Part shown: one piece after another, positions 1 to 62,677 of the stretch
How the letters are laid out: every line of letters begins with the position of its first letter
Position numbering within the stretch: position 1 is the stretch's first letter
Assembly: GCA_018333525.1 (NCBI GenBank)
Contig: JAGXTF010000057.1
Location: 1 to 62,677, forward strand
Source: Bacteroidota bacterium
GTDB taxonomy: Bacteria > Bacteroidota > Bacteroidia > NS11-12g > UBA955
Direction: 5' to 3'
Length of the DNA stretch: 62,677 bases
The notes under the pieces: generated by a model
What the model saw: the letters and a program-made list of their open reading frames with translations, nothing else
Database searches by the model: none
What the model was told of the DNA's origin: nothing
Position numbers and translations under genes: made by a program

Positions 1-2
1 CC

Positions 3-1046
3 TCTGAAGTGCAAGAGGTTTTTATGGGCTGTGTTTTACAAGCCGGTATTGGACAGGCTCCGGCGCGACAGGCCGCCAGATATGCCGGAATTCCGGATAA
101 TGTTCCTTGCACCACCGTAAACAAAGTTTGTGCAAGCGGAATGAAATCCATTGCGCTTGGTGCACAAAGTATTATGCTCGGACATAATGATGTGGTAATT
201 GCCGGCGGTATGGAAAACATGAGCCAGGTTCCCCATTATCTGCCCGGTTCCAGATCCGGATTTAAATATGGCAATATCACCATGCTGGATGGATTGCAAT
301 ATGATGGACTTACTGACATTTACAGCAACTCACTGATGGGAAGTTGCGCGGATCTTTGTGCCAAAGAATATGGAATTACCAGAGAAGATCAGGATACATT
401 TGCCATTCAATCTTACAAAAGGGCAGCCGCCGCATGGCAAGCAGGTAAATTCAACGATGAAGTTGTTTCGGTTTCCATTCCGCAGAAAAAAGGTGACCCC
501 ATTTTATTTTCTGAAGATGAAGAATATAAAAATGTAAAATTTGATAAAATCCCGGAATTGCGTCCGGTTTTTCAGAAAGATGGCACAGTAACAGCTGCAA
601 ATGCAAGTACCATGAATGATGGTGCTGCTGTTTTATTGCTGATGAGTGGAGAAAAAATGAATTCTCTTGGATTAAAACCAATTGCAAAAATTCTGGGATT
701 CGGAGACGCAGAACAAGCGCCCGAATGGTTCACCACTACTCCAAGTAAAGCTTTGCCAATTGCCGCACAACGTGCAGGCATTTCCTTGGATGAAGTCGAT
801 TATTTTGAATTAAATGAAGCTTTTGCAGTGGTAGGCTTGGTTAACAATAAACTATTAAATCTGAACCCCGAACGTGTAAATGTGAATGGCGGTGCGGTTG
901 CTCTTGGCCACCCGCTGGGAGCCTCCGGAGCCAGAATTTTAGTTACGTTGATTCATGTATTAAAACAAAATCAGGCAAAAACCGGTGCAGCAGGAATCTG
1001 TAACGGCGGCGGTGGTGCCAGTGCTATGATTGTTGAATCTGTCTAA
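3..1046 (+). CDS. Acetyl-CoA C-acyltransferase (thiolase), 5' end outside window
   Basis: This is a thiolase that condenses or cleaves acyl-CoA, either in beta-oxidation or as a biosynthetic acetyl-CoA acetyltransferase. The reading frame is open to the left edge, so the true start is missing. The nucleophilic cysteine lies in NKVCASGMKS near base 129, whereas it is near residue 89 in full-length thiolases, so roughly 45 residues are cut off. The other landmarks are present: the GGMENMS segment, the NEAFA loop, the C-terminal GHPLGASGAR histidine motif and the second active-site cysteine in ICNGGGGASA. No partner dehydrogenase or CoA-transferase is visible next to it, so the direction of the physiological reaction cannot be decided here. 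Confidence 0.93.
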   Translation, partial: SEVQEVFMGCVLQAGIGQAPARQAARYAGIPDNVPCTTVNKVCASGMKSIALGAQSIMLGHNDVVIAGGMENMSQVPHYLPGSRSGFKYGNITMLDGLQYDGLTDIYSNSLMGSCADLCAKEYGITREDQDTFAIQSYKRAAAAWQAGKFNDEVVSVSIPQKKGDPILFSEDEEYKNVKFDKIPELRPVFQKDGTVTAANASTMNDGAAVLLLMSGEKMNSLGLKPIAKILGFGDAEQAPEWFTTTPSKALPIAAQRAGISLDEVDYFELNEAFAVVGLVNNKLLNLNPERVNVNGGAVALGHPLGASGARILVTLIHVLKQNQAKTGAAGICNGGGGASAMIVESV

Positions 1047-1098
1047 TTCGAAAGCCTGTAAGAATATTCAGGCAGTTTTCGAGTTCTATTTATATAAA

Positions 1099-2019
1099 AT
1101 GCGTTTGTTAAAACTGCTTTTGGTCTTCTGTATGCTTGGAATGGCAAATTATGTTTTTGCTAAAAAAACAGATACAACCGGATTCTGGTGGCTGGGCCAA
1201 AACGATATTCGCCTCAGTAGAATTGCCCCGCTCATAAATACAGCAGAAACCGACCAGGAGCGAAAAACAGCAGCAAATTTTCTATTTCATTCTCTGGATA
1301 CTATTCTACAAATTCCCGGAAGTTTTGGGTTTGCTTTTGATTCCCTGAAATCTACAACCGTCTCCATTGTAAACAGCCCGGATAAAAAATTCAGATTCCT
1401 GACTTTCAATTTAGTAACTACAAAAGGCGATTTTAAACAATTTGGTTTTCTGCAAATGAACGATAAGGAACATTCTTTATATGCATTGGCAGATACACTG
1501 AAGAATCCGAAAAAAGACTTTCTGAATTTGGAATTGGAAACCGGCGAATGGTTGGGCGCATTGTATTATTCCATTGCACCTTTTAAATACCAGGGAAAAA
1601 AAATGTATCTGCTGCTTGGCTTTGATGGGGCAACCATTCACAGCAATAAAAAAATATTGGATGTGCTTTGGTTCGATAATGGTGTTCCCGTATTTGGAAA
1701 GCAATTATTCAGACAAGGTGCATTTGATCGCCAGCCAACAAGCAGGGTGGTGTTTGAATTCCATAACAACAGTTTGATGATGTTGCATTACGAAGAGAAA
1801 AAGAAAATTGTGGTTTTAGATAAATTAGTGCCTTCTTTTCCTGAAGCTACCAACGATTTTTATTATTATATCCCAAGTGGGGATCTGGATTATTTTGCAT
1901 TTAAAAAAGGTTGGTGGATTAAAGATGCTTTGGAAAATTACAATTTGGGACAAGGCAAATTGAAAAAGAAACCAAAATCACTACCAACCCCGGAAGCGGA
2001 TCCGCAAAACCAGGAATAA
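1099..2019 (+). CDS. Secreted protein of unknown function
   Basis: I do not recognise this family. The frame opens upstream inside the thiolase end, but the ATG at 1099 gives a clean signal peptide (MRLLKLLLVFCMLGMANYVFA, cut before KK), so I place the start there, making 306 residues. The mature part has no transmembrane segment, is rich in aromatic residues and alternates short beta-prone stretches such as KKMYLLLGFDG. The C-terminus is a lysine/proline tail (KKKPKSLPTPEADP). There is no cysteine-lipid box and no T9SS tail, so a periplasmic location is most likely. It follows the thiolase closely and may be co-transcribed, but there is no functional link that I can see. Confidence 0.75.
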   Translation: MRLLKLLLVFCMLGMANYVFAKKTDTTGFWWLGQNDIRLSRIAPLINTAETDQERKTAANFLFHSLDTILQIPGSFGFAFDSLKSTTVSIVNSPDKKFRFLTFNLVTTKGDFKQFGFLQMNDKEHSLYALADTLKNPKKDFLNLELETGEWLGALYYSIAPFKYQGKKMYLLLGFDGATIHSNKKILDVLWFDNGVPVFGKQLFRQGAFDRQPTSRVVFEFHNNSLMMLHYEEKKKIVVLDKLVPSFPEATNDFYYYIPSGDLDYFAFKKGWWIKDALENYNLGQGKLKKKPKSLPTPEADPQNQE

Positions 2020-2021
2020 TT

Positions 2022-3020
2022 CTAAAGATAATTTCTTAGAATCGCCATTTTTGCTTCTGCTTCTTCCCATTCTTTTTGGGCATTGCTTCCGCTATTTATA
2101 CCGCAGCCTGCAAAAAACTGAATTTCTGTTTTTCCGATTTTGGCACAGCGCAAATTCACCCAGGAATGAAAAACATTTTCATTGCTCCATCCCAACCATC
2201 CTGTAAACAATTCCCGATTTAAATTCTCAAATCTTTCTATAAAAGCAATGGCGTCTTTTTGTGCAAATCCTCCGACTGCAGGTGTCGGATGTATTTCCAT
2301 TAAAAAATCTCCAATACTCTTTTGTGCAAGCGGAAAATGAAACTTCTGTGCAATATGGGTTAATGCACCTTGCTTCACTTCCAGTTTTTCTGCTTCGGTA
2401 ACATTTTCAATTTTAAATTTTTGAAATACCTGATGCAAAAAATCTGCAATGGTATGCTGTTCCTTTTCTTCCTTAGAAGTCCAGGAATCTTCAGGCTTTA
2501 CAAGTGTTCCTGCAAGCGCAACCGTTTCACCTGTATTATTTTTCCAGTGAAGCAATAATTCAGGTGAGGCGCCAATCCAGGTGCCCCAATTTGGATGCGA
2601 AATCAAAGAAATAAATGCATCGGGGTATGCAGTACAAAGTGCATAAAAACAACTTTCAATTTCTTCAATTTCATTTTTTTGTATGCGGTTACGCGCTGCT
2701 ACAATTTTTTCGAAATCACCTTGTGCAATTGCAGTTTTTGAAAACAGAATGAATTGCTCAAATTCCGATTGGGATATTTCCTTATTTTGAAATTCCGCGA
2801 CCAGATTGCATTCCCGGAACCACAATTTCAATAAGTTTTTATCATCGGTTTTTTCTACAACATTTAATCCTGAAACCGGAGTTTTCTTATCCCAGGCCTG
2901 AATAAAAAATGTGGATTTATCTGAAACAAACGGTTCACTGAAGTTGGCGAATTCGCCCCTCCATCCCTGAATTTTTTTGGAAATTACAGGGTCTCTGAAT
3001 ATGACAAAACCGCTATTCAA
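2022..3020 (-). CDS. menF: Isochorismate synthase
   Basis: This enzyme converts chorismate to isochorismate, the entry step of menaquinone synthesis in the cytoplasm. The 332-residue protein carries the chorismate-binding enzyme fold. KIVAAR lies near residues 105-110, GASPELL at 150-156, HPTPAVGG at 244-251, then GWLG and the FAGCGIN segment near 303-309 with the closing acidic helix. The N-terminal domain is shorter than in enterobacterial MenF, which is usual in this phylum. Its start overlaps the end of the upstream thioesterase gene by 8 bases, so the two are translationally coupled. The pairing with a DHNA-CoA-type thioesterase favours menaquinone over siderophore synthesis. Anthranilate synthase is unlikely because the isochorismate-type HPTPAVGG and ELFTGW motifs are present. 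Confidence 0.93.
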   Translation of the reverse strand: MNSGFVIFRDPVISKKIQGWRGEFANFSEPFVSDKSTFFIQAWDKKTPVSGLNVVEKTDDKNLLKLWFRECNLVAEFQNKEISQSEFEQFILFSKTAIAQGDFEKIVAARNRIQKNEIEEIESCFYALCTAYPDAFISLISHPNWGTWIGASPELLLHWKNNTGETVALAGTLVKPEDSWTSKEEKEQHTIADFLHQVFQKFKIENVTEAEKLEVKQGALTHIAQKFHFPLAQKSIGDFLMEIHPTPAVGGFAQKDAIAFIERFENLNRELFTGWLGWSNENVFHSWVNLRCAKIGKTEIQFFAGCGINSGSNAQKEWEEAEAKMAILRNYL

Positions 3021-3456
3021 TCTTAGATTTTGGGATAACTGCCATGGTAATGGAACCTTTACAAATCAAATTATTTCCACTGGAAATGGAAACTTCCCAA
3101 ACCTGACTGGTTTTCCCAATATGCAGTGGTTTGGCAATTCCGGTAACAATTTCACCCAAAAATGCTGGCTTGAAATGACTACCATTCACCGTTTGCCCAA
3201 CTGCAACAAATTTTTCCCGATCTAAAGCCAGATTCGCGGCCATACTTCCCAAACTCTCTATTAAAGCAAGTGATGCTCCCCCGTTCAATACGCCAAAAGG
3301 CTGAATGGTATTGTTATTCACGGGCATGGTGGCAGACAAGGTTTGGCTACTGATTTCCGTAAATACTATTCCAAGAGCCGTGTTTAAGGTATTTTTACAT
3401 CTTTCGTTGAGCTGCGCAATGGTTATCTTTGCAACTTCTTTAAAAACCGATTCCAA
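3013..3456 (-). CDS. Hotdog-fold thioesterase, likely 1,4-dihydroxy-2-naphthoyl-CoA hydrolase
   Basis: This is a small PaaI/YdiI-type acyl-CoA thioesterase. The family core is clear: CKNTLNTALGI, QPFGVLNGGASLALIESLG with the catalytic-loop Gly-Gly and Glu, and the NGSHFKPA strand. Members next to menF in Bacteroidota are thought to hydrolyse DHNA-CoA in menaquinone synthesis, and the 8-base overlap with menF supports that role. The start is uncertain. A GTG at 3486 would overlap the divergent histidine phosphatase head to head. I use the TTG at 3456, but family members usually begin only about six residues before CKNTL, so an even later rare start is possible. Confidence 0.8.
   Translation of the reverse strand: MESVFKEVAKITIAQLNERCKNTLNTALGIVFTEISSQTLSATMPVNNNTIQPFGVLNGGASLALIESLGSMAANLALDREKFVAVGQTVNGSHFKPAFLGEIVTGIAKPLHIGKTSQVWEVSISSGNNLICKGSITMAVIPKSKIE
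3424..3431 (+). promoter_or_regulatory. -7 element of the histidine phosphatase-ferredoxin transcript
   Basis: TATCTTTG fits the Bacteroidota -7 consensus TAnnTTTG and lies 26 bases before the GTG used as start of the next plus-strand gene. A TTTC 18 bases upstream is a weak -33. The element sits inside the N-terminal coding region of the opposing thioesterase gene. Confidence 0.55.
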
Positions 3457-3457
3457 A

Positions 3458-4114
3458 GTGTCGCAAAAATCTAACCCTGCCAGCACAAAAACAATTTATA
3501 TTATTCGACACGGACAAACGGAATTCAACAAGAAGGGAATTGTTCAAGGCTCAGGGGTGGATACGGACCTGAACGAAACCGGGATCAGACAGGCGCATCA
3601 GTTTTTTAATCATTACCGGCATATACCATTTTCAAGGGTATATGTGAGTGCGCTAAAACGCACCCACCAAACTGTGGCAGAATTTCAAAAAATTGGAATT
3701 CTGCAGACCATCATGGAGGAATTGAATGAAATCAACTGGGGCAGTATGGAAGGCGCAGAACCAACGCCTGAATCTCACAATATTTTTGTGGAAACGCTGC
3801 AAAAATGGCAACAGGGAATGCTGGATGTTGCAGCTGCCGGAGGTGAATCACCGAACCAATTGTACGCACGTCAAAAAACGGGTCTCGCAAAAATTATGGA
3901 AGCCAGGGATGAAGATCCGGTTCTGATTTGCATGCATGGTCGGGCTATGCGGAGTTTTATTTGCCTTCTTACAGGAACCCCGTTAAACCAAATGGATGAT
4001 TTTGAACACGGGAATGTTTGCCTGTATGTGCTGGAGAAAAAAGCAGATTCACCCTATTTCGAAATTGTTATTCGCAATTCAAGATTGCACCTGCACGAAA
4101 ATTACCATACATGA
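3458..4114 (+). CDS. Histidine phosphatase family protein (phosphoglycerate-mutase-like)
   Basis: This belongs to the branch-1 histidine phosphatases: TIYIIRHGQTEFN holds the phosphorylated histidine, DLNETGIRQA follows, and the second histidine is in CMHGRAMRSF. The substrate is not determined by sequence; members dephosphorylate sugars, nucleotides or cofactor intermediates. The frame is open much further upstream, but conserved sequence begins just after 3490. The GTG at 3458 lies downstream of a TATCTTTG -7 box, so I choose it (218 residues). Its stop overlaps the ATG of the ferredoxin gene in an ATGA junction, indicating a two-gene operon. Confidence 0.85.
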   Translation: MSQKSNPASTKTIYIIRHGQTEFNKKGIVQGSGVDTDLNETGIRQAHQFFNHYRHIPFSRVYVSALKRTHQTVAEFQKIGILQTIMEELNEINWGSMEGAEPTPESHNIFVETLQKWQQGMLDVAAAGGESPNQLYARQKTGLAKIMEARDEDPVLICMHGRAMRSFICLLTGTPLNQMDDFEHGNVCLYVLEKKADSPYFEIVIRNSRLHLHENYHT

Positions 4115-4446
4115 TTTTAGACAACAAGGATATAACCATTACTGTAATTGACCGGCAAAATGAATCCCATGAGATTTCCGCACCGGTAGATATGAACCTG
4201 AACCTGATGGAAGTTTGCAAACTATATGAACTTCCTGTAAAAGGAGAATGCGGAGGCATGGCAATGTGCGCCACCTGTCAGGTTTATATTGAAAGTGATC
4301 ATATTTTGCCTGCGCAAAATGACGCAGAGTTGGATATGCTGGATCAGGCATTTTTTGTAAAATCCAACAGTCGCCTGGGTTGCCAGATTCATATTTCTCC
4401 GGAAATCAACGGACTTGTTGTTCGATTGGCCCCTGAATCTGAATGA
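4111..4446 (+). CDS. [2Fe-2S] ferredoxin, adrenodoxin type
   Basis: This is a 111-residue electron carrier. The cluster ligands are C47, C53, C56 and C91: the spacing C-x5-C-x2-C in GECGGMAMCATC followed by RLGCQI is diagnostic of the adrenodoxin/ISC-type ferredoxins rather than the plant type. ISC-type ferredoxins donate electrons in iron-sulfur cluster assembly or to P450-like partners, but no isc gene is nearby. The start is the ATG in the ATGA overlap with the phosphatase gene; upstream in-frame sequence is a shadow of that gene. Bacteroidota commonly encode such a stand-alone ferredoxin. Confidence 0.92.
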   Translation: MILDNKDITITVIDRQNESHEISAPVDMNLNLMEVCKLYELPVKGECGGMAMCATCQVYIESDHILPAQNDAELDMLDQAFFVKSNSRLGCQIHISPEINGLVVRLAPESE

Positions 4447-4460
4447 AAATTAACAGTACA

Positions 4461-4492
4461 CTTGATAGTTTCAAGGATTAAGCGTAATTTTG
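4461..4492 (+). promoter_or_regulatory. Promoter of rpsT
   Basis: CTTG at 4461-4464 and TAATTTTG at 4485-4492 are separated by 20 bases, matching the Bacteroidota -33/-7 pair. The start codon of rpsT follows 20 bases later. Confidence 0.7.
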
Positions 4493-4512
4493 CAGTCCTT
4501 TTTTAAGAAGAG

Positions 4513-4767
4513 ATGGCAAACCATAAGTCAGCAATCAAAAGAATCCGCTCCAACGAAGCGAAGAACGAGCGCAATCGCTATCAGCATAAGTCTGCGAGAA
4601 CTATCATTAAAAATATTCGCAAGGCAACCGATAAAACGGATGCTGAAAAGTTGTTGCTCGAAGCTTTTAGCGCGGTAGATAAATTGGCGAAGCGCAACAT
4701 CATTCACAAAAACAAAGCCGGCAACCTGAAAAGCAGTTTGCAGAAGCATGTGAATGCAATGAATTGA
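4513..4767 (+). CDS. rpsT: 30S ribosomal protein S20
   Basis: This 84-residue, strongly basic, all-helical protein begins MANHKSAIKRIRSNEAKNER and contains the typical KSARTIIKNIRKA and NIIHKNKAGNLKS segments of S20, which binds 16S rRNA at the base of the small subunit. The length is that of the family. It is a single-gene transcription unit, with its own promoter upstream and a strong hairpin terminator immediately downstream. Confidence 0.98.
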   Translation: MANHKSAIKRIRSNEAKNERNRYQHKSARTIIKNIRKATDKTDAEKLLLEAFSAVDKLAKRNIIHKNKAGNLKSSLQKHVNAMN

Positions 4768-4789
4768 TATTCAAACAATACCCATATAT

Positions 4790-4816
4790 AAAAGCCCCGT
4801 AAACGGGGCTTTTTTT
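4790..4816. terminator. Bidirectional intrinsic terminator between rpsT and the archaemetzincin gene
   Basis: AAAGCCCCG and CGGGGCTTT form a 9-bp stem around a 4-base loop, with a T-run on the plus side and an A-run on the other. It serves rpsT and the convergent minus-strand gene, whose stop codon lies against it. Confidence 0.9.
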
Positions 4817-5441
4817 ATTGAATTTGTTTTTGAATCACTCCCGCGCAATAGGCACAAAGCCATTCATTTTCATGAAAAAGAGTTTTTACCGTTCCCTTTG
4901 CATCATTCATCATACAGCGCTGGTCGCGGTTGCAGTGAGGGAGACCAAAAGTGTGCCCCATTTCATGCAGGGCAACCTTTACCACAAGTGAATCAGTTTC
5001 TTTGCCAAATTTCAATAACCTGAAATCTGACACTATACAGGCCCTTCCCGGTTGGTAGCCCAATCCAAAAATTCCCCAATGGGAATATTTCACCGCATTT
5101 ACTGTTTTTTCGGTAAAAATATCTCTATCACTGAGCCCCAGAATTTTATCATATCCTTTGGGAATCTTTTTTAACAATTCTTTCAATATTATTCGGGCAT
5201 CATAACGTTCTGTGCCAGCTAATTTTGCATGGTCAAAATATTCTACTGAAGGAAGAGTCGTCACTTTCACATGATAAAATAATGCGATTTCATTTGCGAT
5301 TAATTCTGCCCTTTTATCTGAAAATCCATGAAAAGGCAGTATTGCAATGGAATATTCTTCTACTGCCCTGGAAGGCTTTCGCGATTCACCACAGGAGGCG
5401 ATAAATGCGATGAAAAACACAACTGCTAATATTTTGCGCAC
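4815..5441 (-). CDS. Archaemetzincin-family zinc metalloprotease, lipoprotein
   Basis: This is an M54 archaemetzincin. The complete family signature is visible: HEMGHTFGLPHC gives HExxHxxGxxHC (H159, H163, H169, C170), then C176 with the following methionine pair, and 17 residues later the CAYC pair (C196, C199). This reproduces the family pattern with two zinc sites, one catalytic and one structural. The N-terminus is a lipoprotein signal peptide ending in the lipobox IASC, so the protease is probably anchored in the cell envelope, unlike the cytosolic archaeal and eukaryotic homologues. The substrate is unknown. It lies 41 bases downstream of pyrH and may be read through from it. Confidence 0.9.
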   Translation of the reverse strand: MRKILAVVFFIAFIASCGESRKPSRAVEEYSIAILPFHGFSDKRAELIANEIALFYHVKVTTLPSVEYFDHAKLAGTERYDARIILKELLKKIPKGYDKILGLSDRDIFTEKTVNAVKYSHWGIFGLGYQPGRACIVSDFRLLKFGKETDSLVVKVALHEMGHTFGLPHCNRDQRCMMNDAKGTVKTLFHENEWLCAYCAGVIQKQIQ

Positions 5442-5482
5442 TTTAAACAGAACGCAAAAATTAAAAATAAATTGGGGACTAA

Positions 5483-6190
5483 TTACCTGACTGTGGTACC
5501 CACCATTTCTCCCTGCAACAATTTTAGCAAATTGCCTCTTTTGTTCATATCAAATACCACAATGGGCAGTTTGTTTTCCTGGCAGAGGGTAATTGCTGTA
5601 AGGTCCATAACCTGCAGGCCCATGTCATACACATCTTTGAAGGTAATATTTTCAAATTTTGTGGCATTTGGGTCTTTTTCAGGATCGGCAGAATAAATTC
5701 CATCTACTCTGGTTCCTTTTATCACCAAATCTGCTTCTATTTCCACTGCTCTCAAACTCGCGGCAGTATCTGTAGTAAAATAAGGGTTGCCTGTACCGGC
5801 GCCGAAAATAACTACCCTTCCTTTTTCCAAATGCCTCATAGCTCTTCTGCGAATAAATGGTTCAGATACCTGTTCCATTTTAATTGCAGATAAAAGTCTG
5901 GTAATGATGCCATGTTTTTCGAAAGCGCCTTGCAATGCCATAGCATTAATCATGGTGGCCAGCATTCCCATATAGTCGCCTGTGGCCCTGTCTACCACAC
6001 CACCTTGTGCACCCTGAATTCCTCTGAATATATTGCCACCTCCAATTACGATTGCAATTTCAATCCCGGCTTCCACCACCCCTTTAATTTCCTGAGCATA
6101 TTGCTCCAGCATTTTTGGATCAATTCCGAATTGCTGATCTCCCTGAAGCGCTTCGCCGCTTAGCTTGAGAAGTACGCGTTTGTATTGCAT
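5483..6190 (-). CDS. pyrH: Uridylate kinase (UMP kinase)
   Basis: This kinase phosphorylates UMP to UDP in pyrimidine nucleotide synthesis as a cytoplasmic hexamer of the amino-acid-kinase fold. Visible motifs are [12 protein letters not shown] at the N-terminus, the GGGNIFRG nucleotide loop, and [13 protein letters not shown] near the ATP/UMP site. An upstream in-frame codon would add eight residues. However, a TATATTTG -7 box lies between the two candidates, so translation must start at the ATG at 6190, giving 235 residues, the family's usual length. It follows the ribosomal protein-tsf operon, as in many bacteria, but here has its own promoter. The frr gene often found next is absent. Confidence 0.97.
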
Positions 6191-6198
6191 TCGGGGTG

Positions 6199-6228
6199 CA
6201 AATATAGCGGGCAATCGGATTATTCAGA
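6199..6228 (-). promoter_or_regulatory. Promoter of pyrH
   Basis: On the minus strand TATATTTG (6206-6199) matches the -7 consensus and TCTG (6228-6225) is a fair -33 at 18 bases. The start codon at 6190 lies only eight bases past the box, implying a very short leader. Confidence 0.65.
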
Positions 6229-6249
6229 GGCAGATAAACAGAATGTAAT

Positions 6250-6280
6250 AAAAAAAGACCGCCTTTGGCGGTCCTTTTCA
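6250..6280 (-). terminator. Intrinsic terminator after tsf
   Basis: GACCGCC and GGCGGTC pair around a three-base loop, followed on the minus strand by a long T-run. It lies 20 bases after the tsf stop and ends the ribosomal protein operon before pyrH. Confidence 0.9.
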
Positions 6281-6299
6281 TGTTTTCAATTTTGATTAA

Positions 6300-7130
6300 T
6301 TACCCTAATTGAACGCGGCGGAAAGATTTTACTGTAAGTCCTTTTTCCACTTCATCCAACATTTTTGCTACGGTTTTACTACCGTCTTTCACAAATTCCT
6401 GATTCAATAAGGTAGAATCTTTATAGAATTTTTCCAATTTGCCCTGAGCAATTTTATCGAGAATAGCTTCCGGTTTGCCTTCTGCACGTGCTTGTTCGCG
6501 GCCTATTTCCATTTCTCTTTCTACTGTAGCAGTATCCACGTCGGATTTATCTACTGCCACAGGATTCATTGCTGCAATTTGCATGGCAACATCTTTTCCC
6601 GCCGCAATATTCGCTGCACTTGGAGCTATATTCATTTCCACCAAAACACCCAGGCGGTTGGCACCGTGGATATAAGCCACCACGTTGTCACCTTTGAGAA
6701 TTTCGTATTTGGATACATCTATTTTCTCTCCAATTTTTGCCATTTCATCCAGCAATTTGGCCTCTATGGTAATTCCACCGAGGGTAAGCTGTTTCAATGC
6801 TGTTAGATCTGCAGGTTGATTTTCGAGTGCGGTTTTGGCAATTTCCTGTGCGAAAGAAACAAACCCTTCGTTTTTACCTACAAAATCGGTTTCGCAATTC
6901 AATTCAATGATCACTCCGGTTTTGCCATCTTCACCTGTCATAGCGATTACGGCTCCTTCGCTGGCCTGGCGATCTGCTCTGTTAGCGGAAATTTTTGCGC
7001 CTTTTTTACGCAAAAAATCAATAGCTGCTTCAAAATCGCCACCGGTTTCGGCAAGCGCTTTTTTGCAATCCATCAAGCCCGCGCCAGTCATTTGGCGCAA
7101 TTTATTTACATCTGCTGCACTAATGCTCAT
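6300..7130 (-). CDS. tsf: Translation elongation factor Ts
   Basis: EF-Ts is the guanine nucleotide exchange factor of EF-Tu. The N-terminal UBA-like helix bundle with VNKLRQMTGAGLMDCKKAL, the NRADRQASEGAV strand and the ELNCETDFVGKNEGF core motif are all present. The 276-residue length and the C-terminal coiled-coil module are normal. It is the last gene of rplM-rpsI-rpsB-tsf, 53 bases after rpsB, and is followed by a strong terminator. Confidence 0.98.
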   Translation of the reverse strand: MSISAADVNKLRQMTGAGLMDCKKALAETGGDFEAAIDFLRKKGAKISANRADRQASEGAVIAMTGEDGKTGVIIELNCETDFVGKNEGFVSFAQEIAKTALENQPADLTALKQLTLGGITIEAKLLDEMAKIGEKIDVSKYEILKGDNVVAYIHGANRLGVLVEMNIAPSAANIAAGKDVAMQIAAMNPVAVDKSDVDTATVEREMEIGREQARAEGKPEAILDKIAQGKLEKFYKDSTLLNQEFVKDGSKTVAKMLDEVEKGLTVKSFRRVQLG

Positions 7131-7183
7131 AATAAGTTTTTTGGTTTTTTAAATAAAAGTAAAAGATTGAATTCCTTATGGAA

Positions 7184-7930
7184 TTAAGCTTCTGCAGTGG
7201 TGTTTTCCACTGCTGCCGGTGCGCTCTCTTCTTCTGGCTTTTCACGACGGCGCTCTTGTAGACCTTCAGAAATTGCATCTGAAATTTCAGAAACAATAAT
7301 TTGAATGCTTTTGGATGCATCGTCGTTACCCGGGATCGCAAAATCCACGATGGTTGGATCAGAATTGGTATCGACCAAAGCAAAAGTTGGAATACCAAGA
7401 CGAATAGCTTCAGCAATAGCAATATGCTCGCGCTTAACATCCACAATAAATATTGCACCTGGCAGTTTGCTCATATCTTCAATTCCACCCAACATACGGG
7501 CCAGCTTTTCTTTTTCACGGGCAAGCATCAAACGCTCTTTTTTATTGATACGTTCAAAAGTGCCGTCGGTGGCCATGCGGTCGATAATTTGCATGCGTTT
7601 GATACTGCGGCGAACGGTTTGGAAATTGGTAAGCATACCACCCAACCAACGCTCGGTAACATAAGGCATGTTGTTCTTCCTGGCATGTTCCGCAATAATT
7701 TCCTTCGCCTGCTTTTTGGTAGCAACGAACATAATCTTGCGACCCGATTTGGCAATGTTGCGAATTGCACCTTTTGCTTCTTCGAGTTTTGCCTCGGTTT
7801 TATTCAGGTCAATAATATGAATTCCATTCTGCTCCATAAATATATAAGGAGCCATTTTGGGATTCCATTTGCGGGTAAGGTGACCGAAGTGTACCCCGGC
7901 GTCCAGCAAATCCTGTTGTGTATAAGCCAT
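7184..7930 (-). CDS. rpsB: 30S ribosomal protein S2
   Basis: S2 joins the small subunit late and helps seat S1. The N-terminus has the family motif [19 protein letters not shown], followed by IHIIDLNKT, and the middle has [14 protein letters not shown] and [15 protein letters not shown]. It is 248 residues with an acidic/alanine-rich C-terminal tail typical of this phylum. It starts eight bases after the rpsI stop in the same operon. Confidence 0.98.
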
Positions 7931-7938
7931 ATCTTGTA

Positions 7939-8319
7939 TTAACGTTTTGAGAATTGGAACCTCTTACGGGCCTTTTTCTGACCGCTTTTCTTACGTTCAA
8001 CCACGCGGGAGTCGCGGGTCATAAATCCTGCAGCACGCAATGTGGGTTTCAATTCAGCATTGAGATCCACCAATGCTTTGGCAATACCCAAACGAACGGC
8101 TTCCGCCTGTCCGCTTTGTCCACCACCACGTACGTTTACAGAAATATCAAATTTGCCATAGTTGTCAGTAATGCGCAAAGGGCTCTCAATAGAGGATCTG
8201 TGCCATTCCAACGGAAAGTAGCTGTCAAAACTGCGATTGTTCACCTCAATTTTGCCGTTACCATCTTTCATGTAAATGCGGGCGATCGCTGCTTTTCTTC
8301 TGCCTGAGTTGTTAATCAT
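7939..8319 (-). CDS. rpsI: 30S ribosomal protein S9
   Basis: S9 places its basic C-terminal tail in the P-site region of the small subunit. The [12 protein letters not shown] start, the [19 protein letters not shown] core and the tail [18 protein letters not shown] are diagnostic. The tail ends in the conserved K-R pair. It sits 10 bases downstream of rplM, the conserved gene order. Confidence 0.98.
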
Positions 8320-8329
8320 ATATTGTTTC

Positions 8330-8773
8330 TCAGAATTCGAATGTTAATGTTTCGGGTTTTTGTGCCTGCTGGTTATGTTCAGTACCTTCATATACATAAA
8401 GGTTGGTAAACACCCTGCGTCCCAATCTGTTCTTTGGTAACATGCCACGCACTGCTTCTTCAATCAGTTTTGTAGGTTTCATGTCTTTTGCTAAAGTAGA
8501 GCGCTGCCCTCCGGGATATCCGGTGTGGCGCAAATACTCGCGACTCTCCATCTTATTTCCGGAAAGACTTACTTTTTCGGCATTGATAACAATTACATTA
8601 TCACCGCAGTCAACGTGCGGGGTAAAGTCGGGCTTGTTCTTGCCACGGAGAACATGTGCGATACGGCTTGCAAGGCGACCAAGGGTCTGTCCTTCAGCGT
8701 CCACAATGTACCATTTCTTGTTTACTGTGGCTCTGTTTGCCGATACAGTTTTATATGTGCTAAGCGGATTCAC
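8330..8773 (-). CDS. rplM: 50S ribosomal protein L13
   Basis: L13 is an early assembly protein of the large subunit. The motifs [31 protein letters not shown], the [10 protein letters not shown] loop and [13 protein letters not shown] are all in order over 147 residues. It is the promoter-proximal gene of the four-gene ribosomal/tsf operon. Confidence 0.98.
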
Positions 8774-8803
8774 GTCTACTCTTGCTGGTTAAATTTGGGG
8801 TTG

Positions 8804-8834
8804 CAAAAGTAGCAATTTTCTTCCTCTGTTGCAA
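8804..8834 (-). promoter_or_regulatory. Promoter of the rplM-rpsI-rpsB-tsf operon
   Basis: The minus strand reads TTGC (8834-8831), 19 bases, then TACTTTTG (8811-8804), a near-ideal Bacteroidota promoter. The rplM ATG is about 30 bases downstream. No obvious ribosomal-protein autoregulatory structure is visible in the short leader. Confidence 0.8.
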
Positions 8835-8897
8835 GTTGTACGCAATTTTTTTAGTCGCCGAATTTATTATACAGCAACATCCAGCGTCATAAAAATA

Positions 8898-8927
8898 CAA
8901 AAACCCCATCTGACGAAGGGGTTTTTG
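8898..8927 (-). terminator. Intrinsic terminator after the DUF4468-like gene
   Basis: CAAAAACCCC and GGGGTTTTTG pair over 10 bp around a 10-base loop, about 50 bases past the stop at 8979. The U-rich strand serves transcripts arriving from the right; the plus-strand T-run is equally long. Confidence 0.75.
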
Positions 8928-8978
8928 ACATTTTGCTGCCACCTTGGCCGCTGCAAAATATTACCTATAATTTTTGGC

Positions 8979-9707
8979 CTACCAATCGTCTTCGTCTGGC
9001 TGGTAAGGCTCCTTGAGCGACTTTTTCAATCCCTCTACGATTTCCTTCACTTCCTGGTCTGCGGAAAGCAGGTATTTATCTGTATTCTGATACCCCTTTT
9101 TCACCTTCATATAATATTCATGGTAAGTTCTTGTGGCATCCTTTGCCAATCCATCCGGTGATTCAATATGTACAAAGTTCCCAAACTGGTATTTATATCT
9201 GTTATCCTTAAATCTCAAGGTAAGCTTGTATTCCAAAGTGCCTGATTCTGATTTATTGTAATTGCCGTAACGCACAACCATTGGAATGGACACTTTCAGC
9301 GTGATTCTGTCACTCTTTTTGTCTTCTACTACAAATTTCTTCAGGTTTTCCTTTCCGTATCTTTTGGTAAGGTACTTCATTGCCCTCCAATATAAGGAAT
9401 CAGAACCGCAGAAGTCGCAGTTCTCGTCTTCAATGATACCTTCATAATATATAATCTCCCTCAGACTGTCATAAGGTGGATTAAACCTTTTATAGGCAAC
9501 ACGTTTTGGCATCTGAGGCCCTTTATCTTCCTCCATGCCCCAACCACTGCCATCCTCTACCATTGGGCCTGTACTGTCTTTTGTGGCAGTATCGCCTGTT
9601 GTTGGTGCTGATCCCCAATCGCCCCATTGGGCATTCGAGTTCCCTGCGATTAAAAAGAATCCCGCCATAGCAGCTACTCTGGCAATTCTCATCCTGTTAC
9701 TGTTCAT
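8979..9707 (-). CDS. Secreted DUF4468-like protein
   Basis: The protein starts with a signal peptide (ATG at 9707, MNSNRMRIARVAAMAGFF, cut after GNSNA). It continues with a low-complexity Gly/Asp/Thr stretch to about residue 50. The C-terminal half has the pattern KVSIPMVVRYGN then GTLEYKLTLRFKDNRYKYQF, which looks like the DUF4468 fold of exported Bacteroidota proteins. A C-x2-C pair (CDFC) sits near residue 75 in the mature protein. The function is unknown and the role is probably periplasmic. The longer in-frame opening to 9806 is AT-rich and lacks a signal sequence, so I reject it as the start. The family assignment is moderate. Confidence 0.7.
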   Translation of the reverse strand: MNSNRMRIARVAAMAGFFLIAGNSNAQWGDWGSAPTTGDTATKDSTGPMVEDGSGWGMEEDKGPQMPKRVAYKRFNPPYDSLREIIYYEGIIEDENCDFCGSDSLYWRAMKYLTKRYGKENLKKFVVEDKKSDRITLKVSIPMVVRYGNYNKSESGTLEYKLTLRFKDNRYKYQFGNFVHIESPDGLAKDATRTYHEYYMKVKKGYQNTDKYLLSADQEVKEIVEGLKKSLKEPYQPDEDDW

Positions 9708-9852
9708 TCTTAATAATGGGGTTTTCAAAAAGTCTGCCAAAAAATTCGCGCGAATATACAGATAGCACCTTACGGTGTACAACCCCCTCCAATGTTGTTT
9801 TTGCATGGTACCTGATCGTTTTTTGTTCGTATTAAACGGATAAGCTCACGTT

Positions 9853-10869
9853 TTATTGTGTAATTGGAAACCTTCCTTTAGAAAATATTTTGGGCTTTGG
9901 CTTGCCTTTCCGAAGAATTTTTTGCTCTTCCTCAGGCAGGGCAATGGTTTCCATACATTCAATGCTGCAACAGTGTTGGTATTTGTCAGCACATGACTTG
10001 CACTGAATAAACAATAAATGACATCCTACATTGGCACAATTTACATGAGCGTCTGCGGGTTCACCACATTGGTGACAATGCGCAAGAACTTCATCGGTAA
10101 TTCTTTCATGTAAGCGTTGGTCAAATACAAAGTTCACTCCGTGAAATTTATTTTCAACTCCTTGCTCCCTCACCTGATTTACGTAATTAATTATTCCTCC
10201 TTCTAAATGATATACCTGCCCAAATCCATTGTGTTTCATCCAGGCACTAGCCTTTTCACAGCGAATGCCACCGGTGCAGTACATCAATATAGGTTGATCG
10301 CGTTTTTCTTTGAACTCATCTATTACAGAATCTAATTCTTCCTTAAAAGTGTCTACATCCGGACACCTCGCATTCTCAAACCTACCCACTTCACTTTCAT
10401 AATGGTTGCGCATGTCTATTACCACCACATCCGGTTTTTCCAGCATACTGTTCCATTCCCCTGCTTTTAAGTAATTGCCGGTATCTGAAGGATTAAATGT
10501 AGGATCTTCAATTCCATCAGCTACTATTTTCCTGCGTGCTTTGACATCCAGTTTATAAAAAGATTTCTCGCCTTCTTCCAATGCGAGATTTAAACGAATG
10601 TTATTTAAAAAAGAAATGGAATATAAATACTCCTTAAAATTTTCAAACTGTTCAGATGGAAGTGAAATTTGTGCGTTAATACCTTCATCGGCTACATAAA
10701 TCCTGCCTACAACTCCTAAATTGTGGAGATTGTAATAAAGTGTTTCCCGGAATGTTTTTACATCCTTAATTGCATAATACTTATAGAAGGAGATAGTGGT
10801 ATACGGGCGCAGATCTGCCAGCATTCGCCGCTTCAACTCCTCCCTGTTCACCTTGTTGTGCATTAACAT
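9853..10869 (-). CDS. trhO: tRNA uridine(34) hydroxylase, rhodanese family
   Basis: TrhO (formerly YceA) hydroxylates U34 of certain tRNAs to 5-hydroxyuridine with oxygen. It shows the N-terminal ferredoxin-like domain (GRIYVADEGINAQIS), the rhodanese domain with catalytic cysteine in MYCTGGIRCEKASAWM, and the LEGGIINYV loop. A C-terminal cysteine-rich tail (HCHQCG, CANVGC, CKSCADKYQHCC, SIEC) probably binds metal and is typical of the longer subtype. The ATG at 10869 is chosen because a TATTTTTG -7 box lies at 10904-10897, inside the longer open frame. It lies between other RNA-modifying genes but is transcribed alone. Confidence 0.93.
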   Translation of the reverse strand: MLMHNKVNREELKRRMLADLRPYTTISFYKYYAIKDVKTFRETLYYNLHNLGVVGRIYVADEGINAQISLPSEQFENFKEYLYSISFLNNIRLNLALEEGEKSFYKLDVKARRKIVADGIEDPTFNPSDTGNYLKAGEWNSMLEKPDVVVIDMRNHYESEVGRFENARCPDVDTFKEELDSVIDEFKEKRDQPILMYCTGGIRCEKASAWMKHNGFGQVYHLEGGIINYVNQVREQGVENKFHGVNFVFDQRLHERITDEVLAHCHQCGEPADAHVNCANVGCHLLFIQCKSCADKYQHCCSIECMETIALPEEEQKILRKGKPKPKIFSKGRFPITQ

Positions 10870-10896
10870 GGAATAGGTTGGTTTTGAAAATTTCTG

Positions 10897-10904
10897 CAAA
10901 AATA
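10897..10904 (-). promoter_or_regulatory. -7 element of trhO
   Basis: TATTTTTG on the minus strand, 28 bases upstream of the chosen start, matches TAnnTTTG. No convincing -33 is seen at the expected distance. Confidence 0.5.
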
Positions 10905-11046
10905 AGAATTTGGAATTCAAAAGTTGAATGGAAATGAAATTCAGTATTCCAAATTCCCGGATTTACAATTTGCATAGACAATTGCCGATTGCAATCACCG
11001 CAGTAAATTATCTTATTGCCATTTCAACTTCAGAAAACGGTTCTTC

Positions 11047-12048
11047 TTAAGAATTTAATACCATTTCTGTTTCCGAATACACCAAACGCATTTCTTCTAA
11101 TACCGCAATTACCAAATCGTATTCATTCTCTGTTACCAGTTGGGTTCGGAAAGGTTTAAAATCATGCAATCCCCGAAAATAATGGGAATAATGTCTGCGC
11201 ATTTCTATAATACCCAATTTCTCCCCTTTCCATTCCACACTTCTATCCAAATGGGTTTTACAAGTTTCCAAACGCTCTGCAAAGGTTGGCGCATTTAACT
11301 CCATTCCGGTTTTCAGGAAATGCTTTATCTCCCGAAATATCCATGGATAACCAATGCTTGCTCTTCCAATCATAATTCCATCTACCCCATATTTATTTTT
11401 GTATTCCAGCGCTTTTTGCGGACTGTCAATATCTCCATTTCCGAAAATTGGAATTTTAATTCTGGGATTATTTTTCACAGCTGCGATCAGGGACCAATCT
11501 GCTTCACCTTTGTAAAGTTGCGCCCTGGTTCTTCCATGTATGGAAAGTGCCTGAACCCCCACATCCTGGAGCCTTTCTGCCACTTCCTCCACATTTTTAC
11601 TTTGATCATCCCATCCCAATCGTGTTTTTACCGTAACCGGTTTACTTGTTGCATTTACCACAGCTTTAGTGAGCCTGACCATTAATTCCACATCCTTAAG
11701 CACTGCGGCACCTGCTCCCTTGCAAACAACTTTTTTAACCGGACACCCAAAATTGATATCTACCAAATCCGGATTTGTTGCATCTACAATCCTGGCTGAC
11801 ATGGCCATGGCCTCTTCATCTCCACCGAATATTTGTATGCCAATGGGTCGTTCGTAATCGAAAATATCCAGTTTCTGGCGACTTTTAATAGCATCCCGAA
11901 TCAATCCTTCGCTGCTGATAAACTCCGTAAACATCAGGTCAGCACCATGTTTTTTACATACATAACGAAATGGAGGGTCACTCACATCCTCCATAGGTGC
12001 CAGTAACAAAGGGAAATCCCCGAGCTGTATATTGCCAATTTTTACCAA
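11047..12048 (-). CDS. dusB: tRNA-dihydrouridine synthase B
   Basis: This FMN flavoprotein reduces uridine to dihydrouridine in the D-loop of tRNA. The TIM-barrel motifs are clear: LLLAPMEDVSDPPFR for FMN binding, FTEFISSEG, the substrate/catalytic loop DINFGCPVKKVVCKGAGAA with the active cysteine, SIHGRTRAQLYKG, and PIFGNGDI then GIMIGRASIG. The start codon is TTG at 12048. The resulting N-terminus KIGNIQLGDFPLLLAPM matches the family exactly, and a TAAATTTG box lies just upstream, so the rare codon is well supported. It is divergent from the CPBP gene with only 17 bases between starts. Confidence 0.96.
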   Translation of the reverse strand: MVKIGNIQLGDFPLLLAPMEDVSDPPFRYVCKKHGADLMFTEFISSEGLIRDAIKSRQKLDIFDYERPIGIQIFGGDEEAMAMSARIVDATNPDLVDINFGCPVKKVVCKGAGAAVLKDVELMVRLTKAVVNATSKPVTVKTRLGWDDQSKNVEEVAERLQDVGVQALSIHGRTRAQLYKGEADWSLIAAVKNNPRIKIPIFGNGDIDSPQKALEYKNKYGVDGIMIGRASIGYPWIFREIKHFLKTGMELNAPTFAERLETCKTHLDRSVEWKGEKLGIIEMRRHYSHYFRGLHDFKPFRTQLVTENEYDLVIAVLEEMRLVYSETEMVLNS

Positions 12049-12056
12049 CTTTGTCG

Positions 12057-12064
12057 CAAATTTA
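12057..12064 (-). promoter_or_regulatory. -7 element of dusB
   Basis: TAAATTTG on the minus strand sits eight bases before the TTG start. It lies within the 17-base gap between two divergent genes, so the dusB leader must be very short. Confidence 0.6.
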
Positions 12065-12065
12065 C

Positions 12066-13004
12066 ATGTTAGACGATAAACCCCTGTTTGAAAAACCCGC
12101 CAAATCCTTTTATACTCCTTGGGGACTGGCTTTTGTATTGGTTTTCCTTTTTCTTTTTCAGATCATTTTTTATTTTCTGGCAGTTTATACCGGTGGCCTG
12201 ATTTATGACCTGGGATTTCACGGCGCATTAAATTTGCTAAACGAACCGGATGGCACGTCCAAAGCCATCAATCTCGCCAGATATACTAACGTTGTGAGTT
12301 TTACAGGTTATATGTTTTTACCTGTTCTGCTGTTTACCATCATCAATAAAACCAGTTTGTCTGTGGAAGGTGGTTTAAAAATTCCTATGCGCCGTCCATT
12401 GTTCTTCCTGAGTATTCTGATTCTTGCTCTTACCATCCCCCTGGTTGATTATGTAACCGGATCGTTACAGAATTTAGACCTTCCCCAATCTTTGAAATAT
12501 TGGGCAAACCGTTTTGAACAAAGCAGAGAAGAACAATTCAATACTCTACTGGAAATGCACCAACCATCTGAATTGATATTTTGTATTTTAACTATAGGCT
12601 TGTTACCGGCAGTTCTTGAAGAATTTATGTTCCGTGGTGTAATCATGAATATTTTTCTGAAAATATTGCGAAACAAAAACACCGCAATTTTCCTTCAGGC
12701 AATTGTTTTTAGTGTACTTCATTTCAGCTTTTATCAATTACCGGGTATTTTATTTATGGGTATTTTATTCGGATTTGTGGCACAAAAAACAGGAACTATT
12801 TTATACGGAATTATCATGCACTTCCTTTTTAATACCACCACTATTGTTCTGTATTATTTGAATTTCATGGAATTCGACAAATCCGGTGTTTTTGGTAAGT
12901 ACCAAAGCCTGCCTTTAAATATCTTTACAGCAATAGCCTGTTTCTTTGGAATTGTGATATTTTTGCGATTATTCAATCGCGTTATACGAAATTCACATGA
13001 ATAA
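12066..13004 (+). CDS. CPBP-family intramembrane glutamic protease
   Basis: This polytopic membrane protein of the CAAX-protease/bacteriocin-processing (ABI) superfamily shows three signature motifs: EEFMFRG with the paired glutamates and arginine, FSVLHFSFYQLPG with the first histidine, and the late HFLFNTT. About seven or eight hydrophobic helices are visible. Substrates of bacterial members are mostly unknown. The ATG at 12066 starts a plausible cytoplasmic tail (MLDDKPLFEKPAKS); the longer frame overlaps dusB. It overlaps cdsA by eight bases, so the two membrane proteins are coupled. Confidence 0.9.
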   Translation: MLDDKPLFEKPAKSFYTPWGLAFVLVFLFLFQIIFYFLAVYTGGLIYDLGFHGALNLLNEPDGTSKAINLARYTNVVSFTGYMFLPVLLFTIINKTSLSVEGGLKIPMRRPLFFLSILILALTIPLVDYVTGSLQNLDLPQSLKYWANRFEQSREEQFNTLLEMHQPSELIFCILTIGLLPAVLEEFMFRGVIMNIFLKILRNKNTAIFLQAIVFSVLHFSFYQLPGILFMGILFGFVAQKTGTILYGIIMHFLFNTTTIVLYYLNFMEFDKSGVFGKYQSLPLNIFTAIACFFGIVIFLRLFNRVIRNSHE

Positions 13005-13797
13005 TTTTTGGACCAGAACCATCAGCGGGGCTGTATTTGCCGGAGTCGTTATCGCCTGTATATGGTATAATCAATGGTCATTAATTATGCTGCTTTGGCT
13101 TATTTCCGTTGTAGGTATTTTTGAGTTTTTAAAATTGCGCAAATCCACAGATCCGCTCTCTGTAATTTTCGGTATTCTTCTTGGATCTCTCTTTATTTTA
13201 ATTCCTGTAATAACCAAAATACAGCCATATATTTATATATCCATTGCAGCAATAGCGTTAATCTTTGTTCTGATTTCACTGCTTCGCTTCCAAACTTTAG
13301 TGTATAAACATGTTTCCAATGTATTTATCGGTTGCCTGTATGTTGCAATTCCGGTTACCCTTTTTTTGGATGCTGTTTATGATCCTTTCGATTATGAATT
13401 TCGAAAACCGCTGTTTATTTTTCTTTTGGTTTGGAGCTCAGACACTTTTGCATATCTGACTGGCAGAGCATTGGGCAACCACCATCTCGCACCAAAATTA
13501 AGTCCTAAAAAAACCTGGGAAGGTTTTATTGGCGGAAGTATTTTAACCGCAATTCTGGGAGGATTTTTGGGATATATTTGGATCTCTATGGAACCCTACC
13601 AGGGTGTGATCTTGGGTTTGTGTGTTGGAATTTTTGGTACGGCCGGAGATCTTTTTGAAAGTGCATTAAAACGAAACGCAGAAGTGAAGGATAGTGGTAA
13701 TATTATTCCCGGACATGGTGGTGTTCTCGACAGATTCGATGCATTCCTTTTTGCCTGCATTGTTTGCTGGTGCACCTTTCAATGGCTGGAAATTTAA
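12997..13797 (+). CDS. cdsA: Phosphatidate cytidylyltransferase
   Basis: This inner-membrane enzyme makes CDP-diacylglycerol from phosphatidate and CTP, feeding all phospholipids. It is 266 residues with about eight hydrophobic helices and the full C-terminal family signature: SALKRNAEVKDSGNIIPGHG then GGVLDRFDAFLF. The preceding LSPKKTWEGFIGG loop is also typical. It is translationally coupled to the CPBP protease by an eight-base overlap and ends five bases from the convergent rluD gene. Confidence 0.97.
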   Translation: MNNFWTRTISGAVFAGVVIACIWYNQWSLIMLLWLISVVGIFEFLKLRKSTDPLSVIFGILLGSLFILIPVITKIQPYIYISIAAIALIFVLISLLRFQTLVYKHVSNVFIGCLYVAIPVTLFLDAVYDPFDYEFRKPLFIFLLVWSSDTFAYLTGRALGNHHLAPKLSPKKTWEGFIGGSILTAILGGFLGYIWISMEPYQGVILGLCVGIFGTAGDLFESALKRNAEVKDSGNIIPGHGGVLDRFDAFLFACIVCWCTFQWLEI

Positions 13798-13802
13798 CTT
13801 AT

Positions 13803-14888
13803 CTATTTTGCCTTTAAATCCGTACCCGAATAGTTACGGATTTTTGTAAGAAGATTTTTGAAATCATCCGGTAAAGGCGCATCAAACTTCACCATCTGCC
13901 CTGTATCGGGGTGTATAAAGCCTAGCTCCGCTGCATGTAACGCCTGCCTTGGCATCATCTCAAATGCATTATCTATGAATTGTTTGAATTTTGGCAATGC
14001 CGAACCTTTTTTTATTTCCTTTCCTCCGTACATTTCATCGCTGAAAATCGGATGTCCAATGGATGCCATTTGCGCCCTTATTTGATGTGTTCTTCCCGTT
14101 TCCAGCCTGCATTCTACGAGTGCTGAAAAATAGTATTTTTCCAGAGTTTTATAATGGGTAATTGCCATTTTCCCGTCTTCCGGATCACTAAAATTTTTTG
14201 ATCGCCTTCTGTCGGCTGGATCTCTGGATAAATATCCCGTAATGGTTCCGGACTCCGGGTCCGGCTCACCCCAAACCAAAGCCACGTAACGCCTGTGAAT
14301 ACTATGGTCGTAAAATTGCTTCGCTAAATGGGTGAGTGCAGATTCCGTTTTCGCAATTACCAATAAACCACTGGTATCCTTATCTATGCGGTGTACCAAA
14401 CCCGGTCTGTGTGAAGCATCTTTTTGTGGCAGATTTCCAAAATGATACGCAAGTGCATTTACCAGAGTACCTGTGTAATTGTTAAATCCGGGATGCACCA
14501 CCATTCCTGCAGGTTTACTTACTACCAGTAAGGATGCATCTTCATAAACAATGTCCAAAGGAATATTTTCAGGATATATCTCAGTATCTCTGGGTGCTTC
14601 CGGTAAAACAATACGCACATCATCTCCGGCTTTTATTTTGTAATTGCTTTTTACCCCCTTCCCATTCACCAAAACAAAATCCACCTCGATCGCAGCCTGT
14701 ATCTTGGTTCTGCTGGCATTTGCAATTTTATGCATCAGCCACTTATCAATCCGCATTGGCTCCTGACCCGGATCCGCTACAAACTGATAATGCTCAAATA
14801 AACCGTTTTCCTCCTGTAATATTTCTTCTTCCAATCCGGCAAATTTCGTGAAATATCTCCATGTTAGGTGACTTTCCTTTTCATGCAA
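13803..14888 (-). CDS. rluD: RluA-family pseudouridine synthase (RluD-like)
   Basis: This enzyme isomerises uridines in 23S rRNA; RluD acts on helix 69. It has an S4 RNA-binding domain (MRIDKWLMHKIANASRTK near residues 45-62) followed by the catalytic domain with HRIDKDTSGLLVIAK carrying the active aspartate, and LETGRTHQIRAQM. An N-terminal extension of about 35-40 residues precedes the S4 domain. The start codon at 14888 is therefore not certain, and a later in-frame start is possible. RluD is the likeliest member by length and domain order, though RluC-type specificity cannot be excluded. Confidence 0.9.
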   Translation of the reverse strand: MHEKESHLTWRYFTKFAGLEEEILQEENGLFEHYQFVADPGQEPMRIDKWLMHKIANASRTKIQAAIEVDFVLVNGKGVKSNYKIKAGDDVRIVLPEAPRDTEIYPENIPLDIVYEDASLLVVSKPAGMVVHPGFNNYTGTLVNALAYHFGNLPQKDASHRPGLVHRIDKDTSGLLVIAKTESALTHLAKQFYDHSIHRRYVALVWGEPDPESGTITGYLSRDPADRRRSKNFSDPEDGKMAITHYKTLEKYYFSALVECRLETGRTHQIRAQMASIGHPIFSDEMYGGKEIKKGSALPKFKQFIDNAFEMMPRQALHAAELGFIHPDTGQMVKFDAPLPDDFKNLLTKIRNYSGTDLKAK

Positions 14889-14950
14889 AGCTTCACAAGG
14901 ATCAAAAGCATACCCTGTTGAAATATTAATTGGTATTTTCGCATCCGGAA

Positions 14951-16228
14951 ATGCCCCGGAAACTTCAGTTAAAACTCAGTGGAATTTTATTGCTCGCACT
15001 TTTTTGGTCGGTATACCACGAGCATTACTCCGGTAATTTTAAAAGGACCGTTAAAATAGATGGTATCGGTTACAACGGATATCTCCCGGCACTTTTCATA
15101 CATGATGGAAATTTGCACTGGAGTTTTTACGAAAATAAATTGGATACCCTCTCCGTTTTTGAAGGTAAAATTCAGGATTTCCGCAAACCGTATGGCAATG
15201 GACGATTCATCAACAAATACCCTTTGGGTTTGGCCATTGCGCAAGCCCCTTTCTGGTTCTCTGCCTGGGGTTATTACGGATTTTCAGACCATGTGTCGGG
15301 ATATGAACCGGCATTTCAAGCAGCAGTATTTATCAATAATATTTTTTGGCTTTTTCTTGGAATCTGGTTATTCGGCATATTTCTGAAAAAACACCATTGG
15401 CGCGACAATAGCATCATTTTATTTGTAGCATTATTCCTTTTCGGAACCAATTTATTTCACTTTATCACCTTCGACAATTGTCTTACACATCCTGTTACTG
15501 TAGGGCTCAGCATGATGGCGTTTTATCTGTTGAGCAAATTTATCAGCAGCAGCAGAATCATATTTTTTCTTTCATTTCTTCTGATTTTCGCTATAATTTT
15601 TTGTATCCGACCAGTGAATATTTTGATGGTTCCTTTTTTTCTGATTTATTTTTATTGGGGCAATAAGGATAGACCTAAAATTGAATTGAAACATTTAGCC
15701 TGGGCCTTTGCGGGCGTATGCCTGGCTTTGTTCCTTTATTTGGGAAGCAATAAAATGCAAACCGGAAGCTGGCTGGTATACACCTACCAAAATGAAAAAT
15801 TTGTATGGAATGAATTTCATTTCTTAGATGTTACTTTTGGTTACCGTTGTGGTGTTTTCCTGTATACACCAATTTTATTGACCACGGTATATTTGGGTTT
15901 CAAATCTCCCAATCGCAAACTGGTCATTGGATATCTGGTTTCCATGCTGACAACCATTTATATCATTTCCTGTTGGAATGAATTCTGTTATGGCTGCCGT
16001 TTGGGCAACCGACCCATGGTAGATTATTATATTTTCTTTTTGATTCCCTTATTAAATCTCAAATGGAGACCGGGTAAACCGGAAAAATATTTATTGGTAT
16101 TCCTATGGATTTTCTTTTTGTATTACAATCAAATTTTACATTACCAATACCGACATTACCTTCTGGATTGGTGCGATGTAAAAAAACAACAATTCTGGGA
16201 AGTATTTTTACAAACTGACAACAATTAA
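14951..16228 (+). CDS. Polytopic membrane protein, GT-C-like, unknown function
   Basis: This 425-residue integral membrane protein has about nine to eleven hydrophobic helices and conserved-looking loops such as GRFINKYPLG and YGCRLGNRPMVDYY. The topology and the late periplasmic loop before a helix pair recall GT-C (ArnT/PMT-like) glycosyltransferases, but I see no decisive catalytic acidic motif, so this is only a suggestion. The ATG at 14951 is chosen; a TTG at 14930 is possible, but a TATTTTCG -7-like box lies between them. It stops five bases before a VOC gene and may be co-transcribed with it. Confidence 0.65.
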   Translation: MPRKLQLKLSGILLLALFWSVYHEHYSGNFKRTVKIDGIGYNGYLPALFIHDGNLHWSFYENKLDTLSVFEGKIQDFRKPYGNGRFINKYPLGLAIAQAPFWFSAWGYYGFSDHVSGYEPAFQAAVFINNIFWLFLGIWLFGIFLKKHHWRDNSIILFVALFLFGTNLFHFITFDNCLTHPVTVGLSMMAFYLLSKFISSSRIIFFLSFLLIFAIIFCIRPVNILMVPFFLIYFYWGNKDRPKIELKHLAWAFAGVCLALFLYLGSNKMQTGSWLVYTYQNEKFVWNEFHFLDVTFGYRCGVFLYTPILLTTVYLGFKSPNRKLVIGYLVSMLTTIYIISCWNEFCYGCRLGNRPMVDYYIFFLIPLLNLKWRPGKPEKYLLVFLWIFFLYYNQILHYQYRHYLLDWCDVKKQQFWEVFLQTDNN

Positions 16229-16232
16229 ATTT

Positions 16233-16616
16233 ATGATTCAGGGCATTCACCATATCGCCATTATTTGCACCAATTATGAAGTGTCCCGCAGGTTCTATAC
16301 TGAAATTCTCGGTTTTGAAATTATTGCAGAACATTTCAGGGAAGAGCGGAATTCCTGGAAACTGGATCTGGCATTAAATGGCAATTATCTTTTAGAATTG
16401 TTCTCATTTCCCAATGTTCCTGAGCGAATTTCACATCCGGAAGCCGCAGGGCTCCGGCATCTTGCGTTTGCAGTTCAGAATCTTGAATTGGAAGTGGAAC
16501 GATTAAAACACCTCAAAGTTTTTACGGAAGAAATCCGACATGATGCTTTAACGGGTAAACCATTTACCTTTTTTAAAGACCCGGATGGGTTGCCAATAGA
16601 ATTGTACGAAATGTAA
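16233..16616 (+). CDS. VOC-family protein, YaeR/GloA2-like
   Basis: This is a 127-residue vicinal-oxygen-chelate protein with two beta-alpha-beta modules. The metal-binding histidine and glutamates are in GIHHIAIICTNY, LLELFSFPN, GLRHLAFAV and GLPIELYEM, which closely follow the YaeR/SMU508-type glyoxalase relatives. The enzymatic activity of that subgroup is not established; lactoylglutathione lyase activity should not be assumed, and glutathione is generally lacking in this phylum. The start is the ATG at 16233, just after the preceding stop codon. Confidence 0.9.
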   Translation: MIQGIHHIAIICTNYEVSRRFYTEILGFEIIAEHFREERNSWKLDLALNGNYLLELFSFPNVPERISHPEAAGLRHLAFAVQNLELEVERLKHLKVFTEEIRHDALTGKPFTFFKDPDGLPIELYEM

Positions 16617-16627
16617 CCATTCGGTAT

Positions 16628-17503
16628 CTATATATGGTCCATAATAAAATCTATCTTCCCCAACCTTAATCCAGCCCATCCCGCCTGGTTTATGATTACT
16701 TCTTTGCCACTTATATTTTTGAACTTCACCGGTTCGTCCAAAAAGGTATGGGTATGTCCACCTAAAATCAGATCAATGCCATTCGTAGCCTTCGCCAATT
16801 TCTGATCGTCGATTTTATTGCCTGGATATTGATAACCCAAATGACTTAATACGATAATCATTTCACAATGCTCCTTTTTTCGCAAGTGATCAACGGTTTT
16901 TTGAACCCATTCCACCGGGTCTCTGTATACGACTCCTTTACGCAAGGGAGCCTGCACCAGTCCGTCTAAATCAATCCCCACCCCCGTTATGCCAATTTTG
17001 ATTCCACTCCGTTTAAAAATCTGATACGGTTTTACCATATTATTTAAAGCTGTTTCATGGAAATCGTAATTGCAATTTACCGCTGGGAAATTGGCGTGTT
17101 TCAAGAGCTCTGCCAGTTTTTCAACACCATTATCAAAATCATGATTGCCCAGAGTTGTTGCATGATAACCGGCATGGTTCATCCAAATCATTTCCGGTAC
17201 CCCGCCAAACAAATTAAAATATGGAGTACCCTGAAAAATATCACCGCAATCCAATAACAGAAAAGATTCATCCAGTGGTCTATTGTCCAGAATCAGGCTC
17301 CGTAAATTTTCAATTCCACCCATATTGGCATGCAGAGGGTGATTTGCCGGGAATGGATCGACGTGGCTGTGAAAATCATTGGTATGTAATATGCGGATGC
17401 CGCGTTTATACCCTGCTGATCTGCCATGTAACCATTCAGGCACATATAGGCTTCCCGCAGTTGCGAGCATGCCATACCTGATAAAATTACGCCTGTTAAT
17501 CAT
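16628..17503 (-). CDS. 5'-nucleotidase catalytic (metallophosphatase) half, Tat-exported
   Basis: This is the N-terminal calcineurin-like domain of a UshA-type 5'-nucleotidase encoded as a separate protein. The di-metal ligands are all visible in order: TNDFHSH, LLDCGDIFQG, TLGNHDFDNG, VLSHLGY and GGHTHTF. The N-terminus MINRRNFIRYGMLA is a twin-arginine (Tat) signal, so the enzyme is exported folded to the periplasm. The substrate-binding C-terminal domain is absent here but is encoded by the gene immediately upstream, overlapping by eight bases. The two probably act together in nucleotide or sugar-nucleotide salvage. Confidence 0.92.
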   Translation of the reverse strand: MINRRNFIRYGMLATAGSLYVPEWLHGRSAGYKRGIRILHTNDFHSHVDPFPANHPLHANMGGIENLRSLILDNRPLDESFLLLDCGDIFQGTPYFNLFGGVPEMIWMNHAGYHATTLGNHDFDNGVEKLAELLKHANFPAVNCNYDFHETALNNMVKPYQIFKRSGIKIGITGVGIDLDGLVQAPLRKGVVYRDPVEWVQKTVDHLRKKEHCEMIIVLSHLGYQYPGNKIDDQKLAKATNGIDLILGGHTHTFLDEPVKFKNISGKEVIINQAGWAGLRLGKIDFIMDHI

Positions 17504-18278
17504 TTTTTCTCAGTGTAATCCGTTTGTCGTTATGATACAACAATTTACCATACTGCTTGGTTTCCGCTTTCATCCCTTCCCGGGTGATATCGCGTATATT
17601 TTTGGTGGTGTAAACTTTAATCATTGCCGACTTCAATGAAAAAAATCCATCCCCATAATTTAACAAATAATCGCTGGTTGCAATCCAGTATTCTCTTCTG
17701 CTGTCAAACTTAAAACCCCCAATTTCAGCATTGAAATACTCATTTTTCCTTATCTCCATTTTCAAGCCGGCAATAACCGCCCCTCCGGCAATTCGTATTT
17801 CATTTAATATACTATCCATGGTTGCCCCTCCAACTTTTACAAAAACCAAATAATTATCAAAAGGCATCATTTCAAATAAATCCCTTTCGGTGATATATCC
17901 TTTGGGTAATGGATTGCGCAAAAACCCACGATTGAGCAGGCAGAGATGGGTTGGATAACCAAAGGTGTCGCGCAAAAATCGATCAGCTTCCTCCTTTACT
18001 AAATCTGCTACCAAATGGTTTAAGTTACCCTCTGGCATTCCCGGAAGAAATGCAGAATCTGCATATGCAATGGTATCCTTCATGCTCTTAGCTACCGAAT
18101 CTCGCCAGGGTTTTATAAGGTTTGCAGTAAGGGTATCATACTTTGCAGTTGAAATCACTTTTAAATTTTCTCCTCCGGCATAGCTTACTTTTTTTATCTG
18201 ACAGGAATGGCCTGATAAAATACCAAAAACCAATACTCCAAAAGGGAATATCCTTTGCCACAAGAGAATAGGTTTCAT
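17496..18278 (-). CDS. 5'-nucleotidase C-terminal (substrate-binding) half, lipoprotein
   Basis: This is the C-terminal domain of UshA-type nucleotidases as an independent 260-residue lipoprotein (lipobox LSGHSC). It shows LCLLNRGFLRNPLPKGYIT, DLFEMMPFDNYLV and the late NYGDGFF aromatic loop that stacks on the nucleobase. The ATG at 18278 is the start because a TAACTTTG -7 box lies at 18291-18284, between it and the longer frame. It precedes and overlaps the catalytic half by eight bases. The domain order is thus inverted relative to the fused enzyme, which is common in Bacteroidota. Confidence 0.9.
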   Translation of the reverse strand: MKPILLWQRIFPFGVLVFGILSGHSCQIKKVSYAGGENLKVISTAKYDTLTANLIKPWRDSVAKSMKDTIAYADSAFLPGMPEGNLNHLVADLVKEEADRFLRDTFGYPTHLCLLNRGFLRNPLPKGYITERDLFEMMPFDNYLVFVKVGGATMDSILNEIRIAGGAVIAGLKMEIRKNEYFNAEIGGFKFDSRREYWIATSDYLLNYGDGFFSLKSAMIKVYTTKNIRDITREGMKAETKQYGKLLYHNDKRITLRKND

Positions 18279-18283
18279 ATCTT

Positions 18284-18291
18284 CAAAGTTA
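18284..18291 (-). promoter_or_regulatory. -7 element of the split 5'-nucleotidase operon
   Basis: TAACTTTG on the minus strand ends six bases before the start codon, leaving almost no leader. It rules out the longer start at 18296. Confidence 0.55.
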
Positions 18292-18384
18292 AACACCCCG
18301 GATTTATTTCCACAATTTCAAACTTAATCGGATAAAAAGTTACGAATTCAGTAATTCCGCATTAATTCGCATAAAGAGGGATTT

Positions 18385-20580
18385 ATGAAGGCAAAAAACA
18401 TTGGCAGGAACGCATTGCTTTCCATCATTTTATTTTCGGGAAATCAGTTTGAACTAAAAGCGCAGGCTTCCCTTCCCGCTTTTTGGGATATGGGAAATAT
18501 AACTTCCCCACCAGTTGGCTGGAATTACGATCTGTTAAAAGGAAGCGGCACAAACCTTACTTATACTACATCTGCATATTATTCCAGCGCTCCGCAATCC
18601 ATGAGATTTGATAATTCAGATGAATTTTTGGATCTCCATTTTGTAGGGAAACCCGATACCATGACCTTTTCCATTCGGCATACCGGAACCTCTGATCCAT
18701 ATAGCGGAACTTTTGAAGTGATACAAAGCCCGGATGGAATTACATGGACCACCCTGATTTCATACAAAAATTCCATGCCTAGAAGTATGACCAAAATAAC
18801 AACCAGATTAAAAGGCACCACCAGATTTGTTCGTTTCATATTCAAACAAAAAAACAGCGGTTATAATGTAGCATTGGATGATGTTTCCATTCTTCCTGCC
18901 ATAGATGGATTAAATCCTGAAATAGCTGTTTATAAAGACAATGGGTTAATTAATAATGGAGAATTGGTGCAAGTTGGAAATTGCAATGGTTTTCCTATTA
19001 TTATTCGAAATAAAAGCAAGTTTAACCCCTTAATTCTGGATTCATTTATTTGGAAAGGATATAGAGATTCCATGTTTTTGTCTATTGCTCCAAAATCCAT
19101 TTCTCCCTTATCCGAAGATACATTTTGGATCGGAAATTCCGATAGTATCTCAGGTACTTATCGATCCACATTGCTTATTTACAGCAATGATTCTAATGGA
19201 AATTCTCCTTTTACAATTCCTGTATATCTCATTCATGGCAATTCAGCCGAAGAGCCGGAAGCGAGTGATATATCCGGAATTTTTACCGAAGTTAAACCAT
19301 GGAAAATTCAAATAAATTCATTTACAAATAACACGGAAAAAATATTGGTTTTATGCAATAATAACGGGGAATTACCATTGCCAAAAGATGGAATTTCATA
19401 TGAAAAAGGTGCTTATTTAGGTAATTCCAGAATTATATACAATGGCCCTGGGAATACTTTTACCGCAGATAAAATAGAATGCAATTCCAGATATTATTTT
19501 AGCATATTCGGATATAACGGTTTCGATACTTTTGTCAATTATAACACAACAAATTATATTGAAACAGATACGCTTACACCAGGTTTAAACGAAGGGAATT
19601 ATTATGATGCAGTGGATATAGGCCAGACAAGTTTTATTGCTGATTTGAAACGAACCATCAGACCCCACAAACCAATTTATTACTCCAATTATGGCAGTGC
19701 ATTTGGAAATGTATTTGAAGCATATGATACAACTTTCGGTCGTAAAGTTCTTTCCTGTTATTATTCCGGATATAAATATCTTTATGTTCCTCCTCTGATA
19801 TGGGATACCATGAGCAGGGAGCATTCCTATCCTCACAGCTGGATGGGAGAACAAAGTGAAGACAGTGCCAATTACAATGATTTATTTTTGTTGTTTCCAG
19901 TTCATCAAAACAAGGCAAATCTGATTCGCAGCAATTATCCTTTGAATAATTTGAAGTCTGTGAGTTTTCAATTTCTGCTTGGAAAATTTGGATTGGACAG
20001 CAATGGAAATCCCGCTTATGAACCACAGGATAAGGTTAAAGGGGAGATTTCCCGTGCCTGTTTTTATACATGCGCAGCCTACAACCAACCATCAAAACCA
20101 TTTACCATTCCGTCTTCTGTTTCCGGAATGATGCAAAAACAAAATGAATCTGTTTTAAAAAAGTGGAACCGAATGTATCCGCCGGATAACAAGGAAATGG
20201 CCAGACAGGAATTCATTTATTCCCTACAAGGCAATCGAAATCCATTTATCGATCATCCGGAATGGGCTTGCTACATTCGGTTTTCAGACATGTCGTATTT
20301 ACCCGGTGGAAATTGCGAATTGAACAGCACTTTGGAACAAGTGCAGGTATTTACTCCGGTTCTTTTCCCAAATCCTGCAGGTTCATGTATATGCTTGGAT
20401 CCAGGTACTTTGGAAAACGGCACTATAGATATTTATGATATCACGGAGAGAAAGTTGATGCATTTGGAATTTAATAAAGGCATACAAAATATTCCTTTGC
20501 AGGGCTTGCAAGCCGGAACCTATTTGGTTTTGATCAATTCCGGGAACCGACTTGGGATTGCTAAATTCACCCATTATTAA
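18385..20580 (+). CDS. Secreted endonuclease I with T9SS sorting domain
   Basis: This is a 731-residue multi-domain exoprotein. A signal peptide (about residues 1-27, ending LKAQ) is followed by a beta-sandwich region (28-180) and a second Ig-like region (about 185-400). The endonuclease I domain is centred on REHSYPHSWMG and the DLFLLFPVHQNKANLIRSN segment (about 420-645), where the His-Asn residues bind the metal and cleave. The last 80 residues (FTPVLFPNPAGS onward, ending NRLGIAKFTHY) form a T9SS type A sorting domain, so it should be moved to the cell surface or medium. Its likely role is degradation of extracellular DNA or RNA for nutrients. Confidence 0.88.
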   Translation: MKAKNIGRNALLSIILFSGNQFELKAQASLPAFWDMGNITSPPVGWNYDLLKGSGTNLTYTTSAYYSSAPQSMRFDNSDEFLDLHFVGKPDTMTFSIRHTGTSDPYSGTFEVIQSPDGITWTTLISYKNSMPRSMTKITTRLKGTTRFVRFIFKQKNSGYNVALDDVSILPAIDGLNPEIAVYKDNGLINNGELVQVGNCNGFPIIIRNKSKFNPLILDSFIWKGYRDSMFLSIAPKSISPLSEDTFWIGNSDSISGTYRSTLLIYSNDSNGNSPFTIPVYLIHGNSAEEPEASDISGIFTEVKPWKIQINSFTNNTEKILVLCNNNGELPLPKDGISYEKGAYLGNSRIIYNGPGNTFTADKIECNSRYYFSIFGYNGFDTFVNYNTTNYIETDTLTPGLNEGNYYDAVDIGQTSFIADLKRTIRPHKPIYYSNYGSAFGNVFEAYDTTFGRKVLSCYYSGYKYLYVPPLIWDTMSREHSYPHSWMGEQSEDSANYNDLFLLFPVHQNKANLIRSNYPLNNLKSVSFQFLLGKFGLDSNGNPAYEPQDKVKGEISRACFYTCAAYNQPSKPFTIPSSVSGMMQKQNESVLKKWNRMYPPDNKEMARQEFIYSLQGNRNPFIDHPEWACYIRFSDMSYLPGGNCELNSTLEQVQVFTPVLFPNPAGSCICLDPGTLENGTIDIYDITERKLMHLEFNKGIQNIPLQGLQAGTYLVLINSGNRLGIAKFTHY

Positions 20581-20635
20581 GCGAATTTGAACCTTTATTC
20601 CTGTTTTGGCATAATATTCGCGTGTTTTATAACGT

Positions 20636-21016
20636 ATGTTGCCTCCGGTATTCACATCCGTATTGCTGTTGTGGTCCTCCATTTTCGGAAACCAGACAGA
20701 AAGCGATAAGATGGTTAAAATGTTTTCTGAAGGAAATTCAGAGAGTATTTCTGCATATTTTAATTCCAGTATCCAACTCACAACACCTGGCAAAGAAGGC
20801 GTGTATTCACGCTCTCAGGCAAAGATGATCCTTTCCGATTTCTTCAGCGCCAATGCACCCACACAGGCTACTTTAAAAACAAAAGGTAACAGCGAAAACG
20901 GGGCCCAATTCGTGTTATTGAATCTGATTACTTCTGAAGGAACATTTAAAGTGAATATTTTCTACCGCGGATCGGGGAACAACGTAAAAATTCACGAACT
21001 CAAAATCGAAAAATAA
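20636..21016 (+). CDS. Exported DUF4783 protein
   Basis: This 126-residue small protein starts with a hydrophobic leader (MLPPVFTSVLLLWSSIFG). Its body resembles the DUF4783/NTF2-like group: KMVKMFSEGNSESISAYFN, then VYSRSQAKMILSDFF and a beta hairpin near the C-terminus (FKVNIFYRGSG). The function is unknown. In Bacteroidota such a gene is often found just before nadC, as here (14 bases apart), so the two are probably co-transcribed. Confidence 0.8.
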   Translation: MLPPVFTSVLLLWSSIFGNQTESDKMVKMFSEGNSESISAYFNSSIQLTTPGKEGVYSRSQAKMILSDFFSANAPTQATLKTKGNSENGAQFVLLNLITSEGTFKVNIFYRGSGNNVKIHELKIEK

Positions 21017-21030
21017 TCGATTTTTGCCCC

Positions 21031-21888
21031 ATGGATTTTCAACATCCGCAGATTCTGAATCTGATTGATCTGGCAATTGCAGAAGATCTTGGAAACGGGG
21101 ATCACAGCTCCCTGGCATCGATTCCTGAAGGAACTTTGGGTACATCCAGAATTTTATGCAAGGAAGATGGGATACTTGCAGGAATTGCGCTTTCTGAAAC
21201 AATCATGCACAGAATTGAAGCCCAAATTCAATTGCATATCCAAATTACTGATGGTTCAGAAATAAAAAAAGGCGATATCATAGCCACTGCAGAAGGCCCT
21301 GTTCATGCGTTGCTGGCATCTGAAAGAATTGTACTGAATTTTATGCAAAGGCTTTCCGGGATTGCCACGCGCACCCATAAAGCAGTTCAAATTTTAAAAG
21401 GCGCACATACCCAAATTCTGGATACCCGCAAAACCACACCGGGAATGCGCTTGCTGGAGAAGTGGGCTGTAAAAACAGGAGGCGGGAATAACCACAGAAT
21501 CGGTTTATATGACATGATCATGCTCAAGGATAACCACGTGGATTCCAGTGGTGGTATTGCAAAAGCAGTTGCAACGACAGTAGAATATCTGCAATCCAAA
21601 CATCTGGCATTAAAAATTGAAGTGGAAACCCGAAATATATCCGAAGTTCAACAAGCCCTGGACACAGGCGCTGTGGACCGCATTATGCTGGATAATTTCA
21701 CGCCTGAAGCCTGCACTGAAGCTGTATCTCTGATAGCAGGCCGCGCTGAAACGGAAGCTTCGGGTGGTATTCATGAGGAGAATCTTCTGGAATACGCAGC
21801 AAGCGGGGTGGATTACATATCTCTAGGTTATCTTACGCACTCCGTAAAGAGTCTGGACATAAGTATGAAGACCAGAACAAATCTCTGA
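21031..21888 (+). CDS. nadC: Nicotinate-nucleotide pyrophosphorylase (quinolinate phosphoribosyltransferase)
   Basis: This enzyme converts quinolinate and PRPP to nicotinate mononucleotide, the committed step of de novo NAD synthesis. It has 285 residues with the canonical blocks AIAEDLGNGDHSS, NFMQRLSGIATRT, DTRKTTPGMRLLEKWAV, then GGNNHRIGLYDMIMLKDNH, and the EASGGI and GVDYISLG phosphate-binding ends of the barrel. NadA and NadB are not in the window. Confidence 0.97.
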   Translation: MDFQHPQILNLIDLAIAEDLGNGDHSSLASIPEGTLGTSRILCKEDGILAGIALSETIMHRIEAQIQLHIQITDGSEIKKGDIIATAEGPVHALLASERIVLNFMQRLSGIATRTHKAVQILKGAHTQILDTRKTTPGMRLLEKWAVKTGGGNNHRIGLYDMIMLKDNHVDSSGGIAKAVATTVEYLQSKHLALKIEVETRNISEVQQALDTGAVDRIMLDNFTPEACTEAVSLIAGRAETEASGGIHEENLLEYAASGVDYISLGYLTHSVKSLDISMKTRTNL

Positions 21889-21913
21889 GGAGGAATTTGG
21901 CATTATTCCTGCT

Positions 21914-21921
21914 TAACTTTG
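21914..21921 (+). promoter_or_regulatory. -7 element of the thioredoxin-like gene
   Basis: TAACTTTG fits TAnnTTTG and lies nine bases before the ATG at 21931. It supports that start over the in-frame TTG at 21919, which overlaps the box. A TTTG at 21896 is too close (14 bases) to be a standard -33. Confidence 0.5.
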
Positions 21922-21930
21922 TATCACAGT

Positions 21931-22449
21931 ATGTATCGCATTGTATTGTTTTCCGTGGCCATTGCCGCCATACTCTTTTTGCCTTCATTTAAAAACGACG
22001 GGTATAAACAGGCAACTGGAGTTTTGACGCCTACCGATACCGCCAAATCTATCGAAGCCATCTCCTGGCTGGATTTTGAAAGCGGTTATGCCAAAGCATT
22101 AAAGGAGAAAAAAATGTTGTTGGTGGATGTATATACCGATTGGTGCTATTGGTGTAAGGTAATGGATAAAGAAACCTATACAGATCCCAATATCATTAAA
22201 AAAGTGAATGCCAATTTTGTTACCGTAAAACTCAATCCGGAAAAAGCCAGAGTTTATAAATTCGGCGATACATCCATGGCAGCAGATCAATTGCACCGTT
22301 GGTTGGGATATGGAGAAACTTTCGGTTACCCCAGTACATATTTTATGGTTAGTCCAGGAAAAACTGAAGAGAGATATGCGCAGGTTGGATACCTGGAAGT
22401 GGCAGAATTTCAAAAAATTCTCGACATCGTTTTGGGCAAAAAGAAATAA
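21931..22449 (+). CDS. Exported thioredoxin-like protein
   Basis: This 172-residue protein has an N-terminal membrane anchor or signal (MYRIVLFSVAIAAILFLP) and a thioredoxin-fold domain of the DUF255/Thioredoxin_7 type. The redox pair is in VDVYTDWCYWCKVMDKETY (CYWC), and the cis-proline region is YGETFGYPSTYFM. It probably acts in the periplasm in disulfide reduction or protein repair. It sits between nadC and rlmD, with no tight operon signature upstream. Confidence 0.88.
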   Translation: MYRIVLFSVAIAAILFLPSFKNDGYKQATGVLTPTDTAKSIEAISWLDFESGYAKALKEKKMLLVDVYTDWCYWCKVMDKETYTDPNIIKKVNANFVTVKLNPEKARVYKFGDTSMAADQLHRWLGYGETFGYPSTYFMVSPGKTEERYAQVGYLEVAEFQKILDIVLGKKK

Positions 22450-22453
22450 TTCA

Positions 22454-23857
22454 TTGCCAAGAAAGAAAATCAAATACGCCTTACTGGAAAATGTCACAAT
22501 TGGCCCTGCTGTAGCGGAAGGCAATTGCATTGCGCGCATAGACAATCAGGTAGTCTTTGTGAAATATGCTGCTCCAAATGATGTTGCTGATATTCAAATC
22601 ACCGGAAAAAAGAAAAAATTTCTGGAAGGAAAAATAAGCAACTTTCACAGCAAATCCGAACTCCGTACCGAACCGGTATGCGAGCATTATGGCCTTTGTG
22701 GTGGTTGTAAATGGCAACATCTAAAATACGAAGAACAATTAAAATTTAAGCAGCAACAAGTGTTGGATGCGATGCAGAGAATTGGTGGTATTACTGAATT
22801 TCAATGTCTTCCTATTGTTGGCTGCAAAGATATTTACGGCTACAGAAATAAATTGGATATGACCTTTAGCAACAAGGCCTGGGTTACCCAATTTAACAAA
22901 GAAAATCCGGAGAATTTCAATGCATTGGGTTTTCATATTCCGGGTAAATTTGATAAGGTTTTGGATATCCACCATTGCCATTTAATGCCGGAACCTTTGA
23001 ATGAAATCACCAGAAGTGTAAAACAATTTTGTGAAGAAAACGGATATTCGTTTTTTGACCTGAGAGATCAGCACGGATTGATGAGAAACCTTCTCCTGCG
23101 ATGTAATTCCGATGGTCAATGGATGGTTTTATTCAGTTTTTTTGAAAACGATTCGGAGAAAATTAATGCCATTCTGGAGTATACAAAGAATACATTTCCT
23201 CAAATTTCTTCTCTGGTTTATGTAGTGAATGAGAAACGGAATGATACCCTGAACGATTTGGAAATTCAATTGTATTACGGTGATGCCTATTTAATAGAAA
23301 ATCTGTATGGGAAAAAATTCAAAATCCGGCCACAGAGTTTTTTTCAAACCAATACCAAACAGGCGGAAACGCTTTACCAGATTACAGGAGAATTTGCAGA
23401 TTTAAAAGGCACGGAACTCGTGTATGATCTTTATACTGGAACTGGAAGTATCGCTATTTATCTCGCCGAAAAGGCAAAACATTTTGTGGGAATAGAATAT
23501 GTGGAAGCTGCGGTAATGGATGCCAGAGAAAATATGGAACTCAATGGGGTTTCCAATCTGGAATTTTATGCTGGCGATATGAAAGACATTCTCACTGCAG
23601 AATTCATTGCAGAAAACGGCAAACCAGATGTTGTAATTACAGATCCCCCACGCGATGGCATGCATCCTGCAGTAGTGGAGAGATTGCTGGAAATGGAAGC
23701 GCCAAAAATGGTTTATGTAAGTTGCAATCCTGCAACCCAGGCAAGGGATGCAAAAATGCTTTCAGAAAAATACAGACTGGTTAAAATCCAACCCGTGGAT
23801 ATGTTTCCGCATACGCACCATGTGGAGAGTGTGGCGCTTTTTGAATTGATAAACTAA
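22454..23857 (+). CDS. rlmD: 23S rRNA (uracil-5-)-methyltransferase RlmD
   Basis: This RumA-type enzyme methylates a uridine of 23S rRNA with SAM. The N-terminal TRAM domain is followed by the [4Fe-4S] ligands in CEHYGLCGGCKWQH. The SAM domain has YDLYTGTGSIAIYLA and the TDPPRDGMH motif, and VSCNPATQARD carries the catalytic cysteine. The only sensible start is the TTG at 22454, four bases after the preceding stop; it gives 467 residues, the family length. The open frame further upstream is a shadow of the thioredoxin gene. Confidence 0.95.
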   Translation: MPRKKIKYALLENVTIGPAVAEGNCIARIDNQVVFVKYAAPNDVADIQITGKKKKFLEGKISNFHSKSELRTEPVCEHYGLCGGCKWQHLKYEEQLKFKQQQVLDAMQRIGGITEFQCLPIVGCKDIYGYRNKLDMTFSNKAWVTQFNKENPENFNALGFHIPGKFDKVLDIHHCHLMPEPLNEITRSVKQFCEENGYSFFDLRDQHGLMRNLLLRCNSDGQWMVLFSFFENDSEKINAILEYTKNTFPQISSLVYVVNEKRNDTLNDLEIQLYYGDAYLIENLYGKKFKIRPQSFFQTNTKQAETLYQITGEFADLKGTELVYDLYTGTGSIAIYLAEKAKHFVGIEYVEAAVMDARENMELNGVSNLEFYAGDMKDILTAEFIAENGKPDVVITDPPRDGMHPAVVERLLEMEAPKMVYVSCNPATQARDAKMLSEKYRLVKIQPVDMFPHTHHVESVALFELIN

Positions 23858-23922
23858 TCAATAAAACGTTGAGGCAGTTTTAAGGGTATGTTTCAGAATT
23901 GTTGTACATAACAATCAGAAAC

Positions 23923-24582
23923 ATGAGAATCCCAATATTTATTATAACGCAATTGTTGGGTATATATCAGTTATTAAGTAAACCAAGGTCCTATCCAAAC
24001 AAAACAAATTCACGACCTGTTTTTTATGATTGGTCAATTGGCATTGGAACTGCATACATAGGACATAACAATTCAAAAATTCATCCGGATCACATATTTG
24101 CTCCCCAATTCGGAACAGGTCTAAATATCAAATTTAAATGTGCAGATCATATTGAATTCTGTTTTAATTCTCTTCTTAATCAGAACACTGACCATTTCAA
24201 TTATTCAGGATTTGGCTCACTTTATCGAAAACAATTCTATCAAAATTATAGTGTAGGTGTAATATTTCAATTCAGAAATGAAGATAAGAAATTTGGAATT
24301 GGATGGCGGTTTTTATGCGGTTTTGAAAAAGGTCAATATAAATTCAACTCAAGTAGTCCAGAGCTAAATCGTATACTAAAACAACCTGGTCCTAATAAAA
24401 GCCTAACCTTTGGATGCGGTCCGGGAATCTCTTGCAAGATTCTCAAACATCATTATTTTAGCTTTCACTATTTATTTCAACGTGGTGGTTTCCGATCCTC
24501 ACCTGATTCCTTCGATCCTTCAAAAAAAATTAAAATCGTAGTTCCATATAGCATGATGTTACAATATGAATGGAATTTTTAG
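23923..24582 (+). CDS. Exported protein, possible outer-membrane beta-barrel, unknown
   Basis: I do not recognise this 219-residue protein. The ATG at 23923 gives a hydrophobic leader (MRIPIFIITQLLGIYQLL). The rest alternates polar and hydrophobic/aromatic residues with glycine turns (IGIGTAYIGHNN, GFGSLYRKQF, YFSFHYLFQRGGF) and ends in YSMMLQYEWNF, an aromatic C-terminus like those of outer-membrane barrels. Its end overlaps the next gene by 17 bases. Both genes look more AT-rich than their neighbours and may be lineage-specific. Confidence 0.6.
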   Translation: MRIPIFIITQLLGIYQLLSKPRSYPNKTNSRPVFYDWSIGIGTAYIGHNNSKIHPDHIFAPQFGTGLNIKFKCADHIEFCFNSLLNQNTDHFNYSGFGSLYRKQFYQNYSVGVIFQFRNEDKKFGIGWRFLCGFEKGQYKFNSSSPELNRILKQPGPNKSLTFGCGPGISCKILKHHYFSFHYLFQRGGFRSSPDSFDPSKKIKIVVPYSMMLQYEWNF

Positions 24583-25042
24583 AATAATAATTCTTAACGT
24601 AAGTTGTTTTTTGGCAGGGATATCATGCACAAAATCCAGGGAATCATGGCCAAAAGGATATAACATGAATGATTGGGTTGAACTTAAAGTTGAATCATGG
24701 GAGACAGGGAACCTGCACTATGATTACTCGTGGAATTTCGTTGATTTACCAGAGATTATCCGAAACAGATCCGATTTGGATAAAATAAATTGTTCGTCAC
24801 AATATACTAATATTGATTTCGATCTTTATGACCTGATTTATACGAATGCAAATATCTCAGAATATAGTAAAATCATTGAAATTAATCCGCGTTATTTCAT
24901 GAATTTTGACGCAAATGAATTTTATGTTTCTACTGGAATTACAACAAAAAAATCAGATCGTTCAATTAGTCATTATGGCCCGATGATAGTTTGTAAAGTT
25001 CCTAATCTCCCAACCGGATTTAAAAGGGCAGAAAGTATGTAA
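24566..25042 (+). CDS. Lipoprotein of unknown function
   Basis: This 158-residue protein has a lipoprotein signal (hydrophobic stretch IIILNVSCFLAG, lipobox GISC). The mature part is rich in Asn, Tyr, Ser and Asp and has no motif that I recognise. It overlaps the preceding barrel-like gene by 17 bases, suggesting that the two make an envelope pair. It ends 12 bases from the convergent serine hydrolase gene. Confidence 0.6.
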   Translation: MNGIFRIIILNVSCFLAGISCTKSRESWPKGYNMNDWVELKVESWETGNLHYDYSWNFVDLPEIIRNRSDLDKINCSSQYTNIDFDLYDLIYTNANISEYSKIIEINPRYFMNFDANEFYVSTGITTKKSDRSISHYGPMIVCKVPNLPTGFKRAESM

Positions 25043-25054
25043 CCCATGGTATTA

Positions 25055-26233
25055 TCATTCCTCAGATTCCGAATACAATTTGGCTTTCCCTTTTCTCGAT
25101 TTGTGCATAGCATTCCATTCATTTTCATCAAACAATGCCACTATGGTTTGACCCGGAATAAAACCGCCGGATAAACGATTGCACAGGGTAACTGCAAATT
25201 TATTTTCTTCCAGACTGAAATACATATTGGTGCGGAAACCATGCCACCAGCCGGAATGAAACATCCAGGTTTCCTTTTCAGTTTTCCGCACACGCCAACC
25301 GAGTGCATATCCGGTTCCCCGTCTGGCATTTGGAAACCGAACGCGAAACATTTCATTTTTGATAGAATCCGGAAACAATTTGTTATCCCGCAATGCCAGA
25401 TAAAACCTGTACAAATCCAGCACAGTACTTACAATATTTTTATCGCCATAAGTTCCATCCTGATAGTGGAAAGGAAATACACGGCCGTCTCCGTAATGCC
25501 CTTTTACTTCATAATCCCGCACCGGAAAATCCGGTGGTAACACCTTCGTTTGTCGCATGCCCAGCGGATGAAAAATATTTTTTTGGAGAAATTCGGGATA
25601 AGAAATTCCACTTATTTTTTCAATGATGGAAGCCAAAAGTACAAAATTGGTATTGCAATATTGGTGGCGCTTTCCCGGTGTAAAATATGCCTCGGGCTTT
25701 TCCAATGCCATCAAAGCGATTAAATCATAATTATTCAATGGGCCCAGTGAATCGTGCCAATATACATCCGTAAACCAGGTATATTCAGGCAAGCCACTGC
25801 AGTGACTGAGCATCTGTTCAACGGTAATGTTATAATATGGTAGTTCCGGATAAAATTGCCGCAATGTATCTGTCAGTTTTAATTTTCCTTTGGAATTCAA
25901 AATCATGCAGGCAGTTGCACAAAATGTTTTGCTGATACTTGCAATTTGCATAGGCATTTCGGGATTTAATTCCGTGGCTGAATCTGCAAGCCCTGCACTC
26001 CAAAAATAAATGCTGTCATTAAAGGCAAACATAGATACACCGGTATATCCGGTAGCGCGATGCAGGTGCTTCCAATATCCATTCAAACGATCCCGGCTTT
26101 GTTCAGAAAATGGAATGGATTTAATTGTCTCCTGAATGGCAGACTGCTTTATTTTTTTTACCGTACGCTTTTTGGTATTCCCGGTGCAGGAAAACAATGC
26201 CAACAGAATAAAAACTCCCGATAAATATCTCAC
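25055..26233 (-). CDS. Serine hydrolase, beta-lactamase/PBP class C fold, lipoprotein
   Basis: This is a class C beta-lactamase-like (Pfam beta-lactamase family) enzyme of 392 residues. The nucleophile is in QIASISKTF (S-x-x-K), the Tyr-x-Asn element is YCN in RHQYCNTNF, and the third motif region is MFHSGWWHGF. A lipoprotein signal (lipobox LFSC) anchors it in the envelope. Members are esterases or peptidases with small substrates; antibiotic resistance is not implied. The start is GTG at 26233, seven to eight bases past the spacer from a TAAATTTG box at 26251-26244. Confidence 0.88.
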   Translation of the reverse strand: MRYLSGVFILLALFSCTGNTKKRTVKKIKQSAIQETIKSIPFSEQSRDRLNGYWKHLHRATGYTGVSMFAFNDSIYFWSAGLADSATELNPEMPMQIASISKTFCATACMILNSKGKLKLTDTLRQFYPELPYYNITVEQMLSHCSGLPEYTWFTDVYWHDSLGPLNNYDLIALMALEKPEAYFTPGKRHQYCNTNFVLLASIIEKISGISYPEFLQKNIFHPLGMRQTKVLPPDFPVRDYEVKGHYGDGRVFPFHYQDGTYGDKNIVSTVLDLYRFYLALRDNKLFPDSIKNEMFRVRFPNARRGTGYALGWRVRKTEKETWMFHSGWWHGFRTNMYFSLEENKFAVTLCNRLSGGFIPGQTIVALFDENEWNAMHKSRKGKAKLYSESEE

Positions 26234-26243
26234 CTCTCGCTTA

Positions 26244-26251
26244 CAAATTTA
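26244..26251 (-). promoter_or_regulatory. -7 element of the serine hydrolase gene
   Basis: TAAATTTG on the minus strand, 10 bases before the GTG start; no clear -33 at standard spacing. Confidence 0.5.
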
Positions 26252-26342
26252 TGTATTCTTGACTTCAAACAACCAACAATCACCCACCAACTTATTGTCG
26301 GTAAATTAGAAATGTTCCGGCATTTCTGCGTATGAAAAAAAT

Positions 26343-29051
26343 TTACGCTAACGCTTCAGCCACAATCGCAGCCTGCTCTTTATCGTGTACCTTCTTAAAT
26401 CCGGTAGCCGGAGAAGCGCTGCTTTTACGGCCAATATATTTCACTTTCACCGGAAAATCGTATCGTGCCAAATGTAACCAGGTTCCCTGATTCATTGGCT
26501 CTTCCTGTACCCAGCAAAACTCAGCACCCGCGTATTTTTCGAAAATATTTTTTAGCATCCAAAGCGGTAAAGGATACAATTGTTCTACACGAACGATGGC
26601 AATATCCTTTGCTCCTATTTCTTCTTTTTTGGCCAACAAATCATAATACACTTTTCCGGTGCAGAAAAGCACTTTGCGCACCTTGCCCTCCACATTGGAA
26701 TCGTCAATAAGCTCCTGAAATCCGGTGTTTGTAAATGTAGAAATATCACTCACACATTTTGGATGGCGCAACAAACTTTTGGGTGTAAAAATAATTAAAG
26801 GCAATTCAAAATCGCGTTTCAATTGTCTGCGCAATGCATGAAATAAATTCGCCGGTGTGCTGCAATTTAATACCTGCATATTGTTACCCGCACATAGCTG
26901 CAAATAACGCTCTATCCTTGCACTGCTATGTTCAGGTCCCTGACCTTCATATCCATGTGGCAACAGCATTACCAGCCCGCTGTATTTGTTCCATTTGGTT
27001 TCTGCAGAAGCAATAAATTGATCAATAATAATCTGAGCACCATTGCTAAAATCACCAAACTGCGCTTCCCAGATTGTGAGGCCATTTGGAATTACCGAAC
27101 TGTATCCGTATTCATAACCAAGTGCAGCATATTCACTCAATAAACTATTATAAATGGAAAATATTCCCTGATTATTGGATATATTTTTTAATGGAACAAA
27201 TTCCTGTTCACTGTCTTCTTTTTTTATTACTGCATGTCTGTGACTAAAGGTTCCGCGTTCCACATCCTGCCCTGCAAGCCTTATTGGGTGGCCTTCGGCC
27301 AGCAAAGTTCCATAGGCGAGTAATTCACCCATAGCCCAATCCAAAGTGCCGGAATCCAGCATTTTTTTTCTGTCTGCAAATAAATTTTGTACCTTTTTAA
27401 TAGGCAAATTATTTTCAGGAATGTAGGTGATTTTATTGCCAACTTCTTTCAAAATTTCCAATGAAACCGATGTATTTACCGCCGTTTGAAAATCCTTGTC
27501 CAGTGGCTTTCTGAATGCCTCCCAATTATTTGGAAGTTCCTGCTTTTTCGGTTTAAAATCCCCTTTTGCTTCTTCAAATTTTTCCTGCAACAATTCCCGG
27601 AATTTTACTTCCATTTCCCTCGCAATTTCCGCATCAATTTCGCTGCGTTCCAGCAATTTTTGCTTGTATATTTCTCGTGGATTGGAGTGGTTGTCTATGA
27701 GTTTGTACATCGCCGGTTGGGTGAACCTTGGCTCATCCCCTTCGTTATGTCCGTATTTTCGGTAACCCAATAAATCAATAAATATATCGCTGTTAAATTC
27801 CAGGCGATATGCCATTGCCAATTTCACAGAATGTACTACTGCTTCCACATCATCGGCATTTACGTGCAATACCGGACATAAAGTTACTTTAGCCACATCC
27901 GTACAGTAAGTGCTGGTTCTTGCATCCAGATAATCTGTGGTAAAACCAATCTGGTTGTTGGTTACTATATGCATGGTTCCGCCTACATGGTAACCCTCCA
28001 AACCGCTCATTTGTACTACTTCATACATAATTCCCTGACCCGCAATTGCCGCGTCTCCGTGAATTAAAATGGGACAAATTTTATCTTCCTGATTGTTGTA
28101 TTTGGTTTCCAGTTTGGCGCGAACAATGCCTTTCACCACAGGATTCACTGCTTCCAAATGACTGGGGTTATCCGCCAGCCTCAAGTGTACAGTTTTGCCA
28201 CTTTTGGTGGGAATATTGGTACTAAATCCCAAATGATATTTTACATCTCCTTCAAAATCATCTTCCGATTGAAAAACTTTTCCTTCGAATTCTGAAAAAA
28301 TTTCGGAATATGTTTTATTGAAAATATTCGCCAGCACATTCAACCTTCCGCGATGCGCCATACCCACCACAAATTCTTCAACACCCAAACCGGCACCATA
28401 TTGAATTACTGCATCCAGCGCGGGAATTAAACACTCTAATCCTTCTACTGAAAATCGCTTCTGTCCGATGTATTTGGTATGTATAAAATTCTCAAAAACG
28501 GTAGCCTGATTTAATTTATCCAGAAAATGTCTTTTCTCTTCTACGTTCAAATCCGGAATATTTCTGGTTTTTTCAAATCGCTGTTGCAACCACTGCCTGC
28601 GTTTGGGATCCCGGATATAGGAAAATTCACATCCAATACTCTGACAATAAGTTTGTTCCAGCAAAGCAATAATATCCCGAAGCTTGGCAGGTCCTAATCC
28701 AACTTCATTTCCTGCATTGAAAGATGTATCCAGATCTGACTCGGTCAACCCGAAATTTTCCAGGGCCAAAGTTGGTGTCCATTGCCTTCTGTCTCGCAAT
28801 GGATTGGTTTTGGAAAACAAGTGCCCCCGCTGCCGATATCCATAAATGAGGTTCATCACGTGCATTTCACGGGAAGCATCTTCACTTAATTGTGGAATGG
28901 CATCCCCTTGTTGTGCACCGAGGTCAAAACCCTCAAAGAATTTGCGCCAGCCGAAATCTACGCTTTCCTTGTCTTTCTGGTACTGTTCGTATAGGTTTTC
29001 TAAGGCCGAGGGGTCGGCATTTTGCAGGTAAGAAGTATCTGGTTCAGGCAT
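26343..29051 (-). CDS. sucA: 2-oxoglutarate dehydrogenase E1 component
   Basis: This thiamine-diphosphate enzyme decarboxylates 2-oxoglutarate in the TCA cycle. It has 902 residues with the N-terminal LENLYEQYQKDKESVD helix, VGMAHRGRLNVLANI, the ThDP/Mg motif HGDAAIAGQGIMYEVVQM, FIDLLGYRKYGHNEGDEP, and the C-terminal FCWVQEEPMNQG. The ATG at 29051 is the start because a TATATTTG -7 box lies at 29074-29067, inside the longer frame. The E2 gene sucB, which usually follows, is not here; the next gene downstream is an unrelated serine hydrolase. Confidence 0.97.
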   Translation of the reverse strand: MPEPDTSYLQNADPSALENLYEQYQKDKESVDFGWRKFFEGFDLGAQQGDAIPQLSEDASREMHVMNLIYGYRQRGHLFSKTNPLRDRRQWTPTLALENFGLTESDLDTSFNAGNEVGLGPAKLRDIIALLEQTYCQSIGCEFSYIRDPKRRQWLQQRFEKTRNIPDLNVEEKRHFLDKLNQATVFENFIHTKYIGQKRFSVEGLECLIPALDAVIQYGAGLGVEEFVVGMAHRGRLNVLANIFNKTYSEIFSEFEGKVFQSEDDFEGDVKYHLGFSTNIPTKSGKTVHLRLADNPSHLEAVNPVVKGIVRAKLETKYNNQEDKICPILIHGDAAIAGQGIMYEVVQMSGLEGYHVGGTMHIVTNNQIGFTTDYLDARTSTYCTDVAKVTLCPVLHVNADDVEAVVHSVKLAMAYRLEFNSDIFIDLLGYRKYGHNEGDEPRFTQPAMYKLIDNHSNPREIYKQKLLERSEIDAEIAREMEVKFRELLQEKFEEAKGDFKPKKQELPNNWEAFRKPLDKDFQTAVNTSVSLEILKEVGNKITYIPENNLPIKKVQNLFADRKKMLDSGTLDWAMGELLAYGTLLAEGHPIRLAGQDVERGTFSHRHAVIKKEDSEQEFVPLKNISNNQGIFSIYNSLLSEYAALGYEYGYSSVIPNGLTIWEAQFGDFSNGAQIIIDQFIASAETKWNKYSGLVMLLPHGYEGQGPEHSSARIERYLQLCAGNNMQVLNCSTPANLFHALRRQLKRDFELPLIIFTPKSLLRHPKCVSDISTFTNTGFQELIDDSNVEGKVRKVLFCTGKVYYDLLAKKEEIGAKDIAIVRVEQLYPLPLWMLKNIFEKYAGAEFCWVQEEPMNQGTWLHLARYDFPVKVKYIGRKSSASPATGFKKVHDKEQAAIVAEALA

Positions 29052-29066
29052 TTCTGAAATGAGGTG

Positions 29067-29074
29067 CAAATATA
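29067..29074 (-). promoter_or_regulatory. -7 element of sucA
   Basis: TATATTTG on the minus strand, 15 bases before the ATG; the -33 is poorly defined. Confidence 0.55.
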
Positions 29075-29126
29075 GCAAAATTGAGCCAAAAAGGCAGCGT
29101 TGTAAGCGGGTTTTATGGGATGAAAT

Positions 29127-30560
29127 CTATCTCTGTACTAGTACTTTTATGGCTTGCCCAAATTCTGTTCGAAGCAGATATATGCCGGGTGATAAACCAC
29201 TAAGATCCAATTCGCCCTGACCCGGATTTAAAAGATGTGTCTGGGCCAACACACCAACACTGTTGTAAATAAAAGAATTCAATACTCTATCACTTGTACT
29301 TTCATATTTTAGCACATCACAAATCGGATTCCCCATTATCTGAATTTGGTTCCTCTTTAGAATCTTCGCATTTCGAAGTGTATGAAAATTATCAAAGAAA
29401 TCTGCGATACCAGTTGATCTAATGTCTAATATGGATTCGTGTAAATTATATGTTCCTGTTTTATCCTTTATGGTCCAATACCTATAACTTTCCACAGCCA
29501 TTACAAATCTGCCGTTAGATAATCTATGCGCGTCCCTGACAAAACCAATAGTAGAATTGTGGTCATCCTTGCCCTCTTCGTATTTGGAATATTGCAATTC
29601 TCCCCAACCCGTAAAATACATGGTATGCGCGTTTTTTTGCAGTATACCGCCTCCACATAATACAACCATAAAATCATTTTTGTCCACGGGTACAAACCAA
29701 AAATTCGCATCAGGTCCAATGCCTTCCTTTCTTAGTGCTTGTAAGACTTTTGAAACTTTATTATCGGAAATTCTTTTCATCATAACATCTCCATCCGAGG
29801 ATTCAAAATAGAATATAAAATTGCCAAAATCATTGCAGAAAGTCTTTACAACAGATAATGAAACAAAAGAGTCAAGAACTTGCTGTGTAGAATCAATAAT
29901 TCTATAAATCCTGAAACTGTCCGAATTCCCATCACTTGTTTTACACACTGCAACAAAGGAATTCAGGCTCCCCAATTCCGGATCCATAGCAACCAGATTT
30001 GGAATATTCCATTCTGATTTTATTAAAATGGAATCTCCAATGAGTTGTATAAAAAAAGTACGTCCCTTATTTTTTAAATCCTTTAAAATATAATAAACCG
30101 AATCTTTTTGAATGAATGAAAGTATCGGAATTTGAGAAGACCCTGAAAGTTCCAGTGGATATTCATAAAATGCTCCGTTTGAATCCGCCTTTATTATGGT
30201 ATAATGCGTATCCAATGTATCCTCATATTCGGTTGCATAATAATTGCGATTCTGTATTCCCAAATTGCGCACCGAATTATAAGGCCTGCGATTTACCGGT
30301 ATTTTAGTATATTTTAAATACTTCTTGCTTGCCCATGGACTATCGGGGAGACATTGATAGGTAAAATATAAAAAACCGTTGATGTATTCGGGACCTGCCA
30401 TGAAAATAAAATTACAAGGAGTGTCCGCCATTGTAAGTTTTACATTGGCAAAATCACCCACTTTTCCATTGGATGTAAAATCAATAAAAGTACTGTGCGA
30501 TTGACCCCTTGTAAGGTTTGAGAGAAATAAAATACAACATGTAAAAAATAACAGCCTCAT
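29127..30560 (-). CDS. Secreted protein with T9SS sorting domain, unknown function
   Basis: This 477-residue exoprotein has a signal peptide (MRLLFFTCCILFLSNLTRG, cut before QSHS). The central 370 residues are made of repeated beta-strand units with Asp/Ser-rich turns, suggesting a beta-propeller-like shape. The C-terminal 75 residues are a T9SS type A tail (QIMGNPICDVLKYES, LDLSGLSPGIYLLRT). I see no enzyme motif. A TAAATTTG -7 element 12 bases upstream indicates an independent transcript. Confidence 0.78.
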   Translation of the reverse strand: MRLLFFTCCILFLSNLTRGQSHSTFIDFTSNGKVGDFANVKLTMADTPCNFIFMAGPEYINGFLYFTYQCLPDSPWASKKYLKYTKIPVNRRPYNSVRNLGIQNRNYYATEYEDTLDTHYTIIKADSNGAFYEYPLELSGSSQIPILSFIQKDSVYYILKDLKNKGRTFFIQLIGDSILIKSEWNIPNLVAMDPELGSLNSFVAVCKTSDGNSDSFRIYRIIDSTQQVLDSFVSLSVVKTFCNDFGNFIFYFESSDGDVMMKRISDNKVSKVLQALRKEGIGPDANFWFVPVDKNDFMVVLCGGGILQKNAHTMYFTGWGELQYSKYEEGKDDHNSTIGFVRDAHRLSNGRFVMAVESYRYWTIKDKTGTYNLHESILDIRSTGIADFFDNFHTLRNAKILKRNQIQIMGNPICDVLKYESTSDRVLNSFIYNSVGVLAQTHLLNPGQGELDLSGLSPGIYLLRTEFGQAIKVLVQR

Positions 30561-30571
30561 ATAAATTTAAC

Positions 30572-30579
30572 CAAATTTA
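30572..30579 (-). promoter_or_regulatory. -7 element of the T9SS protein gene
   Basis: TAAATTTG on the minus strand, 11 bases before the ATG at 30560. Confidence 0.5.
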
Positions 30580-30598
30580 ATCCAGCCGACGGTCAAAA

Positions 30599-31690
30599 TC
30601 AAATCATTTTTTTCTTCCCTCTTTCAAAATCCTCAAATACAAATTCTCCCAACCCGGTAAGGCTGGAATAAAATGCCCTTCCTCCATTTGTCTCCGTAAA
30701 ATCGCGCACAAATTTTTGCAAAAAAGGATCTTTGGCAATCATAAAAGTGGTGATGGGAATTTGCAGCCTTTTACAGGCTGCCGCCATGTTCAGCGTTTTA
30801 TTTATGATTTTTTTATCCAGCCCAAAACTGTTCTGATAATATTTATTTCCCTCTTTCAAACAGGTTGGTTTTCCATCGGTTATCATGAAAATCTGCTTAT
30901 TCGGATTTTTTTTGCGACGTAGCAAATCCATTGCCAGTTCCAAACCTGCAACTGTATTGGTATGGTAAGGACCTACCTGCAAATACGGCAAATCCTTAAC
31001 TTCAATTTGCCAGGCATCATTCCCAAAAACGATGACATCCAGAGTGTCTTTCGGATATTTTATTTTTACCAGTTCAGACAATGCCATTGCTACTTTTTTC
31101 GCAGGAGTAATTCGGTCTTCCCCATATAAAATCATGCTGTGGCTGATGTCAATCATCAATACGGTGCTGCTCTGGCTTTTATGCTCTCTTTCGTGAACCA
31201 CCAAATCCGATTCCGACATCATTCCCGAATCAATTCCATGGTGAATCTGGCTGTTCCGAAAACTCTCCGTCATGCTGATGGTTTCCAGGCCATCCCCAAA
31301 ACGGAATTCTCTGGTGTCTGAACTGATTTCATCCCCAACTCCGGTAAATCTGGTTTTGTGTGACCCGGCTTTGCTCTTTTTTAACTTTCCAAAAATTTGA
31401 TCCAGCGCATTTTTGCGCATGTTTTGCTCCATTTTGGAGGTGATATGAAAGCTGCCTTCCGATTCATCATCTGCAATTAAACCGAGTTTTTTGAGGTCTT
31501 CTATAAAATCTCCCATGCCGTATTCGGCATTGGTGAGTTGGTATTCCCTGTCCAGATCGTTCATCCAGCTTAATGCCTCTACAGCGTCTCCGTTGGTATA
31601 CATCAGCAATTCAGAAAATAAATCCAGCAGTGTTTCAAAGGTGGATTTCCCTTTTTGTGGAATATAATTCGAGAATAAAAACCCGCGCAT
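30599..31690 (-). CDS. VWA-domain protein
   Basis: This cytoplasmic protein of 363 residues has an N-terminal helical part (FETLLDLFSELLMYTNGDAV onward). Its C-terminal von Willebrand A domain has an intact metal-ion-dependent adhesion site: VLMIDISHSMILYGEDR (D-x-S-x-S), the threonine strand and MITDGKPT. The layout matches chelatase-type VWA proteins that work with MoxR-like AAA+ ATPases in remodelling or metal insertion, but no ATPase gene is adjacent here. The ATG at 31690 is chosen over an upstream TTG that would add only five hydrophobic residues. Confidence 0.85.
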   Translation of the reverse strand: MRGFLFSNYIPQKGKSTFETLLDLFSELLMYTNGDAVEALSWMNDLDREYQLTNAEYGMGDFIEDLKKLGLIADDESEGSFHITSKMEQNMRKNALDQIFGKLKKSKAGSHKTRFTGVGDEISSDTREFRFGDGLETISMTESFRNSQIHHGIDSGMMSESDLVVHEREHKSQSSTVLMIDISHSMILYGEDRITPAKKVAMALSELVKIKYPKDTLDVIVFGNDAWQIEVKDLPYLQVGPYHTNTVAGLELAMDLLRRKKNPNKQIFMITDGKPTCLKEGNKYYQNSFGLDKKIINKTLNMAAACKRLQIPITTFMIAKDPFLQKFVRDFTETNGGRAFYSSLTGLGEFVFEDFERGKKKMI

Positions 31691-31741
31691 GAATAGAAAT
31701 AACAAACTAATTACCGGTTTGTATCGGTTTGCAGAAAAAAA

Positions 31742-32815
31742 TTATTCGTAAGTCAGGTCTATTTCCGCACTGCGTGGCAGTGATTGGCAGGTAAGAACAT
31801 AACCTTCGTTTATTTCTTCATCTGTCAACCCTTCGCGTTCCATCATGTGCACCAATCCCTTGTGCACTTTTGCCCTGCAAGTGGTACAAACACCAACGGT
31901 GCAGGAATACGGAGGATCTACTCCGTTTTTCATTGCAGCTTTTAGAATGGTAGTGTCCTTATCCACATTAAATGTAGCCGAATGGCCGTACACATTTACC
32001 GTTACTTTCGCTGTTCCGGTAAAGGCTGCCACTTCTTCCGGCTCTTCTATTTTCTTTTCTGAAACCGGTGCACCAAAATATTCGGTATGTATATTTTCAT
32101 TGGAAACTCCGGCTTTCGCAAGTCCCTTTTTTACCACATCCATCATGGGACTGGGTCCGCATATATAATAACCAAAAGTTGTAAAATTGCCACCAATTTT
32201 ACTGTGTAAAATATTGTGCATTTTATCTTCGGTTAAAAATCCTTTTAACCCAAACCAAGTGAGCGGTGCGCTATCATAATTATGAATAATTTTTAACCTG
32301 CCGTTGCTGTTTTTTTCCATTTCTGCAAGTGTATTTTTAAAAATCACACTGTCCGGATTTCGGTTTGCATAGAGCAAAATAATATTGCTTAAAGGCTCTT
32401 CTTTCAACACGGCTTTTGCAATTCCCATCATCGGTGTAATACCGCTGCCACCCGCTATTAACACATAGGTGGTGCTGCGGTTTGCGTCCGGAACTACAGT
32501 GAATTTTCCATACGGCGGCATAACCTCAATGGTATCTCCCACATTCAGGTTATCCGGCATGTAATTGCTCATGATACCGCCATCCACGCGCTTTACGGTT
32601 ACACCCGGCATGGCATCCATGCCTGAATACGTGCAATGGGAATAGGAACGGCGAACTTCTTCACCATTTACAAATACGCGAAATGTGAGATATTGACCGG
32701 CTGTATACTGATAAATACTTTTAAGATCTTCGGGAATTTCGAAAAAGAATGACGTTGCATCTGCAGTTTCCTGAACTTTTCCGGCAATTTTCAATGTGTG
32801 AAAAATATGCTCCAT
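31742..32815 (-). CDS. Ferredoxin-NAD(P)H reductase with C-terminal [2Fe-2S] domain, PaaE-like
   Basis: This 357-residue soluble oxidoreductase has three modules. They are an FAD-binding barrel (RRSYSHCTYSG), an NAD(P)H-binding domain (YVLIAGGSGITPMMGIAKAV, then YICGPSPMM), and a plant-type ferredoxin domain with ligands in PYSCTVGVCTTCRAKV plus a distal VLTCQ. The domain order is that of PaaE, the reductase of the phenylacetyl-CoA epoxidase, but no other paa gene is present. It more likely feeds electrons to another oxygenase or desaturase. A TAACTTTG -7 box lies just upstream. Confidence 0.92.
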   Translation of the reverse strand: MEHIFHTLKIAGKVQETADATSFFFEIPEDLKSIYQYTAGQYLTFRVFVNGEEVRRSYSHCTYSGMDAMPGVTVKRVDGGIMSNYMPDNLNVGDTIEVMPPYGKFTVVPDANRSTTYVLIAGGSGITPMMGIAKAVLKEEPLSNIILLYANRNPDSVIFKNTLAEMEKNSNGRLKIIHNYDSAPLTWFGLKGFLTEDKMHNILHSKIGGNFTTFGYYICGPSPMMDVVKKGLAKAGVSNENIHTEYFGAPVSEKKIEEPEEVAAFTGTAKVTVNVYGHSATFNVDKDTTILKAAMKNGVDPPYSCTVGVCTTCRAKVHKGLVHMMEREGLTDEEINEGYVLTCQSLPRSAEIDLTYE

Positions 32816-32822
32816 GAGCCGG

Positions 32823-32830
32823 CAAAGTTA
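32823..32830 (-). promoter_or_regulatory. -7 element of the PaaE-like reductase gene
   Basis: TAACTTTG on the minus strand, seven bases before the ATG at 32815, again implying a near-leaderless transcript. Confidence 0.5.
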
Positions 32831-32881
32831 GCGATTTGAAATTGGTAAAATAGAAAATTACATCGCGGAAATTCCCATCAT

Positions 32882-33970
32882 TTACATCAACCTCTGGTAT
32901 GCGCGCCACCAGCGATCCGGCATTTCATCATCATTTACGGATTGATAATCGCGGTAGGAACAGCCAATAAAAAAAGATTGTTTTTCATACGGATGCGGAA
33001 TTTCCATCCACCATCGGTTGCTCTTGCGGCTTTTGTAAAAAATAAGCTCATGTCCGGTGCTCTGAAGTCGATTCCGGTAAATCAAAAAATCTTTATGGTT
33101 CGGAGTTGGGTGGTCATTAAATCTGGAAATAACCCCATCTAAAAAATACCAGGCCATTTGCGCCAGCAGCACATAGCTTTCTCTTGCATCAGACGCAGGA
33201 TCCAATCCATAAAAATGTGCTGAAGTAAGTTTATTGGAAATTCCTGCATAACGCACAAGTTTTGCTGCTTCTTCTGCATATAATCCATTGGGAGATTGCA
33301 ATAAACTGGCTGGATTATCGGCGGTTCTAATGGTATTTAAATCAAACAACATCATGTGCGCACTTCGAAGAATAGGCTCTGTTTCCTCAATTTGATCGCG
33401 CACCTCCCCCAACCTGTGGTTTTCAAAGTACATTTTTTCTAAAACTGCCGCAGTTTGATTCGAAACGTAATAAGCCTGGGTTCCAATAAAATCAATATTG
33501 AAAAGATAGCCGGGTTTTTCAACCAATACCTGTCTCAATGGTGAGCCTTCCTCCAAATCAATATTCGGACTCACTTTAACTATCTCAATTTGCTCACCGG
33601 TTTCTCTATAACCTTTATAATGCCCGTACATGTAGCCAGGGCCATTGCCAATGATCAAAATCAATAAACCCGCATCCAGCAATTCTGCGATTACATCACT
33701 CAATGCAAATTGCCTGTCTGTCTCTTTTTCTGCATGTACCAAATTCCCGAGATCCACCACTTTCAAATCCTCAAATCTCCATTCCAGTGCATAGAATTCT
33801 TTGCGAAACAAATCTGCCTGTGGGCCTACTCCCAAAATCGCAACCTTGCTCTTTTTCCAATTTGGCATTTTGCCTCCGTGAATGGAGAGCTTGTTGCCCA
33901 CTTTTCCTTCAACTTCCTTGTATGGCGCCCACAGCGATTCTGATACAGCTACAAAATATCCTTCCAGCAT
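32882..33970 (-). CDS. Ureohydrolase (arginase/formimidoylglutamase) fold protein with degenerate active site
   Basis: This 362-residue protein follows the Bacteroidota formimidoylglutamase-like line of the ureohydrolase fold along its length. The strand LLILIIGNGPGYMYGHYKGY aligns with the normal GGxHD block, VSPNIDLEEG with the DAHxD block and MMLFDLNTIRTAD with the SxDxDxxD block. In each of the three blocks most di-manganese ligands (His and Asp) are replaced, so hydrolysis by the usual mechanism is unlikely. The late region (KLVRYAGISNKL, YVLLAQMAWYFLDG) is well kept, suggesting a conserved binding or structural role. The fold assignment rests on my recognition of these blocks. Confidence 0.65.
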   Translation of the reverse strand: MLEGYFVAVSESLWAPYKEVEGKVGNKLSIHGGKMPNWKKSKVAILGVGPQADLFRKEFYALEWRFEDLKVVDLGNLVHAEKETDRQFALSDVIAELLDAGLLILIIGNGPGYMYGHYKGYRETGEQIEIVKVSPNIDLEEGSPLRQVLVEKPGYLFNIDFIGTQAYYVSNQTAAVLEKMYFENHRLGEVRDQIEETEPILRSAHMMLFDLNTIRTADNPASLLQSPNGLYAEEAAKLVRYAGISNKLTSAHFYGLDPASDARESYVLLAQMAWYFLDGVISRFNDHPTPNHKDFLIYRNRLQSTGHELIFYKSRKSNRWWMEIPHPYEKQSFFIGCSYRDYQSVNDDEMPDRWWRAYQRLM

Positions 33971-34073
33971 CCATGCAAAGAAAAATATATCTTGCAGGTA
34001 TCGGGAATAAATAAATGAACATAGCAGTACATTGTAATATTTTGAGAACGATGATTTGCCATATTTTTACATT

Positions 34074-35066
34074 TTGAACCCCGAAGTTTCCATTATTATT
34101 CCGGTAAAAAATGCGGCTCCCTGGCTGCATGAATGCCTGCAGAGTATTGCGGAACAAGACTTTTCGGCATGGGAATGTATTTTGATTAACGATCATAGCG
34201 ATGACAGTACACAGCATATCATTTCCACCTTTGCTTTTTATGACCACAGATTTCGACAAATACCGAACCATGGTAGTGGATTGATTGATGCGTATAAAAC
34301 CAGTCTCGCAAATGCACGCGGCACATGGATTGCCCGAATGGATGCGGATGATATTATGCCTGCTTATCGCATTGGGAAAATGGTAGAAGCCCTGCAAGTA
34401 TCAGCACCCAAAACAGTGGTGACGGGGAAAATTCATTTCTTTCCTGAAGAAGAAATAGGTGTGGGTACAAAATTTTATCAAAGCTGGCTCAACAAACGAA
34501 TGGAAAAACAGGACCACTGGAACTGGATCTGGCGCGAATGTGTAATCCCTTCTCCATGTTGGATGGCCAGAAAAACCGAATTGTTACATATTGGAAATTT
34601 TGATGAACTGGAATATCCGGAAGACTATAATTTGGCCTTCCGCTTTTTTGAACATGGATTTACTGTTCTTGGACTTCCAGAAATTCTCCATTACTGGCGA
34701 CAACATGAAAACCGATATTCCAGAACCAGCAATAATTATTCAGCTGAGAAATTCATGAATATGAAATGGCATTTTTTTGAGAAACTGGAAGCTCCGAAAT
34801 TCAAGAATATTTATCTGTTGGGAACAGGAGATAAATCCAAATATTTAATTGAAAAACTGGACCTCAGGTTTCCTCAATGGCAATGGATAAGTCACAAAAT
34901 TTCACATTCCGGAAATACAATTAACGGAAGAAAAATACAACATGTATCAGAAATAGATTGGAAGCCGGAATCTGCTATAATATCCGTGCTTTCATCCATT
35001 GACAACCACAATGAAACTTACGAATTACTTGCGGAGAAATCCATGCCGGTTTACAGATTCTGTTAA
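34074..35066 (+). CDS. Family 2 glycosyltransferase
   Basis: This is a GT-A fold inverting glycosyltransferase of about 330 residues. The N-terminus has VSIIIPVKNAAPWLHECLQS, then WECILINDHSDD and the metal-binding WIARMDADDIM. The acceptor loop region is WRECVIPSPCWMARK followed by DYNLAFRFFEHG. No transmembrane segment is present, so it is cytoplasmic or peripheral. The sugar and acceptor are unknown. A TTG at 34074 gives the natural start NPEVSIIIPVKN; the TTG at 34056 would add six residues and overlaps a TATTTTTAC promoter-like box. It is divergent from the ureohydrolase-like gene. Confidence 0.9.
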   Translation: MNPEVSIIIPVKNAAPWLHECLQSIAEQDFSAWECILINDHSDDSTQHIISTFAFYDHRFRQIPNHGSGLIDAYKTSLANARGTWIARMDADDIMPAYRIGKMVEALQVSAPKTVVTGKIHFFPEEEIGVGTKFYQSWLNKRMEKQDHWNWIWRECVIPSPCWMARKTELLHIGNFDELEYPEDYNLAFRFFEHGFTVLGLPEILHYWRQHENRYSRTSNNYSAEKFMNMKWHFFEKLEAPKFKNIYLLGTGDKSKYLIEKLDLRFPQWQWISHKISHSGNTINGRKIQHVSEIDWKPESAIISVLSSIDNHNETYELLAEKSMPVYRFC

Positions 35067-35072
35067 CAATCT

Positions 35073-36872
35073 TTAGTGAATCAAAATTTTCGTTTTCTGG
35101 CGCAAATCACCTTGTTCCAATTCAATAAAATATACACCCGGATTCAGCGGAGGAACCATGATTTGAATACTGGATTTTTCATTCAAAAAAACCAACTTCC
35201 CATCGCTCGTGTACCAATTGACTTTTCCTTTAAAATTTTCAGGTAATTGCAAATATTCTCCACTGGAAACAGGGTTTTTAAACCTCCAGTTTTCCAAATT
35301 CAGGTCTTTAATATTTATTGGAAAACATTGAATGGTATCCCTGTAAATGGAAGGGCAATTTTGATCATTATTGATGGTGTGAATAACAATATATTTACCA
35401 CCATAAGTCAGCGGAAATGTATCTGTTTTTTTGGTTGAAAAGAATAATTCTTTGATACCATTGGAATCCCTGATGCTCCATTTGTATTGTGCAATTCCCC
35501 TGAATCCTTCCGGTAATTTTGCGTCAACCGCAATACGACCTGAATCCATACACGTATATTTTCTGGTGTCAAAGGCTTTGTAATTAACCAGTACCTTAAA
35601 TCCTAAAATAGAAATTCCGGGTTTCGGACAATGGTTATCGGTCGCGGAAACCGTAAAAGCATAGGCAACATCACTCGCCTGACCTACTTTGGTTTGCCAA
35701 CAGAATTGAGCCGTTTTTTCTCTGTCATTGGGATTTTTTATTACAAAGGTTGAGCCAGGGATTCCCTTGTTCCAGTTCATAACAACCGTATCTGGTATAG
35801 TTTGATAAGGAATGAATGTTGCATCTGCCGCGGATATATCAAAACAAATTTTTTCTCCTTCACATACTTTATTTACGGCAGGACCCGTAATTTTTGGGGG
35901 ATAATTATAGCTACAATCATCTTTTACAGAAATTGCTATTTCCCGAACAAATGTGGTTATGGGTATAAAAACCCCGTTATTGTTTTTTCTCCATTTGGTG
36001 GTTGAATATGCCACCACCGCCGTTTCATCACATTTAACAGGTGTAAATATCATTGCACCTTTACCAAAATAAAATCCTCTGGGTGGATTCACATAAATAT
36101 TCGGCGAACATTTGATGGTTGTTGGAGTTACACAATAGGACGAAAGTGGGTACTTATATTCATACGGACTTGTATAACTTGCGCTTATTCCTTTATAATC
36201 CGCCATACATGGAATTAATTCATTTGAAAAGGTATCGTTATAAAAGGTGTCATTTGGATTGATAAACATGTGGAAAGCCTGGTTACAACAGGCAAAGCTA
36301 AAAGGTACCTGAGGGTAATTTCCGCCTCCAATATCTCTCAATAAACAGTTGTTCAGGTTACAAAAATTAATTGACCCTGAAATCCATTGTTCTGTGGATG
36401 CTACTCCTGTTGTAAATGCACCTGCCCGTCTTCCGGGGCTGAATAAAAATCCGAGAATGCAATTTTTATTTCCAAGTGATAAAGTAGAAAATGGCGAATA
36501 ACTTAAATCTATTTCCAACTCCAGTTTGTGTTGCTCCACCCCTTCCCCTCCCTGTCCGTTTTGCGGTTTGCATGGTCCGCTTTGTGTTGAACACCTAGGG
36601 GTTACATCTTTAATTCCGGTGCGATTGAGCCAGGAGGCATTCATGGAGTTCCCATTTACTACACCTGTATCATTTGCAACAAACCATCGCAGTTTCCAGT
36701 CGCTTTTCCCAACGCTATCCCCCCTGCAATCCCGGTAATAATTTATGAGAAGTTTAAGCTTTGATCCGCCGGAATAAACAATATCCATTTCGGATGAGAG
36801 AATGCTTTGAGAATGGAGTTGAAAGTTTGAACCAATAAAAAAAATAAATAATGCAAAAAAGCGCAAATTCAT
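35073..36872 (-). CDS. Large secreted T9SS protein, cysteine-rich, unknown function
   Basis: This exoprotein of about 599 residues has a signal peptide (MNLRFFALFIFFIGSNFQ, cut near HSQS). The first 300 residues contain many cysteines (for example RDCRGD, CSTQSGPCK, FACCNQAF) and read like the YRDCRGD-type surface proteins found in gliding and biofilm-forming Bacteroidota. Ig/PKD-like modules follow (about 330-500), and the C-terminal 75 residues are a T9SS sorting domain (VPPLNPGVYFIELEQGD). A cell-surface adhesin role is inference. The start is the ATG at 36872; a TTG two codons earlier is possible. Confidence 0.78.
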   Translation of the reverse strand: MNLRFFALFIFFIGSNFQLHSQSILSSEMDIVYSGGSKLKLLINYYRDCRGDSVGKSDWKLRWFVANDTGVVNGNSMNASWLNRTGIKDVTPRCSTQSGPCKPQNGQGGEGVEQHKLELEIDLSYSPFSTLSLGNKNCILGFLFSPGRRAGAFTTGVASTEQWISGSINFCNLNNCLLRDIGGGNYPQVPFSFACCNQAFHMFINPNDTFYNDTFSNELIPCMADYKGISASYTSPYEYKYPLSSYCVTPTTIKCSPNIYVNPPRGFYFGKGAMIFTPVKCDETAVVAYSTTKWRKNNNGVFIPITTFVREIAISVKDDCSYNYPPKITGPAVNKVCEGEKICFDISAADATFIPYQTIPDTVVMNWNKGIPGSTFVIKNPNDREKTAQFCWQTKVGQASDVAYAFTVSATDNHCPKPGISILGFKVLVNYKAFDTRKYTCMDSGRIAVDAKLPEGFRGIAQYKWSIRDSNGIKELFFSTKKTDTFPLTYGGKYIVIHTINNDQNCPSIYRDTIQCFPINIKDLNLENWRFKNPVSSGEYLQLPENFKGKVNWYTSDGKLVFLNEKSSIQIMVPPLNPGVYFIELEQGDLRQKTKILIH

Positions 36873-36928
36873 AAACAATAGACGGATTCTAAATTCATCC
36901 GTTGCTTTGAATCCTTTTATTTTTAGGG

Positions 36929-37732
36929 TTATACCGAGACAATTCCCTTAATCGCAGGCCAGGGATCGTAATTTTCCAAGGTAAAATCTTCGAATTGATA
37001 AGAGAAAAGATCCTTCACTTCCGGATTTATTTTCATGGTCGGATAAGGTCTTGGCGTTCTGCTCAATTGCTCTCTTACCTGCTCAAAATGGTTGTTATAG
37101 ATATGCGCATCTCCAAAGGTGTGTACAAAATCGCCATATTCCAATCCGCAAACCTTCGCTATCATCATGGTGAGCAAGGCATAGCTGGCAATATTAAATG
37201 GAACCCCTAAAAAGAGATCCGCACTGCGCTGGTATAATTGGCAGCTCAATTTTCCATCGGCCACATAAAACTGAAACATGGTATGGCAGGGCATAAGGGC
37301 CATTTTGTCAATCTCTCCCACATTCCAGGCATTTACTATAATTCTGCGGCTGTCCGGATTGGTTTTGATCAGGTTTAAAGCCTCAGATATCTGGTCAATT
37401 TCACGTCCATCTCTGGTTTCCCAACTGCGCCATTGTTTGCCATACACCGGGCCGAGATTCCCTTCCTCATCGGCCCATTCATCCCAAATACGAACATTGT
37501 TTTCTTTAAGATAGGCAATATTGGTTTCCCCTTTTAAAAACCAGAGCAGCTCATAAATGATGCTTTTGAGATGCACTTTTTTACTGGTAATCAACGGGAA
37601 ACCCTCATTTAAATCAAATCGCAACTGCCCTCCAAACACGCTCACCGTTCCGGTGCCGGTTCTATCTGTCTTTGGTGTTCCGGTCTCCAAAACATGTTTC
37701 AAAAAGGTCTCATACTGGTTGTAAGAAGGCAT
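36929..37732 (-). CDS. thyA: Thymidylate synthase
   Basis: This enzyme makes dTMP from dUMP with methylene-tetrahydrofolate. It has about 267 residues and all ThyA landmarks: [42 protein letters not shown], the catalytic [32 protein letters not shown] and [17 protein letters not shown] -7 box at 37744-37737 excludes the longer frame and sets the ATG at 37732. The dihydrofolate reductase gene, often adjacent, is not in the window. Confidence 0.98.
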
Positions 37733-37736
37733 GGTG

Positions 37737-37744
37737 CAAAGGTA
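37737..37744 (-). promoter_or_regulatory. -7 element of thyA
   Basis: TACCTTTG on the minus strand, four bases before the ATG, which implies a leaderless or nearly leaderless mRNA. Confidence 0.5.
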
Positions 37745-37965
37745 CAACAAGCCGGACAGACCTTAATTCACAATTCTTGCACGCTATGAATGCTGGTGCA
37801 GTCCGTAAAATGTAAAACACCTTCTTCTAATTGCCATTATTTTGTAAAATACCCCCAAACTTCAAGGGAGAATATAACTTTTACGGTATTTCATTTCAAA
37901 TGATTTACCAAGTATTTTTTATAAACTTGTATCATTGCTTTATTTACCATTTTAATTATCGTTTT

Positions 37966-39381
37966 ATGAAATATATTTTTATTCCTTTTATGTTGTTTTG
38001 GATTGGGATTTTTCAGGAATCCAAGGCTCAGGCTTTAGAATTTGGACCTGGCTTCAACATCACCCATTTGTGGCAGGGAAACACCTATATAGATGGTGTG
38101 TCAAAGAAATATTTCGCTGGGGTTAGCCTGATGGCCAGAACACAATCAAAAGCCAAAATTTTTCCGTTGCGACACTTACAGGCAGGGTTGGAATATACCC
38201 AGGCAGGAATTACAATTGATGAACATAGAAGTCCCGGTGGTGCAGGAGGAGAATTTCTTACCGTGAGATACAAAGTACTTTCCGCAACTTTTAATGATTA
38301 TCTGATAAATTTTAACACTTTGGACAAGCCCTTTCAAATTGGGTTGGGAATCCATTTTAACTACAAGCTGATTACACAATCCAATGGCTATTATACGACT
38401 CAAAAAATTGGATGGGATTCAGCACAAAATTATTATAGTTTTAAATGGGAAAAACATTCTTTAGATGGGAGGAATATTTCAGAATTTGAAAAATTAAATA
38501 TTGGGCTGTGTATGAGTGTTGGATTTGCACCGCGTAACATCGGAAAATATAATTATAGAATGCGTATTGAAACCTATGCTGCTATTGGGAGCGAAGTTAA
38601 CAACGCCATGGGATTTGCTTATATTTCACCGAGGTTAACCTTAAATATCGTAATCCCGGATAAAATGAATTCCAGTGAAAAGAAAAGGCTGGAGAAAAGA
38701 AAAGAAATAAAATTGGAGAGGCTCGAAAAAAAGGAAGAGAGAATGGAGAGAATAAAATCCAAGGTAAATATTTTGGACAAATCGCTGGAATATGGCATCG
38801 GAGCCAATTTATATCACTTTCTTGTTAATCGGGGAATGATGGGAAACCATACAGGATTAGGATTTGGATTCGGTATGCGGATTTGGGACCTAAAAATAAA
38901 AAATCACAAACTGCCGGGTGTTTCCATAAATTTCCAGCAGATAAATCATACACTGGAAAATGGATTTTTTCTGATTGATAATCTTACCGGAAAGTTTCAA
39001 AGAAATACCATATCCATTGGTCTTTATCCGGTAAAATTCCTTATCTTACAAAAACGAATTGATGTAAGGCTGGGATTTGATTTTGCATATCTTTTGTGGA
39101 ACAAGGCTGAGGGAGTCTATCAAGGATATGATAACATTTCAGGAAAAATTTTGCCTGCTATTTATTTTAAAAAGGATGACCTGAACCTTAATAATAAATT
39201 TACCGTTTCAGGAATTGCTACAGTCTCCGGCCCGATTTTAAGAAGACAAGATTATTGCATAAAATGGCGCTATACCAATGCTTACAGCTTAGCAGACATG
39301 ACACTGGAAGGCAAATGGTGTTCCGGATCCAGGCATCAATTTGAATTCACTCTGTGCAAAAAATTGCCCTGGAATAAATGA
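37966..39381 (+). CDS. Outer-membrane beta-barrel-like protein with two related halves
   Basis: I do not know the function of this 471-residue protein. The ATG at 37966 starts a signal peptide (MKYIFIPFMLFWIGIF, cut after SKAQ). Two beta-rich halves follow, each opening with a similar phrase (ALEFGPGFNITHL and SLEYGIGANLYHF). They are joined near residues 230-265 by a very charged helical stretch with repeated EKR/ERM units. The second half resembles the single-domain protein encoded at 40239-40931 (shared LGF/LGG...LWNK..G segment). Each half may form a small outer-membrane barrel. The first 230 bases upstream are AT-rich with no convincing promoter. Confidence 0.65.
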   Translation: MKYIFIPFMLFWIGIFQESKAQALEFGPGFNITHLWQGNTYIDGVSKKYFAGVSLMARTQSKAKIFPLRHLQAGLEYTQAGITIDEHRSPGGAGGEFLTVRYKVLSATFNDYLINFNTLDKPFQIGLGIHFNYKLITQSNGYYTTQKIGWDSAQNYYSFKWEKHSLDGRNISEFEKLNIGLCMSVGFAPRNIGKYNYRMRIETYAAIGSEVNNAMGFAYISPRLTLNIVIPDKMNSSEKKRLEKRKEIKLERLEKKEERMERIKSKVNILDKSLEYGIGANLYHFLVNRGMMGNHTGLGFGFGMRIWDLKIKNHKLPGVSINFQQINHTLENGFFLIDNLTGKFQRNTISIGLYPVKFLILQKRIDVRLGFDFAYLLWNKAEGVYQGYDNISGKILPAIYFKKDDLNLNNKFTVSGIATVSGPILRRQDYCIKWRYTNAYSLADMTLEGKWCSGSRHQFEFTLCKKLPWNK

Positions 39382-39387
39382 ATAAAC

Positions 39388-40119
39388 TTATTTGTATTCA
39401 CTCTTCATTATCCATGCTTTCACCTGTGCATCACTCAACAATTCACCAAAAACCTTGTAGTGACTTAAAGCAAAGGGATTTGGACCACTGGCAGTTTCGC
39501 GGGTCACACCATCAGCTTGTATAAAATATGCAGAATGAATAAAATTAACCGCGGTATCCCGTTTTTCAATGATACCGACATGGGTATCCAATCCTACCAA
39601 AAAATACTGCGGTTTTTGTTTCCGGATCCAACCCATTACATCCACTGTTTCTTTTCCAATTTGATGGAAAACGGTATTGTTACAGAATTCTCGTATAAAA
39701 GTTTCAGAAGCTACTTCTGCCCACCTCACCCTTGGAATTTGAAATCCGGCATCCCGTAGCAATGTGGTAACAAAATATCCGCAAGCTATCTCACCACACC
39801 TGGGTTTTTCAGTGGTTCCGTAAAACCCCCAAAGGGTGTTTTCCCAAAAATAAAACATGGAATCAAACATACATACCCGCAGGTATGTCCTGCAGGAATC
39901 CAGAACAAAAGTGCGATTTGTTGCCTTGCTATATGAAATTCGGAATGCTTTCCTCCTTTTTTCCATTCGTGTCAACAGTACACGATATGCCGTATCATCG
40001 CATGAATCCAATTCAAGTTTTTGAAAATCAATTTTCCCGACCGTTTGCAAATCCATAGAATTCCGGTTCTCCGAAAGTCCCGTAATTGCAATAACAAGGA
40101 ACGTATATTTATACCACAA
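39388..40119 (-). CDS. Secreted NlpC/P60-like cysteine peptidase candidate
   Basis: This 243-residue protein shows the papain-like spacing of NlpC/P60 enzymes. A cysteine lies at the start of a helix in IACGYFVTTLLRDAGF (C113), a histidine in VGLDTHVGIIEK (H180), and a second polar site in VNFIHSAYF (H195). It is conserved as an uncharacterised Bacteroidota family, and by analogy it could cleave cell-wall peptides or amides. The start is a TTG at 40119, giving a hydrophobic leader (YKYTFLVIAITGLS); an internal ATG at 40056 would remove the leader. It lies between two related barrel-like genes on the other strand. Confidence 0.65.
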   Translation of the reverse strand: MWYKYTFLVIAITGLSENRNSMDLQTVGKIDFQKLELDSCDDTAYRVLLTRMEKRRKAFRISYSKATNRTFVLDSCRTYLRVCMFDSMFYFWENTLWGFYGTTEKPRCGEIACGYFVTTLLRDAGFQIPRVRWAEVASETFIREFCNNTVFHQIGKETVDVMGWIRKQKPQYFLVGLDTHVGIIEKRDTAVNFIHSAYFIQADGVTRETASGPNPFALSHYKVFGELLSDAQVKAWIMKSEYK

Positions 40120-40238
40120 CTATTTAAAACGAAAATGAGCATAAAATCTTTTGTATGAGTCAAATATTTGATATTAATATCGCCACGCTCTTTACTTAGT
40201 AAACAATTAATATTCTATTAAATTTACATTTTTAAGCG

Positions 40239-40931
40239 ATGAAACCCACCTATTTTATTTTAACTATATTTTTTTTTCATGCCCAGGTAAAGTCGCAGAA
40301 CTTTTATGCTGGAATTCACATGATATCCCAAAATTTTTTCGCAAAGGAGCCCATCTTAAAACACGATAATCGTTTAGGTGCGAATCTGGTTTTTGGAAGA
40401 ACCCTGGATTCCGGATTTTTGCTAATTCGGAACATCCAAGGGTCCCTGATTTATTATCAGGGCGCTATAAGAGCAGGCGGAACATCTTACGCTGGTAGCT
40501 TCTTTTCGGGCGTTGATCTCGAAACGCAAAAATTATCGGCAACCATTGCAATTTTACCGATTTCCATAAAACTAAAAAAGTTTCGTTTTAGTCTTGGTGG
40601 CGAGTCGGTTTTTAACCTCTGGAATAAAACAAATGGAACAATTTATTCCTTAAAGAAATTTGATTCTCTTCCCCCGAATTATTCCGGACCTGGGTATTAT
40701 CAAACCCAAGAAATTTTGACAAAACATTCTAATAAAACCTTACCCGTTTCTCTCGGATTTCTCGCAAATATGAAATATCAAATTGGTTCCGGGAAAATTG
40801 GCGATTTTTATCTGAATTACCAATTTCATCAGGGATTTACCACCGAATTCAAGGATGAATCCATCGTAAGCCAAAGACATATACTTGGAATACTATGGCA
40901 ATTTTCTAATAATCGCAATAAACCAAATTGA
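40239..40931 (+). CDS. Small outer-membrane beta-barrel-like protein
   Basis: This 230-residue protein has a signal peptide (MKPTYFILTIFFFHAQVKSQ) and amphipathic strands throughout, ending in HILGILWQF before a short polar tail, as expected for an outer-membrane barrel. The segment FSLGGESVFNLWNKTNG resembles the second half of the protein at 37966-39381, so the two are probably paralogous. The role is unknown. No neighbour suggests a substrate. Confidence 0.65.
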   Translation: MKPTYFILTIFFFHAQVKSQNFYAGIHMISQNFFAKEPILKHDNRLGANLVFGRTLDSGFLLIRNIQGSLIYYQGAIRAGGTSYAGSFFSGVDLETQKLSATIAILPISIKLKKFRFSLGGESVFNLWNKTNGTIYSLKKFDSLPPNYSGPGYYQTQEILTKHSNKTLPVSLGFLANMKYQIGSGKIGDFYLNYQFHQGFTTEFKDESIVSQRHILGILWQFSNNRNKPN

Positions 40932-41029
40932 CTTCACAGCATTCCGCTCCAGCCAACTCCATTATTTCCAAGTCGGGGACATAGAAAATTAGAATAAAAT
41001 CACCCTTCCCAAAGTTCACCCCTATTCCC

Positions 41030-41037
41030 TAATTTTG
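41030..41037 (+). promoter_or_regulatory. -7 element of the pyruvate dehydrogenase E2 gene
   Basis: TAATTTTG, eight bases before the ATG at 41046; no good -33 is seen. Confidence 0.55.
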
Positions 41038-41045
41038 CATCCCCT

Positions 41046-42284
41046 ATGGCAGAAGCAGTTCGATTGCCCAAGATGAGCGACACCATGACCGAAGGTGTTA
41101 TTGTAAAATGGAATTACAAGGTTGGCGACACCGTTAAGAGTGGAGATATTCTCGCAGAAGTGGAGACCGACAAGGCTACCATGGACATGGAAGTATACAG
41201 CAAAGGCACCATTCTCTATCTCAGCGAACAAGGTGCCGCGGTACCTGTGGATGGAATTATAGCAGTAGTTGGAGCCCCCGGTGAAGATTTCAGCGGCCTG
41301 CTAAGTGCAGCTCCCGCAGCTTCATCTTCCGGTTCTCCGGCTAAATCCGAGCCAGTGGCAACAAGCCCTGCCTTGTCGCCCGCACCGCCTGCTGCAGAAC
41401 CTTCCACAATTCCCGCAAACAACAACGACCGCGTAATTGCTTCTCCATTGGCCAAAAAGCTCGCCGCAGAAAAAGGCATTGATCTGCGCGCTCTCGCCGG
41501 AACCGGCGAAAATGGCAGAATTGTACGCAAGGATATAGAAGAATTTAAACCATCTACGGCATCTGCTCCTGTTGCAATGCCGGCTTATATTCCTGTTGGT
41601 CAGGAGAGTTTTGAAGAAATTCCTGTTTCGCAAATGCGCAAAACCATTGCTGCACGTCTGGCAGAAAGCAAATTCACCGCACCGCACTTCTACTTATCCA
41701 TGGAAATTAACATGGACAATGCCGTTGCAGCACGTGAACAAATGAATACCATTAGCCCGGTAAAAATCAGCATGAATGATATTGTGGTGAAAGCCGCAGC
41801 AGTTGCACTTCGCAGCCATCCAAAAATCAACAGCAGTTGGCTGGGTACCAAAATCCGAATCAACCACCATATTCATGTGGGTGTTGCCATGGCTGTTGAA
41901 GAAGGCTTGTTGGTTCCTGTGGTGCGTTTTGCAGATCAAAAAAATCTGAGCACCTTGAGTTCAGAGATAAAAGATTACGGCAAAAAAGCCAAGGAGAAAA
42001 AACTACAACCTCAGGACTGGAGCGGCAATACATTTACAGTTTCCAACCTGGGAATGTTTGGAATTGATGAATTTACCGCAATCATTAATCCACCGGATGC
42101 CTGTATTTTGGCCGTAGGTACCGTAAAAGATACCGTTGGGGTTGTAAATGGCGAAGTAAAACCGGTGAAAACCATGAAAGTAACATTGAGTTGCGATCAT
42201 AGAATTGTCGACGGAACCATGGGTGCTGCATTTTTGCAAACCTTAAAAGGACTATTGGAAGAACCAGTTAAACTGTTGGTTTAA
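41046..42284 (+). CDS. pdhC: Dihydrolipoamide acetyltransferase (pyruvate dehydrogenase E2)
   Basis: This is the E2 core of the pyruvate dehydrogenase complex. One lipoyl domain (1-77) carries the lipoylated lysine K43 in VETDKATMDME. An Ala/Pro/Ser linker follows, then the peripheral subunit-binding domain (ASPLAKKLAAEKGIDLRAL, about 130-165). The catalytic domain (about 190-412) has H385 and D389 in CDHRIVDG. The ETDKATMDME site and single lipoyl domain favour a pyruvate rather than 2-oxoglutarate complex. No E1 or E3 gene is adjacent, so it is a stand-alone unit. Confidence 0.93.
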   Translation: MAEAVRLPKMSDTMTEGVIVKWNYKVGDTVKSGDILAEVETDKATMDMEVYSKGTILYLSEQGAAVPVDGIIAVVGAPGEDFSGLLSAAPAASSSGSPAKSEPVATSPALSPAPPAAEPSTIPANNNDRVIASPLAKKLAAEKGIDLRALAGTGENGRIVRKDIEEFKPSTASAPVAMPAYIPVGQESFEEIPVSQMRKTIAARLAESKFTAPHFYLSMEINMDNAVAAREQMNTISPVKISMNDIVVKAAAVALRSHPKINSSWLGTKIRINHHIHVGVAMAVEEGLLVPVVRFADQKNLSTLSSEIKDYGKKAKEKKLQPQDWSGNTFTVSNLGMFGIDEFTAIINPPDACILAVGTVKDTVGVVNGEVKPVKTMKVTLSCDHRIVDGTMGAAFLQTLKGLLEEPVKLLV

Positions 42285-42321
42285 TGCGTAACCAATTGGT
42301 TTCGCTAAATTTTTCTGTTTT

Positions 42322-42843
42322 TTGAAAATAAAATTCAATCATATTCGGGATCTTTCTGATGCGCGTTATGCATCTGCATTAATGGCTGAATGGATTGGAT
42401 TTTCAGTTGGGGCTGAGGATTCCCTGAGCATTTCAAAGATTCAGGAAATTTTAAACTGGTGTTCCGGGCCAAAGATAATTCTGGAATTAAACCCCGGCTC
42501 AGACCCTTTTGTATTGCAGAGTTACGCCGATGTGCTTCCCATAGACGGATTTGAATTGGATAAAGAAGATTTTAACAAATGGAAGGAGCTTCCCTTCCTT
42601 CAGAACAGGGAAATAATTGTATCCGGAGATTATTTTGATTCTGTAGACTCCCGCATTTTTACCCATAACGAAAATCAAATTCCCTCCCCTGCACATATTC
42701 AAAAATTAAAACAGCCCATTGCTTCACAAATCTGGGATGCAGAGCTGGCTTGTATCAGTCTGGATTGCGAATCAGCAGCAGATCCAACCATGAAAAATTA
42801 TGACGAATGGAATTCTTTTTTCGAAGAATTGGAACTTCTTTAA
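42322..42843 (+). CDS. TrpF-like (phosphoribosylanthranilate isomerase-related) protein, probably inactive
   Basis: The first 30 residues (KIKFNHIRDLSDARYASALM, then AEWIGFSV) resemble the N-terminus of TrpF, where the block reads KFCGIT..EDA..A...GAD..GF. The catalytic cysteine after KF is Asn here, and at 173 residues the protein is shorter than TrpF (about 200), with no clear phosphate-binding C-terminal glycine block. It is therefore likely a degenerate half-barrel relative with a different role. The start is a TTG at 42322. It lies between pdhC and a small lipoprotein gene and has no trp neighbours. Confidence 0.6.
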   Translation: MKIKFNHIRDLSDARYASALMAEWIGFSVGAEDSLSISKIQEILNWCSGPKIILELNPGSDPFVLQSYADVLPIDGFELDKEDFNKWKELPFLQNREIIVSGDYFDSVDSRIFTHNENQIPSPAHIQKLKQPIASQIWDAELACISLDCESAADPTMKNYDEWNSFFEELELL

Positions 42844-42906
42844 TAGGCCAACTTCTTTTTAGGGATTTTAATTTTAAAAAATTCTGATGTTAATTTGTAC
42901 ACTTAT

Positions 42907-43122
42907 ATGAAAAAGTTTATCTGGATTTCTGCAGCATGTTTGATGCTTTTGGGAACTTCCTGTTCCGGCGAAGGAGCCACTTCAGAAGGGGAAAAAAAGG
43001 CACAGGATTCTGTAGATGAAATACGCCAGGATACGGGTTTTGACAAGCTTTATCAGGAAGAAGCCAAAACAGTAGATTCAGGCTCGAAAACTGAAGAAAT
43101 AAAAGAAGAAAAGAAACCATAA
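42907..43122 (+). CDS. Small acidic lipoprotein
   Basis: This 71-residue protein starts with MKKFIWISAACLMLLG and the lipobox GTSC, so only about 50 residues remain after processing. These are Glu/Lys/Ser-rich, presumably disordered, with no known domain. It stops three bases before the asd ATG, suggesting co-transcription, but no functional connection is evident. The ATG at 42907 is preferred over the TTG-like codon four residues earlier. Confidence 0.7.
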   Translation: MKKFIWISAACLMLLGTSCSGEGATSEGEKKAQDSVDEIRQDTGFDKLYQEEAKTVDSGSKTEEIKEEKKP

Positions 43123-43125
43123 ACC

Positions 43126-44121
43126 ATGAAAGTAGCAATAGTAGGTGCTACCGGCCTGGTTGGCACCAAAATGCTACAGGTTCTGGAAGAGCGCAATTTC
43201 CCCGTTACCGAATTAATTCCGGTAGCATCTGCAGCCAGCGTTGGCAAAGAAATCATTTTTAAAGGAAAGGCATACAAGGTTCAGTCTATGGATGATGCCA
43301 TAGCGCAAAAACCGGAAATAGCAATTTTTAGTGCCGGTGGAGATACCAGCAAAGAATTTGCACCAAAATTCGCAGCCGCTGGCACCAGGGTGATTGACAA
43401 TTCTTCAGCCTGGAGAATGGATGCGGAAGTGCCGTTGGTAGTTCCTGAGGTAAATCCGGACAGTATTACAGCTTCAAATTATATTATAGCAAATCCAAAT
43501 TGCAGTACCATACAAATGGTTGTTGCATTAAAACCTTTGCATGATAATTTTCATATAAAACGCGTAGTTGTAAGTACATACCAGAGTATTACCGGTACCG
43601 GCCAGAAGGCCGTTGCGCAAATGGCTGCCGAAAGAAAAGGCGATACCGTTGAAATGGTATATCCGCATAAAATTGACCAGAATGTTCTGCCACATATTGA
43701 TGTATTTCTCGATAATGGTTACACCAAAGAAGAAATGAAAATGGTGAATGAAACCAAAAAAATTATGCAGGATAATTCCATTGCAGTAACAGCTACTACA
43801 GTGCGTGTACCCACAACCGGCGGGCATTCCGAAAGCATTAATGTACAATTTGAAAAAGAATTTGATATAGAAAATATAAAACAAATTCTTTCCATGGCAC
43901 CGGGAATTACTTTACAGGATGATGTAGCAAATAACATTTATCCAATGCCCATTTGGAGCCACGATAAAGACGATGTTTTTGTGGGCAGATTGCGCCGGGA
44001 TGAAAGCCAGCCCTGCACCTTAAACATGTGGGTGGTGAGCGATAACCTGAGAAAAGGTGCAGCAACGAATGCCGTGCAAATAGCTGAATTGTTGTTGCAA
44101 AAAGGTTTTGTAAAAGCCTGA
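43126..44121 (+). CDS. asd: Aspartate-semialdehyde dehydrogenase
   Basis: This enzyme reduces aspartyl phosphate to the semialdehyde with NADPH, at the branch to lysine/diaminopimelate, threonine and methionine. It has 331 residues: KVAIVGATGLVG for the cofactor, DNSSAWRMD, the catalytic cysteine C126 in NPNCSTIQM, VVSTYQSITGTGQ and the late RVPTTGGHSESI histidine motif. Aspartokinase and dap genes are not adjacent. Confidence 0.97.
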   Translation: MKVAIVGATGLVGTKMLQVLEERNFPVTELIPVASAASVGKEIIFKGKAYKVQSMDDAIAQKPEIAIFSAGGDTSKEFAPKFAAAGTRVIDNSSAWRMDAEVPLVVPEVNPDSITASNYIIANPNCSTIQMVVALKPLHDNFHIKRVVVSTYQSITGTGQKAVAQMAAERKGDTVEMVYPHKIDQNVLPHIDVFLDNGYTKEEMKMVNETKKIMQDNSIAVTATTVRVPTTGGHSESINVQFEKEFDIENIKQILSMAPGITLQDDVANNIYPMPIWSHDKDDVFVGRLRRDESQPCTLNMWVVSDNLRKGAATNAVQIAELLLQKGFVKA

Positions 44122-44165
44122 AAATATTAACCACCGAAGGCTAATAAATCTTAAGAAATTCGATT

Positions 44166-44978
44166 TTATTTTTTATTAAAAAAAGCATCCACCGCTTTTC
44201 TTACGGATCCATTTTCCAATAATATTTTCTTAGCAGACGTCTCGTCCAGTGCGGTTTTATCCATCACCATTCTGGTGCCTCTTTCAATCAATTTATAATT
44301 GGTAAGCTGCATATCCACCATTTTATTTCCCTCCACTTTTCCGAGTTTTATCATCACACTGGTGGTAATCATATTTAACACCAATTTGGTTGCTGTTCCC
44401 GCTTTCATTCGGGTACTGCCGGTCACAAATTCGGGACCGGTAATTACCTCTACCGGCGCAGTTGCGTGCTTTGCAATTTCACTTCCGCTGTTGCATACAA
44501 TACATCCGGTTTGAATTTGATTTTCTGCGCATTTTTTTAATGCACCCAAAACATAAGGGGTTCTTCCACTGGCCGATATTCCAACTACCACATCATTTTC
44601 GCGAATATCATGCGCTTGCAGATCTTTAAATCCCTGTTCTGTATCGTCCTCTGCAAATTCCACTGCTTTACGGATTGCACTGTCACCACCGGCCATAATT
44701 CCAATTACCATTCCATGCGGAACACCGTATGTTGGCGGGCATTCACTTGCATCTACAACTCCAAGCCTGCCGCTGGTTCCAGCACCCATATAAAATAAGC
44801 GACCGCCATTTTTGAGTTTGGAATAAACCAATTCGCAAAGCGTGGTAATTTCAGATAAGGCATTTTCAACTGCTTCTGCAACGGAATAATCTTCTTCATT
44901 CATTCCGCGGAGCAATTCCGAAATTGTTAAATGCTCCAGATTGTCTCTTCCCGAATCACCTTCGGTATGCAAATTCAT
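44166..44978 (-). CDS. murQ: N-acetylmuramic acid 6-phosphate etherase
   Basis: This enzyme cleaves the D-lactyl ether of MurNAc-6-phosphate during cell-wall recycling, yielding GlcNAc-6-phosphate. The SIS-fold motif MGAGTSGRLGVVDASECPPT contains the catalytic glutamate, and VVGISASGRTPYVLGAL and GSTRMKAGTATKLVLNM are also typical. The ATG at 44978 overlaps the stop of the upstream GH3 gene in an ATGA junction, giving 270 residues. A longer frame exists but would run 43 bases into GH3. No muropeptide permease or MurNAc kinase is adjacent. Confidence 0.95.
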   Translation of the reverse strand: MNLHTEGDSGRDNLEHLTISELLRGMNEEDYSVAEAVENALSEITTLCELVYSKLKNGGRLFYMGAGTSGRLGVVDASECPPTYGVPHGMVIGIMAGGDSAIRKAVEFAEDDTEQGFKDLQAHDIRENDVVVGISASGRTPYVLGALKKCAENQIQTGCIVCNSGSEIAKHATAPVEVITGPEFVTGSTRMKAGTATKLVLNMITTSVMIKLGKVEGNKMVDMQLTNYKLIERGTRMVMDKTALDETSAKKILLENGSVRKAVDAFFNKK

Positions 44979-46525
44979 ACTGCTCCTACTTTGAGGGATA
45001 CCAGATATTGACACCAATCTTCGTAATTCTTGTCTGACATTACCCTAGGAAATTTGCTTTGACCGCCTAGTTTCCCATGTTTTTCAAGCCAGCCCAGAAA
45101 AACACTTTCCGGTAATACTTCCAATTTCATATTGCGCAATACATGTTTGCGCTCCACAGCATAATCGTCATTTAACAAATTCAAATTCGCATCCAGTTTT
45201 TCGCGAAATTTTTCTGCATCCAAATCTTTGTTATCACAAGCCACGAACCAGTGATGTCCCATATTCCCATTATCTTTATATCCCTTTACCGTAAATTCCG
45301 GAATTTCCACACCAAATTCTTCAGCTGTGCGCTGCACCCCTTCGTTCATATTTTCTACGGTTAAATGCTCCCCACAAAGTGATAAATAATGTTTGATCCT
45401 ACCGGTAATTTTTATTTCACATGATTCTGCATCTGTAAATTTGATGGTATCTCCAATCAGATATCTCCAAGCACCAGCGCAGGTTGTGAGCAGAATTGCA
45501 TATTCGGTTTCTTCATCAATTTCAGCCAAAGTAAGTGCTTTGGCATTTGGCAATAATTCTCCATTTTCGTCAAAATTATTCTCATTAAATGGCACAAATT
45601 CAAAATAGGTATTGTTGCGCAATACGAGTCGCATACCGCTTGCTTCGGGTTTGGTTTCAAAAGCAACAAAACCTTCGCTCGCCAAATAAGTTTCAAAATA
45701 TTTGATTGGAGTACCCATCATGGCATCCAGTTGTTTTTTATATGGTGCAATGGATACCGCCCCCCAGGTATATACGCTGAAATTTGGCCAGATCTGATGG
45801 ATATTTTCCAATCCATACCGGTCTATTACCGTTTCCAGCAATATTTTAATCCAGGCAGGAGCACCTGCAACCATTACCACATCCCAATCCGGAGCGCTGG
45901 CAACCATCAATTCCAGTTTTTTATGCCAATCGCGTTGTCTTTGAATTTCTTCACCAGGCTTGGCGAATCGCTCGAACCATAGTGGAACATTGCTCGTGGT
46001 AATTCCACTGAGATCTCCGCTATAACTCACACCATTGAAATTCAGATCGGTACTTCCCCCTATCATCAGATAATTTTTAGTAAAAAAATCTTTGGGAACA
46101 TCCGTACGAAATACTGCGAACAACTGCCGACGGCTTGCGCGGAGAATCGATTTCAACTGATCGTCGGTAACAGGAATGTATTTACTGGAACCTTCGGTAG
46201 TGCCGGAACTCAATGCAAAATACCGGGGCCTTCCGGGCCAGGTAATGTTGTTTTCTCCCGAATATTCCCGTTTCCACCAAAGATGCATGGTTTCATACTT
46301 ATGTATGGGAACCTTCTCCCTGAATTCGTTGGCAGCATGGTGTGAAATCAGAATATTATCAAACTGATAAGTCTTGCCAAATTCTGTGTTCCTTGCCTTG
46401 TACAGCAGCTTTTTCAGGGTTTTCTCCTGCCATTTTATTGCCTTCGGCCTGTTGAAGGAAAAAATATCAGTAATATTTGTTCCTCTGTGAAACAACTGGC
46501 CAAGGAAATCCATTCTCTTCGACAT
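44975..46525 (-). CDS. GH3-family acyl-adenylate/amidosynthetase
   Basis: This 516-residue protein belongs to the GH3 family, known from plants as enzymes that adenylate auxin or jasmonate and conjugate amino acids. The ATP-binding loop SSGTTEGSSKYIP is intact. YLASEGF, the aromatic FEFVPFNE segment and AWRYLIGDTIKFTD are also family features, as is the late LSLCGEHLTVENMNE. The natural substrate in bacteria is unknown. It is the first gene of an operon with murQ, linked by an ATGA overlap. A TATTTTTG -7 element lies just upstream. Confidence 0.9.
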   Translation of the reverse strand: MSKRMDFLGQLFHRGTNITDIFSFNRPKAIKWQEKTLKKLLYKARNTEFGKTYQFDNILISHHAANEFREKVPIHKYETMHLWWKREYSGENNITWPGRPRYFALSSGTTEGSSKYIPVTDDQLKSILRASRRQLFAVFRTDVPKDFFTKNYLMIGGSTDLNFNGVSYSGDLSGITTSNVPLWFERFAKPGEEIQRQRDWHKKLELMVASAPDWDVVMVAGAPAWIKILLETVIDRYGLENIHQIWPNFSVYTWGAVSIAPYKKQLDAMMGTPIKYFETYLASEGFVAFETKPEASGMRLVLRNNTYFEFVPFNENNFDENGELLPNAKALTLAEIDEETEYAILLTTCAGAWRYLIGDTIKFTDAESCEIKITGRIKHYLSLCGEHLTVENMNEGVQRTAEEFGVEIPEFTVKGYKDNGNMGHHWFVACDNKDLDAEKFREKLDANLNLLNDDYAVERKHVLRNMKLEVLPESVFLGWLEKHGKLGGQSKFPRVMSDKNYEDWCQYLVSLKVGAV

Positions 46526-46534
46526 GTTCGGAAC

Positions 46535-46542
46535 AAAAATAA
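46535..46542 (-). promoter_or_regulatory. -7 element of the GH3-murQ operon
   Basis: TATTTTTG on the minus strand, nine bases before the GH3 ATG; TTTC 17 bases further upstream is a weak -33. Confidence 0.55.
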
Positions 46543-46639
46543 GGGATTCATCAAAAAATGAAACATTTGCCCGGTTTCATTTCAGCCCCTCACAAATAAT
46601 TGAACAATATCCTCCCCTTTTTGTTTATTTCGCTACCTC

Positions 46640-47017
46640 ATGGCGGGCAAGAATACACTCACAGCAGAAATAGCAGAAAACTGGAAGCAGGTGCTCGCTT
46701 TTTTTGAAAAAAATTTCCAAAAAAAACCGGATCTCAATGCCATTCTATTCTTAATCGGAATACGGGAATTGGGAGAATTGCCTGAAAAAAAATACAGCAA
46801 AGAGGAAAAAACACATTTGATGCATATTGCCAATTGTAAATTACTGAGTTACAGTGGATATTATGCACAAACAGGGTTTAACTCAAAAGGCTGGCCTGTT
46901 TGGGAAAATGTAAAACCGCTTCCGCCAATGAATATTTTTGAACAGGAAAATTTATTGCGACAACATATCATAGAATACTTTGAAAATGAAGAAATACTGG
47001 ATTTCAAAAAACCTTAA
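46640..47017 (+). CDS. Conserved hypothetical protein, cytoplasmic
   Basis: This 125-residue soluble protein of unknown function has an N-terminal helical part (ENWKQVLAFFEKNF, NAILFLIGIRELGE) and a C-terminal segment with GWPVWENVKPLPPMNIFEQE. The latter reads like a conserved motif of a small Bacteroidota-specific family. There is no signal peptide or cysteine. It overlaps the cyclophilin lipoprotein gene, with which it is probably co-transcribed. Confidence 0.75.
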   Translation: MAGKNTLTAEIAENWKQVLAFFEKNFQKKPDLNAILFLIGIRELGELPEKKYSKEEKTHLMHIANCKLLSYSGYYAQTGFNSKGWPVWENVKPLPPMNIFEQENLLRQHIIEYFENEEILDFKKP

Positions 47018-47924
47018 AATCATGGCTGCAGGCCTGATTATTTCAGGCCTCTTTAATGTGCAGTCTTCCTGCAATCCTTCCAAATCCAAAGCAACAAAAG
47101 CGGACAGCACCATAGCCACATACGAAGAAGAAAAATGGAATCTTGTTACTCCGGATACAACATGGATGAGAAACCATTATACCTGTGTGGAAATTGAAAC
47201 CAATAAAGGAAAACTCACTATAGCCCTGTTCGATGAAACACCTGCCCACCGGGATAATTTTCTGAAACTTGTAAATACAGGTTTTTACAATAATGTGCTT
47301 TTTCACAGAGTAATCAAGGATTTTATGATTCAAACCGGAGATCCCGAATCCATTGGTTCGCCTGCCGGTGCAGATTTGGGCAAAGGTGGCCCCGGATATA
47401 CACAGAAAGCCGAAATTCTGGATACTTTGTACCATTATCGCGGAGCCCTGGCTGCAGCCAGACAAGGGGATGAAATAAATCCGCAGAAGAACAGCAGTGG
47501 CAGTCAGTTTTACATCATTTCCGGCAGCAAACATGGTACTTTGGCATTAAAAAATGTTTTGAAAAACCGCGCCGCTATTTCATTTATGAAAGACCCGGAA
47601 AATATGAGTTATGGAATGCGCATGGAAACTTACCAGCGAAGCGGAGATCAGGCAAAAATGAATACCGTTTTAAATGAGTTGGAAGTGGCAATTAAACCGC
47701 TTACGGATAGTTTGTATAATTCCCTTCCGGAACGCACCCGCCAGATATATGCCACCTGGGGAGGATATCCGGCCCTGGACAAGGAATACACCATATTTGG
47801 TTTTCTGGTTTCGGGTTATTCCATTTTGGATGCCATACAAATGGAAAGAACCAATGAGAATGGCAGGCCATTTTCAGATGTACGCATACTGAAAACTACG
47901 GTGTTGCCTAAAGGCAAGCCTTGA
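46986..47924 (+). CDS. Peptidyl-prolyl cis-trans isomerase (cyclophilin), lipoprotein
   Basis: This cyclophilin assists protein folding in the envelope. The signal peptide ends in the lipobox VQSSC. The catalytic domain has FHRVIKDFMIQTGDP with the active arginine-phenylalanine pair, and SSGSQFYI. An insertion of about 60-70 residues rich in charged helices separates the two halves of the domain, and IFGFLVSGYSILDAI closes it; this extended form is common in Bacteroidota. Two starts are possible: the ATG at 46986, used here because it supplies the KKYWISKNLK basic region, or the ATG at 47022, which avoids overlapping the preceding gene. Confidence 0.92.
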   Translation: MKKYWISKNLKIMAAGLIISGLFNVQSSCNPSKSKATKADSTIATYEEEKWNLVTPDTTWMRNHYTCVEIETNKGKLTIALFDETPAHRDNFLKLVNTGFYNNVLFHRVIKDFMIQTGDPESIGSPAGADLGKGGPGYTQKAEILDTLYHYRGALAAARQGDEINPQKNSSGSQFYIISGSKHGTLALKNVLKNRAAISFMKDPENMSYGMRMETYQRSGDQAKMNTVLNELEVAIKPLTDSLYNSLPERTRQIYATWGGYPALDKEYTIFGFLVSGYSILDAIQMERTNENGRPFSDVRILKTTVLPKGKP

Positions 47925-47948
47925 AGTCTGTAATTCGCGCTTCAATAT

Positions 47949-47979
47949 TTTGTTATATTTAAAATAGCTGCTATATTTG
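47949..47979 (+). promoter_or_regulatory. Promoter of rimP-nusA
   Basis: TTTG (47949-47952), exactly 19 bases, then TATATTTG (47972-47979): a textbook Bacteroidota housekeeping promoter. The leader to the rimP ATG is about 55 bases and contains a hairpin. Confidence 0.85.
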
Positions 47980-48002
47980 CAACACTTTTCCGAAAATTTG
48001 GA

Positions 48003-48036
48003 AGGGGGCCGGCGAAAAGCAGTCCCCTTTTTTATT
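48003..48036 (+). terminator. Terminator-like hairpin in the rimP leader (possible attenuator)
   Basis: GGGG (48005-48008) and CCCC (48024-48027) pair around an inner GC-GAAAA-GC hairpin and are followed by six T residues, ending six bases before the rimP ATG. It has the shape of an intrinsic terminator inside a 5' leader, so premature termination could control rimP-nusA. The outer stem is only four or five pairs, so its strength is uncertain. Confidence 0.5.
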
Positions 48037-48039
48037 GGT

Positions 48040-48510
48040 ATGACAAAAATTGGCGAAGAAATAAAGAAACTGGTTGAAGCAGAGGCAGAAAATGCCGGTG
48101 CGTTTCTTGTTGGTCAGTCATCCGGTGAACAAGGTTTGTATCGATATTATATCGATTCAGAAAACCAGCTTTCACTGAATGTAATTGCAGAAATTACCAG
48201 AAAAGTTTCAAAAGCCATCGATGAAGGCAATTTTGGCGAACAGGCCTTTACCTTCGAAGTGTCATCACCGGGTGCTGACAGGCCGTTGACAGATGTGAGA
48301 CAGTTTCACAAACACGTTGGCAGAAGCTTTGAAATTGAGGGAGAGGAAGGTGAATTTGAAGGCAAATTGGTAACTATTGAAGGCGAAAATTTGACCTTTG
48401 AAAAAACCACAACAGAAAAAATAAATGGCAAAAAAACTACCATTACACAGGAGATTTTTTTACCTTTAAATAAAATAAAAAAAGCAACGATAAAAATTTC
48501 ATTCAAATAG
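48040..48510 (+). CDS. rimP: Ribosome maturation factor RimP
   Basis: RimP is needed for 30S subunit maturation. The 156-residue protein has the N-terminal alpha/beta domain (EAENAGAFLVGQS, LYRYYIDSENQLSL) with the family motif FEVSSPGADRPLTD, and a C-terminal SH3-like domain. It lies four bases before nusA, the conserved arrangement. The longer open frame runs through the promoter and leader hairpin, so the ATG at 48040 is the start. Confidence 0.95.
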   Translation: MTKIGEEIKKLVEAEAENAGAFLVGQSSGEQGLYRYYIDSENQLSLNVIAEITRKVSKAIDEGNFGEQAFTFEVSSPGADRPLTDVRQFHKHVGRSFEIEGEEGEFEGKLVTIEGENLTFEKTTTEKINGKKTTITQEIFLPLNKIKKATIKISFK

Positions 48511-48514
48511 AGAT

Positions 48515-49777
48515 ATGAAAACAAAAGCACAGGATTTAGGTATCAATCTGGTTGACAGTTTTTCTGAATTTAAAGAATTCAAAAACATTGATCGTGCAAC
48601 CATGATGCGCGTTCTGGAGGATGTATTCAGAAGCATGCTCCGAAAAAAACACGGAAACGATGCGAAATTTGATATCATTATCAATACAGAAACCGGTGAT
48701 ATAGAAATGTATCACCTGAGATTAATTGTGGAAGATGGTGAAGTGGAAGATGAGAATTTACAAATCTGCATTTCAGATGCCCGTAAATTGGAACCTGATT
48801 ATGCCGTTGGGGAAGATTGTATTCAGGAAGTATTTCTGGATGACTTCGGTCGTCGCAGCATTCTCAATGCCCGTCAGGCATTGATGAGCCGCATTCTGGA
48901 ACTGGAAAAAGATGAGTTGTTCCGCAAATATGCAGACAAACGCGGTGAGATAATTACCGGCGAAGTATATAATGTTTGGAAACGCGAAATCATGGTATTG
49001 GACGACGAGGGCAATGAACTTGTCATGCCTAAAGAGCACATGATTCCGCGCGATATGTTTAAGAAAGGCGATACCATTCGTGCAGTAGTGCATGAAGTAA
49101 ATATGGATAAAGGTGCGCCGAGAATTATTATTTCACGCACTTCACCTGAATTCCTGGAACGCCTGTTTGAGCTGGAAGTTCCTGAGATTCTGGATGGATT
49201 GATTACCATTAAAAAAGTAGTTCGCGAACCGGGAGAAAGGGCAAAAGTTGCAGTGGAAAGTTACGATGATCGTATCGATCCGGTTGGCGCCTGCGTAGGT
49301 GTTAAAGGTGCGAGAATTCACGGAATTGTACGTGAATTGCGCAATGAAAATATTGACGTTATCAACTACACTACCAACAATGCATTGTTTATTCAACGCG
49401 CATTGCAGCCGGCTGCAATCAGCAGAATGGAACTGGATGACAATACCAAAAAAGCAGATGTTTTTTTGGAAAGCGATCAGGTTTCTCTTGCTATTGGTAA
49501 AGGTGGATTTAATATCCGTTTGGCGAGCAAACTTACCGGCTACCAAATCGAAGTTTACAGAGTTACACAGGGTCAGTCAGACGAAGATGACGTGGAACTG
49601 ACAGAATTTTTGGATGAAATTGATGAGTGGATTATTGAAGAATTCAAACGCGTTGGTTTGGATACAGCAAGATCTGTTCTTCGCAACTCTACTGAGGATC
49701 TGATGCGCCGCACAGAACTGGAGGAAGAGACTATACTTGAAGTAAAGAAAATACTTCAGGCCGAATTTGAAGATTGA
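48515..49777 (+). CDS. nusA: Transcription termination/antitermination factor NusA
   Basis: NusA binds RNA polymerase and nascent RNA and modulates pausing and termination. The 420-residue protein has the N-terminal polymerase-binding domain (1-125) and an S1 domain (about 130-195, GEVYNVWKREIMVLDDEGN). The two KH domains follow (about 200-350, with VGACVGVKGARIHGIVREL and SLAIGKGGFNIRLASKLTG). A short C-terminal helical extension ends the protein. The extended acidic repeats of gamma-proteobacterial NusA are absent, as expected. It is co-transcribed with rimP. Confidence 0.97.
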   Translation: MKTKAQDLGINLVDSFSEFKEFKNIDRATMMRVLEDVFRSMLRKKHGNDAKFDIIINTETGDIEMYHLRLIVEDGEVEDENLQICISDARKLEPDYAVGEDCIQEVFLDDFGRRSILNARQALMSRILELEKDELFRKYADKRGEIITGEVYNVWKREIMVLDDEGNELVMPKEHMIPRDMFKKGDTIRAVVHEVNMDKGAPRIIISRTSPEFLERLFELEVPEILDGLITIKKVVREPGERAKVAVESYDDRIDPVGACVGVKGARIHGIVRELRNENIDVINYTTNNALFIQRALQPAAISRMELDDNTKKADVFLESDQVSLAIGKGGFNIRLASKLTGYQIEVYRVTQGQSDEDDVELTEFLDEIDEWIIEEFKRVGLDTARSVLRNSTEDLMRRTELEEETILEVKKILQAEFED

Positions 49778-49820
49778 AAAAATGATGCTTTTTAATTCAT
49801 GAAAAAAGCGTTGCGGGGTC

Positions 49821-49878
49821 ATGGGAATTGTGTACGCAATACAGCAATTCCCATCCCAACCCTGATCAAAAACTGATC
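49821..49878. repeat. Strong inverted repeat(s) between nusA and infB
   Basis: ATGGGAATTG (49821-49830) and CAATTCCCAT (49845-49854) are a perfect 10-bp inverted repeat. The loop continues the stem through TGTA and TACA, giving 14 pairs with one bulged G and a five-base apex. No T-run follows, so it is not an ordinary terminator. A second small inverted repeat, GATCA/TGATC (49864-49878), lies 10 bases on. A role in mRNA processing or regulation is possible. Confidence 0.75.
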
Positions 49879-49927
49879 TGAAAAGGCGTTCAGCAATTGA
49901 ATTTCCTTATTCAGACAGAATGGGAAA

Positions 49928-49958
49928 TTTGTATTGCAAAGGATTAAAACTAATTTTG
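49928..49958 (+). promoter_or_regulatory. Promoter of infB
   Basis: TTTG (49928-49931), exactly 19 bases, then TAATTTTG (49951-49958), with the infB ATG nine bases later. It gives infB transcription independent of rimP-nusA. Confidence 0.85.
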
Positions 49959-49967
49959 AACGCTTAA

Positions 49968-52712
49968 ATGCCAGAGTATCGCTTAGCGAAAGTAGCCGGA
50001 GAACTGAACAGAAGTGCCAAGGATTTGGCAGAATATCTCAATTCGAAGGGATTTAGTGTGGATGGAAAACCAACCACAAAAATTTCTGAGGAAATGCACA
50101 ACCTTTTATTAGCGGAGTTCAGCAAGGACAAAGCCGCTAAGGATGAAGCAAATCAGCTGAAAACAATGCGCGATAAGGCTGCTGTGCCTCCTGTTGCTAA
50201 AACTACCGCCGCACCGCAAAAACCGGTTGCGAAAAAAGAACCTGAACAGGTTGAAATTCCACAGCCAAAACCCCAGGAGATTCCAGAAAAAGTGGAACCT
50301 GTAGTGGAACCACCTGTAATTGAAAAAATTCCCACTGCAAAACCTAAAACTGAAGGACCAAAAATCCTCGGTAAAATAGAACTTACTGAGAAAAAAGGCA
50401 AGGATAAAAAAGCTGCAAAACCTATAGAAAAACAACCTGAAGAAGTAGTAGCTGAAAAACCAAAAACAGTTAAAAAACAGGAACCAATTGCAGAGCCTCC
50501 CGTTGTTCCTGCACCGGTTGAAGAAATAGAAATTACTGCGGATAAAGAGGAGGATGTTGAAAAACACGAGACCAAATTTGAAAAATTATCCGGGCCAAAA
50601 GTTCTTGGTACTATTGTTCTTCCGAAAGACCAGCCCAAAGGCCTGAAATCTTTGGCCGATGAGGCCCGCGACGACTTGCGAGAAAAACGCAAACGCAAAC
50701 GCAAAAATGTTGCAGCTGAAAAAGTAACCATTCAGGAAAAAGTAAAAGAGGAAGAAAATCGCAATAAAGAAGTCCGGAAAAAAGAAGAAAATAAACCGGA
50801 AATCTCCCAAAAAAGAGTTGGCGAAAAAGTGAAATCCACTATGGGCAAAATGGGTGGATCAGGCCAAACAAAAGGACTTAAACAAAAATTAAAAAATCAA
50901 AAACGCGAGCGTTTCGAGAAAGAAGAAGCCAAAGACCGCAAGAAAAAGGAACTCGAAAGTAAAATACTGAAAGTTACCGAATTCCTTACGGCCAATGAGC
51001 TCGCGGTTTTAATGAATATTCCGGTTACTCAGGTAATTCAGGCATGTTTTAAACTTGGATTAATGGTGGCAATCAACCAGCGTTTGGATGCACAAACCAT
51101 TGAGATTGTTGCTGATGAATATGGATTCCAGGTAGACTTTGTAGATGCCGATGCACAACTGGAAGCGGAAGACGATGTGGAAGACGAACCAAAAGATTTG
51201 GAACCACGCCCACCAATTGTTACTGTTATGGGTCACGTGGACCATGGTAAAACTTCGCTTCTGGATTATGTAAGAAAAGAGAATGTAATTGCCGGTGAAG
51301 CAGGTGGAATTACCCAGCACATCGGTGCCTATGAGGTAACATTGGCTGACAATCGAAAAATTACTTTTTTAGATACACCGGGTCACGAAGCCTTTACCGC
51401 AATGCGTGCAAGAGGTGCTAAAGTAACGGATCTGGCAATTATAGTAATTGCCGCAGATGACAGTGTAATGCCACAAACCAGAGAAGCTATTGCCCACGCT
51501 CAGGCAGCAGGTGTTCCTATGGTTTTTGCATTAAATAAAATTGATAAAGATGGCGCAAATCCGGATAAAATCCGTGAAGAACTCGCCGGTATGAATATTT
51601 TGGTAGAAGATTGGGGTGGTAAATTCCAATGTCAGGAAATTTCAGCTAAAAAGGGATTAAACGTAGACAAACTGTTGGAAAAAGTGTTGCTGGAGGCGGA
51701 ACTTATGGAGCTGAAAGCCAATCCGAACAGACGTGCAAAAGGAACTGTAATAGAAGCTACCCAAGAAAAAGGCCGGGGTATCGTTTGCTCTTTGTTGGTT
51801 CAAAATGGAACCTTAAAAGTTGGAGACCACATGGTTGCCGGTCCTTACTACGCCAAGGTGCGGGCACTTTTAAATGAGCGCGACCAGAGAATTGATGAAG
51901 CGCCTCCGGGTACGCCAGTAAAAATGTTAGGTTTCAGCGATCCCCCGACAGCAGGTGATGTATACGTGGTGTTACCGGGTGAAAGTGAAGCGAAAGAACT
52001 TGCAACCAAGCGCATGCAACTGGTGCGTGAACAGGGAATCAGAACCAAAAGGCACATTACATTGGATGAAATTGGTCGTCGTTTGGCCATTGGCAACTTT
52101 AAAGAATTGAAGCTTATTGTTAAAGGCGACGTGGATGGCTCTGTGGAAGCATTGAGCGATGCATTGCTGAAACTGAGCACCGAAGAAATAGCTGTAAGTG
52201 TAATCCACAGCGGTGTTGGTCAGATCACTGAAAGTGATGTATTGCTGGCCAGTGCATCGGATGCAATTATAGTTGGTTTCCAGGTGCGCCCATCCGCCAA
52301 AGCACGCCAATTGGCAGAAGCTGAAGACATTGATATCCGGGCTTACTCGATAATATATAAAGCCATTGAAGAAATAAAATCCGCTATGGAAGGCATGTTG
52401 AGTCCGGAAGTGATAGAAAAGATTGTGGGCAACGTTGAAGTTCGGGATGTATTCAAAATTTCAAAAGTTGGTACCATTGCCGGTTGCTATGTAACGGATG
52501 GATATGTAGACCGCAAAAGCAAGATTCGCGTTATTCGCGATGGAGTGGTACTGCATTCTGGTACTTTGGATTCATTGAAACGCTTCAAAGATGATGTGAA
52601 GGAAGTGGCTAAAGGATACGAATGTGGCTTACAAATTGCCAACTTCAACAATATCGAAGTTGGGGATTACCTGGAAGTCTACAAGGAAGAAGAAATCCAA
52701 AGAAAACTCTGA
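49968..52712 (+). CDS. infB: Translation initiation factor IF-2
   Basis: IF-2 is the GTPase that brings initiator tRNA to the ribosome. It has 914 residues with an N-terminal IF2N motif ([20 protein letters not shown]). A long Pro/Lys/Glu-rich linker follows (about 60-330), then a second IF2N-like segment ([20 protein letters not shown]). The G domain has [23 protein letters not shown] and NKID, and the C-terminal domains end in [20 protein letters not shown]. It carries its own promoter and ends at a strong terminator. Confidence 0.98.
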
Positions 52713-52733
52713 TTCAACCATAATTAAAAACAT

Positions 52734-52764
52734 AAAAAAAGGGGACGATATCGTCCCCTTTTTT
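52734..52764. terminator. Bidirectional terminator between infB and the subtilase gene
   Basis: GGGGACGAT and ATCGTCCCC form a perfect 18-base palindrome flanked by an A-run and a T-run. It terminates infB and, on the other strand, the minus-strand peptidase gene. Confidence 0.92.
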
Positions 52765-52781
52765 ATGAATTTCATTTTTAA

Positions 52782-54005
52782 TTAATGAACAATGATTGGA
52801 TCCGAAGTTCCATCAGGATCATTGTTTACAGTTCCACTGGTATTGATAGTTCCATGGAGCAACACACCAGCAGCGTGCGGGGTAGCCATTGAAGTTCCGC
52901 TCATGGTGGTGTAGCCGTCATTTTTATAGGTGCTATAAATAGATACACCGGGAGCACAATAGTCAACAATAGATGCACTCCAGTTAGACCAGCTCGCATA
53001 ATTGTCATTCACATCCATTGCAGAAATGGTATATACATTGGTTGCATTGGTTCTGGCTGGAGAATGGTTATTGGCATCATCTCCTTCATTTCCGGCAGCA
53101 AGCGCAAATTTAATTCCATTGGCAGCTGCGGTTTTGATAGCATCATCCAAAGGAGTATAAATTGGTCCGCCGAGGCTCATGCTGGCAACATCGCCTGTAG
53201 TGGCATGTGCAGCAACAAAATCCACACCGGCAATAACGCCGCTGTAAGAACCACTGCCGGTATTACTCAAAACTTTTACAGGAACAACAGTTGCTCCGGC
53301 TGCAACACCAACAACTCCGATATCGTTGTTTTTAGCGCCAACAACTCCTGCGCAATGAGAGCCATGCCCATGTCCATCATTCAGGGATTTAGCATCAATT
53401 CCGGTTCTAAATGCATTGAATCCTTTTTTAGCATCTACATTCAGATCCGGGTGATTCAGGTCTATACCTGTATCCAGGATAAAACATACGTTGCTACCGG
53501 CATAAGTCGCCCAGTTAACACGCAGCATATTCCATTTAATCACCTGTGCAGGCTGCGTTGTTCCACTACCCGGTTTGCCACCGCTGATGTGAATCATAAT
53601 GTCCTGCTCCACATAGGCAACACGGGCATCCTTTTTAATTTTTTCCAACTGCTCATTCGTAAGACTTGCTGCAAAACCGTTGATGGTATTGCAATAAATC
53701 TCTTTAATCTCTGCAGCAGCACTAATGCCGTGTTGTTCGAACATCTGGTTGGTAACACCCTGAACGTAATCATGCAATGCAACCGGATTTTTGCCGATTT
53801 TTTGCTGTGGATTACCAATTTGTGCTTTATCATACACGATAATATATTGGCCGGGGATGTATTCCCAGGTCGTTTTTACAACATCATCGCTTGTCACGGA
53901 ATTCTCTACCATTTTCTTTTCTCTCTGGCACCCGGTAAAGAGGGCGGTTGCCATTAATCCTGCAACCAATATGCTGCCGGATAGTTGAATGAACTGTTTT
54001 TTCAT
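52782..54005 (-). CDS. Subtilisin-like (S8) serine peptidase, lipoprotein
   Basis: This 407-residue protease has a lipoprotein signal (lipobox LFTGC, C26), a propeptide of the inhibitor I9 type (PGQYIIVYDKA, NGFAASLTNEQLEKIKKD, about 50-140) and the S8 catalytic domain. The triad is D178 in ILDTGIDLNHPD, H214 in GHGHGSHCAG and S372 in GTSMATPHAAG, with the oxyanion-hole segment FALAAGNEGDD. It has no T9SS tail, so it probably stays membrane-anchored in the envelope. It lies 35 bases downstream of two response regulator genes on the same strand with no clear promoter between, so it may be co-transcribed with them. Confidence 0.93.
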   Translation of the reverse strand: MKKQFIQLSGSILVAGLMATALFTGCQREKKMVENSVTSDDVVKTTWEYIPGQYIIVYDKAQIGNPQQKIGKNPVALHDYVQGVTNQMFEQHGISAAAEIKEIYCNTINGFAASLTNEQLEKIKKDARVAYVEQDIMIHISGGKPGSGTTQPAQVIKWNMLRVNWATYAGSNVCFILDTGIDLNHPDLNVDAKKGFNAFRTGIDAKSLNDGHGHGSHCAGVVGAKNNDIGVVGVAAGATVVPVKVLSNTGSGSYSGVIAGVDFVAAHATTGDVASMSLGGPIYTPLDDAIKTAAANGIKFALAAGNEGDDANNHSPARTNATNVYTISAMDVNDNYASWSNWSASIVDYCAPGVSIYSTYKNDGYTTMSGTSMATPHAAGVLLHGTINTSGTVNNDPDGTSDPIIVH

Positions 54006-54040
54006 GATTTTATTTGGGGGGATAGTTTAAGATTGGTTTT

Positions 54041-54505
54041 TTAGTTTCGTTTCTTCAGGCTTTCGGCTCTCATCATCTTCATCTCGTCCTGCGTTTTGAG
54101 CAACTCTTCTATCAGCCTTTCTCTTTCATTGCGCAGGGTGTATAGCTCGTAGGCCAAATTCACTGTTTGAATAATTTCATCGCGATCCCAGGGTTTCAAC
54201 ATGTATTTGAAAATCCTGCCACTGTTAAGTGCCTCACGCGCCACCTGGAAATCCTGATATGCAGTAAGGATCACTTTAAGTGACTTGGGGTATTTCGCGC
54301 TGATAGCCAGAAGAAATTCAGTTCCGGCTACACCAGGCATCTTCTGATCACTGATGATAACCTGATACTCTTTTTTGCTCAGGGCATCCAGTGCATGTGG
54401 CAGGCTGGTAGTGGCTGTAATATCGAATTCTCTTCTGAAACTCGCTTCAAACGCCTTTACGTTCGCTTCTTCATCATCAATATAAAGTACGCAAGGTTTA
54501 TCCAT
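54041..54505 (-). CDS. Stand-alone response regulator (receiver domain only), second of a pair
   Basis: This 154-residue receiver domain has the acidic pocket YIDDEE, phosphoacceptor D53 in IISDQKMPG, T81 and K104 in LKPWD. There is no DNA-binding or enzymatic output; instead about 40 residues of charged helix (LRNERERLIEELLKTQDEMK) follow, probably a coiled coil for partner binding. It is closely related to the next gene, 25 bases upstream. The KPWD type of receiver often works with hybrid or 7TM-type kinases, and one is encoded 2 kb away. Confidence 0.9.
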   Translation of the reverse strand: MDKPCVLYIDDEEANVKAFEASFRREFDITATTSLPHALDALSKKEYQVIISDQKMPGVAGTEFLLAISAKYPKSLKVILTAYQDFQVAREALNSGRIFKYMLKPWDRDEIIQTVNLAYELYTLRNERERLIEELLKTQDEMKMMRAESLKKRN

Positions 54506-54530
54506 GGATCTCCGGTGTTATTTTACAAAT

Positions 54531-54998
54531 TTAAGAAATTGTATTCTGTCTGGCCAAAAATTCCAACTGTTCTGCCAATATTTTCATATCCTCTAAATCC
54601 TGGCGCTTGGCTTTCTGAATCGCATATTCCTCAAATGCTTTCAAAATGATATCCTTGAGATTGTTGTTGTCCCATGGTTTTTGCACGTATTGGTATATCT
54701 TCCCTTTATTTACTGCATCCACCACTATGCCGATATCGGCATAACCGGTGATGAGAATTCGAATGCAATCCGGGTATTTGGATAAAATTTGTTCAAAGAA
54801 TTCCACCCCTGTAGTCCCTGGCATACGCTGGTCCGACAAAATGACGTGCATGTCTTCCTTCTCCAGTAATTCCATTGCCTCGGCAACACTCAAACAAATA
54901 AAAACATCAAAGTCCCTCCTAAAAGTAGCCTTAAATGCCTCCAGATTGTGGAGTTCGTCATCAACAAAAAGTACCTTAATCCTAGTGTTTTCCGTCAT
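54531..54998 (-). CDS. Stand-alone response regulator (receiver domain only), first of a pair
   Basis: This 155-residue paralogue of the downstream regulator has the pocket FVDDE, phosphoacceptor D56 in ILSDQRMPG, T84 in ITGYAD and K107 in VQKPWD, and ends in a helical tail (EYAIQKAKRQDLEDMKILAE). It also lacks an output domain, so it must act through protein contacts, perhaps as a phosphorelay or on the neighbouring enzymes. It is divergent from the ThiF-like operon, with 35 bases between start codons. Confidence 0.9.
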   Translation of the reverse strand: MTENTRIKVLFVDDELHNLEAFKATFRRDFDVFICLSVAEAMELLEKEDMHVILSDQRMPGTTGVEFFEQILSKYPDCIRILITGYADIGIVVDAVNKGKIYQYVQKPWDNNNLKDIILKAFEEYAIQKAKRQDLEDMKILAEQLEFLARQNTIS

Positions 54999-55013
54999 TT
55001 CGACGATAGTGTT

Positions 55014-55021
55014 TACCTTTG
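55014..55021 (+). promoter_or_regulatory. -7 element of the ThiF/GNAT/histidine kinase operon
   Basis: TACCTTTG fits TAnnTTTG and lies 12 bases before the ATG at 55034. It excludes the in-frame TTG at 55019. The -33 is not clear. The position between two divergent signalling units suggests shared control. Confidence 0.55.
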
Positions 55022-55033
55022 TACTGCAAAATA

Positions 55034-56134
55034 ATGCAAAATTCTCAGAATTCCGAAAAAGTTATTTTTCATCCCAGCATTTTCGATTTCAATATCCCGG
55101 GAAAAAAAGAGGAATTTGATTCCCTTCATGAAAGGTTTAACTTTCAAATATTGAACACTTTAGCCGCTCAAATGGAAGACCTTGCGGAAATTAATTTTCC
55201 GGAAGATGCAAAAAAAGGAGTACCTCCAAATGAATTGGTAAATCGACTTTTAAACGGAAAAAAAATAGAAGATTTTGGCAATCTCGTTTATTACCCCTGG
55301 AAAAATTCTGCCGCATGGATTTTAAAAGAGGATTATTTTTCTGAAACCAGAACCAATCGAAACAGAAATAAAATTACTGCCGATATCCAACAACAATTAT
55401 TTCAAAAACATGTACTTATTATCGGTTTGTCGGTAGGACAAAGTGCCGCACTCGCCTTCGCCATGCAGCGCATTTGTGGCCATTTGCATCTCGCCGATTT
55501 TGATTCCCTGTCACTGAGCAATATGAACCGTCTCAGAGCCAGTGTTTTGGATATTAACCTTCCAAAAACCGCTATTGCTGCCAGACAAATTGCCGAACAA
55601 GACCCATATCTGCAAGTGCATTGTTTTGCCGATGGCGCAACTGCAGAAAATCTGGATGCGCTGATTACCAGAAATGGCATGGGAAAAGTAGACCTGATTG
55701 TGGAAGAATGTGACAGCCTGGAAGTAAAATTAATGGTACGGCAAAAAGCAAAAGAATACGGAGTGCCCGTAATTATGGACACCAGCGATCGAGGATTGAT
55801 GGATATAGAAAGGTTTGATCTGGAAAAAAATCGCCCCCTGTTTCATGGACTCCTGGAAGGTGAAATATTGCCGGAGCCAGGTGAAAAACTCAACCCCGGC
55901 AGGCGTTTTGAGCTGCTTTCAAAAATTGTAAATATTTCCGGTGTTAGCCGCGGAATGCAAATTTCGTTGCCAGAAATTGGGAAATCCCTCCTCACCTGGC
56001 CGCAACTTTCTTATGAAGTTACTCTGGGTGGCGCTTTGACCACATATGTTGGGTATAAAATTCTGGCCGGCGAGCAAATGGATTCAGGCAGAATTTATGT
56101 TGATTTGGAGGAAATTTTTAAGAAAAAAGAGTGA
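55034..56134 (+). CDS. E1/ThiF-family adenylyltransferase of unknown substrate
   Basis: This 366-residue protein has an N-terminal domain of about 120 residues without recognisable motif, then a ThiF/MoeB/HesA Rossmann domain. HVLIIGLSVGQSAAL (residues 126-140) is the nucleotide loop, LADFDSLSLSNMNR (153-166) matches the D-x-D...SNxNR catalytic block, and K178 is also conserved. A characteristic segment VIMDTSDRGLMDIERFD (247-262) follows; similar proteins (the Rv1355c type) can carry a fused nitroreductase domain, absent here. No zinc-binding CxxC pairs are seen, and no ubiquitin-like partner gene is near. It starts an operon with a GNAT-like enzyme and a sensor kinase, with no bases between its stop and the next ATG. 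Confidence 0.85.
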   Translation: MQNSQNSEKVIFHPSIFDFNIPGKKEEFDSLHERFNFQILNTLAAQMEDLAEINFPEDAKKGVPPNELVNRLLNGKKIEDFGNLVYYPWKNSAAWILKEDYFSETRTNRNRNKITADIQQQLFQKHVLIIGLSVGQSAALAFAMQRICGHLHLADFDSLSLSNMNRLRASVLDINLPKTAIAARQIAEQDPYLQVHCFADGATAENLDALITRNGMGKVDLIVEECDSLEVKLMVRQKAKEYGVPVIMDTSDRGLMDIERFDLEKNRPLFHGLLEGEILPEPGEKLNPGRRFELLSKIVNISGVSRGMQISLPEIGKSLLTWPQLSYEVTLGGALTTYVGYKILAGEQMDSGRIYVDLEEIFKKKE

Positions 56135-56815
56135 ATGGACCTGAATATTAGAGCCTTTCGTGCGATGGATGATGTTAAAATCCGTGATGAATATCATGTG
56201 GGTTTGGAGCAGGTTCTACTTTATTACGGCGTTACAAGAGTTACTTCTCAAAGCCGCGACTGGTTTGACTCTCCGGATACATGGCTGGTTGTGGTACAAG
56301 ACAGAGAAGATGGTACCGTACTCGGTGGGGCCAGAATGCAAATGGCTTCCAACGATCTTCCATTGCCAATTGAAAGAGCCGTTGCATTTAAAGACACCCG
56401 AATTTATACGGAAGTAGACAAATACCGAGAAAACGGACTGGGAGAATTGTGTGGATTGTGGAACTCGAGAAAGGTTGCCGGTATGGGACTCGGAAGTATC
56501 TATCTCGGAATAACCTGTGTTTCCATTGCCGTAAAAATCAATATGAATACGGTGATGTGCCTTTGCGCTCCCAGCACCAAACAAAATTGTTTTCGGGTAG
56601 GTTTCAAACTCAATAAAGAACTTGGTGTGCAGGGTGAATTTGTATATCCCAAAGAAAATCTGGTGGCTACAGCCCTCATTATCAACGACCCTTTGGAAAT
56701 ACCAGAGGCGGAAGAATTTGAAAAATCCAGAATTTTGGCTTTGCGACAAAATGGCAAACTGGTAGCCGATGAAACTACTCCACGTGGAGATATCCGAATT
56801 TTTTACGACATATGA
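56135..56815 (+). CDS. GNAT-like acyltransferase of unknown substrate
   Basis: This 226-residue protein has an acyl-CoA N-acyltransferase look. VLGGARMQMASND forms the central strand, ELCGLWNSRKVAGMGLGSIY (104-123) matches the strand 4 to acyl-CoA-loop region with a modified G-x-G-x-G pyrophosphate loop, and NCFRVGFKLNKELG gives the late F..GF helix. The closest resemblance is to larger GNATs such as N-acyl amino acid synthases, but that is inference. Its ATG directly follows the ThiF stop, and its stop overlaps the kinase start in ATGA, so the three products are made together. Confidence 0.75.
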   Translation: MDLNIRAFRAMDDVKIRDEYHVGLEQVLLYYGVTRVTSQSRDWFDSPDTWLVVVQDREDGTVLGGARMQMASNDLPLPIERAVAFKDTRIYTEVDKYRENGLGELCGLWNSRKVAGMGLGSIYLGITCVSIAVKINMNTVMCLCAPSTKQNCFRVGFKLNKELGVQGEFVYPKENLVATALIINDPLEIPEAEEFEKSRILALRQNGKLVADETTPRGDIRIFYDI

Positions 56816-58845
56816 GAACCCTGAAAACTATTATTTTCTGCCTGTCCCTGTTTCTATTTTCCCTTTTCGCCGGGGCACAAACCATTAATTTCGAAGATTT
56901 TGAAAGCAGTGAAATGCTGGAGCCTACTGCTGCTTATTATAAATTTATTGCCGATAAAAATCCGGAAAATTCCGAATATAAAATCTCTCCCCTTCCCAGT
57001 TTTCAAAATCAGAATGGTACACATTTTATCAAATTTGAAATCAAGGAAAACTCATTTCACCGTGGGCCTGTTTGGATTAAATTGCCATTCCTGAGTTGTG
57101 AAAGTATTGAATTAAATTTTATTGATGCTGCTGAAAAAACAATTGCCAATATTCCGCTCACCAAAAAAAGCAGCAACTTTCTTTTTCGAATAGATAGTGT
57201 TCCGGAAAATTCCAAATTCATCCTGTTTAAAGTAAAAAGTTCATTCGCATTGTTTTTTCCAATGAAACTGATGCAAAATGACAAAATGGAATCCTCAGAA
57301 AAACGGGACGACATTGTGTACAGCATGTATTTCGGAATTGTAATTATCATGTCTTTGTACAACCTTTTTGTATACTTCTCTACGCGTTCTTCCAGTTACC
57401 TGTATTATTTCGCTTATTCGCTCACATTTGGTATTGCCCAGTTTTGTCTGGTTGGATTTTTTAATACTTTGGCAACACCCGGAAATTATATGCTTTCCAA
57501 GCAGTTTAGTATTGTATTCTCCGGATTGTCGGGCGTTTTTGGACTGTTTTTTATCAATTCCTTTTTGGAAATAAAACAGTTATTGCCAAAATTCAGAAAG
57601 TTATTTCTGCTGTTTTTATTTTCATACATCGGCGTAACACTGGCCGGCATGTTCCGCATTTTTGAACCCGTTTTTAACTGGCTCAATATGAATGGGGTTG
57701 GTGCCGGACTTTTTTGCCTGGTTGTTTCGGCATATTTGTCATTAAAAAAGAACAGACCTGCAAGATTTTATTTCGCCGCCTGGTCTACTTTTATTCTCTG
57801 TCTGGTTCTGTACATACTTACGAATGTGGGTGTTGCACCTTATAACGGTTTTACGAAATTCCTACTCCCACTTGGTTCCGCCATCGAAATTTCATTGCTC
57901 TCATTTGCACTTGCAGATAAAATCAATATTCTTTCGGAAGAAAATGAAATGCTGATTCGCGAACAAAATATCATGCTGGAAAGACAGGTTGCAGAGCGAA
58001 CTGCGGAATTGGGCGATGCACTGGAGAATTTGAAACAAACCCAAATGCAATTGGTAAATTCCGAAAAAATGGCCAGTCTGGGTCATTTAACGGCAGGTAT
58101 AGCGCACGAAATCAATAACCCGATAAACTTTATTTCTGCAAATGTATCGCCGCTTAGAAGGGATATTGAGGATTATGAAACCCTCATGGATTTGTATGGT
58201 GAATTAACTCCTGAAAACTTTGATGAACGCATTGCCAATATTCAGGCTAAAGAAAAAGAATTCGATCTGGAATACCTGAAAAAAGAAATACAAACCCTCC
58301 TCAGTGGTATTGATGAAGGTGCAAAGCGAACGGCAGAAATTGTAAAAAATCTGAAAATCTTTTCCCATATCGATAAAGCAGAACATTCCTTTTATTCTGT
58401 AAATGAAGGATTAAAATCAACCCTGCAATTGTTGAGTCATAAACTCAATGATATTTATGTTCGCGAAGATTTCAGTGACCTGCCTCCTATACTTTGTTTT
58501 CCGGGAAAACTGAACCAGGTATTTATGAATATTCTGAGCAATGCCATTGATGCACTGGCCGGCAGAAATAATCCGGAAATTGGCGTTACTACTTATTTAA
58601 AAGACAATTTGGTTTTTGTAGATATCAGCGACAACGGTTCGGGAATTCCTGAAAATATTATCAAAGATATTTTTAATCCATTCTTCACTACCAAAGATGT
58701 GGGATCTGGCACCGGTTTAGGATTATCCATAACCCTTGCCATTGTGGAAGAACACGGTGGCGAATTAAGGGTAAAAAGCGAACCGGATAAAGGCACTACA
58801 TTTACCATTATTCTGCCATTGAAGGATGATAAAAATGTAGATTAA
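56812..58845 (+). CDS. 7TMR-DISM sensor histidine kinase
   Basis: This 677-residue membrane kinase has a signal peptide (1-23), an extracellular 7TMR-DISMED2-type jelly-roll domain (about 25-165) and seven transmembrane helices (about 168-370). A coiled coil follows (LEENEM/ERQVAERTAEL, 375-415). Next come a HisKA dimerisation domain with phosphorylated H432 in AGIAHEINNPINF and the HATPase with NILSNAIDAL, DNGSGIPE and GTGLGLSITLA. It has no receiver, so it should signal to separate regulators; two such receivers are encoded divergently 1.8 kb upstream. The DISMED2 domain suggests that it senses a carbohydrate-like or other small ligand. Confidence 0.93.
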   Translation: MRTLKTIIFCLSLFLFSLFAGAQTINFEDFESSEMLEPTAAYYKFIADKNPENSEYKISPLPSFQNQNGTHFIKFEIKENSFHRGPVWIKLPFLSCESIELNFIDAAEKTIANIPLTKKSSNFLFRIDSVPENSKFILFKVKSSFALFFPMKLMQNDKMESSEKRDDIVYSMYFGIVIIMSLYNLFVYFSTRSSSYLYYFAYSLTFGIAQFCLVGFFNTLATPGNYMLSKQFSIVFSGLSGVFGLFFINSFLEIKQLLPKFRKLFLLFLFSYIGVTLAGMFRIFEPVFNWLNMNGVGAGLFCLVVSAYLSLKKNRPARFYFAAWSTFILCLVLYILTNVGVAPYNGFTKFLLPLGSAIEISLLSFALADKINILSEENEMLIREQNIMLERQVAERTAELGDALENLKQTQMQLVNSEKMASLGHLTAGIAHEINNPINFISANVSPLRRDIEDYETLMDLYGELTPENFDERIANIQAKEKEFDLEYLKKEIQTLLSGIDEGAKRTAEIVKNLKIFSHIDKAEHSFYSVNEGLKSTLQLLSHKLNDIYVREDFSDLPPILCFPGKLNQVFMNILSNAIDALAGRNNPEIGVTTYLKDNLVFVDISDNGSGIPENIIKDIFNPFFTTKDVGSGTGLGLSITLAIVEEHGGELRVKSEPDKGTTFTIILPLKDDKNVD

Positions 58846-58910
58846 TCTGCATATCGTGTTGTGCTATCTAAATACAATTATTTAATTTAGGAAATACGTT
58901 TTTTTTTAAT

Positions 58911-58934
58911 CCACCCTTTTGCCGAAAAGGGTGG
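58911..58934. repeat. Perfect 10-bp hairpin after the histidine kinase gene
   Basis: CCACCCTTTT and AAAAGGGTGG pair around the loop GCCG. The nearby T-run lies on the wrong side for either strand to act as a standard terminator, although it could still stop or process the kinase mRNA. Confidence 0.8.
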
Positions 58935-58948
58935 AGCCCAAACTCTTA

Positions 58949-59185
58949 GCTGTCAAAGGCGCCATTTCGGTTTGAATTCAGCTCAGTTCGCTCTCCCGCC
59001 CGTACCGGTTCGGGCGGGGGTTCAGTTTTTGTCAAATAGTGTGAAATTTAGCGTTGCATCCCCTCAACAAAAACCTTAGCGGCGTGGTAAATCCAAATCG
59101 TAGTTTTTCAGCTTTTTCTCCGAGGGCCTAGCCTTTGGCGCCACCCTTTGGGCGATGCCAAAGGTGGCAAATATTATTTGACAGC
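58949..59185. repeat. Element bounded by 9-bp inverted repeats
   Basis: GCTGTCAAA at the left and TTTGACAGC at the right are perfect inverted copies; the three bases outside each copy also nearly match. The 237-base interior is GC-richer than its surroundings and contains further hairpins. This is the architecture of a small non-autonomous mobile element or REP-like unit. No flanking target duplication was obvious by eye. Confidence 0.5.
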
Positions 59186-59204
59186 ATAACAAGTTCATAA
59201 ATAA

Positions 59205-59233
59205 AAAACCCGTTTGCAAGGCAAACGGGTTTT
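59205..59233 (-). terminator. Terminator of the fasciclin gene
   Basis: AACCCGTTTGC and GCAAACGGGTT form an 11-bp stem with loop AAG, flanked by an A-run that becomes the T-run of minus-strand transcripts. It lies about 35 bases past the stop at 59267. Confidence 0.9.
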
Positions 59234-59266
59234 AGGAAAACACTTAATCAGGAAATGTTTATTACG

Positions 59267-59836
59267 TTAATTTGAAGGTGGAAGCAGAACCTCATCAATA
59301 ATGTAAACCAATCCATTGGATGCCTGAACTGTCCCAATCACATTCGCCTTATCGTTCACCATTATTTTGTCTCCTTTTTTTGTTATTTTAATATTGGCAC
59401 TGTTTGCCTGGCCAATAGTTTGCCCATCTTGTAAAATGGTTTCTGTAAAAACGCCAACAGATACATGGTATTGCAAAATATCCGCAAGCTTTTCTTTATT
59501 CTCAGGTTTTAAAAGGTCTTCCACTGTGCCTTTGGGCAATTTGTCGAATGCAGCATTGGTTGGTGCGAAAACAGTAAATGGTCCTGCATTGGCAAGTGTA
59601 TTTGCAAGATCTGCTGCCTTAACTGCTGCCACCAGAGTGCTGTGGTCCTTACTTCCAATTGCAACCTGAAGTATGTTTTTCTGAGAAACATCATCGCTCA
59701 CTCCGGATTGTCCTACACCTGCATTTTCTGTTTCTGTGGATGTTGTTCCAGCTGCACTTCCGGCTTCCCCGCTGCTGCATGATGACACTGCGATAGCGGC
59801 GACGAGAACCCAAAGAATATTTTTAAAATTTTTCAT
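59267..59836 (-). CDS. Fasciclin-domain lipoprotein
   Basis: This 189-residue protein has a lipobox (AVSSC), a Ser/Thr/Gly linker to about residue 50 and one FAS1 domain. The FAS1 motifs are STLVAAVKAADL, the H1-like GPFTVFAPTNAAFDKLP, ILQYHVSVGVFT and the final VYIIDEVLLPP. Such domains mediate adhesion or heme/flavin-independent binding at the cell surface; the ligand here is unknown. It appears to be monocistronic with its own terminator. Confidence 0.95.
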   Translation of the reverse strand: MKNFKNILWVLVAAIAVSSCSSGEAGSAAGTTSTETENAGVGQSGVSDDVSQKNILQVAIGSKDHSTLVAAVKAADLANTLANAGPFTVFAPTNAAFDKLPKGTVEDLLKPENKEKLADILQYHVSVGVFTETILQDGQTIGQANSANIKITKKGDKIMVNDKANVIGTVQASNGLVYIIDEVLLPPSN

Positions 59837-59917
59837 GGTTAGTAAATTTATGCTTTCAAAATAATGGGCTATTTCTTTAATTTCCTACCATTAGTGGATA
59901 TTTTTATCCAGTATTTT

Positions 59918-60784
59918 TTACAAAATGTAATATAGTGATATATTGCATCCAAAATTGTAATTATTGTCACGATTTTGGGCATTATTCCAGATGCTTTTGC
60001 GCATGGAAATATTGATGAACCATTTTTTATTGCCCAGATTTACACCTGCGGATGTTCCCATATAACATTGATTGGACAATGCGCTATCCACCTCTCCGGA
60101 AACACTGGAACGGCCGGAAAACTGCCCGAATATTCCGCATTTCGGTTGTATAAATATCCCTTTGCCCAATTGCTTTTCACCAAATCCCTCCGCTGCAAAA
60201 TCTATACTATTGGCGCGGTGTTCCCGATCTTGGGAAACCCCATTCCATTTCAATTGTAACTGAGAATTCAATCCCAGATTCCGATTGCGAACACCAAATG
60301 TTCCTCCTGCAATCCAATCCAGTGAACCTGAACCCGGTTGCATCAGCGGCTCATATTTCTCCCCTTTTCTGTTTCCCGCAGGTAGTTCAACTCCGCCTCC
60401 AACAGCCAGTCTCATTGCACGATTTTTATCTCTTTTTACAAAAACCCGCCGTCCTATCAATGTAAAATCACACCAACCCGAATATTGCTTTAAAACATAT
60501 TTCTCCGAACGTGCACTTACGATTTGGTATGGCAACATAGCAATTACTTCCACCTTGTTTTTAATCATCACTTTTGCCTGTAAATCCAAATGTTGCATTT
60601 GAATGGAAGATCCGGAAAAACCCGGAAATACACCAAATCCGTCATACCTACAGCCTGTAGAAATCCAGTGGTTTTTGTCCGATGCCACAATATATCCGGG
60701 CATCAGGGCACCACAAATTCCGCATGCCTTTGCCCCAAATGAAGACAAAATGAAGAAAGCAAAAGTCAGGAGTGAAATTTTCAT
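59918..60784 (-). CDS. Exported barrel-like protein with N-terminal CxxC motif
   Basis: This 288-residue protein has a signal peptide (MKISLLTFAFFILSSFG) followed at once by KACGICGALMPG, a conserved-looking C-x2-C segment. The rest alternates strands and glycine turns (RRVFVKRDKNRAMRLAVGGGVELPAGN, FIQPKCGIFGQF) and ends in YNFGCNISLYYIL, like a transporter-type outer-membrane barrel. The early CxxC could bind metal or heme. It is the last gene of a three-gene operon, coupled by an ATGA overlap to the DUF4625-like lipoprotein. Confidence 0.72.
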   Translation of the reverse strand: MKISLLTFAFFILSSFGAKACGICGALMPGYIVASDKNHWISTGCRYDGFGVFPGFSGSSIQMQHLDLQAKVMIKNKVEVIAMLPYQIVSARSEKYVLKQYSGWCDFTLIGRRVFVKRDKNRAMRLAVGGGVELPAGNRKGEKYEPLMQPGSGSLDWIAGGTFGVRNRNLGLNSQLQLKWNGVSQDREHRANSIDFAAEGFGEKQLGKGIFIQPKCGIFGQFSGRSSVSGEVDSALSNQCYMGTSAGVNLGNKKWFINISMRKSIWNNAQNRDNNYNFGCNISLYYIL

Positions 60785-61164
60785 TTTTTGCCGAATACTT
60801 TCACTTCGAGCTCCGATTCATTTTCTGCATGATCCTCTGCTTCAATATGTATTTTTACATCTCCGGAAGGCATCAAAAATGAATCTGAAAAGGAACCGCT
60901 TTTCTCATGATAATGCTCTGAAAAAGTGCGTATCAGACTGTCTGAAGCTACTGTTCTGATCTCATATGCTATATTGTGAACGGCGTCATTATCGGTTACA
61001 CTCCCCTGTAAATAAACCATTGCCCCAATTACAACAGAATCGCCGTTTACGGGCCTTTGCAAATGGATAACAGGCTTTTCATTATCATGCTCTTTATTAC
61101 AAGCGGAAAATACAAATGCAACGCAGCAAAAGATTGCAAGTGAAAAAAGGAAATTGAATTTCAT
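60781..61164 (-). CDS. DUF4625-like lipoprotein
   Basis: This 127-residue protein has a lipobox (VFSAC) and one Ig-like domain: KPVIHLQRPVNGDSVVIGAM, VYLQGSVTDNDAVHNIAYEI and KIHIEAEDHAENESELEV. Histidine and acidic residues are frequent in the loops (HYHEKSG, EDHAENE), compatible with metal binding, though this is unproven. It overlaps genes on both sides by four bases (ATGA), so its product probably works with them. Confidence 0.85.
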   Translation of the reverse strand: MKFNFLFSLAIFCCVAFVFSACNKEHDNEKPVIHLQRPVNGDSVVIGAMVYLQGSVTDNDAVHNIAYEIRTVASDSLIRTFSEHYHEKSGSFSDSFLMPSGDVKIHIEAEDHAENESELEVKVFGKK

Positions 61165-62369
61165 ATAGTATCTGTTTTTTTATTTGAATTCATCGTTAAA
61201 CGCAGGCATAGCAGACCCAGAAACATCAAAGCTGCAATACCAATCAGCCAAATATCCGTATGGTGAATTACCAGATGGACAATGGCTCCAAGACCTTGTA
61301 GCGCTAACAAAACTTCGTTCATTAATGCGCCTATTATAAACAATATCACCGCGGTAACCGTGGCTTTGCTCACTTTTTGGCTATATGCCAAAATCAATCC
61401 CAGCAGGTAAAAGGTAATGATGATCAGAAATACAAGATGCAAATATCCAATGGCAATAGAGCGGTGTTCATATACCATATACCCCACTGCCGGTATGGCA
61501 CTTGCCGCCTGCAAAACGGCTTTCAATATGCAGCCAAATAAAGACAAAGACCAGAGCAGTCGAACAATAAAAGGCAATTGCGTCTTTATGTCTCTGTATG
61601 TTTTCATTACCGCAGGACCTATCAAAAAAATAGTAGTGAGAATACCAACGCCCACTGCATAATTCAATCCGGTAAGCCAAATTGGTTTATGCCACATCAG
61701 CCATACCAGGCCTATACCCAGCAATACTGCCGCCCCGTACATCCGAATGCCGAGGATTGCACTTCTGCTTTCAAAATGTTTGGGATATTTAATTGCAAAT
61801 ATTCCCAGACACATCAATAAAAAGAAGCCATTATACTGGTAATGCAGAAATACATAAAGTGCATTTTGTTTGTCGTAAGCATTACCCAAGGCATAGGCTT
61901 TTAAAACCGCCAGTGCCAATGTGCCAATAAAAGAAAGGAGATTAAAGGCTGTCGCCATGTCTACAGCTATGCGTCCCGCCAATGGATGCGTTCTTCTATT
62001 CTTCAACCACCAGATTGCAAACCAGATGGACAAGCCAATATGAATGCCCAGAAGAATCATTCCCGGCCATGCATAACCAAAGGCCAAAAATAACGGCACC
62101 ATCAGCCATACATTCCACTGATAAATTTTCAAATATTTTTGTACATTTCGGGAAAAACCTTTAGAAATAAAAGTGATTTTTAACACATAAAAAAGTAACA
62201 TATATCCTACCCAACCCATAAATGCAAAATGGCTGTGCGCATTGAGCAAATTTTTGTGTTCTATCCAGGGCATTGGAAACGACAACTTCAATCGGAGCAA
62301 GAACCCCAGCATTGCCACTACGGCAAGATTAAGAAGGCCCTGACGAAGATATTTCGAATAAGATTCCAT
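61161..62369 (-). CDS. Histidine-rich polytopic membrane protein resembling oxidase subunit I
   Basis: This 402-residue integral membrane protein has about twelve hydrophobic helices. Histidines sit at helix positions reminiscent of heme-copper oxidase subunit I or NnrS: NAHSHFAFMGWVGYMLL in the second helix, YVFLHYQYNGFF, YEHRSIAIGYLHLVFL and HLVIHHTDIW. The full catalytic set of an oxidase is not evident, so it may bind heme or copper without being a terminal oxidase. It starts the three-gene operon and has a good promoter. It is divergent from a likely cytochrome c lipoprotein. Confidence 0.75.
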   Translation of the reverse strand: MESYSKYLRQGLLNLAVVAMLGFLLRLKLSFPMPWIEHKNLLNAHSHFAFMGWVGYMLLFYVLKITFISKGFSRNVQKYLKIYQWNVWLMVPLFLAFGYAWPGMILLGIHIGLSIWFAIWWLKNRRTHPLAGRIAVDMATAFNLLSFIGTLALAVLKAYALGNAYDKQNALYVFLHYQYNGFFLLMCLGIFAIKYPKHFESRSAILGIRMYGAAVLLGIGLVWLMWHKPIWLTGLNYAVGVGILTTIFLIGPAVMKTYRDIKTQLPFIVRLLWSLSLFGCILKAVLQAASAIPAVGYMVYEHRSIAIGYLHLVFLIIITFYLLGLILAYSQKVSKATVTAVILFIIGALMNEVLLALQGLGAIVHLVIHHTDIWLIGIAALMFLGLLCLRLTMNSNKKTDTI

Positions 62370-62382
62370 TCAAATCTGACGC

Positions 62383-62412
62383 AAATATAGATTGCATGTC
62401 AGAATTCACAAG
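62383..62412 (-). promoter_or_regulatory. Promoter of the oxidase-like/DUF4625/barrel operon
   Basis: The minus strand reads CTTG (62412-62409), 18 bases, TATATTTG (62390-62383), with the ATG 14 bases further on. Confidence 0.7.
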
Positions 62413-62449
62413 CATCCAAAAAAGAAATTAAGATTTCGGACTCTTTTAT

Positions 62450-62479
62450 CTTGTATTATCAAAATATTTTATACATTTG
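62450..62479 (+). promoter_or_regulatory. Promoter of the right-edge lipoprotein gene
   Basis: CTTG (62450-62453), 18 bases, TACATTTG (62472-62479), with the ATG at 62501. It is back to back with the divergent operon promoter. Confidence 0.7.
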
Positions 62480-62500
62480 CTCCGTAAAAACGCTATTAAA

Positions 62501-62677
62501 ATGAAAAAGATAATTGTTCCAATCCTCGTCCTGTTTGCGTTTGCCTGCTCTTCAGGCCCTAAAACCACAGAGGGAGGAGATGCTGCTGCATCCAAAGAAG
62601 TTCAAAAAGAACCGGAAGAAACCAAAGGCATTGGCAAATATGACCATGTAGATCTCGGCGATAAGCTGGATACTAAA
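62501..62677 (+). CDS. Lipoprotein, N-terminal part only; probably a c-type cytochrome
   Basis: Fifty-nine codons are visible before the window ends. The leader KKIIVPILVLFAFACSSG has lipobox AFAC. It is followed by an acidic/lysine linker (TEGGDAAASKEVQKEPEETK) and the segment GIGKYDHVDLGDKLD. The last part resembles the lead-in of Bacteroidota lipoprotein cytochromes c found near respiratory or denitrification genes, in which a CxxCH heme site follows shortly. The heme motif itself is outside the window, so the cytochrome call is inference. Confidence 0.6.
   Translation, partial: MKKIIVPILVLFAFACSSGPKTTEGGDAAASKEVQKEPEETKGIGKYDHVDLGDKLDTK

Follow-up and report, generated by a model that had tools for sequence, protein, structure and literature searches.

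What a ThiF-like protein, an acyltransferase-like protein and a membrane histidine kinase might accomplish together is the question raised by a 62,677-nucleotide stretch of Bacteroidota DNA (the window), in which the three are encoded in one operon next to two receiver proteins. The initial annotation had suggested that the kinase senses a self-produced signal or a surface modification. The former is now the best-supported reading, and the gene set, which combines acylation and E1-like activation with a receptor kinase, is conserved. With somewhat better than even confidence, we favour an autoinducer-like two-component system in which the GNAT-type protein makes an acylated amino acid that is modified by ThiF, or by an enzyme in its place, and then sensed by the 7TM kinase. 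All five genes were confirmed at the following positions.

54041..54505, minus strand: RR2, receiver-only protein, 154 aa (Pfam Response_reg)
54531..54998, minus strand: RR1, 155 aa, conserved divergent protein consisting of a receiver domain and an RQxxIS-type tail at the C-terminus (Response_reg only)
55014..55021, plus strand: TACCTTTG, candidate TAnnTTTG promoter element, 12 bases upstream of the ThiF start
55034..56134, plus strand: ThiF, 366 aa, predicted N-acyl-amino-acid cyclase of the Rv1355c/TrzS family that lacks the flavin-dependent desaturase half
56135..56815, plus strand: N-acyltransferase (GNAT), predicted to be an N-acyl amino acid synthase, 226 aa
56812..58845, plus strand: 7TMR-DISM sensor histidine kinase, 677 aa (Pfam), with the 7TM sensor at about 57307-57927 and the kinase part at about 58033-58842

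The ThiF gene ends at 56134 and the GNAT ATG follows at 56135 with zero gap, while the GNAT stop and the kinase start overlap in an ATGA (56812-56815). The divergent receiver and ThiF start at 54998 and 55034, with 35 bases between them. TACCTTTG fits TAnnTTTG, which we take to be the Bacteroidota promoter consensus; sites of this type number 67 in the window against about 75 expected by chance, and the assignment as ThiF promoter element is suggestive only. A neighbouring subtilase gene (52782-54005), earlier considered a possible partner, is real and lies outside the system, with no homologue in other neighbourhoods.

Conservation of the operon in Bacteroidota

In a class-wide survey of 396 evenly drawn Bacteroidia genomes, the GNAT was present in 85, representing 48 of 199 genera, and within this sample it occurred without the kinase only in a remote homologue (L149) and a contig-end case (L131). 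The proposal that these genes are also neighbours in other genomes was borne out: of 168 distinct loci uncut by a contig end, some of which were picked by similarity, all but one (167) have the DISM kinase gene next to the GNAT, and the arrangement is not due to chance. Matching loci number roughly 450 in all. Almost always the GNAT is accompanied by the same 7TMR-DISM kinase and the divergent receiver, and usually by a receiver-kinase, the class-wide order being receiver (divergent), ThiF (plus desaturase), GNAT, DISM kinase, receiver-kinase and receiver. No extra output gene beside the operon is conserved across families, only family-specific neighbours being found, and no exporter is conserved within it. 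The best 80 matches in a scan of named genomes were all from Bacteroidota except one labelled Azovibrio (L179); its GNAT is identical to that of a Bacteroidetes record (L181), and it is probably mis-binned.

The window kinase matches Pfam 7TMR-DISM_7TM (E 1e-40) and HATPase_c (E 2e-26), with HisKA also present, and its H, N and G boxes are preserved, as are the phosphorylation sites of RR1 and RR2 (acidic pair, phospho-Asp, Thr and Lys). The initial description of two output-less receivers holds insofar as both window proteins match Response_reg only. It does not extend to the relatives, most of which add a receiver-kinase, in many cases along with a further receiver. RR1 itself carries a conserved C-terminal peptide: of 178 loci, 154 yielded a divergent RR1-type receiver, and 140 of these 154 have the C-terminal motif. 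RR2 is missing from most relatives and may be a copy of RR1 or the remnant of a receiver-kinase. The window copy also lacks the downstream receiver-kinase found in most relatives, and a search elsewhere in its genome returned no orthologue better than generic kinases.

Predicted chemistry of the two enzymes

The window ThiF matches Pfam ThiF (E 7e-20) and, over residues 4-341 of 722, the NCBIfam Rv1355c family NF005901 (E 2e-112), the next best family reaching 2e-15. Its score of 376.6 bits is below the whole-protein cut-off of NF005901 (476 bits), the protein stopping after the ThiF half; a fused relative (L034) scores 726 bits, above the cut-off. The adenylating domain has the ATP-site residues conserved in this subfamily: the motifs GLSVGQ (131), SNMNR (162), PK (177) and EECD (224) are kept, and in an alignment with E. 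coli ThiF the Asp of EECD falls on the conserved Asp. Compared with ThiF-desaturase fusions of about 770 aa, the protein shares 42% identity with their N-terminal half and has no C-terminal flavin-dependent oxidase (nitroreductase-superfamily) domain. This desaturase domain is absent from the window and from about 50 of the 168 uncut loci, most relatives being fused. A search for a separate desaturase elsewhere in the window's genome found two nitroreductases, neither of which fits the fused-desaturase profile; one of the two comes from a possibly contaminating contig. Judged by its sequence, the window ThiF is an Rv1355c/TrzS-type N-acyl-amino-acid cyclase.

The enzyme pairs OxzAB, TyzACB and TrzAS are published as oxazolone makers (PMC10404671, PMC12856293). 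One known E1-like system thus explains the enzymes, contrary to the earlier view that no known E1-based system does so. As the window ThiF groups with the published cyclases TyzB, OxzB and TrzS (PMC10404671, PMC12856293), its chemistry would be the intramolecular cyclisation of an N-acyl amino acid. The idea of a surface modification loses its ground here, since a predicted intramolecular reaction would attach nothing to a surface or to another protein. A ubiquitin-like or CD-NTase (CBASS-like) reading was also rejected, the best family being Rv1355c and no such partner gene being conserved.

For the GNAT, the sequence matched no Pfam or NCBIfam family at E values up to 1, bar one chance match, and its profile found nothing significant in the PDB. 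The predicted model has a GNAT fold (pLDDT 92.1, pTM 0.88), and its top PDB match is FeeM 2g0b (Foldseek E 3e-8). FeeM, to which the GNAT is ~12% identical, is also the top match by VIA (Z 16.8, 176 residues, 2.9 A), with a lead over other GNATs of less than 1 Z unit, and is followed by the AHL synthases LasI, TofI, EsaI, BjaI and RpaI. FeeM and AHL synthases use acyl-CoA or acyl-ACP, and the modelled likeness to them supports the proposed role as a probable acyl-group user. The GNAT is therefore best described, from its model, as a predicted N-acyl amino acid synthase.

In the proposed mechanism, the GNAT would take its acyl group from a thioester carrier and attach it to a probably aromatic amino acid. 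ThiF would then adenylate the carboxylate in an ATP-dependent step, upon which the N-acyl amino acid would close into a 5-oxazolone, and in most relatives the fused flavin-dependent oxidase would desaturate this oxazolone. As the window lacks the desaturase domain, a saturated oxazolone, or its hydrolysis product, would be expected; oxazolones are hydrolysed under acid conditions and also react with alcohols (PMC12856293). In other operons a methyltransferase, an ICMT-type enzyme or a flavoenzyme would take ThiF's step, the methyltransferase and ICMT types presumably yielding methyl esters. The neighbouring DISM kinase would bind the product as ligand through its 7TM half and phosphorylate the receivers of the operon, and we infer that the signal would act between cells.

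Tailoring enzymes and the sensor half of the kinase

Other operons have one of three enzymes in the place of ThiF: a class I methyltransferase, a carboxyl methyltransferase of ICMT type, or a flavoenzyme resembling p-cresol methylhydroxylase. Five loci have no tailoring gene at all. Sorting of the 7TM part by tailoring enzyme would be the expected trace of receptor-ligand matching. The fewest changes of tailoring type on the trees were 4 for the 7TM part, 14 for the GNAT, 16 for the kinase half, 12 for RR1 and 11 for the receiver-kinase. Likewise, the nearest neighbour was of the same tailoring type in 20/20 cases for the 7TM part, 13/20 for the extracellular domain, 8/20 for the GNAT, 7/20 for the kinase half, 7/17 for RR1 and 6/14 for the receiver-kinase. 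AU tests rejected a single methyltransferase-type clade for both GNAT (p 2e-69) and kinase (p 1e-58), as well as a single flavoenzyme-type clade (p 2e-42 and 0.001, respectively). The 7TM tree recovers all three types, each as one group, the methyltransferase clade having weak support when the long branch L127 is included and eight of the nine having support 95. Presence or absence of the desaturase was rejected as a sensor-sorting trait, since the 7TM tree mirrors it weakly, needing 17 changes where GNAT and kinase need 20 each.

Within ThiF-type operons, where the GNAT sits between ThiF and the kinase, 7TM divergence tracks that of the GNAT (partial r 0.49) and of ThiF (0.25), the values for RR1 and the receiver-kinase being -0.05 and -0.16. 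Given the extracellular part, which is the most variable part of the kinase (mean identity 0.23), GNAT and 7TM still correlate (partial r 0.37), the reverse comparison giving 0.04. Where a methyltransferase, ICMT or flavoenzyme gene is placed between GNAT and kinase, it adjoins the sensor half, and some of the co-segregation could then reflect the swapping of one contiguous segment rather than ligand matching. In four genomes whose operons have no tailoring gene and ICMT-like sensors (L236, L238, L239, L242), the same ICMT could not be confirmed elsewhere, the homologues found being only 26-35% identical and present in ThiF-type genomes too.

The chances are about even that these operons constitute a widespread and hitherto undescribed Bacteroidota autoinducer family, with an N-acyl amino acid scaffold, at least four tailorings and matching 7TM sensors gained by recombination while the kinase half and phosphorelay are kept, and with 'dialects' readable from genomes. 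Counted as tailorings are the oxazolone ring, desaturated or not, flavin oxidation, and methylation by either of two unrelated enzymes.

Alternative readings and related systems

Alternatively, the operon could make a lipid or surfactant under its own two-component system, the product being a membrane component, an antibiotic or a surfactant and the DISM kinase controlling production in response to an outside cue (carbohydrate, envelope stress or competitor). We regard this as unlikely. Stieleriacines and related N-acyl tyrosines are reported to be antimicrobial and to shape communities (PMC12479983, PMC7293339), a Bacteroidota strain makes related N-acyl Tyr/Phe lipids (PMC8433624), and DISM extracellular domains, here the most variable part, are expected to bind outside ligands. 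The strain, an Olivibacter, produces its N-acyl Tyr/Phe as mixtures of D and L forms (PMC8433624), and a saturated oxazolone intermediate would be expected to lead to such racemisation. However, the operon contains no DNA-binding regulator to control production, the biosynthetic enzymes are tracked by the 7TM half more than by the extracellular domain (20/20 versus 13/20), and a kinase reading an unrelated cue should keep its sensor when the tailoring chemistry changes.

Published oxazolones are found mainly inside cells, which counts against the signal reading, acyl-tryptophan precursors being more abundant in the supernatant (PMC12856293). Perhaps, then, the product is an intracellular or membrane readout of how well the cell is supplied with acyl-CoA, aromatic amino acid, ATP or oxygen, read by its own kinase in feedback or metabolic sensing instead of signalling between cells, as the need of the desaturase for O2 and of cyclisation for ATP, together with the lack of a conserved exporter, might suggest. 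Neutral acyl molecules can nevertheless diffuse, like AHLs, and we consider such a readout improbable. Activation of a partner protein or carrier by ThiF, in the manner of ubiquitin-like, thiamin and molybdopterin pathways, is highly improbable: the general ThiF fold and weak matches to ThiF, MoeB and TcdA would allow it, but Rv1355c/TrzS is far ahead as a family, and the conserved neighbourhood always includes the acyltransferase and holds no carrier, JAB or E2 gene.

The autoinducer-like reading finds parallels in Lqs/Cqs (alpha-hydroxyketones), Rpf/DSF and Vibrio LuxM/LuxN, in which a small-molecule synthase gene lies beside a membrane histidine kinase and receivers. The operon shares this synthase-kinase linkage (167/168 uncut distinct loci) and differs in its unrelated synthase chemistry, 7TMR-DISM sensor, variable tailoring and phylum. 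The sensor also varies with the signal-making enzyme, as expected of an autoinducer system (4 changes for 7TM versus 11-16 for other parts). LuxI-type AHL synthases resemble the GNAT in overall fold and in a predicted product that is likewise a cyclised, carboxyl-masked acyl amino acid; unlike them, the GNAT has no LuxI Pfam match, ring closure would fall to ThiF as a distinct, ATP-consuming enzyme, and the receptor would be a kinase rather than LuxR. With the N-acyl amino acid synthases FeeM and NasY the GNAT has its predicted fold in common, although it reaches no Pfam family and is about 12% identical to FeeM.

In OxzAB of Pseudoalteromonas rubra, TyzACB, and TrzAS/Rv1356c-Rv1355c of Mycobacterium and Rhodococcus, an N-acyltransferase likewise stands beside a ThiF-type cyclase of the same NCBIfam family. 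The desaturase is fused to ThiF in OxzB and TrzS, as in most relatives here, whereas the window copy is unfused. Unlike in these systems, the present enzymes are encoded in one operon together with receivers and a 7TM receptor kinase, and ThiF is replaceable. The oxazolone papers report no such kinase, and trzAS adjoins c-di-GMP genes (PMC10404671, PMC12856293). Among open-licence papers we found no description of oxazolone-type enzymes coupled to a kinase and receivers, nor any such pairing of signal synthase and receptor in Bacteroidota. The purpose of oxazolone lipids has been regarded as a major unresolved question, with cell-cell signalling named only as a possibility (PMC12856293, 2025). 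In roughly one in five sampled Bacteroidia genomes the operon couples oxazolone-type enzymes to a receptor kinase of their own, which makes the question directly testable; if the reading is true, it provides a Bacteroidota counterpart of quorum-sensing signals. The co-segregation of sensor and tailoring enzyme further predicts ligand classes for 7TMR-DISM receptors, whose ligands are mostly uncharacterised.

Gene content and conservation of the operon

All genes of the initial annotation were recovered in the window, together with the junctions it described:

52782-54005, minus strand, subtilase with I9 propeptide, 35 bases after RR2
54041-54505, minus strand, receiver-only protein RR2
54531-54998, minus strand, receiver-only protein RR1
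55034-56134, plus strand, ThiF
56135-56815, plus strand, GNAT
56812-58845, plus strand, 7TMR-DISM sensor histidine kinase

Zero bases separate ThiF from GNAT, GNAT and kinase overlap at an ATGA, and 35 bases lie between the ThiF start and the divergent receiver start. Pfam and NCBIfam recognised the ThiF domain, the 7TMR-DISM histidine kinase and both receiver-only proteins, and gave no family match for the GNAT. ThiF retains its activity motifs (GLSVGQ, SNMNR, PK, EECD), and the H, N and G boxes of the kinase and the phosphorylation residues of both receivers are intact. The subtilase suspected to follow the receivers is present, but its adjacency to the operon is not conserved in other neighbourhoods.

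In relatives from the same taxonomic order, RR1 stands divergent to a ThiF-desaturase (~770 aa) followed by GNAT, DISM kinase, receiver-kinase (~365 aa) and small receiver (~130 aa). The window carries a reduced form of this operon, which lacks the desaturase domain, the receiver-kinase and the small receiver but contains the second receiver RR2; neither a desaturase of the fused type at another site nor a receiver-kinase orthologue was found in its genome. In an evenly drawn sample of the class, the GNAT was found in 85 of 396 genomes (48 of 199 genera), with the same neighbourhood at nearly all loci. With the best 80 named loci (Pedobacter, Chitinophaga, Mucilaginibacter, Flavipsychrobacter and others) and 25 more added, the DISM kinase adjoins GNAT in 167 of the 168 distinct loci uncut by a contig end. 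The tailoring gene in these 168 is ThiF with desaturase (96), ThiF alone (50), a methyltransferase (8), a flavoenzyme (5), ICMT (4) or none (5), percentages of which are no unbiased census since the additional loci were picked by similarity or by family. Most gene junctions span 30 bases or less. One operon carries a tandem pair of GNAT genes (L072:7535-8976), and in another a TAA interrupts the ThiF-desaturase reading frame (L037:8579-10831). A further contig of the window's genome assembly (G000:C18, locus L151) carries a nitroreductase gene within an exopolysaccharide cluster; its G+C is 0.458 versus 0.403 in the window, and the contig may be a contamination of the assembly.

Predicted chemistry of the GNAT and ThiF proteins

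A structure model of the window GNAT, built from 46 sequences (pLDDT 92.1, pTM 0.88), had FeeM, an N-acyl amino acid synthase, as its best PDB match by two methods, and several acyl-homoserine-lactone synthases ranked next, although other GNATs trail FeeM closely in VIA Z-score. The window ThiF matched the NCBIfam model for Rv1355c (E 2e-112), over the first half of the model only. Rv1355c is TrzS, which together with the acyltransferase TrzA converts tryptophan to N-acyl tryptazolone; N-acyl tyrazolones are made likewise by TyzACB and OxzAB (PMC12856293, PMC10404671). In these systems an acyltransferase forms the N-acyl amino acid, which is cyclised by an ATP-using ThiF domain and desaturated by a flavin-dependent oxidase; in TrzS cyclisation precedes desaturation, and an impaired oxidase leads to release of the saturated ring (PMC12856293, PMC10404671). 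The guess of a small acylated product was thus right in kind. As ThiF belongs to the TrzS family of oxazolone makers, the statement that known E1-like systems leave it unexplained was wrong, and the window's enzymes add a new member to an already known type of pathway. In the proposed mechanism the GNAT would join an amino acid to an acyl group from a thioester, and ThiF would use ATP to close the ring, giving an oxazolone that in the window's case would be saturated.

Two loci (L040 and L041, in genomes G037 and G054) contain a further Rv1355c-type ThiF-desaturase gene adjoining an ABC exporter and a CBS-domain-containing GCS2-like ligase, which in L040 is split over two called ORFs, with neither GNAT nor kinase in that neighbourhood. 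They may represent another type of oxazolone-like pathway.

Exchange of tailoring enzymes and sensors

In minority operons the ThiF position is occupied by a class I methyltransferase, an isoprenylcysteine-carboxyl-methyltransferase-like (ICMT) membrane enzyme (PF04140) or a 540-aa flavoenzyme; 4-cresol dehydrogenases and vanillyl-alcohol oxidases are among the nearest relatives of solved structure for the latter. Judging from the enzyme families, ThiF and a carboxyl methyltransferase would each leave an N-acyl amino acid with a masked carboxylate, comparable to the effect of the lactone in AHLs. Relatives of p-cresol hydroxylase act on 4-hydroxybenzyl groups, and an N-acyl tyrosine would suit the flavoenzyme type as substrate. 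Branched medium-chain N-acyl tyrosines and phenylalanines, as D/L mixtures, are known from one Bacteroidota strain (PMC8433624). Five operons (L236, L238, L239, L242, L112) have GNAT and kinase without a tailoring gene; the sensors of four are nearest to the ICMT type, and no close ICMT was found at other sites in those four genomes.

A kinase that senses the product would be expected to change its sensor along with the chemistry. Trees of each part from 178 loci (about 155 for RR1 and receiver-kinase) required 4 changes of tailoring type for the 7TM part and 5 for the extracellular part, and 14 for GNAT, 16 for the kinase half, 12 for RR1 and 11 for receiver-kinase; the methyltransferase type alone changed once on the 7TM tree versus 8 times each on the GNAT and kinase trees. 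All 20 minority loci had a nearest neighbour of their own type by the 7TM part, as did 13 of them by the extracellular part, 8 by GNAT and 7 by the kinase half. In a 54-sequence set every type forms one group on the 7TM tree, and AU tests rejected monophyly of the methyltransferase type (GNAT p 2e-69, kinase p 1e-58) and of the flavoenzyme type (GNAT p 2e-42, kinase p 0.001), but that of the ICMT type for neither protein; a first run with a mixture model agrees for the kinase. Because the 7TM part sorts by type while GNAT and kinase half do not, a new tailoring gene and the sensor half of the kinase were evidently acquired together, with the resident kinase half, synthase and receivers kept. 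Physical linkage may explain part of this co-segregation, as the swapped genes sit directly ahead of the kinase gene.

ThiF-GNAT-kinase operons, where GNAT lies between ThiF and kinase, served as an independent check. Here 7TM divergence showed partial correlations of 0.49 with GNAT, 0.25 with ThiF, -0.05 with RR1 and -0.16 with receiver-kinase. In an earlier set GNAT correlated with 7TM given the extracellular part (0.37) and hardly with the latter given 7TM (0.04), suggesting that it is the 7TM part that tracks the chemistry. These correlations run along a shared phylogeny and fall short of proving ligand binding.

Proposed signalling and receivers

The product would reach the 7TM domain of the DISM kinase, possibly as a signal between cells. 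Gene content, conservation, the fold model, intact motifs and co-segregation are what the analysis shows; substrates, product, ligand, the direction of phosphotransfer and action between cells are inferred from them. The main rival explanation is a lipid or surfactant pathway under its own regulation. The linkage of the enzymes to a dedicated receptor kinase follows the plan of known synthase-kinase autoinducer systems and, with its interchangeable tailoring enzyme and sensor, is a new version of that plan. No description of this coupling of enzymes and receptor kinase was found in the open-licence literature. The operon makes the role of oxazolones and related N-acyl amino acids directly testable.

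From the kinase, phosphate would pass to RR1 and RR2; relatives would have the receiver-kinase and small receiver as further acceptors. The receivers had been described as output-less, which probably does not hold for RR1: a C-terminal peptide of the RQxLLS type (RQx-hydrophobic-hydrophobic-S) is conserved in 140 of 154 loci, reads LARQNTIS in the window (region 54531-54600), and could be a docking tail through which RR1 has an output.

Follow-up and report, generated by a model that had tools for sequence, protein, structure and literature searches.

A Probable New MITE-Type Family with a Conserved Core Fold and Nested 24-bp Palindromes, Seen in a Damaged Copy in a Bacteroidota Genome

Introduction

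The question raised by this locus is what occupies a 421-bp stretch (58846-59266) in the draft genome of a Bacteroidota bacterium, flanked by a histidine kinase gene on the plus strand (with 7TMR-DISM and HATPase_c domains) and a gene with a fasciclin domain on the minus strand. Within the window, i.e., the whole analyzed stretch of 62,677 nucleotides of contig JAGXTF010000057.1, no ORF-free stretch is longer, whether the cut-off is set at 60, 80 or 100 aa, and the runners-up measure 145, 308 and 368 bp, respectively; it is the only long gap, as a preliminary description of the sequence had called it, just at 60 aa. That description had drawn attention to the interval 58949-59185, bounded by a 9-bp perfect inverted repeat and correctly said to be GC-richer than its surroundings (0.47-0.48 vs mostly 0.35-0.42 next to it), and had proposed that it could be a MITE, a REP-like unit or a structured small RNA. 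We consider it probable that this stretch holds a copy, damaged and internally deleted, of a new MITE-type family of dispersed, non-coding, fold-back elements of this genome.

Inverted Repeats of the Interval and Dispersed Copies

The features that had been singled out are in place. The 9-bp perfect pair is formed by GCTGTCAAA (58949-58957) and TTTGACAGC (59177-59185), the interval contains a GC-rich palindrome (58995-59018), and the CCTTTGGC/GCCAAAGG pair lies within longer arms at 59132-59146/59150-59164. Beyond the interval, where one perfect hairpin had been described, two were found, of 11 bp (58910-58935) and 13 bp (59205-59233); the former is part of the element defined below and the latter is a terminator-like site outside it. 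The 13-bp hairpin is accompanied by a T-run on the minus strand and is located near the converging ends of both flanking genes.

A single 9-bp pair is not significant, at least one such pair within 300 bases being found in 50.6% of 500 dinucleotide shuffles of 58849-59285, and the overall load of inverted repeats in this region is: 11 pairs are observed vs a shuffled mean of 1.07, with none of the 500 shuffles as high. That hairpins have clustered by chance in this gap between genes would agree with the first of these numbers and is at odds with the second; this reading is refuted by dispersed copies in the same genome, which match the window copy at 87-93% identity over 137-156 bases, and we regard its probability as practically nil.

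Searches of the own genome returned 37 matching pieces with the window as the query (itself included) and 50 with a full-length copy as the query. The pieces merge into about 20 dispersed intergenic loci, a count that is approximate, several of them being at contig ends and C111 matching a part of C43 without difference over 298 bases. The orientation of the element relative to neighboring genes, compared at 18 loci, is mixed and follows no clear rule. The locus is therefore not a single copy devoid of conserved structure in relatives, the outcome that would speak against an element: there are about 20 loci, and the core is kept in relatives, as described below.

The copies also decide the fate of the 9-bp pair as a terminal repeat. 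The boundaries 58949-59185 were rejected on the evidence of the other copies shown, in which AGCTGGCAAA or AGCTAGCAAA stands in place of the left arm; this arm is internal, and its pairing with the right arm is an accident.

Features defined at this stage (coordinates, strand, description):
58853..59195, plus: whole element, internally deleted copy with degenerate terminal inverted repeats, defined with own-genome copies
58853..58868, plus: left terminal inverted repeat, 1 mismatch to AACGTGTTGTGCTWTC
58949..58957, plus: GCTGTCAAA, internal, pairing by chance with 59177-59185
59023..59171, plus: right module, sharing 92-93% identity with its closest sister copies (model R1, 151 bits)
59180..59195, minus: right terminal inverted repeat, 3 mismatches to AACGTGTTGTGCTWTC, overlapping the right arm of the 9-bp pair
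59205..59233, no strand assigned: 13-bp hairpin, terminator-like for the minus-strand gene, outside the element

Ends, Target Duplications and Size of the Element

The terminal inverted repeats of the element are 16 bp long and degenerate, with 1 and 3 mismatches to AACGTGTTGTGCTWTC in the window copy and 0-3 in other copies. The right repeat of the window copy was identified by its position, chance matches being frequent at 3 mismatches (29 and 30 in the controls). At the right end the repeat is decayed or absent in several copies, and the best-preserved copies have both. These repeats are described in own-genome copies; relatives from other genera were compared by the core. In a genome search with the end pattern, six element sites were found at up to 2 mismatches, and at 3 mismatches there was no excess over the control; a search of the draft genome at up to 3 mismatches thus turned up, beyond the control rate, no autonomous or coding partner that shares these ends.

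Exact direct repeats adjoin the ends of C90d (GTTGTTTCTA, 10 bp) and C90a (TTGATTTTTTA, 11 bp), so that target duplications are seen in two of the six copies that have both ends and can be tested; the window copy has none. The remaining four copies with both ends have direct repeats of just 4-6 bp, and the longest repeat among 30 mismatched flank pairs used as a control was 8 bp. The MITE reading of the preliminary description, and the search for copies that it had proposed, are thus supported in part: multiple dispersed copies, terminal inverted repeats and duplications in two copies out of six agree with an element of MITE type, with the correction that the ends are imperfect and differ from those first named.

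The ends are 457-636 bp apart in five copies and 339 bp apart in the window copy, which has lost about 250 bp relative to full copies. ORFs of at least 70 aa overlap several copies in no constant strand or position, and the window copy has no ORF of at least 60 aa. As a MITE should, the element has no coding capacity, and its 16-bp repeats fall within the 15-30 bp range of MITE terminal repeats. The usual size given for bacterial MITEs is 70-300 bp, and both the window copy and the five others exceed it. A transposase acting in trans on the ends would have spread the element, making a staggered cut of about 10 bp; no transposase for the element was found in the draft genome.

Conserved Interior and Core Fold

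Bacterial MITEs are usually read as passive leftovers. Judged by sequence identity, the interior of this element is better conserved than its ends, which is unusual for a passive MITE: among seven full copies, the mean identity is 0.82-0.95 for the hairpin, the stem arms and the right module, and 0.66, 0.70 and 0.56 for the left end with the spacer, the AT-rich loop and the right tail, respectively. The structured parts present in the window copy are the following:
58910..58935, plus: left hairpin with an 11-bp perfect stem, conserved in copies having the left end
59025..59074, plus: helix H2, whose arms (59025-59032 and 59067-59074) covary between copies and also with genome G008
59100..59128, plus: 3' strand of the core helix P0 (GTAGTTTTT..GAGGGCC), 5' partner lost in the window copy
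59128..59168, plus: right-end word CTAGCC-TTTGG-hairpin, with the loop GCGATG here and GCAATG in most copies

Two full copies fold much more stably than their shuffled versions on the element strand, with z values of -14.2 and -9.4 (20 shuffles each), and C16 also does so on the opposite strand, with -11.2; for the window copy the values are -5.2 (element strand) and -5.3 (opposite strand). RNA and DNA are not distinguishable from folding alone. Among 13 right modules, the covariation score is 0.172 vs 0.064 in shuffled alignments, none of 500 of which scored as high; 4 of the 21 named pairs have changes on both sides, and 96.5% of cells pair at the true register vs 41-58% in slid structures. 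The covarying changes trace to few events, which are mainly a split into two subtypes together with further ones in C90e and in G008.

A covariance model of the right module matched 8 of the 108 genomes of the order, the own genome included. Seven of these are judged convincing and represent five genera of one family; the eighth, G027, looks false. Its match (L106, E 0.001) was judged false by eye and left out of the P0 test, as were L109 and L112 of G008, which have only the end hairpin in common, and G014b, where no 5' anchor was found nearby. P0 is a helix of about 20 bp in which the strand preceding AAAACAAG pairs with the strand preceding CTAG, and it is formed in 18 sequences of five genera (for G002, a different anchor served to place the 5' strand). 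With their own strands, the 18 sequences reach a mean of -23.6 kcal/mol; with strands exchanged between groups, the mean over 264 pairs is -15.1 kcal/mol, and 3.0% of these are as low as the own mean. The cells of P0 comprise 407 Watson-Crick, 8 G-U, 2 A-C and 46 other combinations, and a G-A mismatch recurs at one position in many sequences. Compensatory changes thus preserve the core fold in five genera even where the sequence differs, and to this extent the covariation check upheld the earlier suggestion of a structured RNA. In the window copy the 5' strand of P0 is missing, and this copy has probably ceased to function.

Compensation of this kind suggests a use, past or present, of the core fold in the form of RNA or single-stranded DNA. 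It is possible, if somewhat doubtful, that the family is one of structured RNA genes, trans-acting or located in 3' UTRs, which spread by duplication and whose terminal repeats are incidental. The compensatory changes in the core fold of five genera and the better conservation of the modules than of the ends would both be expected of such genes, and the excess of G-U over A-C in P0, 8 to 2, is a weak hint of RNA. Against these stand the presence of some 20 own-genome loci whose orientation relative to neighboring genes is mixed, the duplications at two copies, the lack of a promoter-like site at the window copy and the absence of an Rfam match. Known RNA families were rejected as the identity of the element: Rfam gave no match at the gathering score in the whole window, and at seven loci of the own genome and eight from relatives all matches stayed below the threshold.

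Nested 24-bp Palindromes and Internal Deletions

The GC-rich palindrome of the window copy belongs to a dispersed family of its own:
58995..59018, no strand assigned: 24-bp GC-rich palindrome of a separate dispersed family, filling site B and also forming the deletion junction

When up to 2 mismatches are allowed, the genome has 27 sites of the palindrome and the reversed control has none. A 24-base form occurs at 18 own-genome sites at up to 1 mismatch and is absent, at this threshold, from the other 69 genomes of the family, i.e., it is present in 1 of 70. Palindrome sites of sister copies are found in both filled and empty states. Site D is empty in 14 copies and carries exactly 24 extra bp in two, with no target duplication seen; site B is empty in five copies and filled in C3 with the right flank intact; site G is empty in five copies and filled in one. 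At site C, six copies are filled by palindromes of the 24-bp kind, one of the six being C90d, in which a diverged unit is followed by a deletion. Site A holds a related unit of 27-30 bp and site F a different short palindrome. Because intact empty sites exist, we infer gain of palindromes rather than their loss, and the 24-bp palindromes would be separate tiny mobile units. Outside the element, the palindrome also occurs within other, partly repeated stretches (L067 1607-1943, L068 439-829).

Deletions start at site B in the window copy and in C16. The window copy joins B to E, the latter being filled in C93: the left homology stops at 58995 and the right homology starts at 59023, and both palindrome sites that flank the deletion occur in other copies. 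C16 joins B to G, and C15b and C90a join A to G. These junctions point to internal deletions having arisen between palindromes, and in the window copy recombination or slippage between two 24-bp palindromes would have removed the missing 250 bp or so.

The suggestion of a REP-like unit holds in part for the GC-rich hairpin, which is a REP-sized dispersed palindrome in its own right, and stops short of a demonstrated REP tag or RAYT association. The units end in CCCGCCCG or CCCGTCCG and have no constant tag corresponding to terminal GTAG or CGTC. A RAYT was rejected as the mover of the palindrome, which is absent from the flanks, covered over about 1.5 kb, of five Y1 transposase genes of the genome. 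Three of these genes (L094-L098, PF01797), namely L095, L097 and L098, are flanked by separate short palindromic repeats, as in RAYT-type systems.

The Right-End Word and Microviruses

A first lead to phages came from a query with G002, which gave a weak phage match (E 2e-3) at the right-end word. The word, consisting of CTAGC, a T-rich spacer and the hairpin with the GCAATG loop, is present in seven Microviridae records, in the orientation of the genes in 7 of 7:
L126 3001-3040
L130 1501-1535
L131 1501-1535
L132 4933-4965
L133 629-663
L134 5864-5895
L135 1755-1784 (minus)

One of them, L132 (NZ_CP050055.1), is filed as a Pseudomonas aeruginosa plasmid; it contains a gene for a major capsid protein and resembles the genome of a microvirus. 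In six of the seven records, the word is directly preceded by ATGAAAAAC and may be coding, as the start of a very short gene. Two exact patterns each matched one contig of the viral collection, both microviruses as judged from their ORFs by eye. No match came from four other patterns scanned against this collection, from the right module of the window copy searched against phages, or from plasmid searches for carriers with G002 and G040 as queries. When a microvirus served as the query, four records labeled as plasmids were matched: L132 and three from Parabacteroides, the latter with a hairpin variant beside an HU gene. In these Parabacteroides distasonis loci (L127 3001-3037, L128 3001-3036, L129 2252-2287) the variant has the loop GTCAAG and is located just downstream of the HU-family gene, and CTTGACC before the hairpin could pair with the hairpin loop. 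A composite transposon was also considered for G014, where three right-end words are present on one contig, and rejected, the DNA between two of them looking, by eye, like ordinary genes.

We treat the microvirus link as a lead. One reading that would build on it, and that we consider unlikely, is that the conserved part is a folded single-stranded DNA site, e.g., a start of second-strand synthesis, common to single-stranded DNA phages of Bacteroidota. The seven Microviridae records with their uniform gene orientation, and the fact that the last two exact patterns had just two matches in the viral collection, each of them a microvirus, are what it would explain; however, only the short word, and not the core helix, is common to the phages, the word may be coding where it follows ATGAAAAAC, and the four other viral scans and the phage search with the window right module were empty. 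A still bolder proposal, to which we give little credence, combines the observations into a class of chromosomal Bacteroidota elements that function through a folded single strand, in which the right-end hairpin is identical to a signal found in gene orientation in certain microviruses and the 24-bp palindromes ride inside as the smallest mobile units. If this were true, a host factor acting on the right-end hairpin would link the spread of the element with the replication of single-stranded DNA phages; the microvirus link by itself, if true, would point to a shared host factor.

Comparison with Known Systems

Under the preferred reading, that of a MITE-type family represented in the window by a damaged copy, a fold that paired changes preserve in several genera, next to decaying ends, would mean that the element earns its keep or that the fold is needed for its spread. 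Since filled and empty sites of sister copies differ by exactly 24 bp, the mobility of so small a palindrome can be put to the test, and the deletions between palindromes would show a route by which such elements decay. Our literature search found no description of this element family: its class is known, and the combination of a structured core with nested mobile palindromes was not found in the literature searched.

NEMIS/Correia, ERIC and RUP are examples of bacterial MITEs (PMC3733652). The element is like bacterial MITEs in being dispersed, intergenic and non-coding, in its terminal inverted repeats and strong folding and in the duplications at some copies; it differs from them in its greater length (full copies of 457-636 bp), in the compensated, conserved interior, in the nested 24-bp palindromes and in that a partner transposase was not found. 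REP and RPE palindromes comprise GTAG- and CGTC-tagged repeats (PMC3733652). The 24-bp GC-rich unit resembles these in being short, palindromic, dispersed and apparently intergenic at the loci examined, and resembles the CGTC repeats in that no transposase was found adjoining it. Unlike REP and RPE palindromes, it is a perfect or near-perfect loop-free palindrome centered on CCGG with no constant terminal tag, and it is nested, as an exact 24-bp insertion, inside a larger element.

Two further systems share single traits with the family. GC-rich hairpin units in an AT-rich setting are also formed by the mobile GC clusters and hairpin elements of mitochondrial DNA; unlike those, the 24-bp unit sits in a bacterial chromosome. 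The element has neither a group I intron match in Rfam nor an internal transposase, in which it is unlike IStrons, and it shares with them the presence of a structured RNA-like part within a DNA element.
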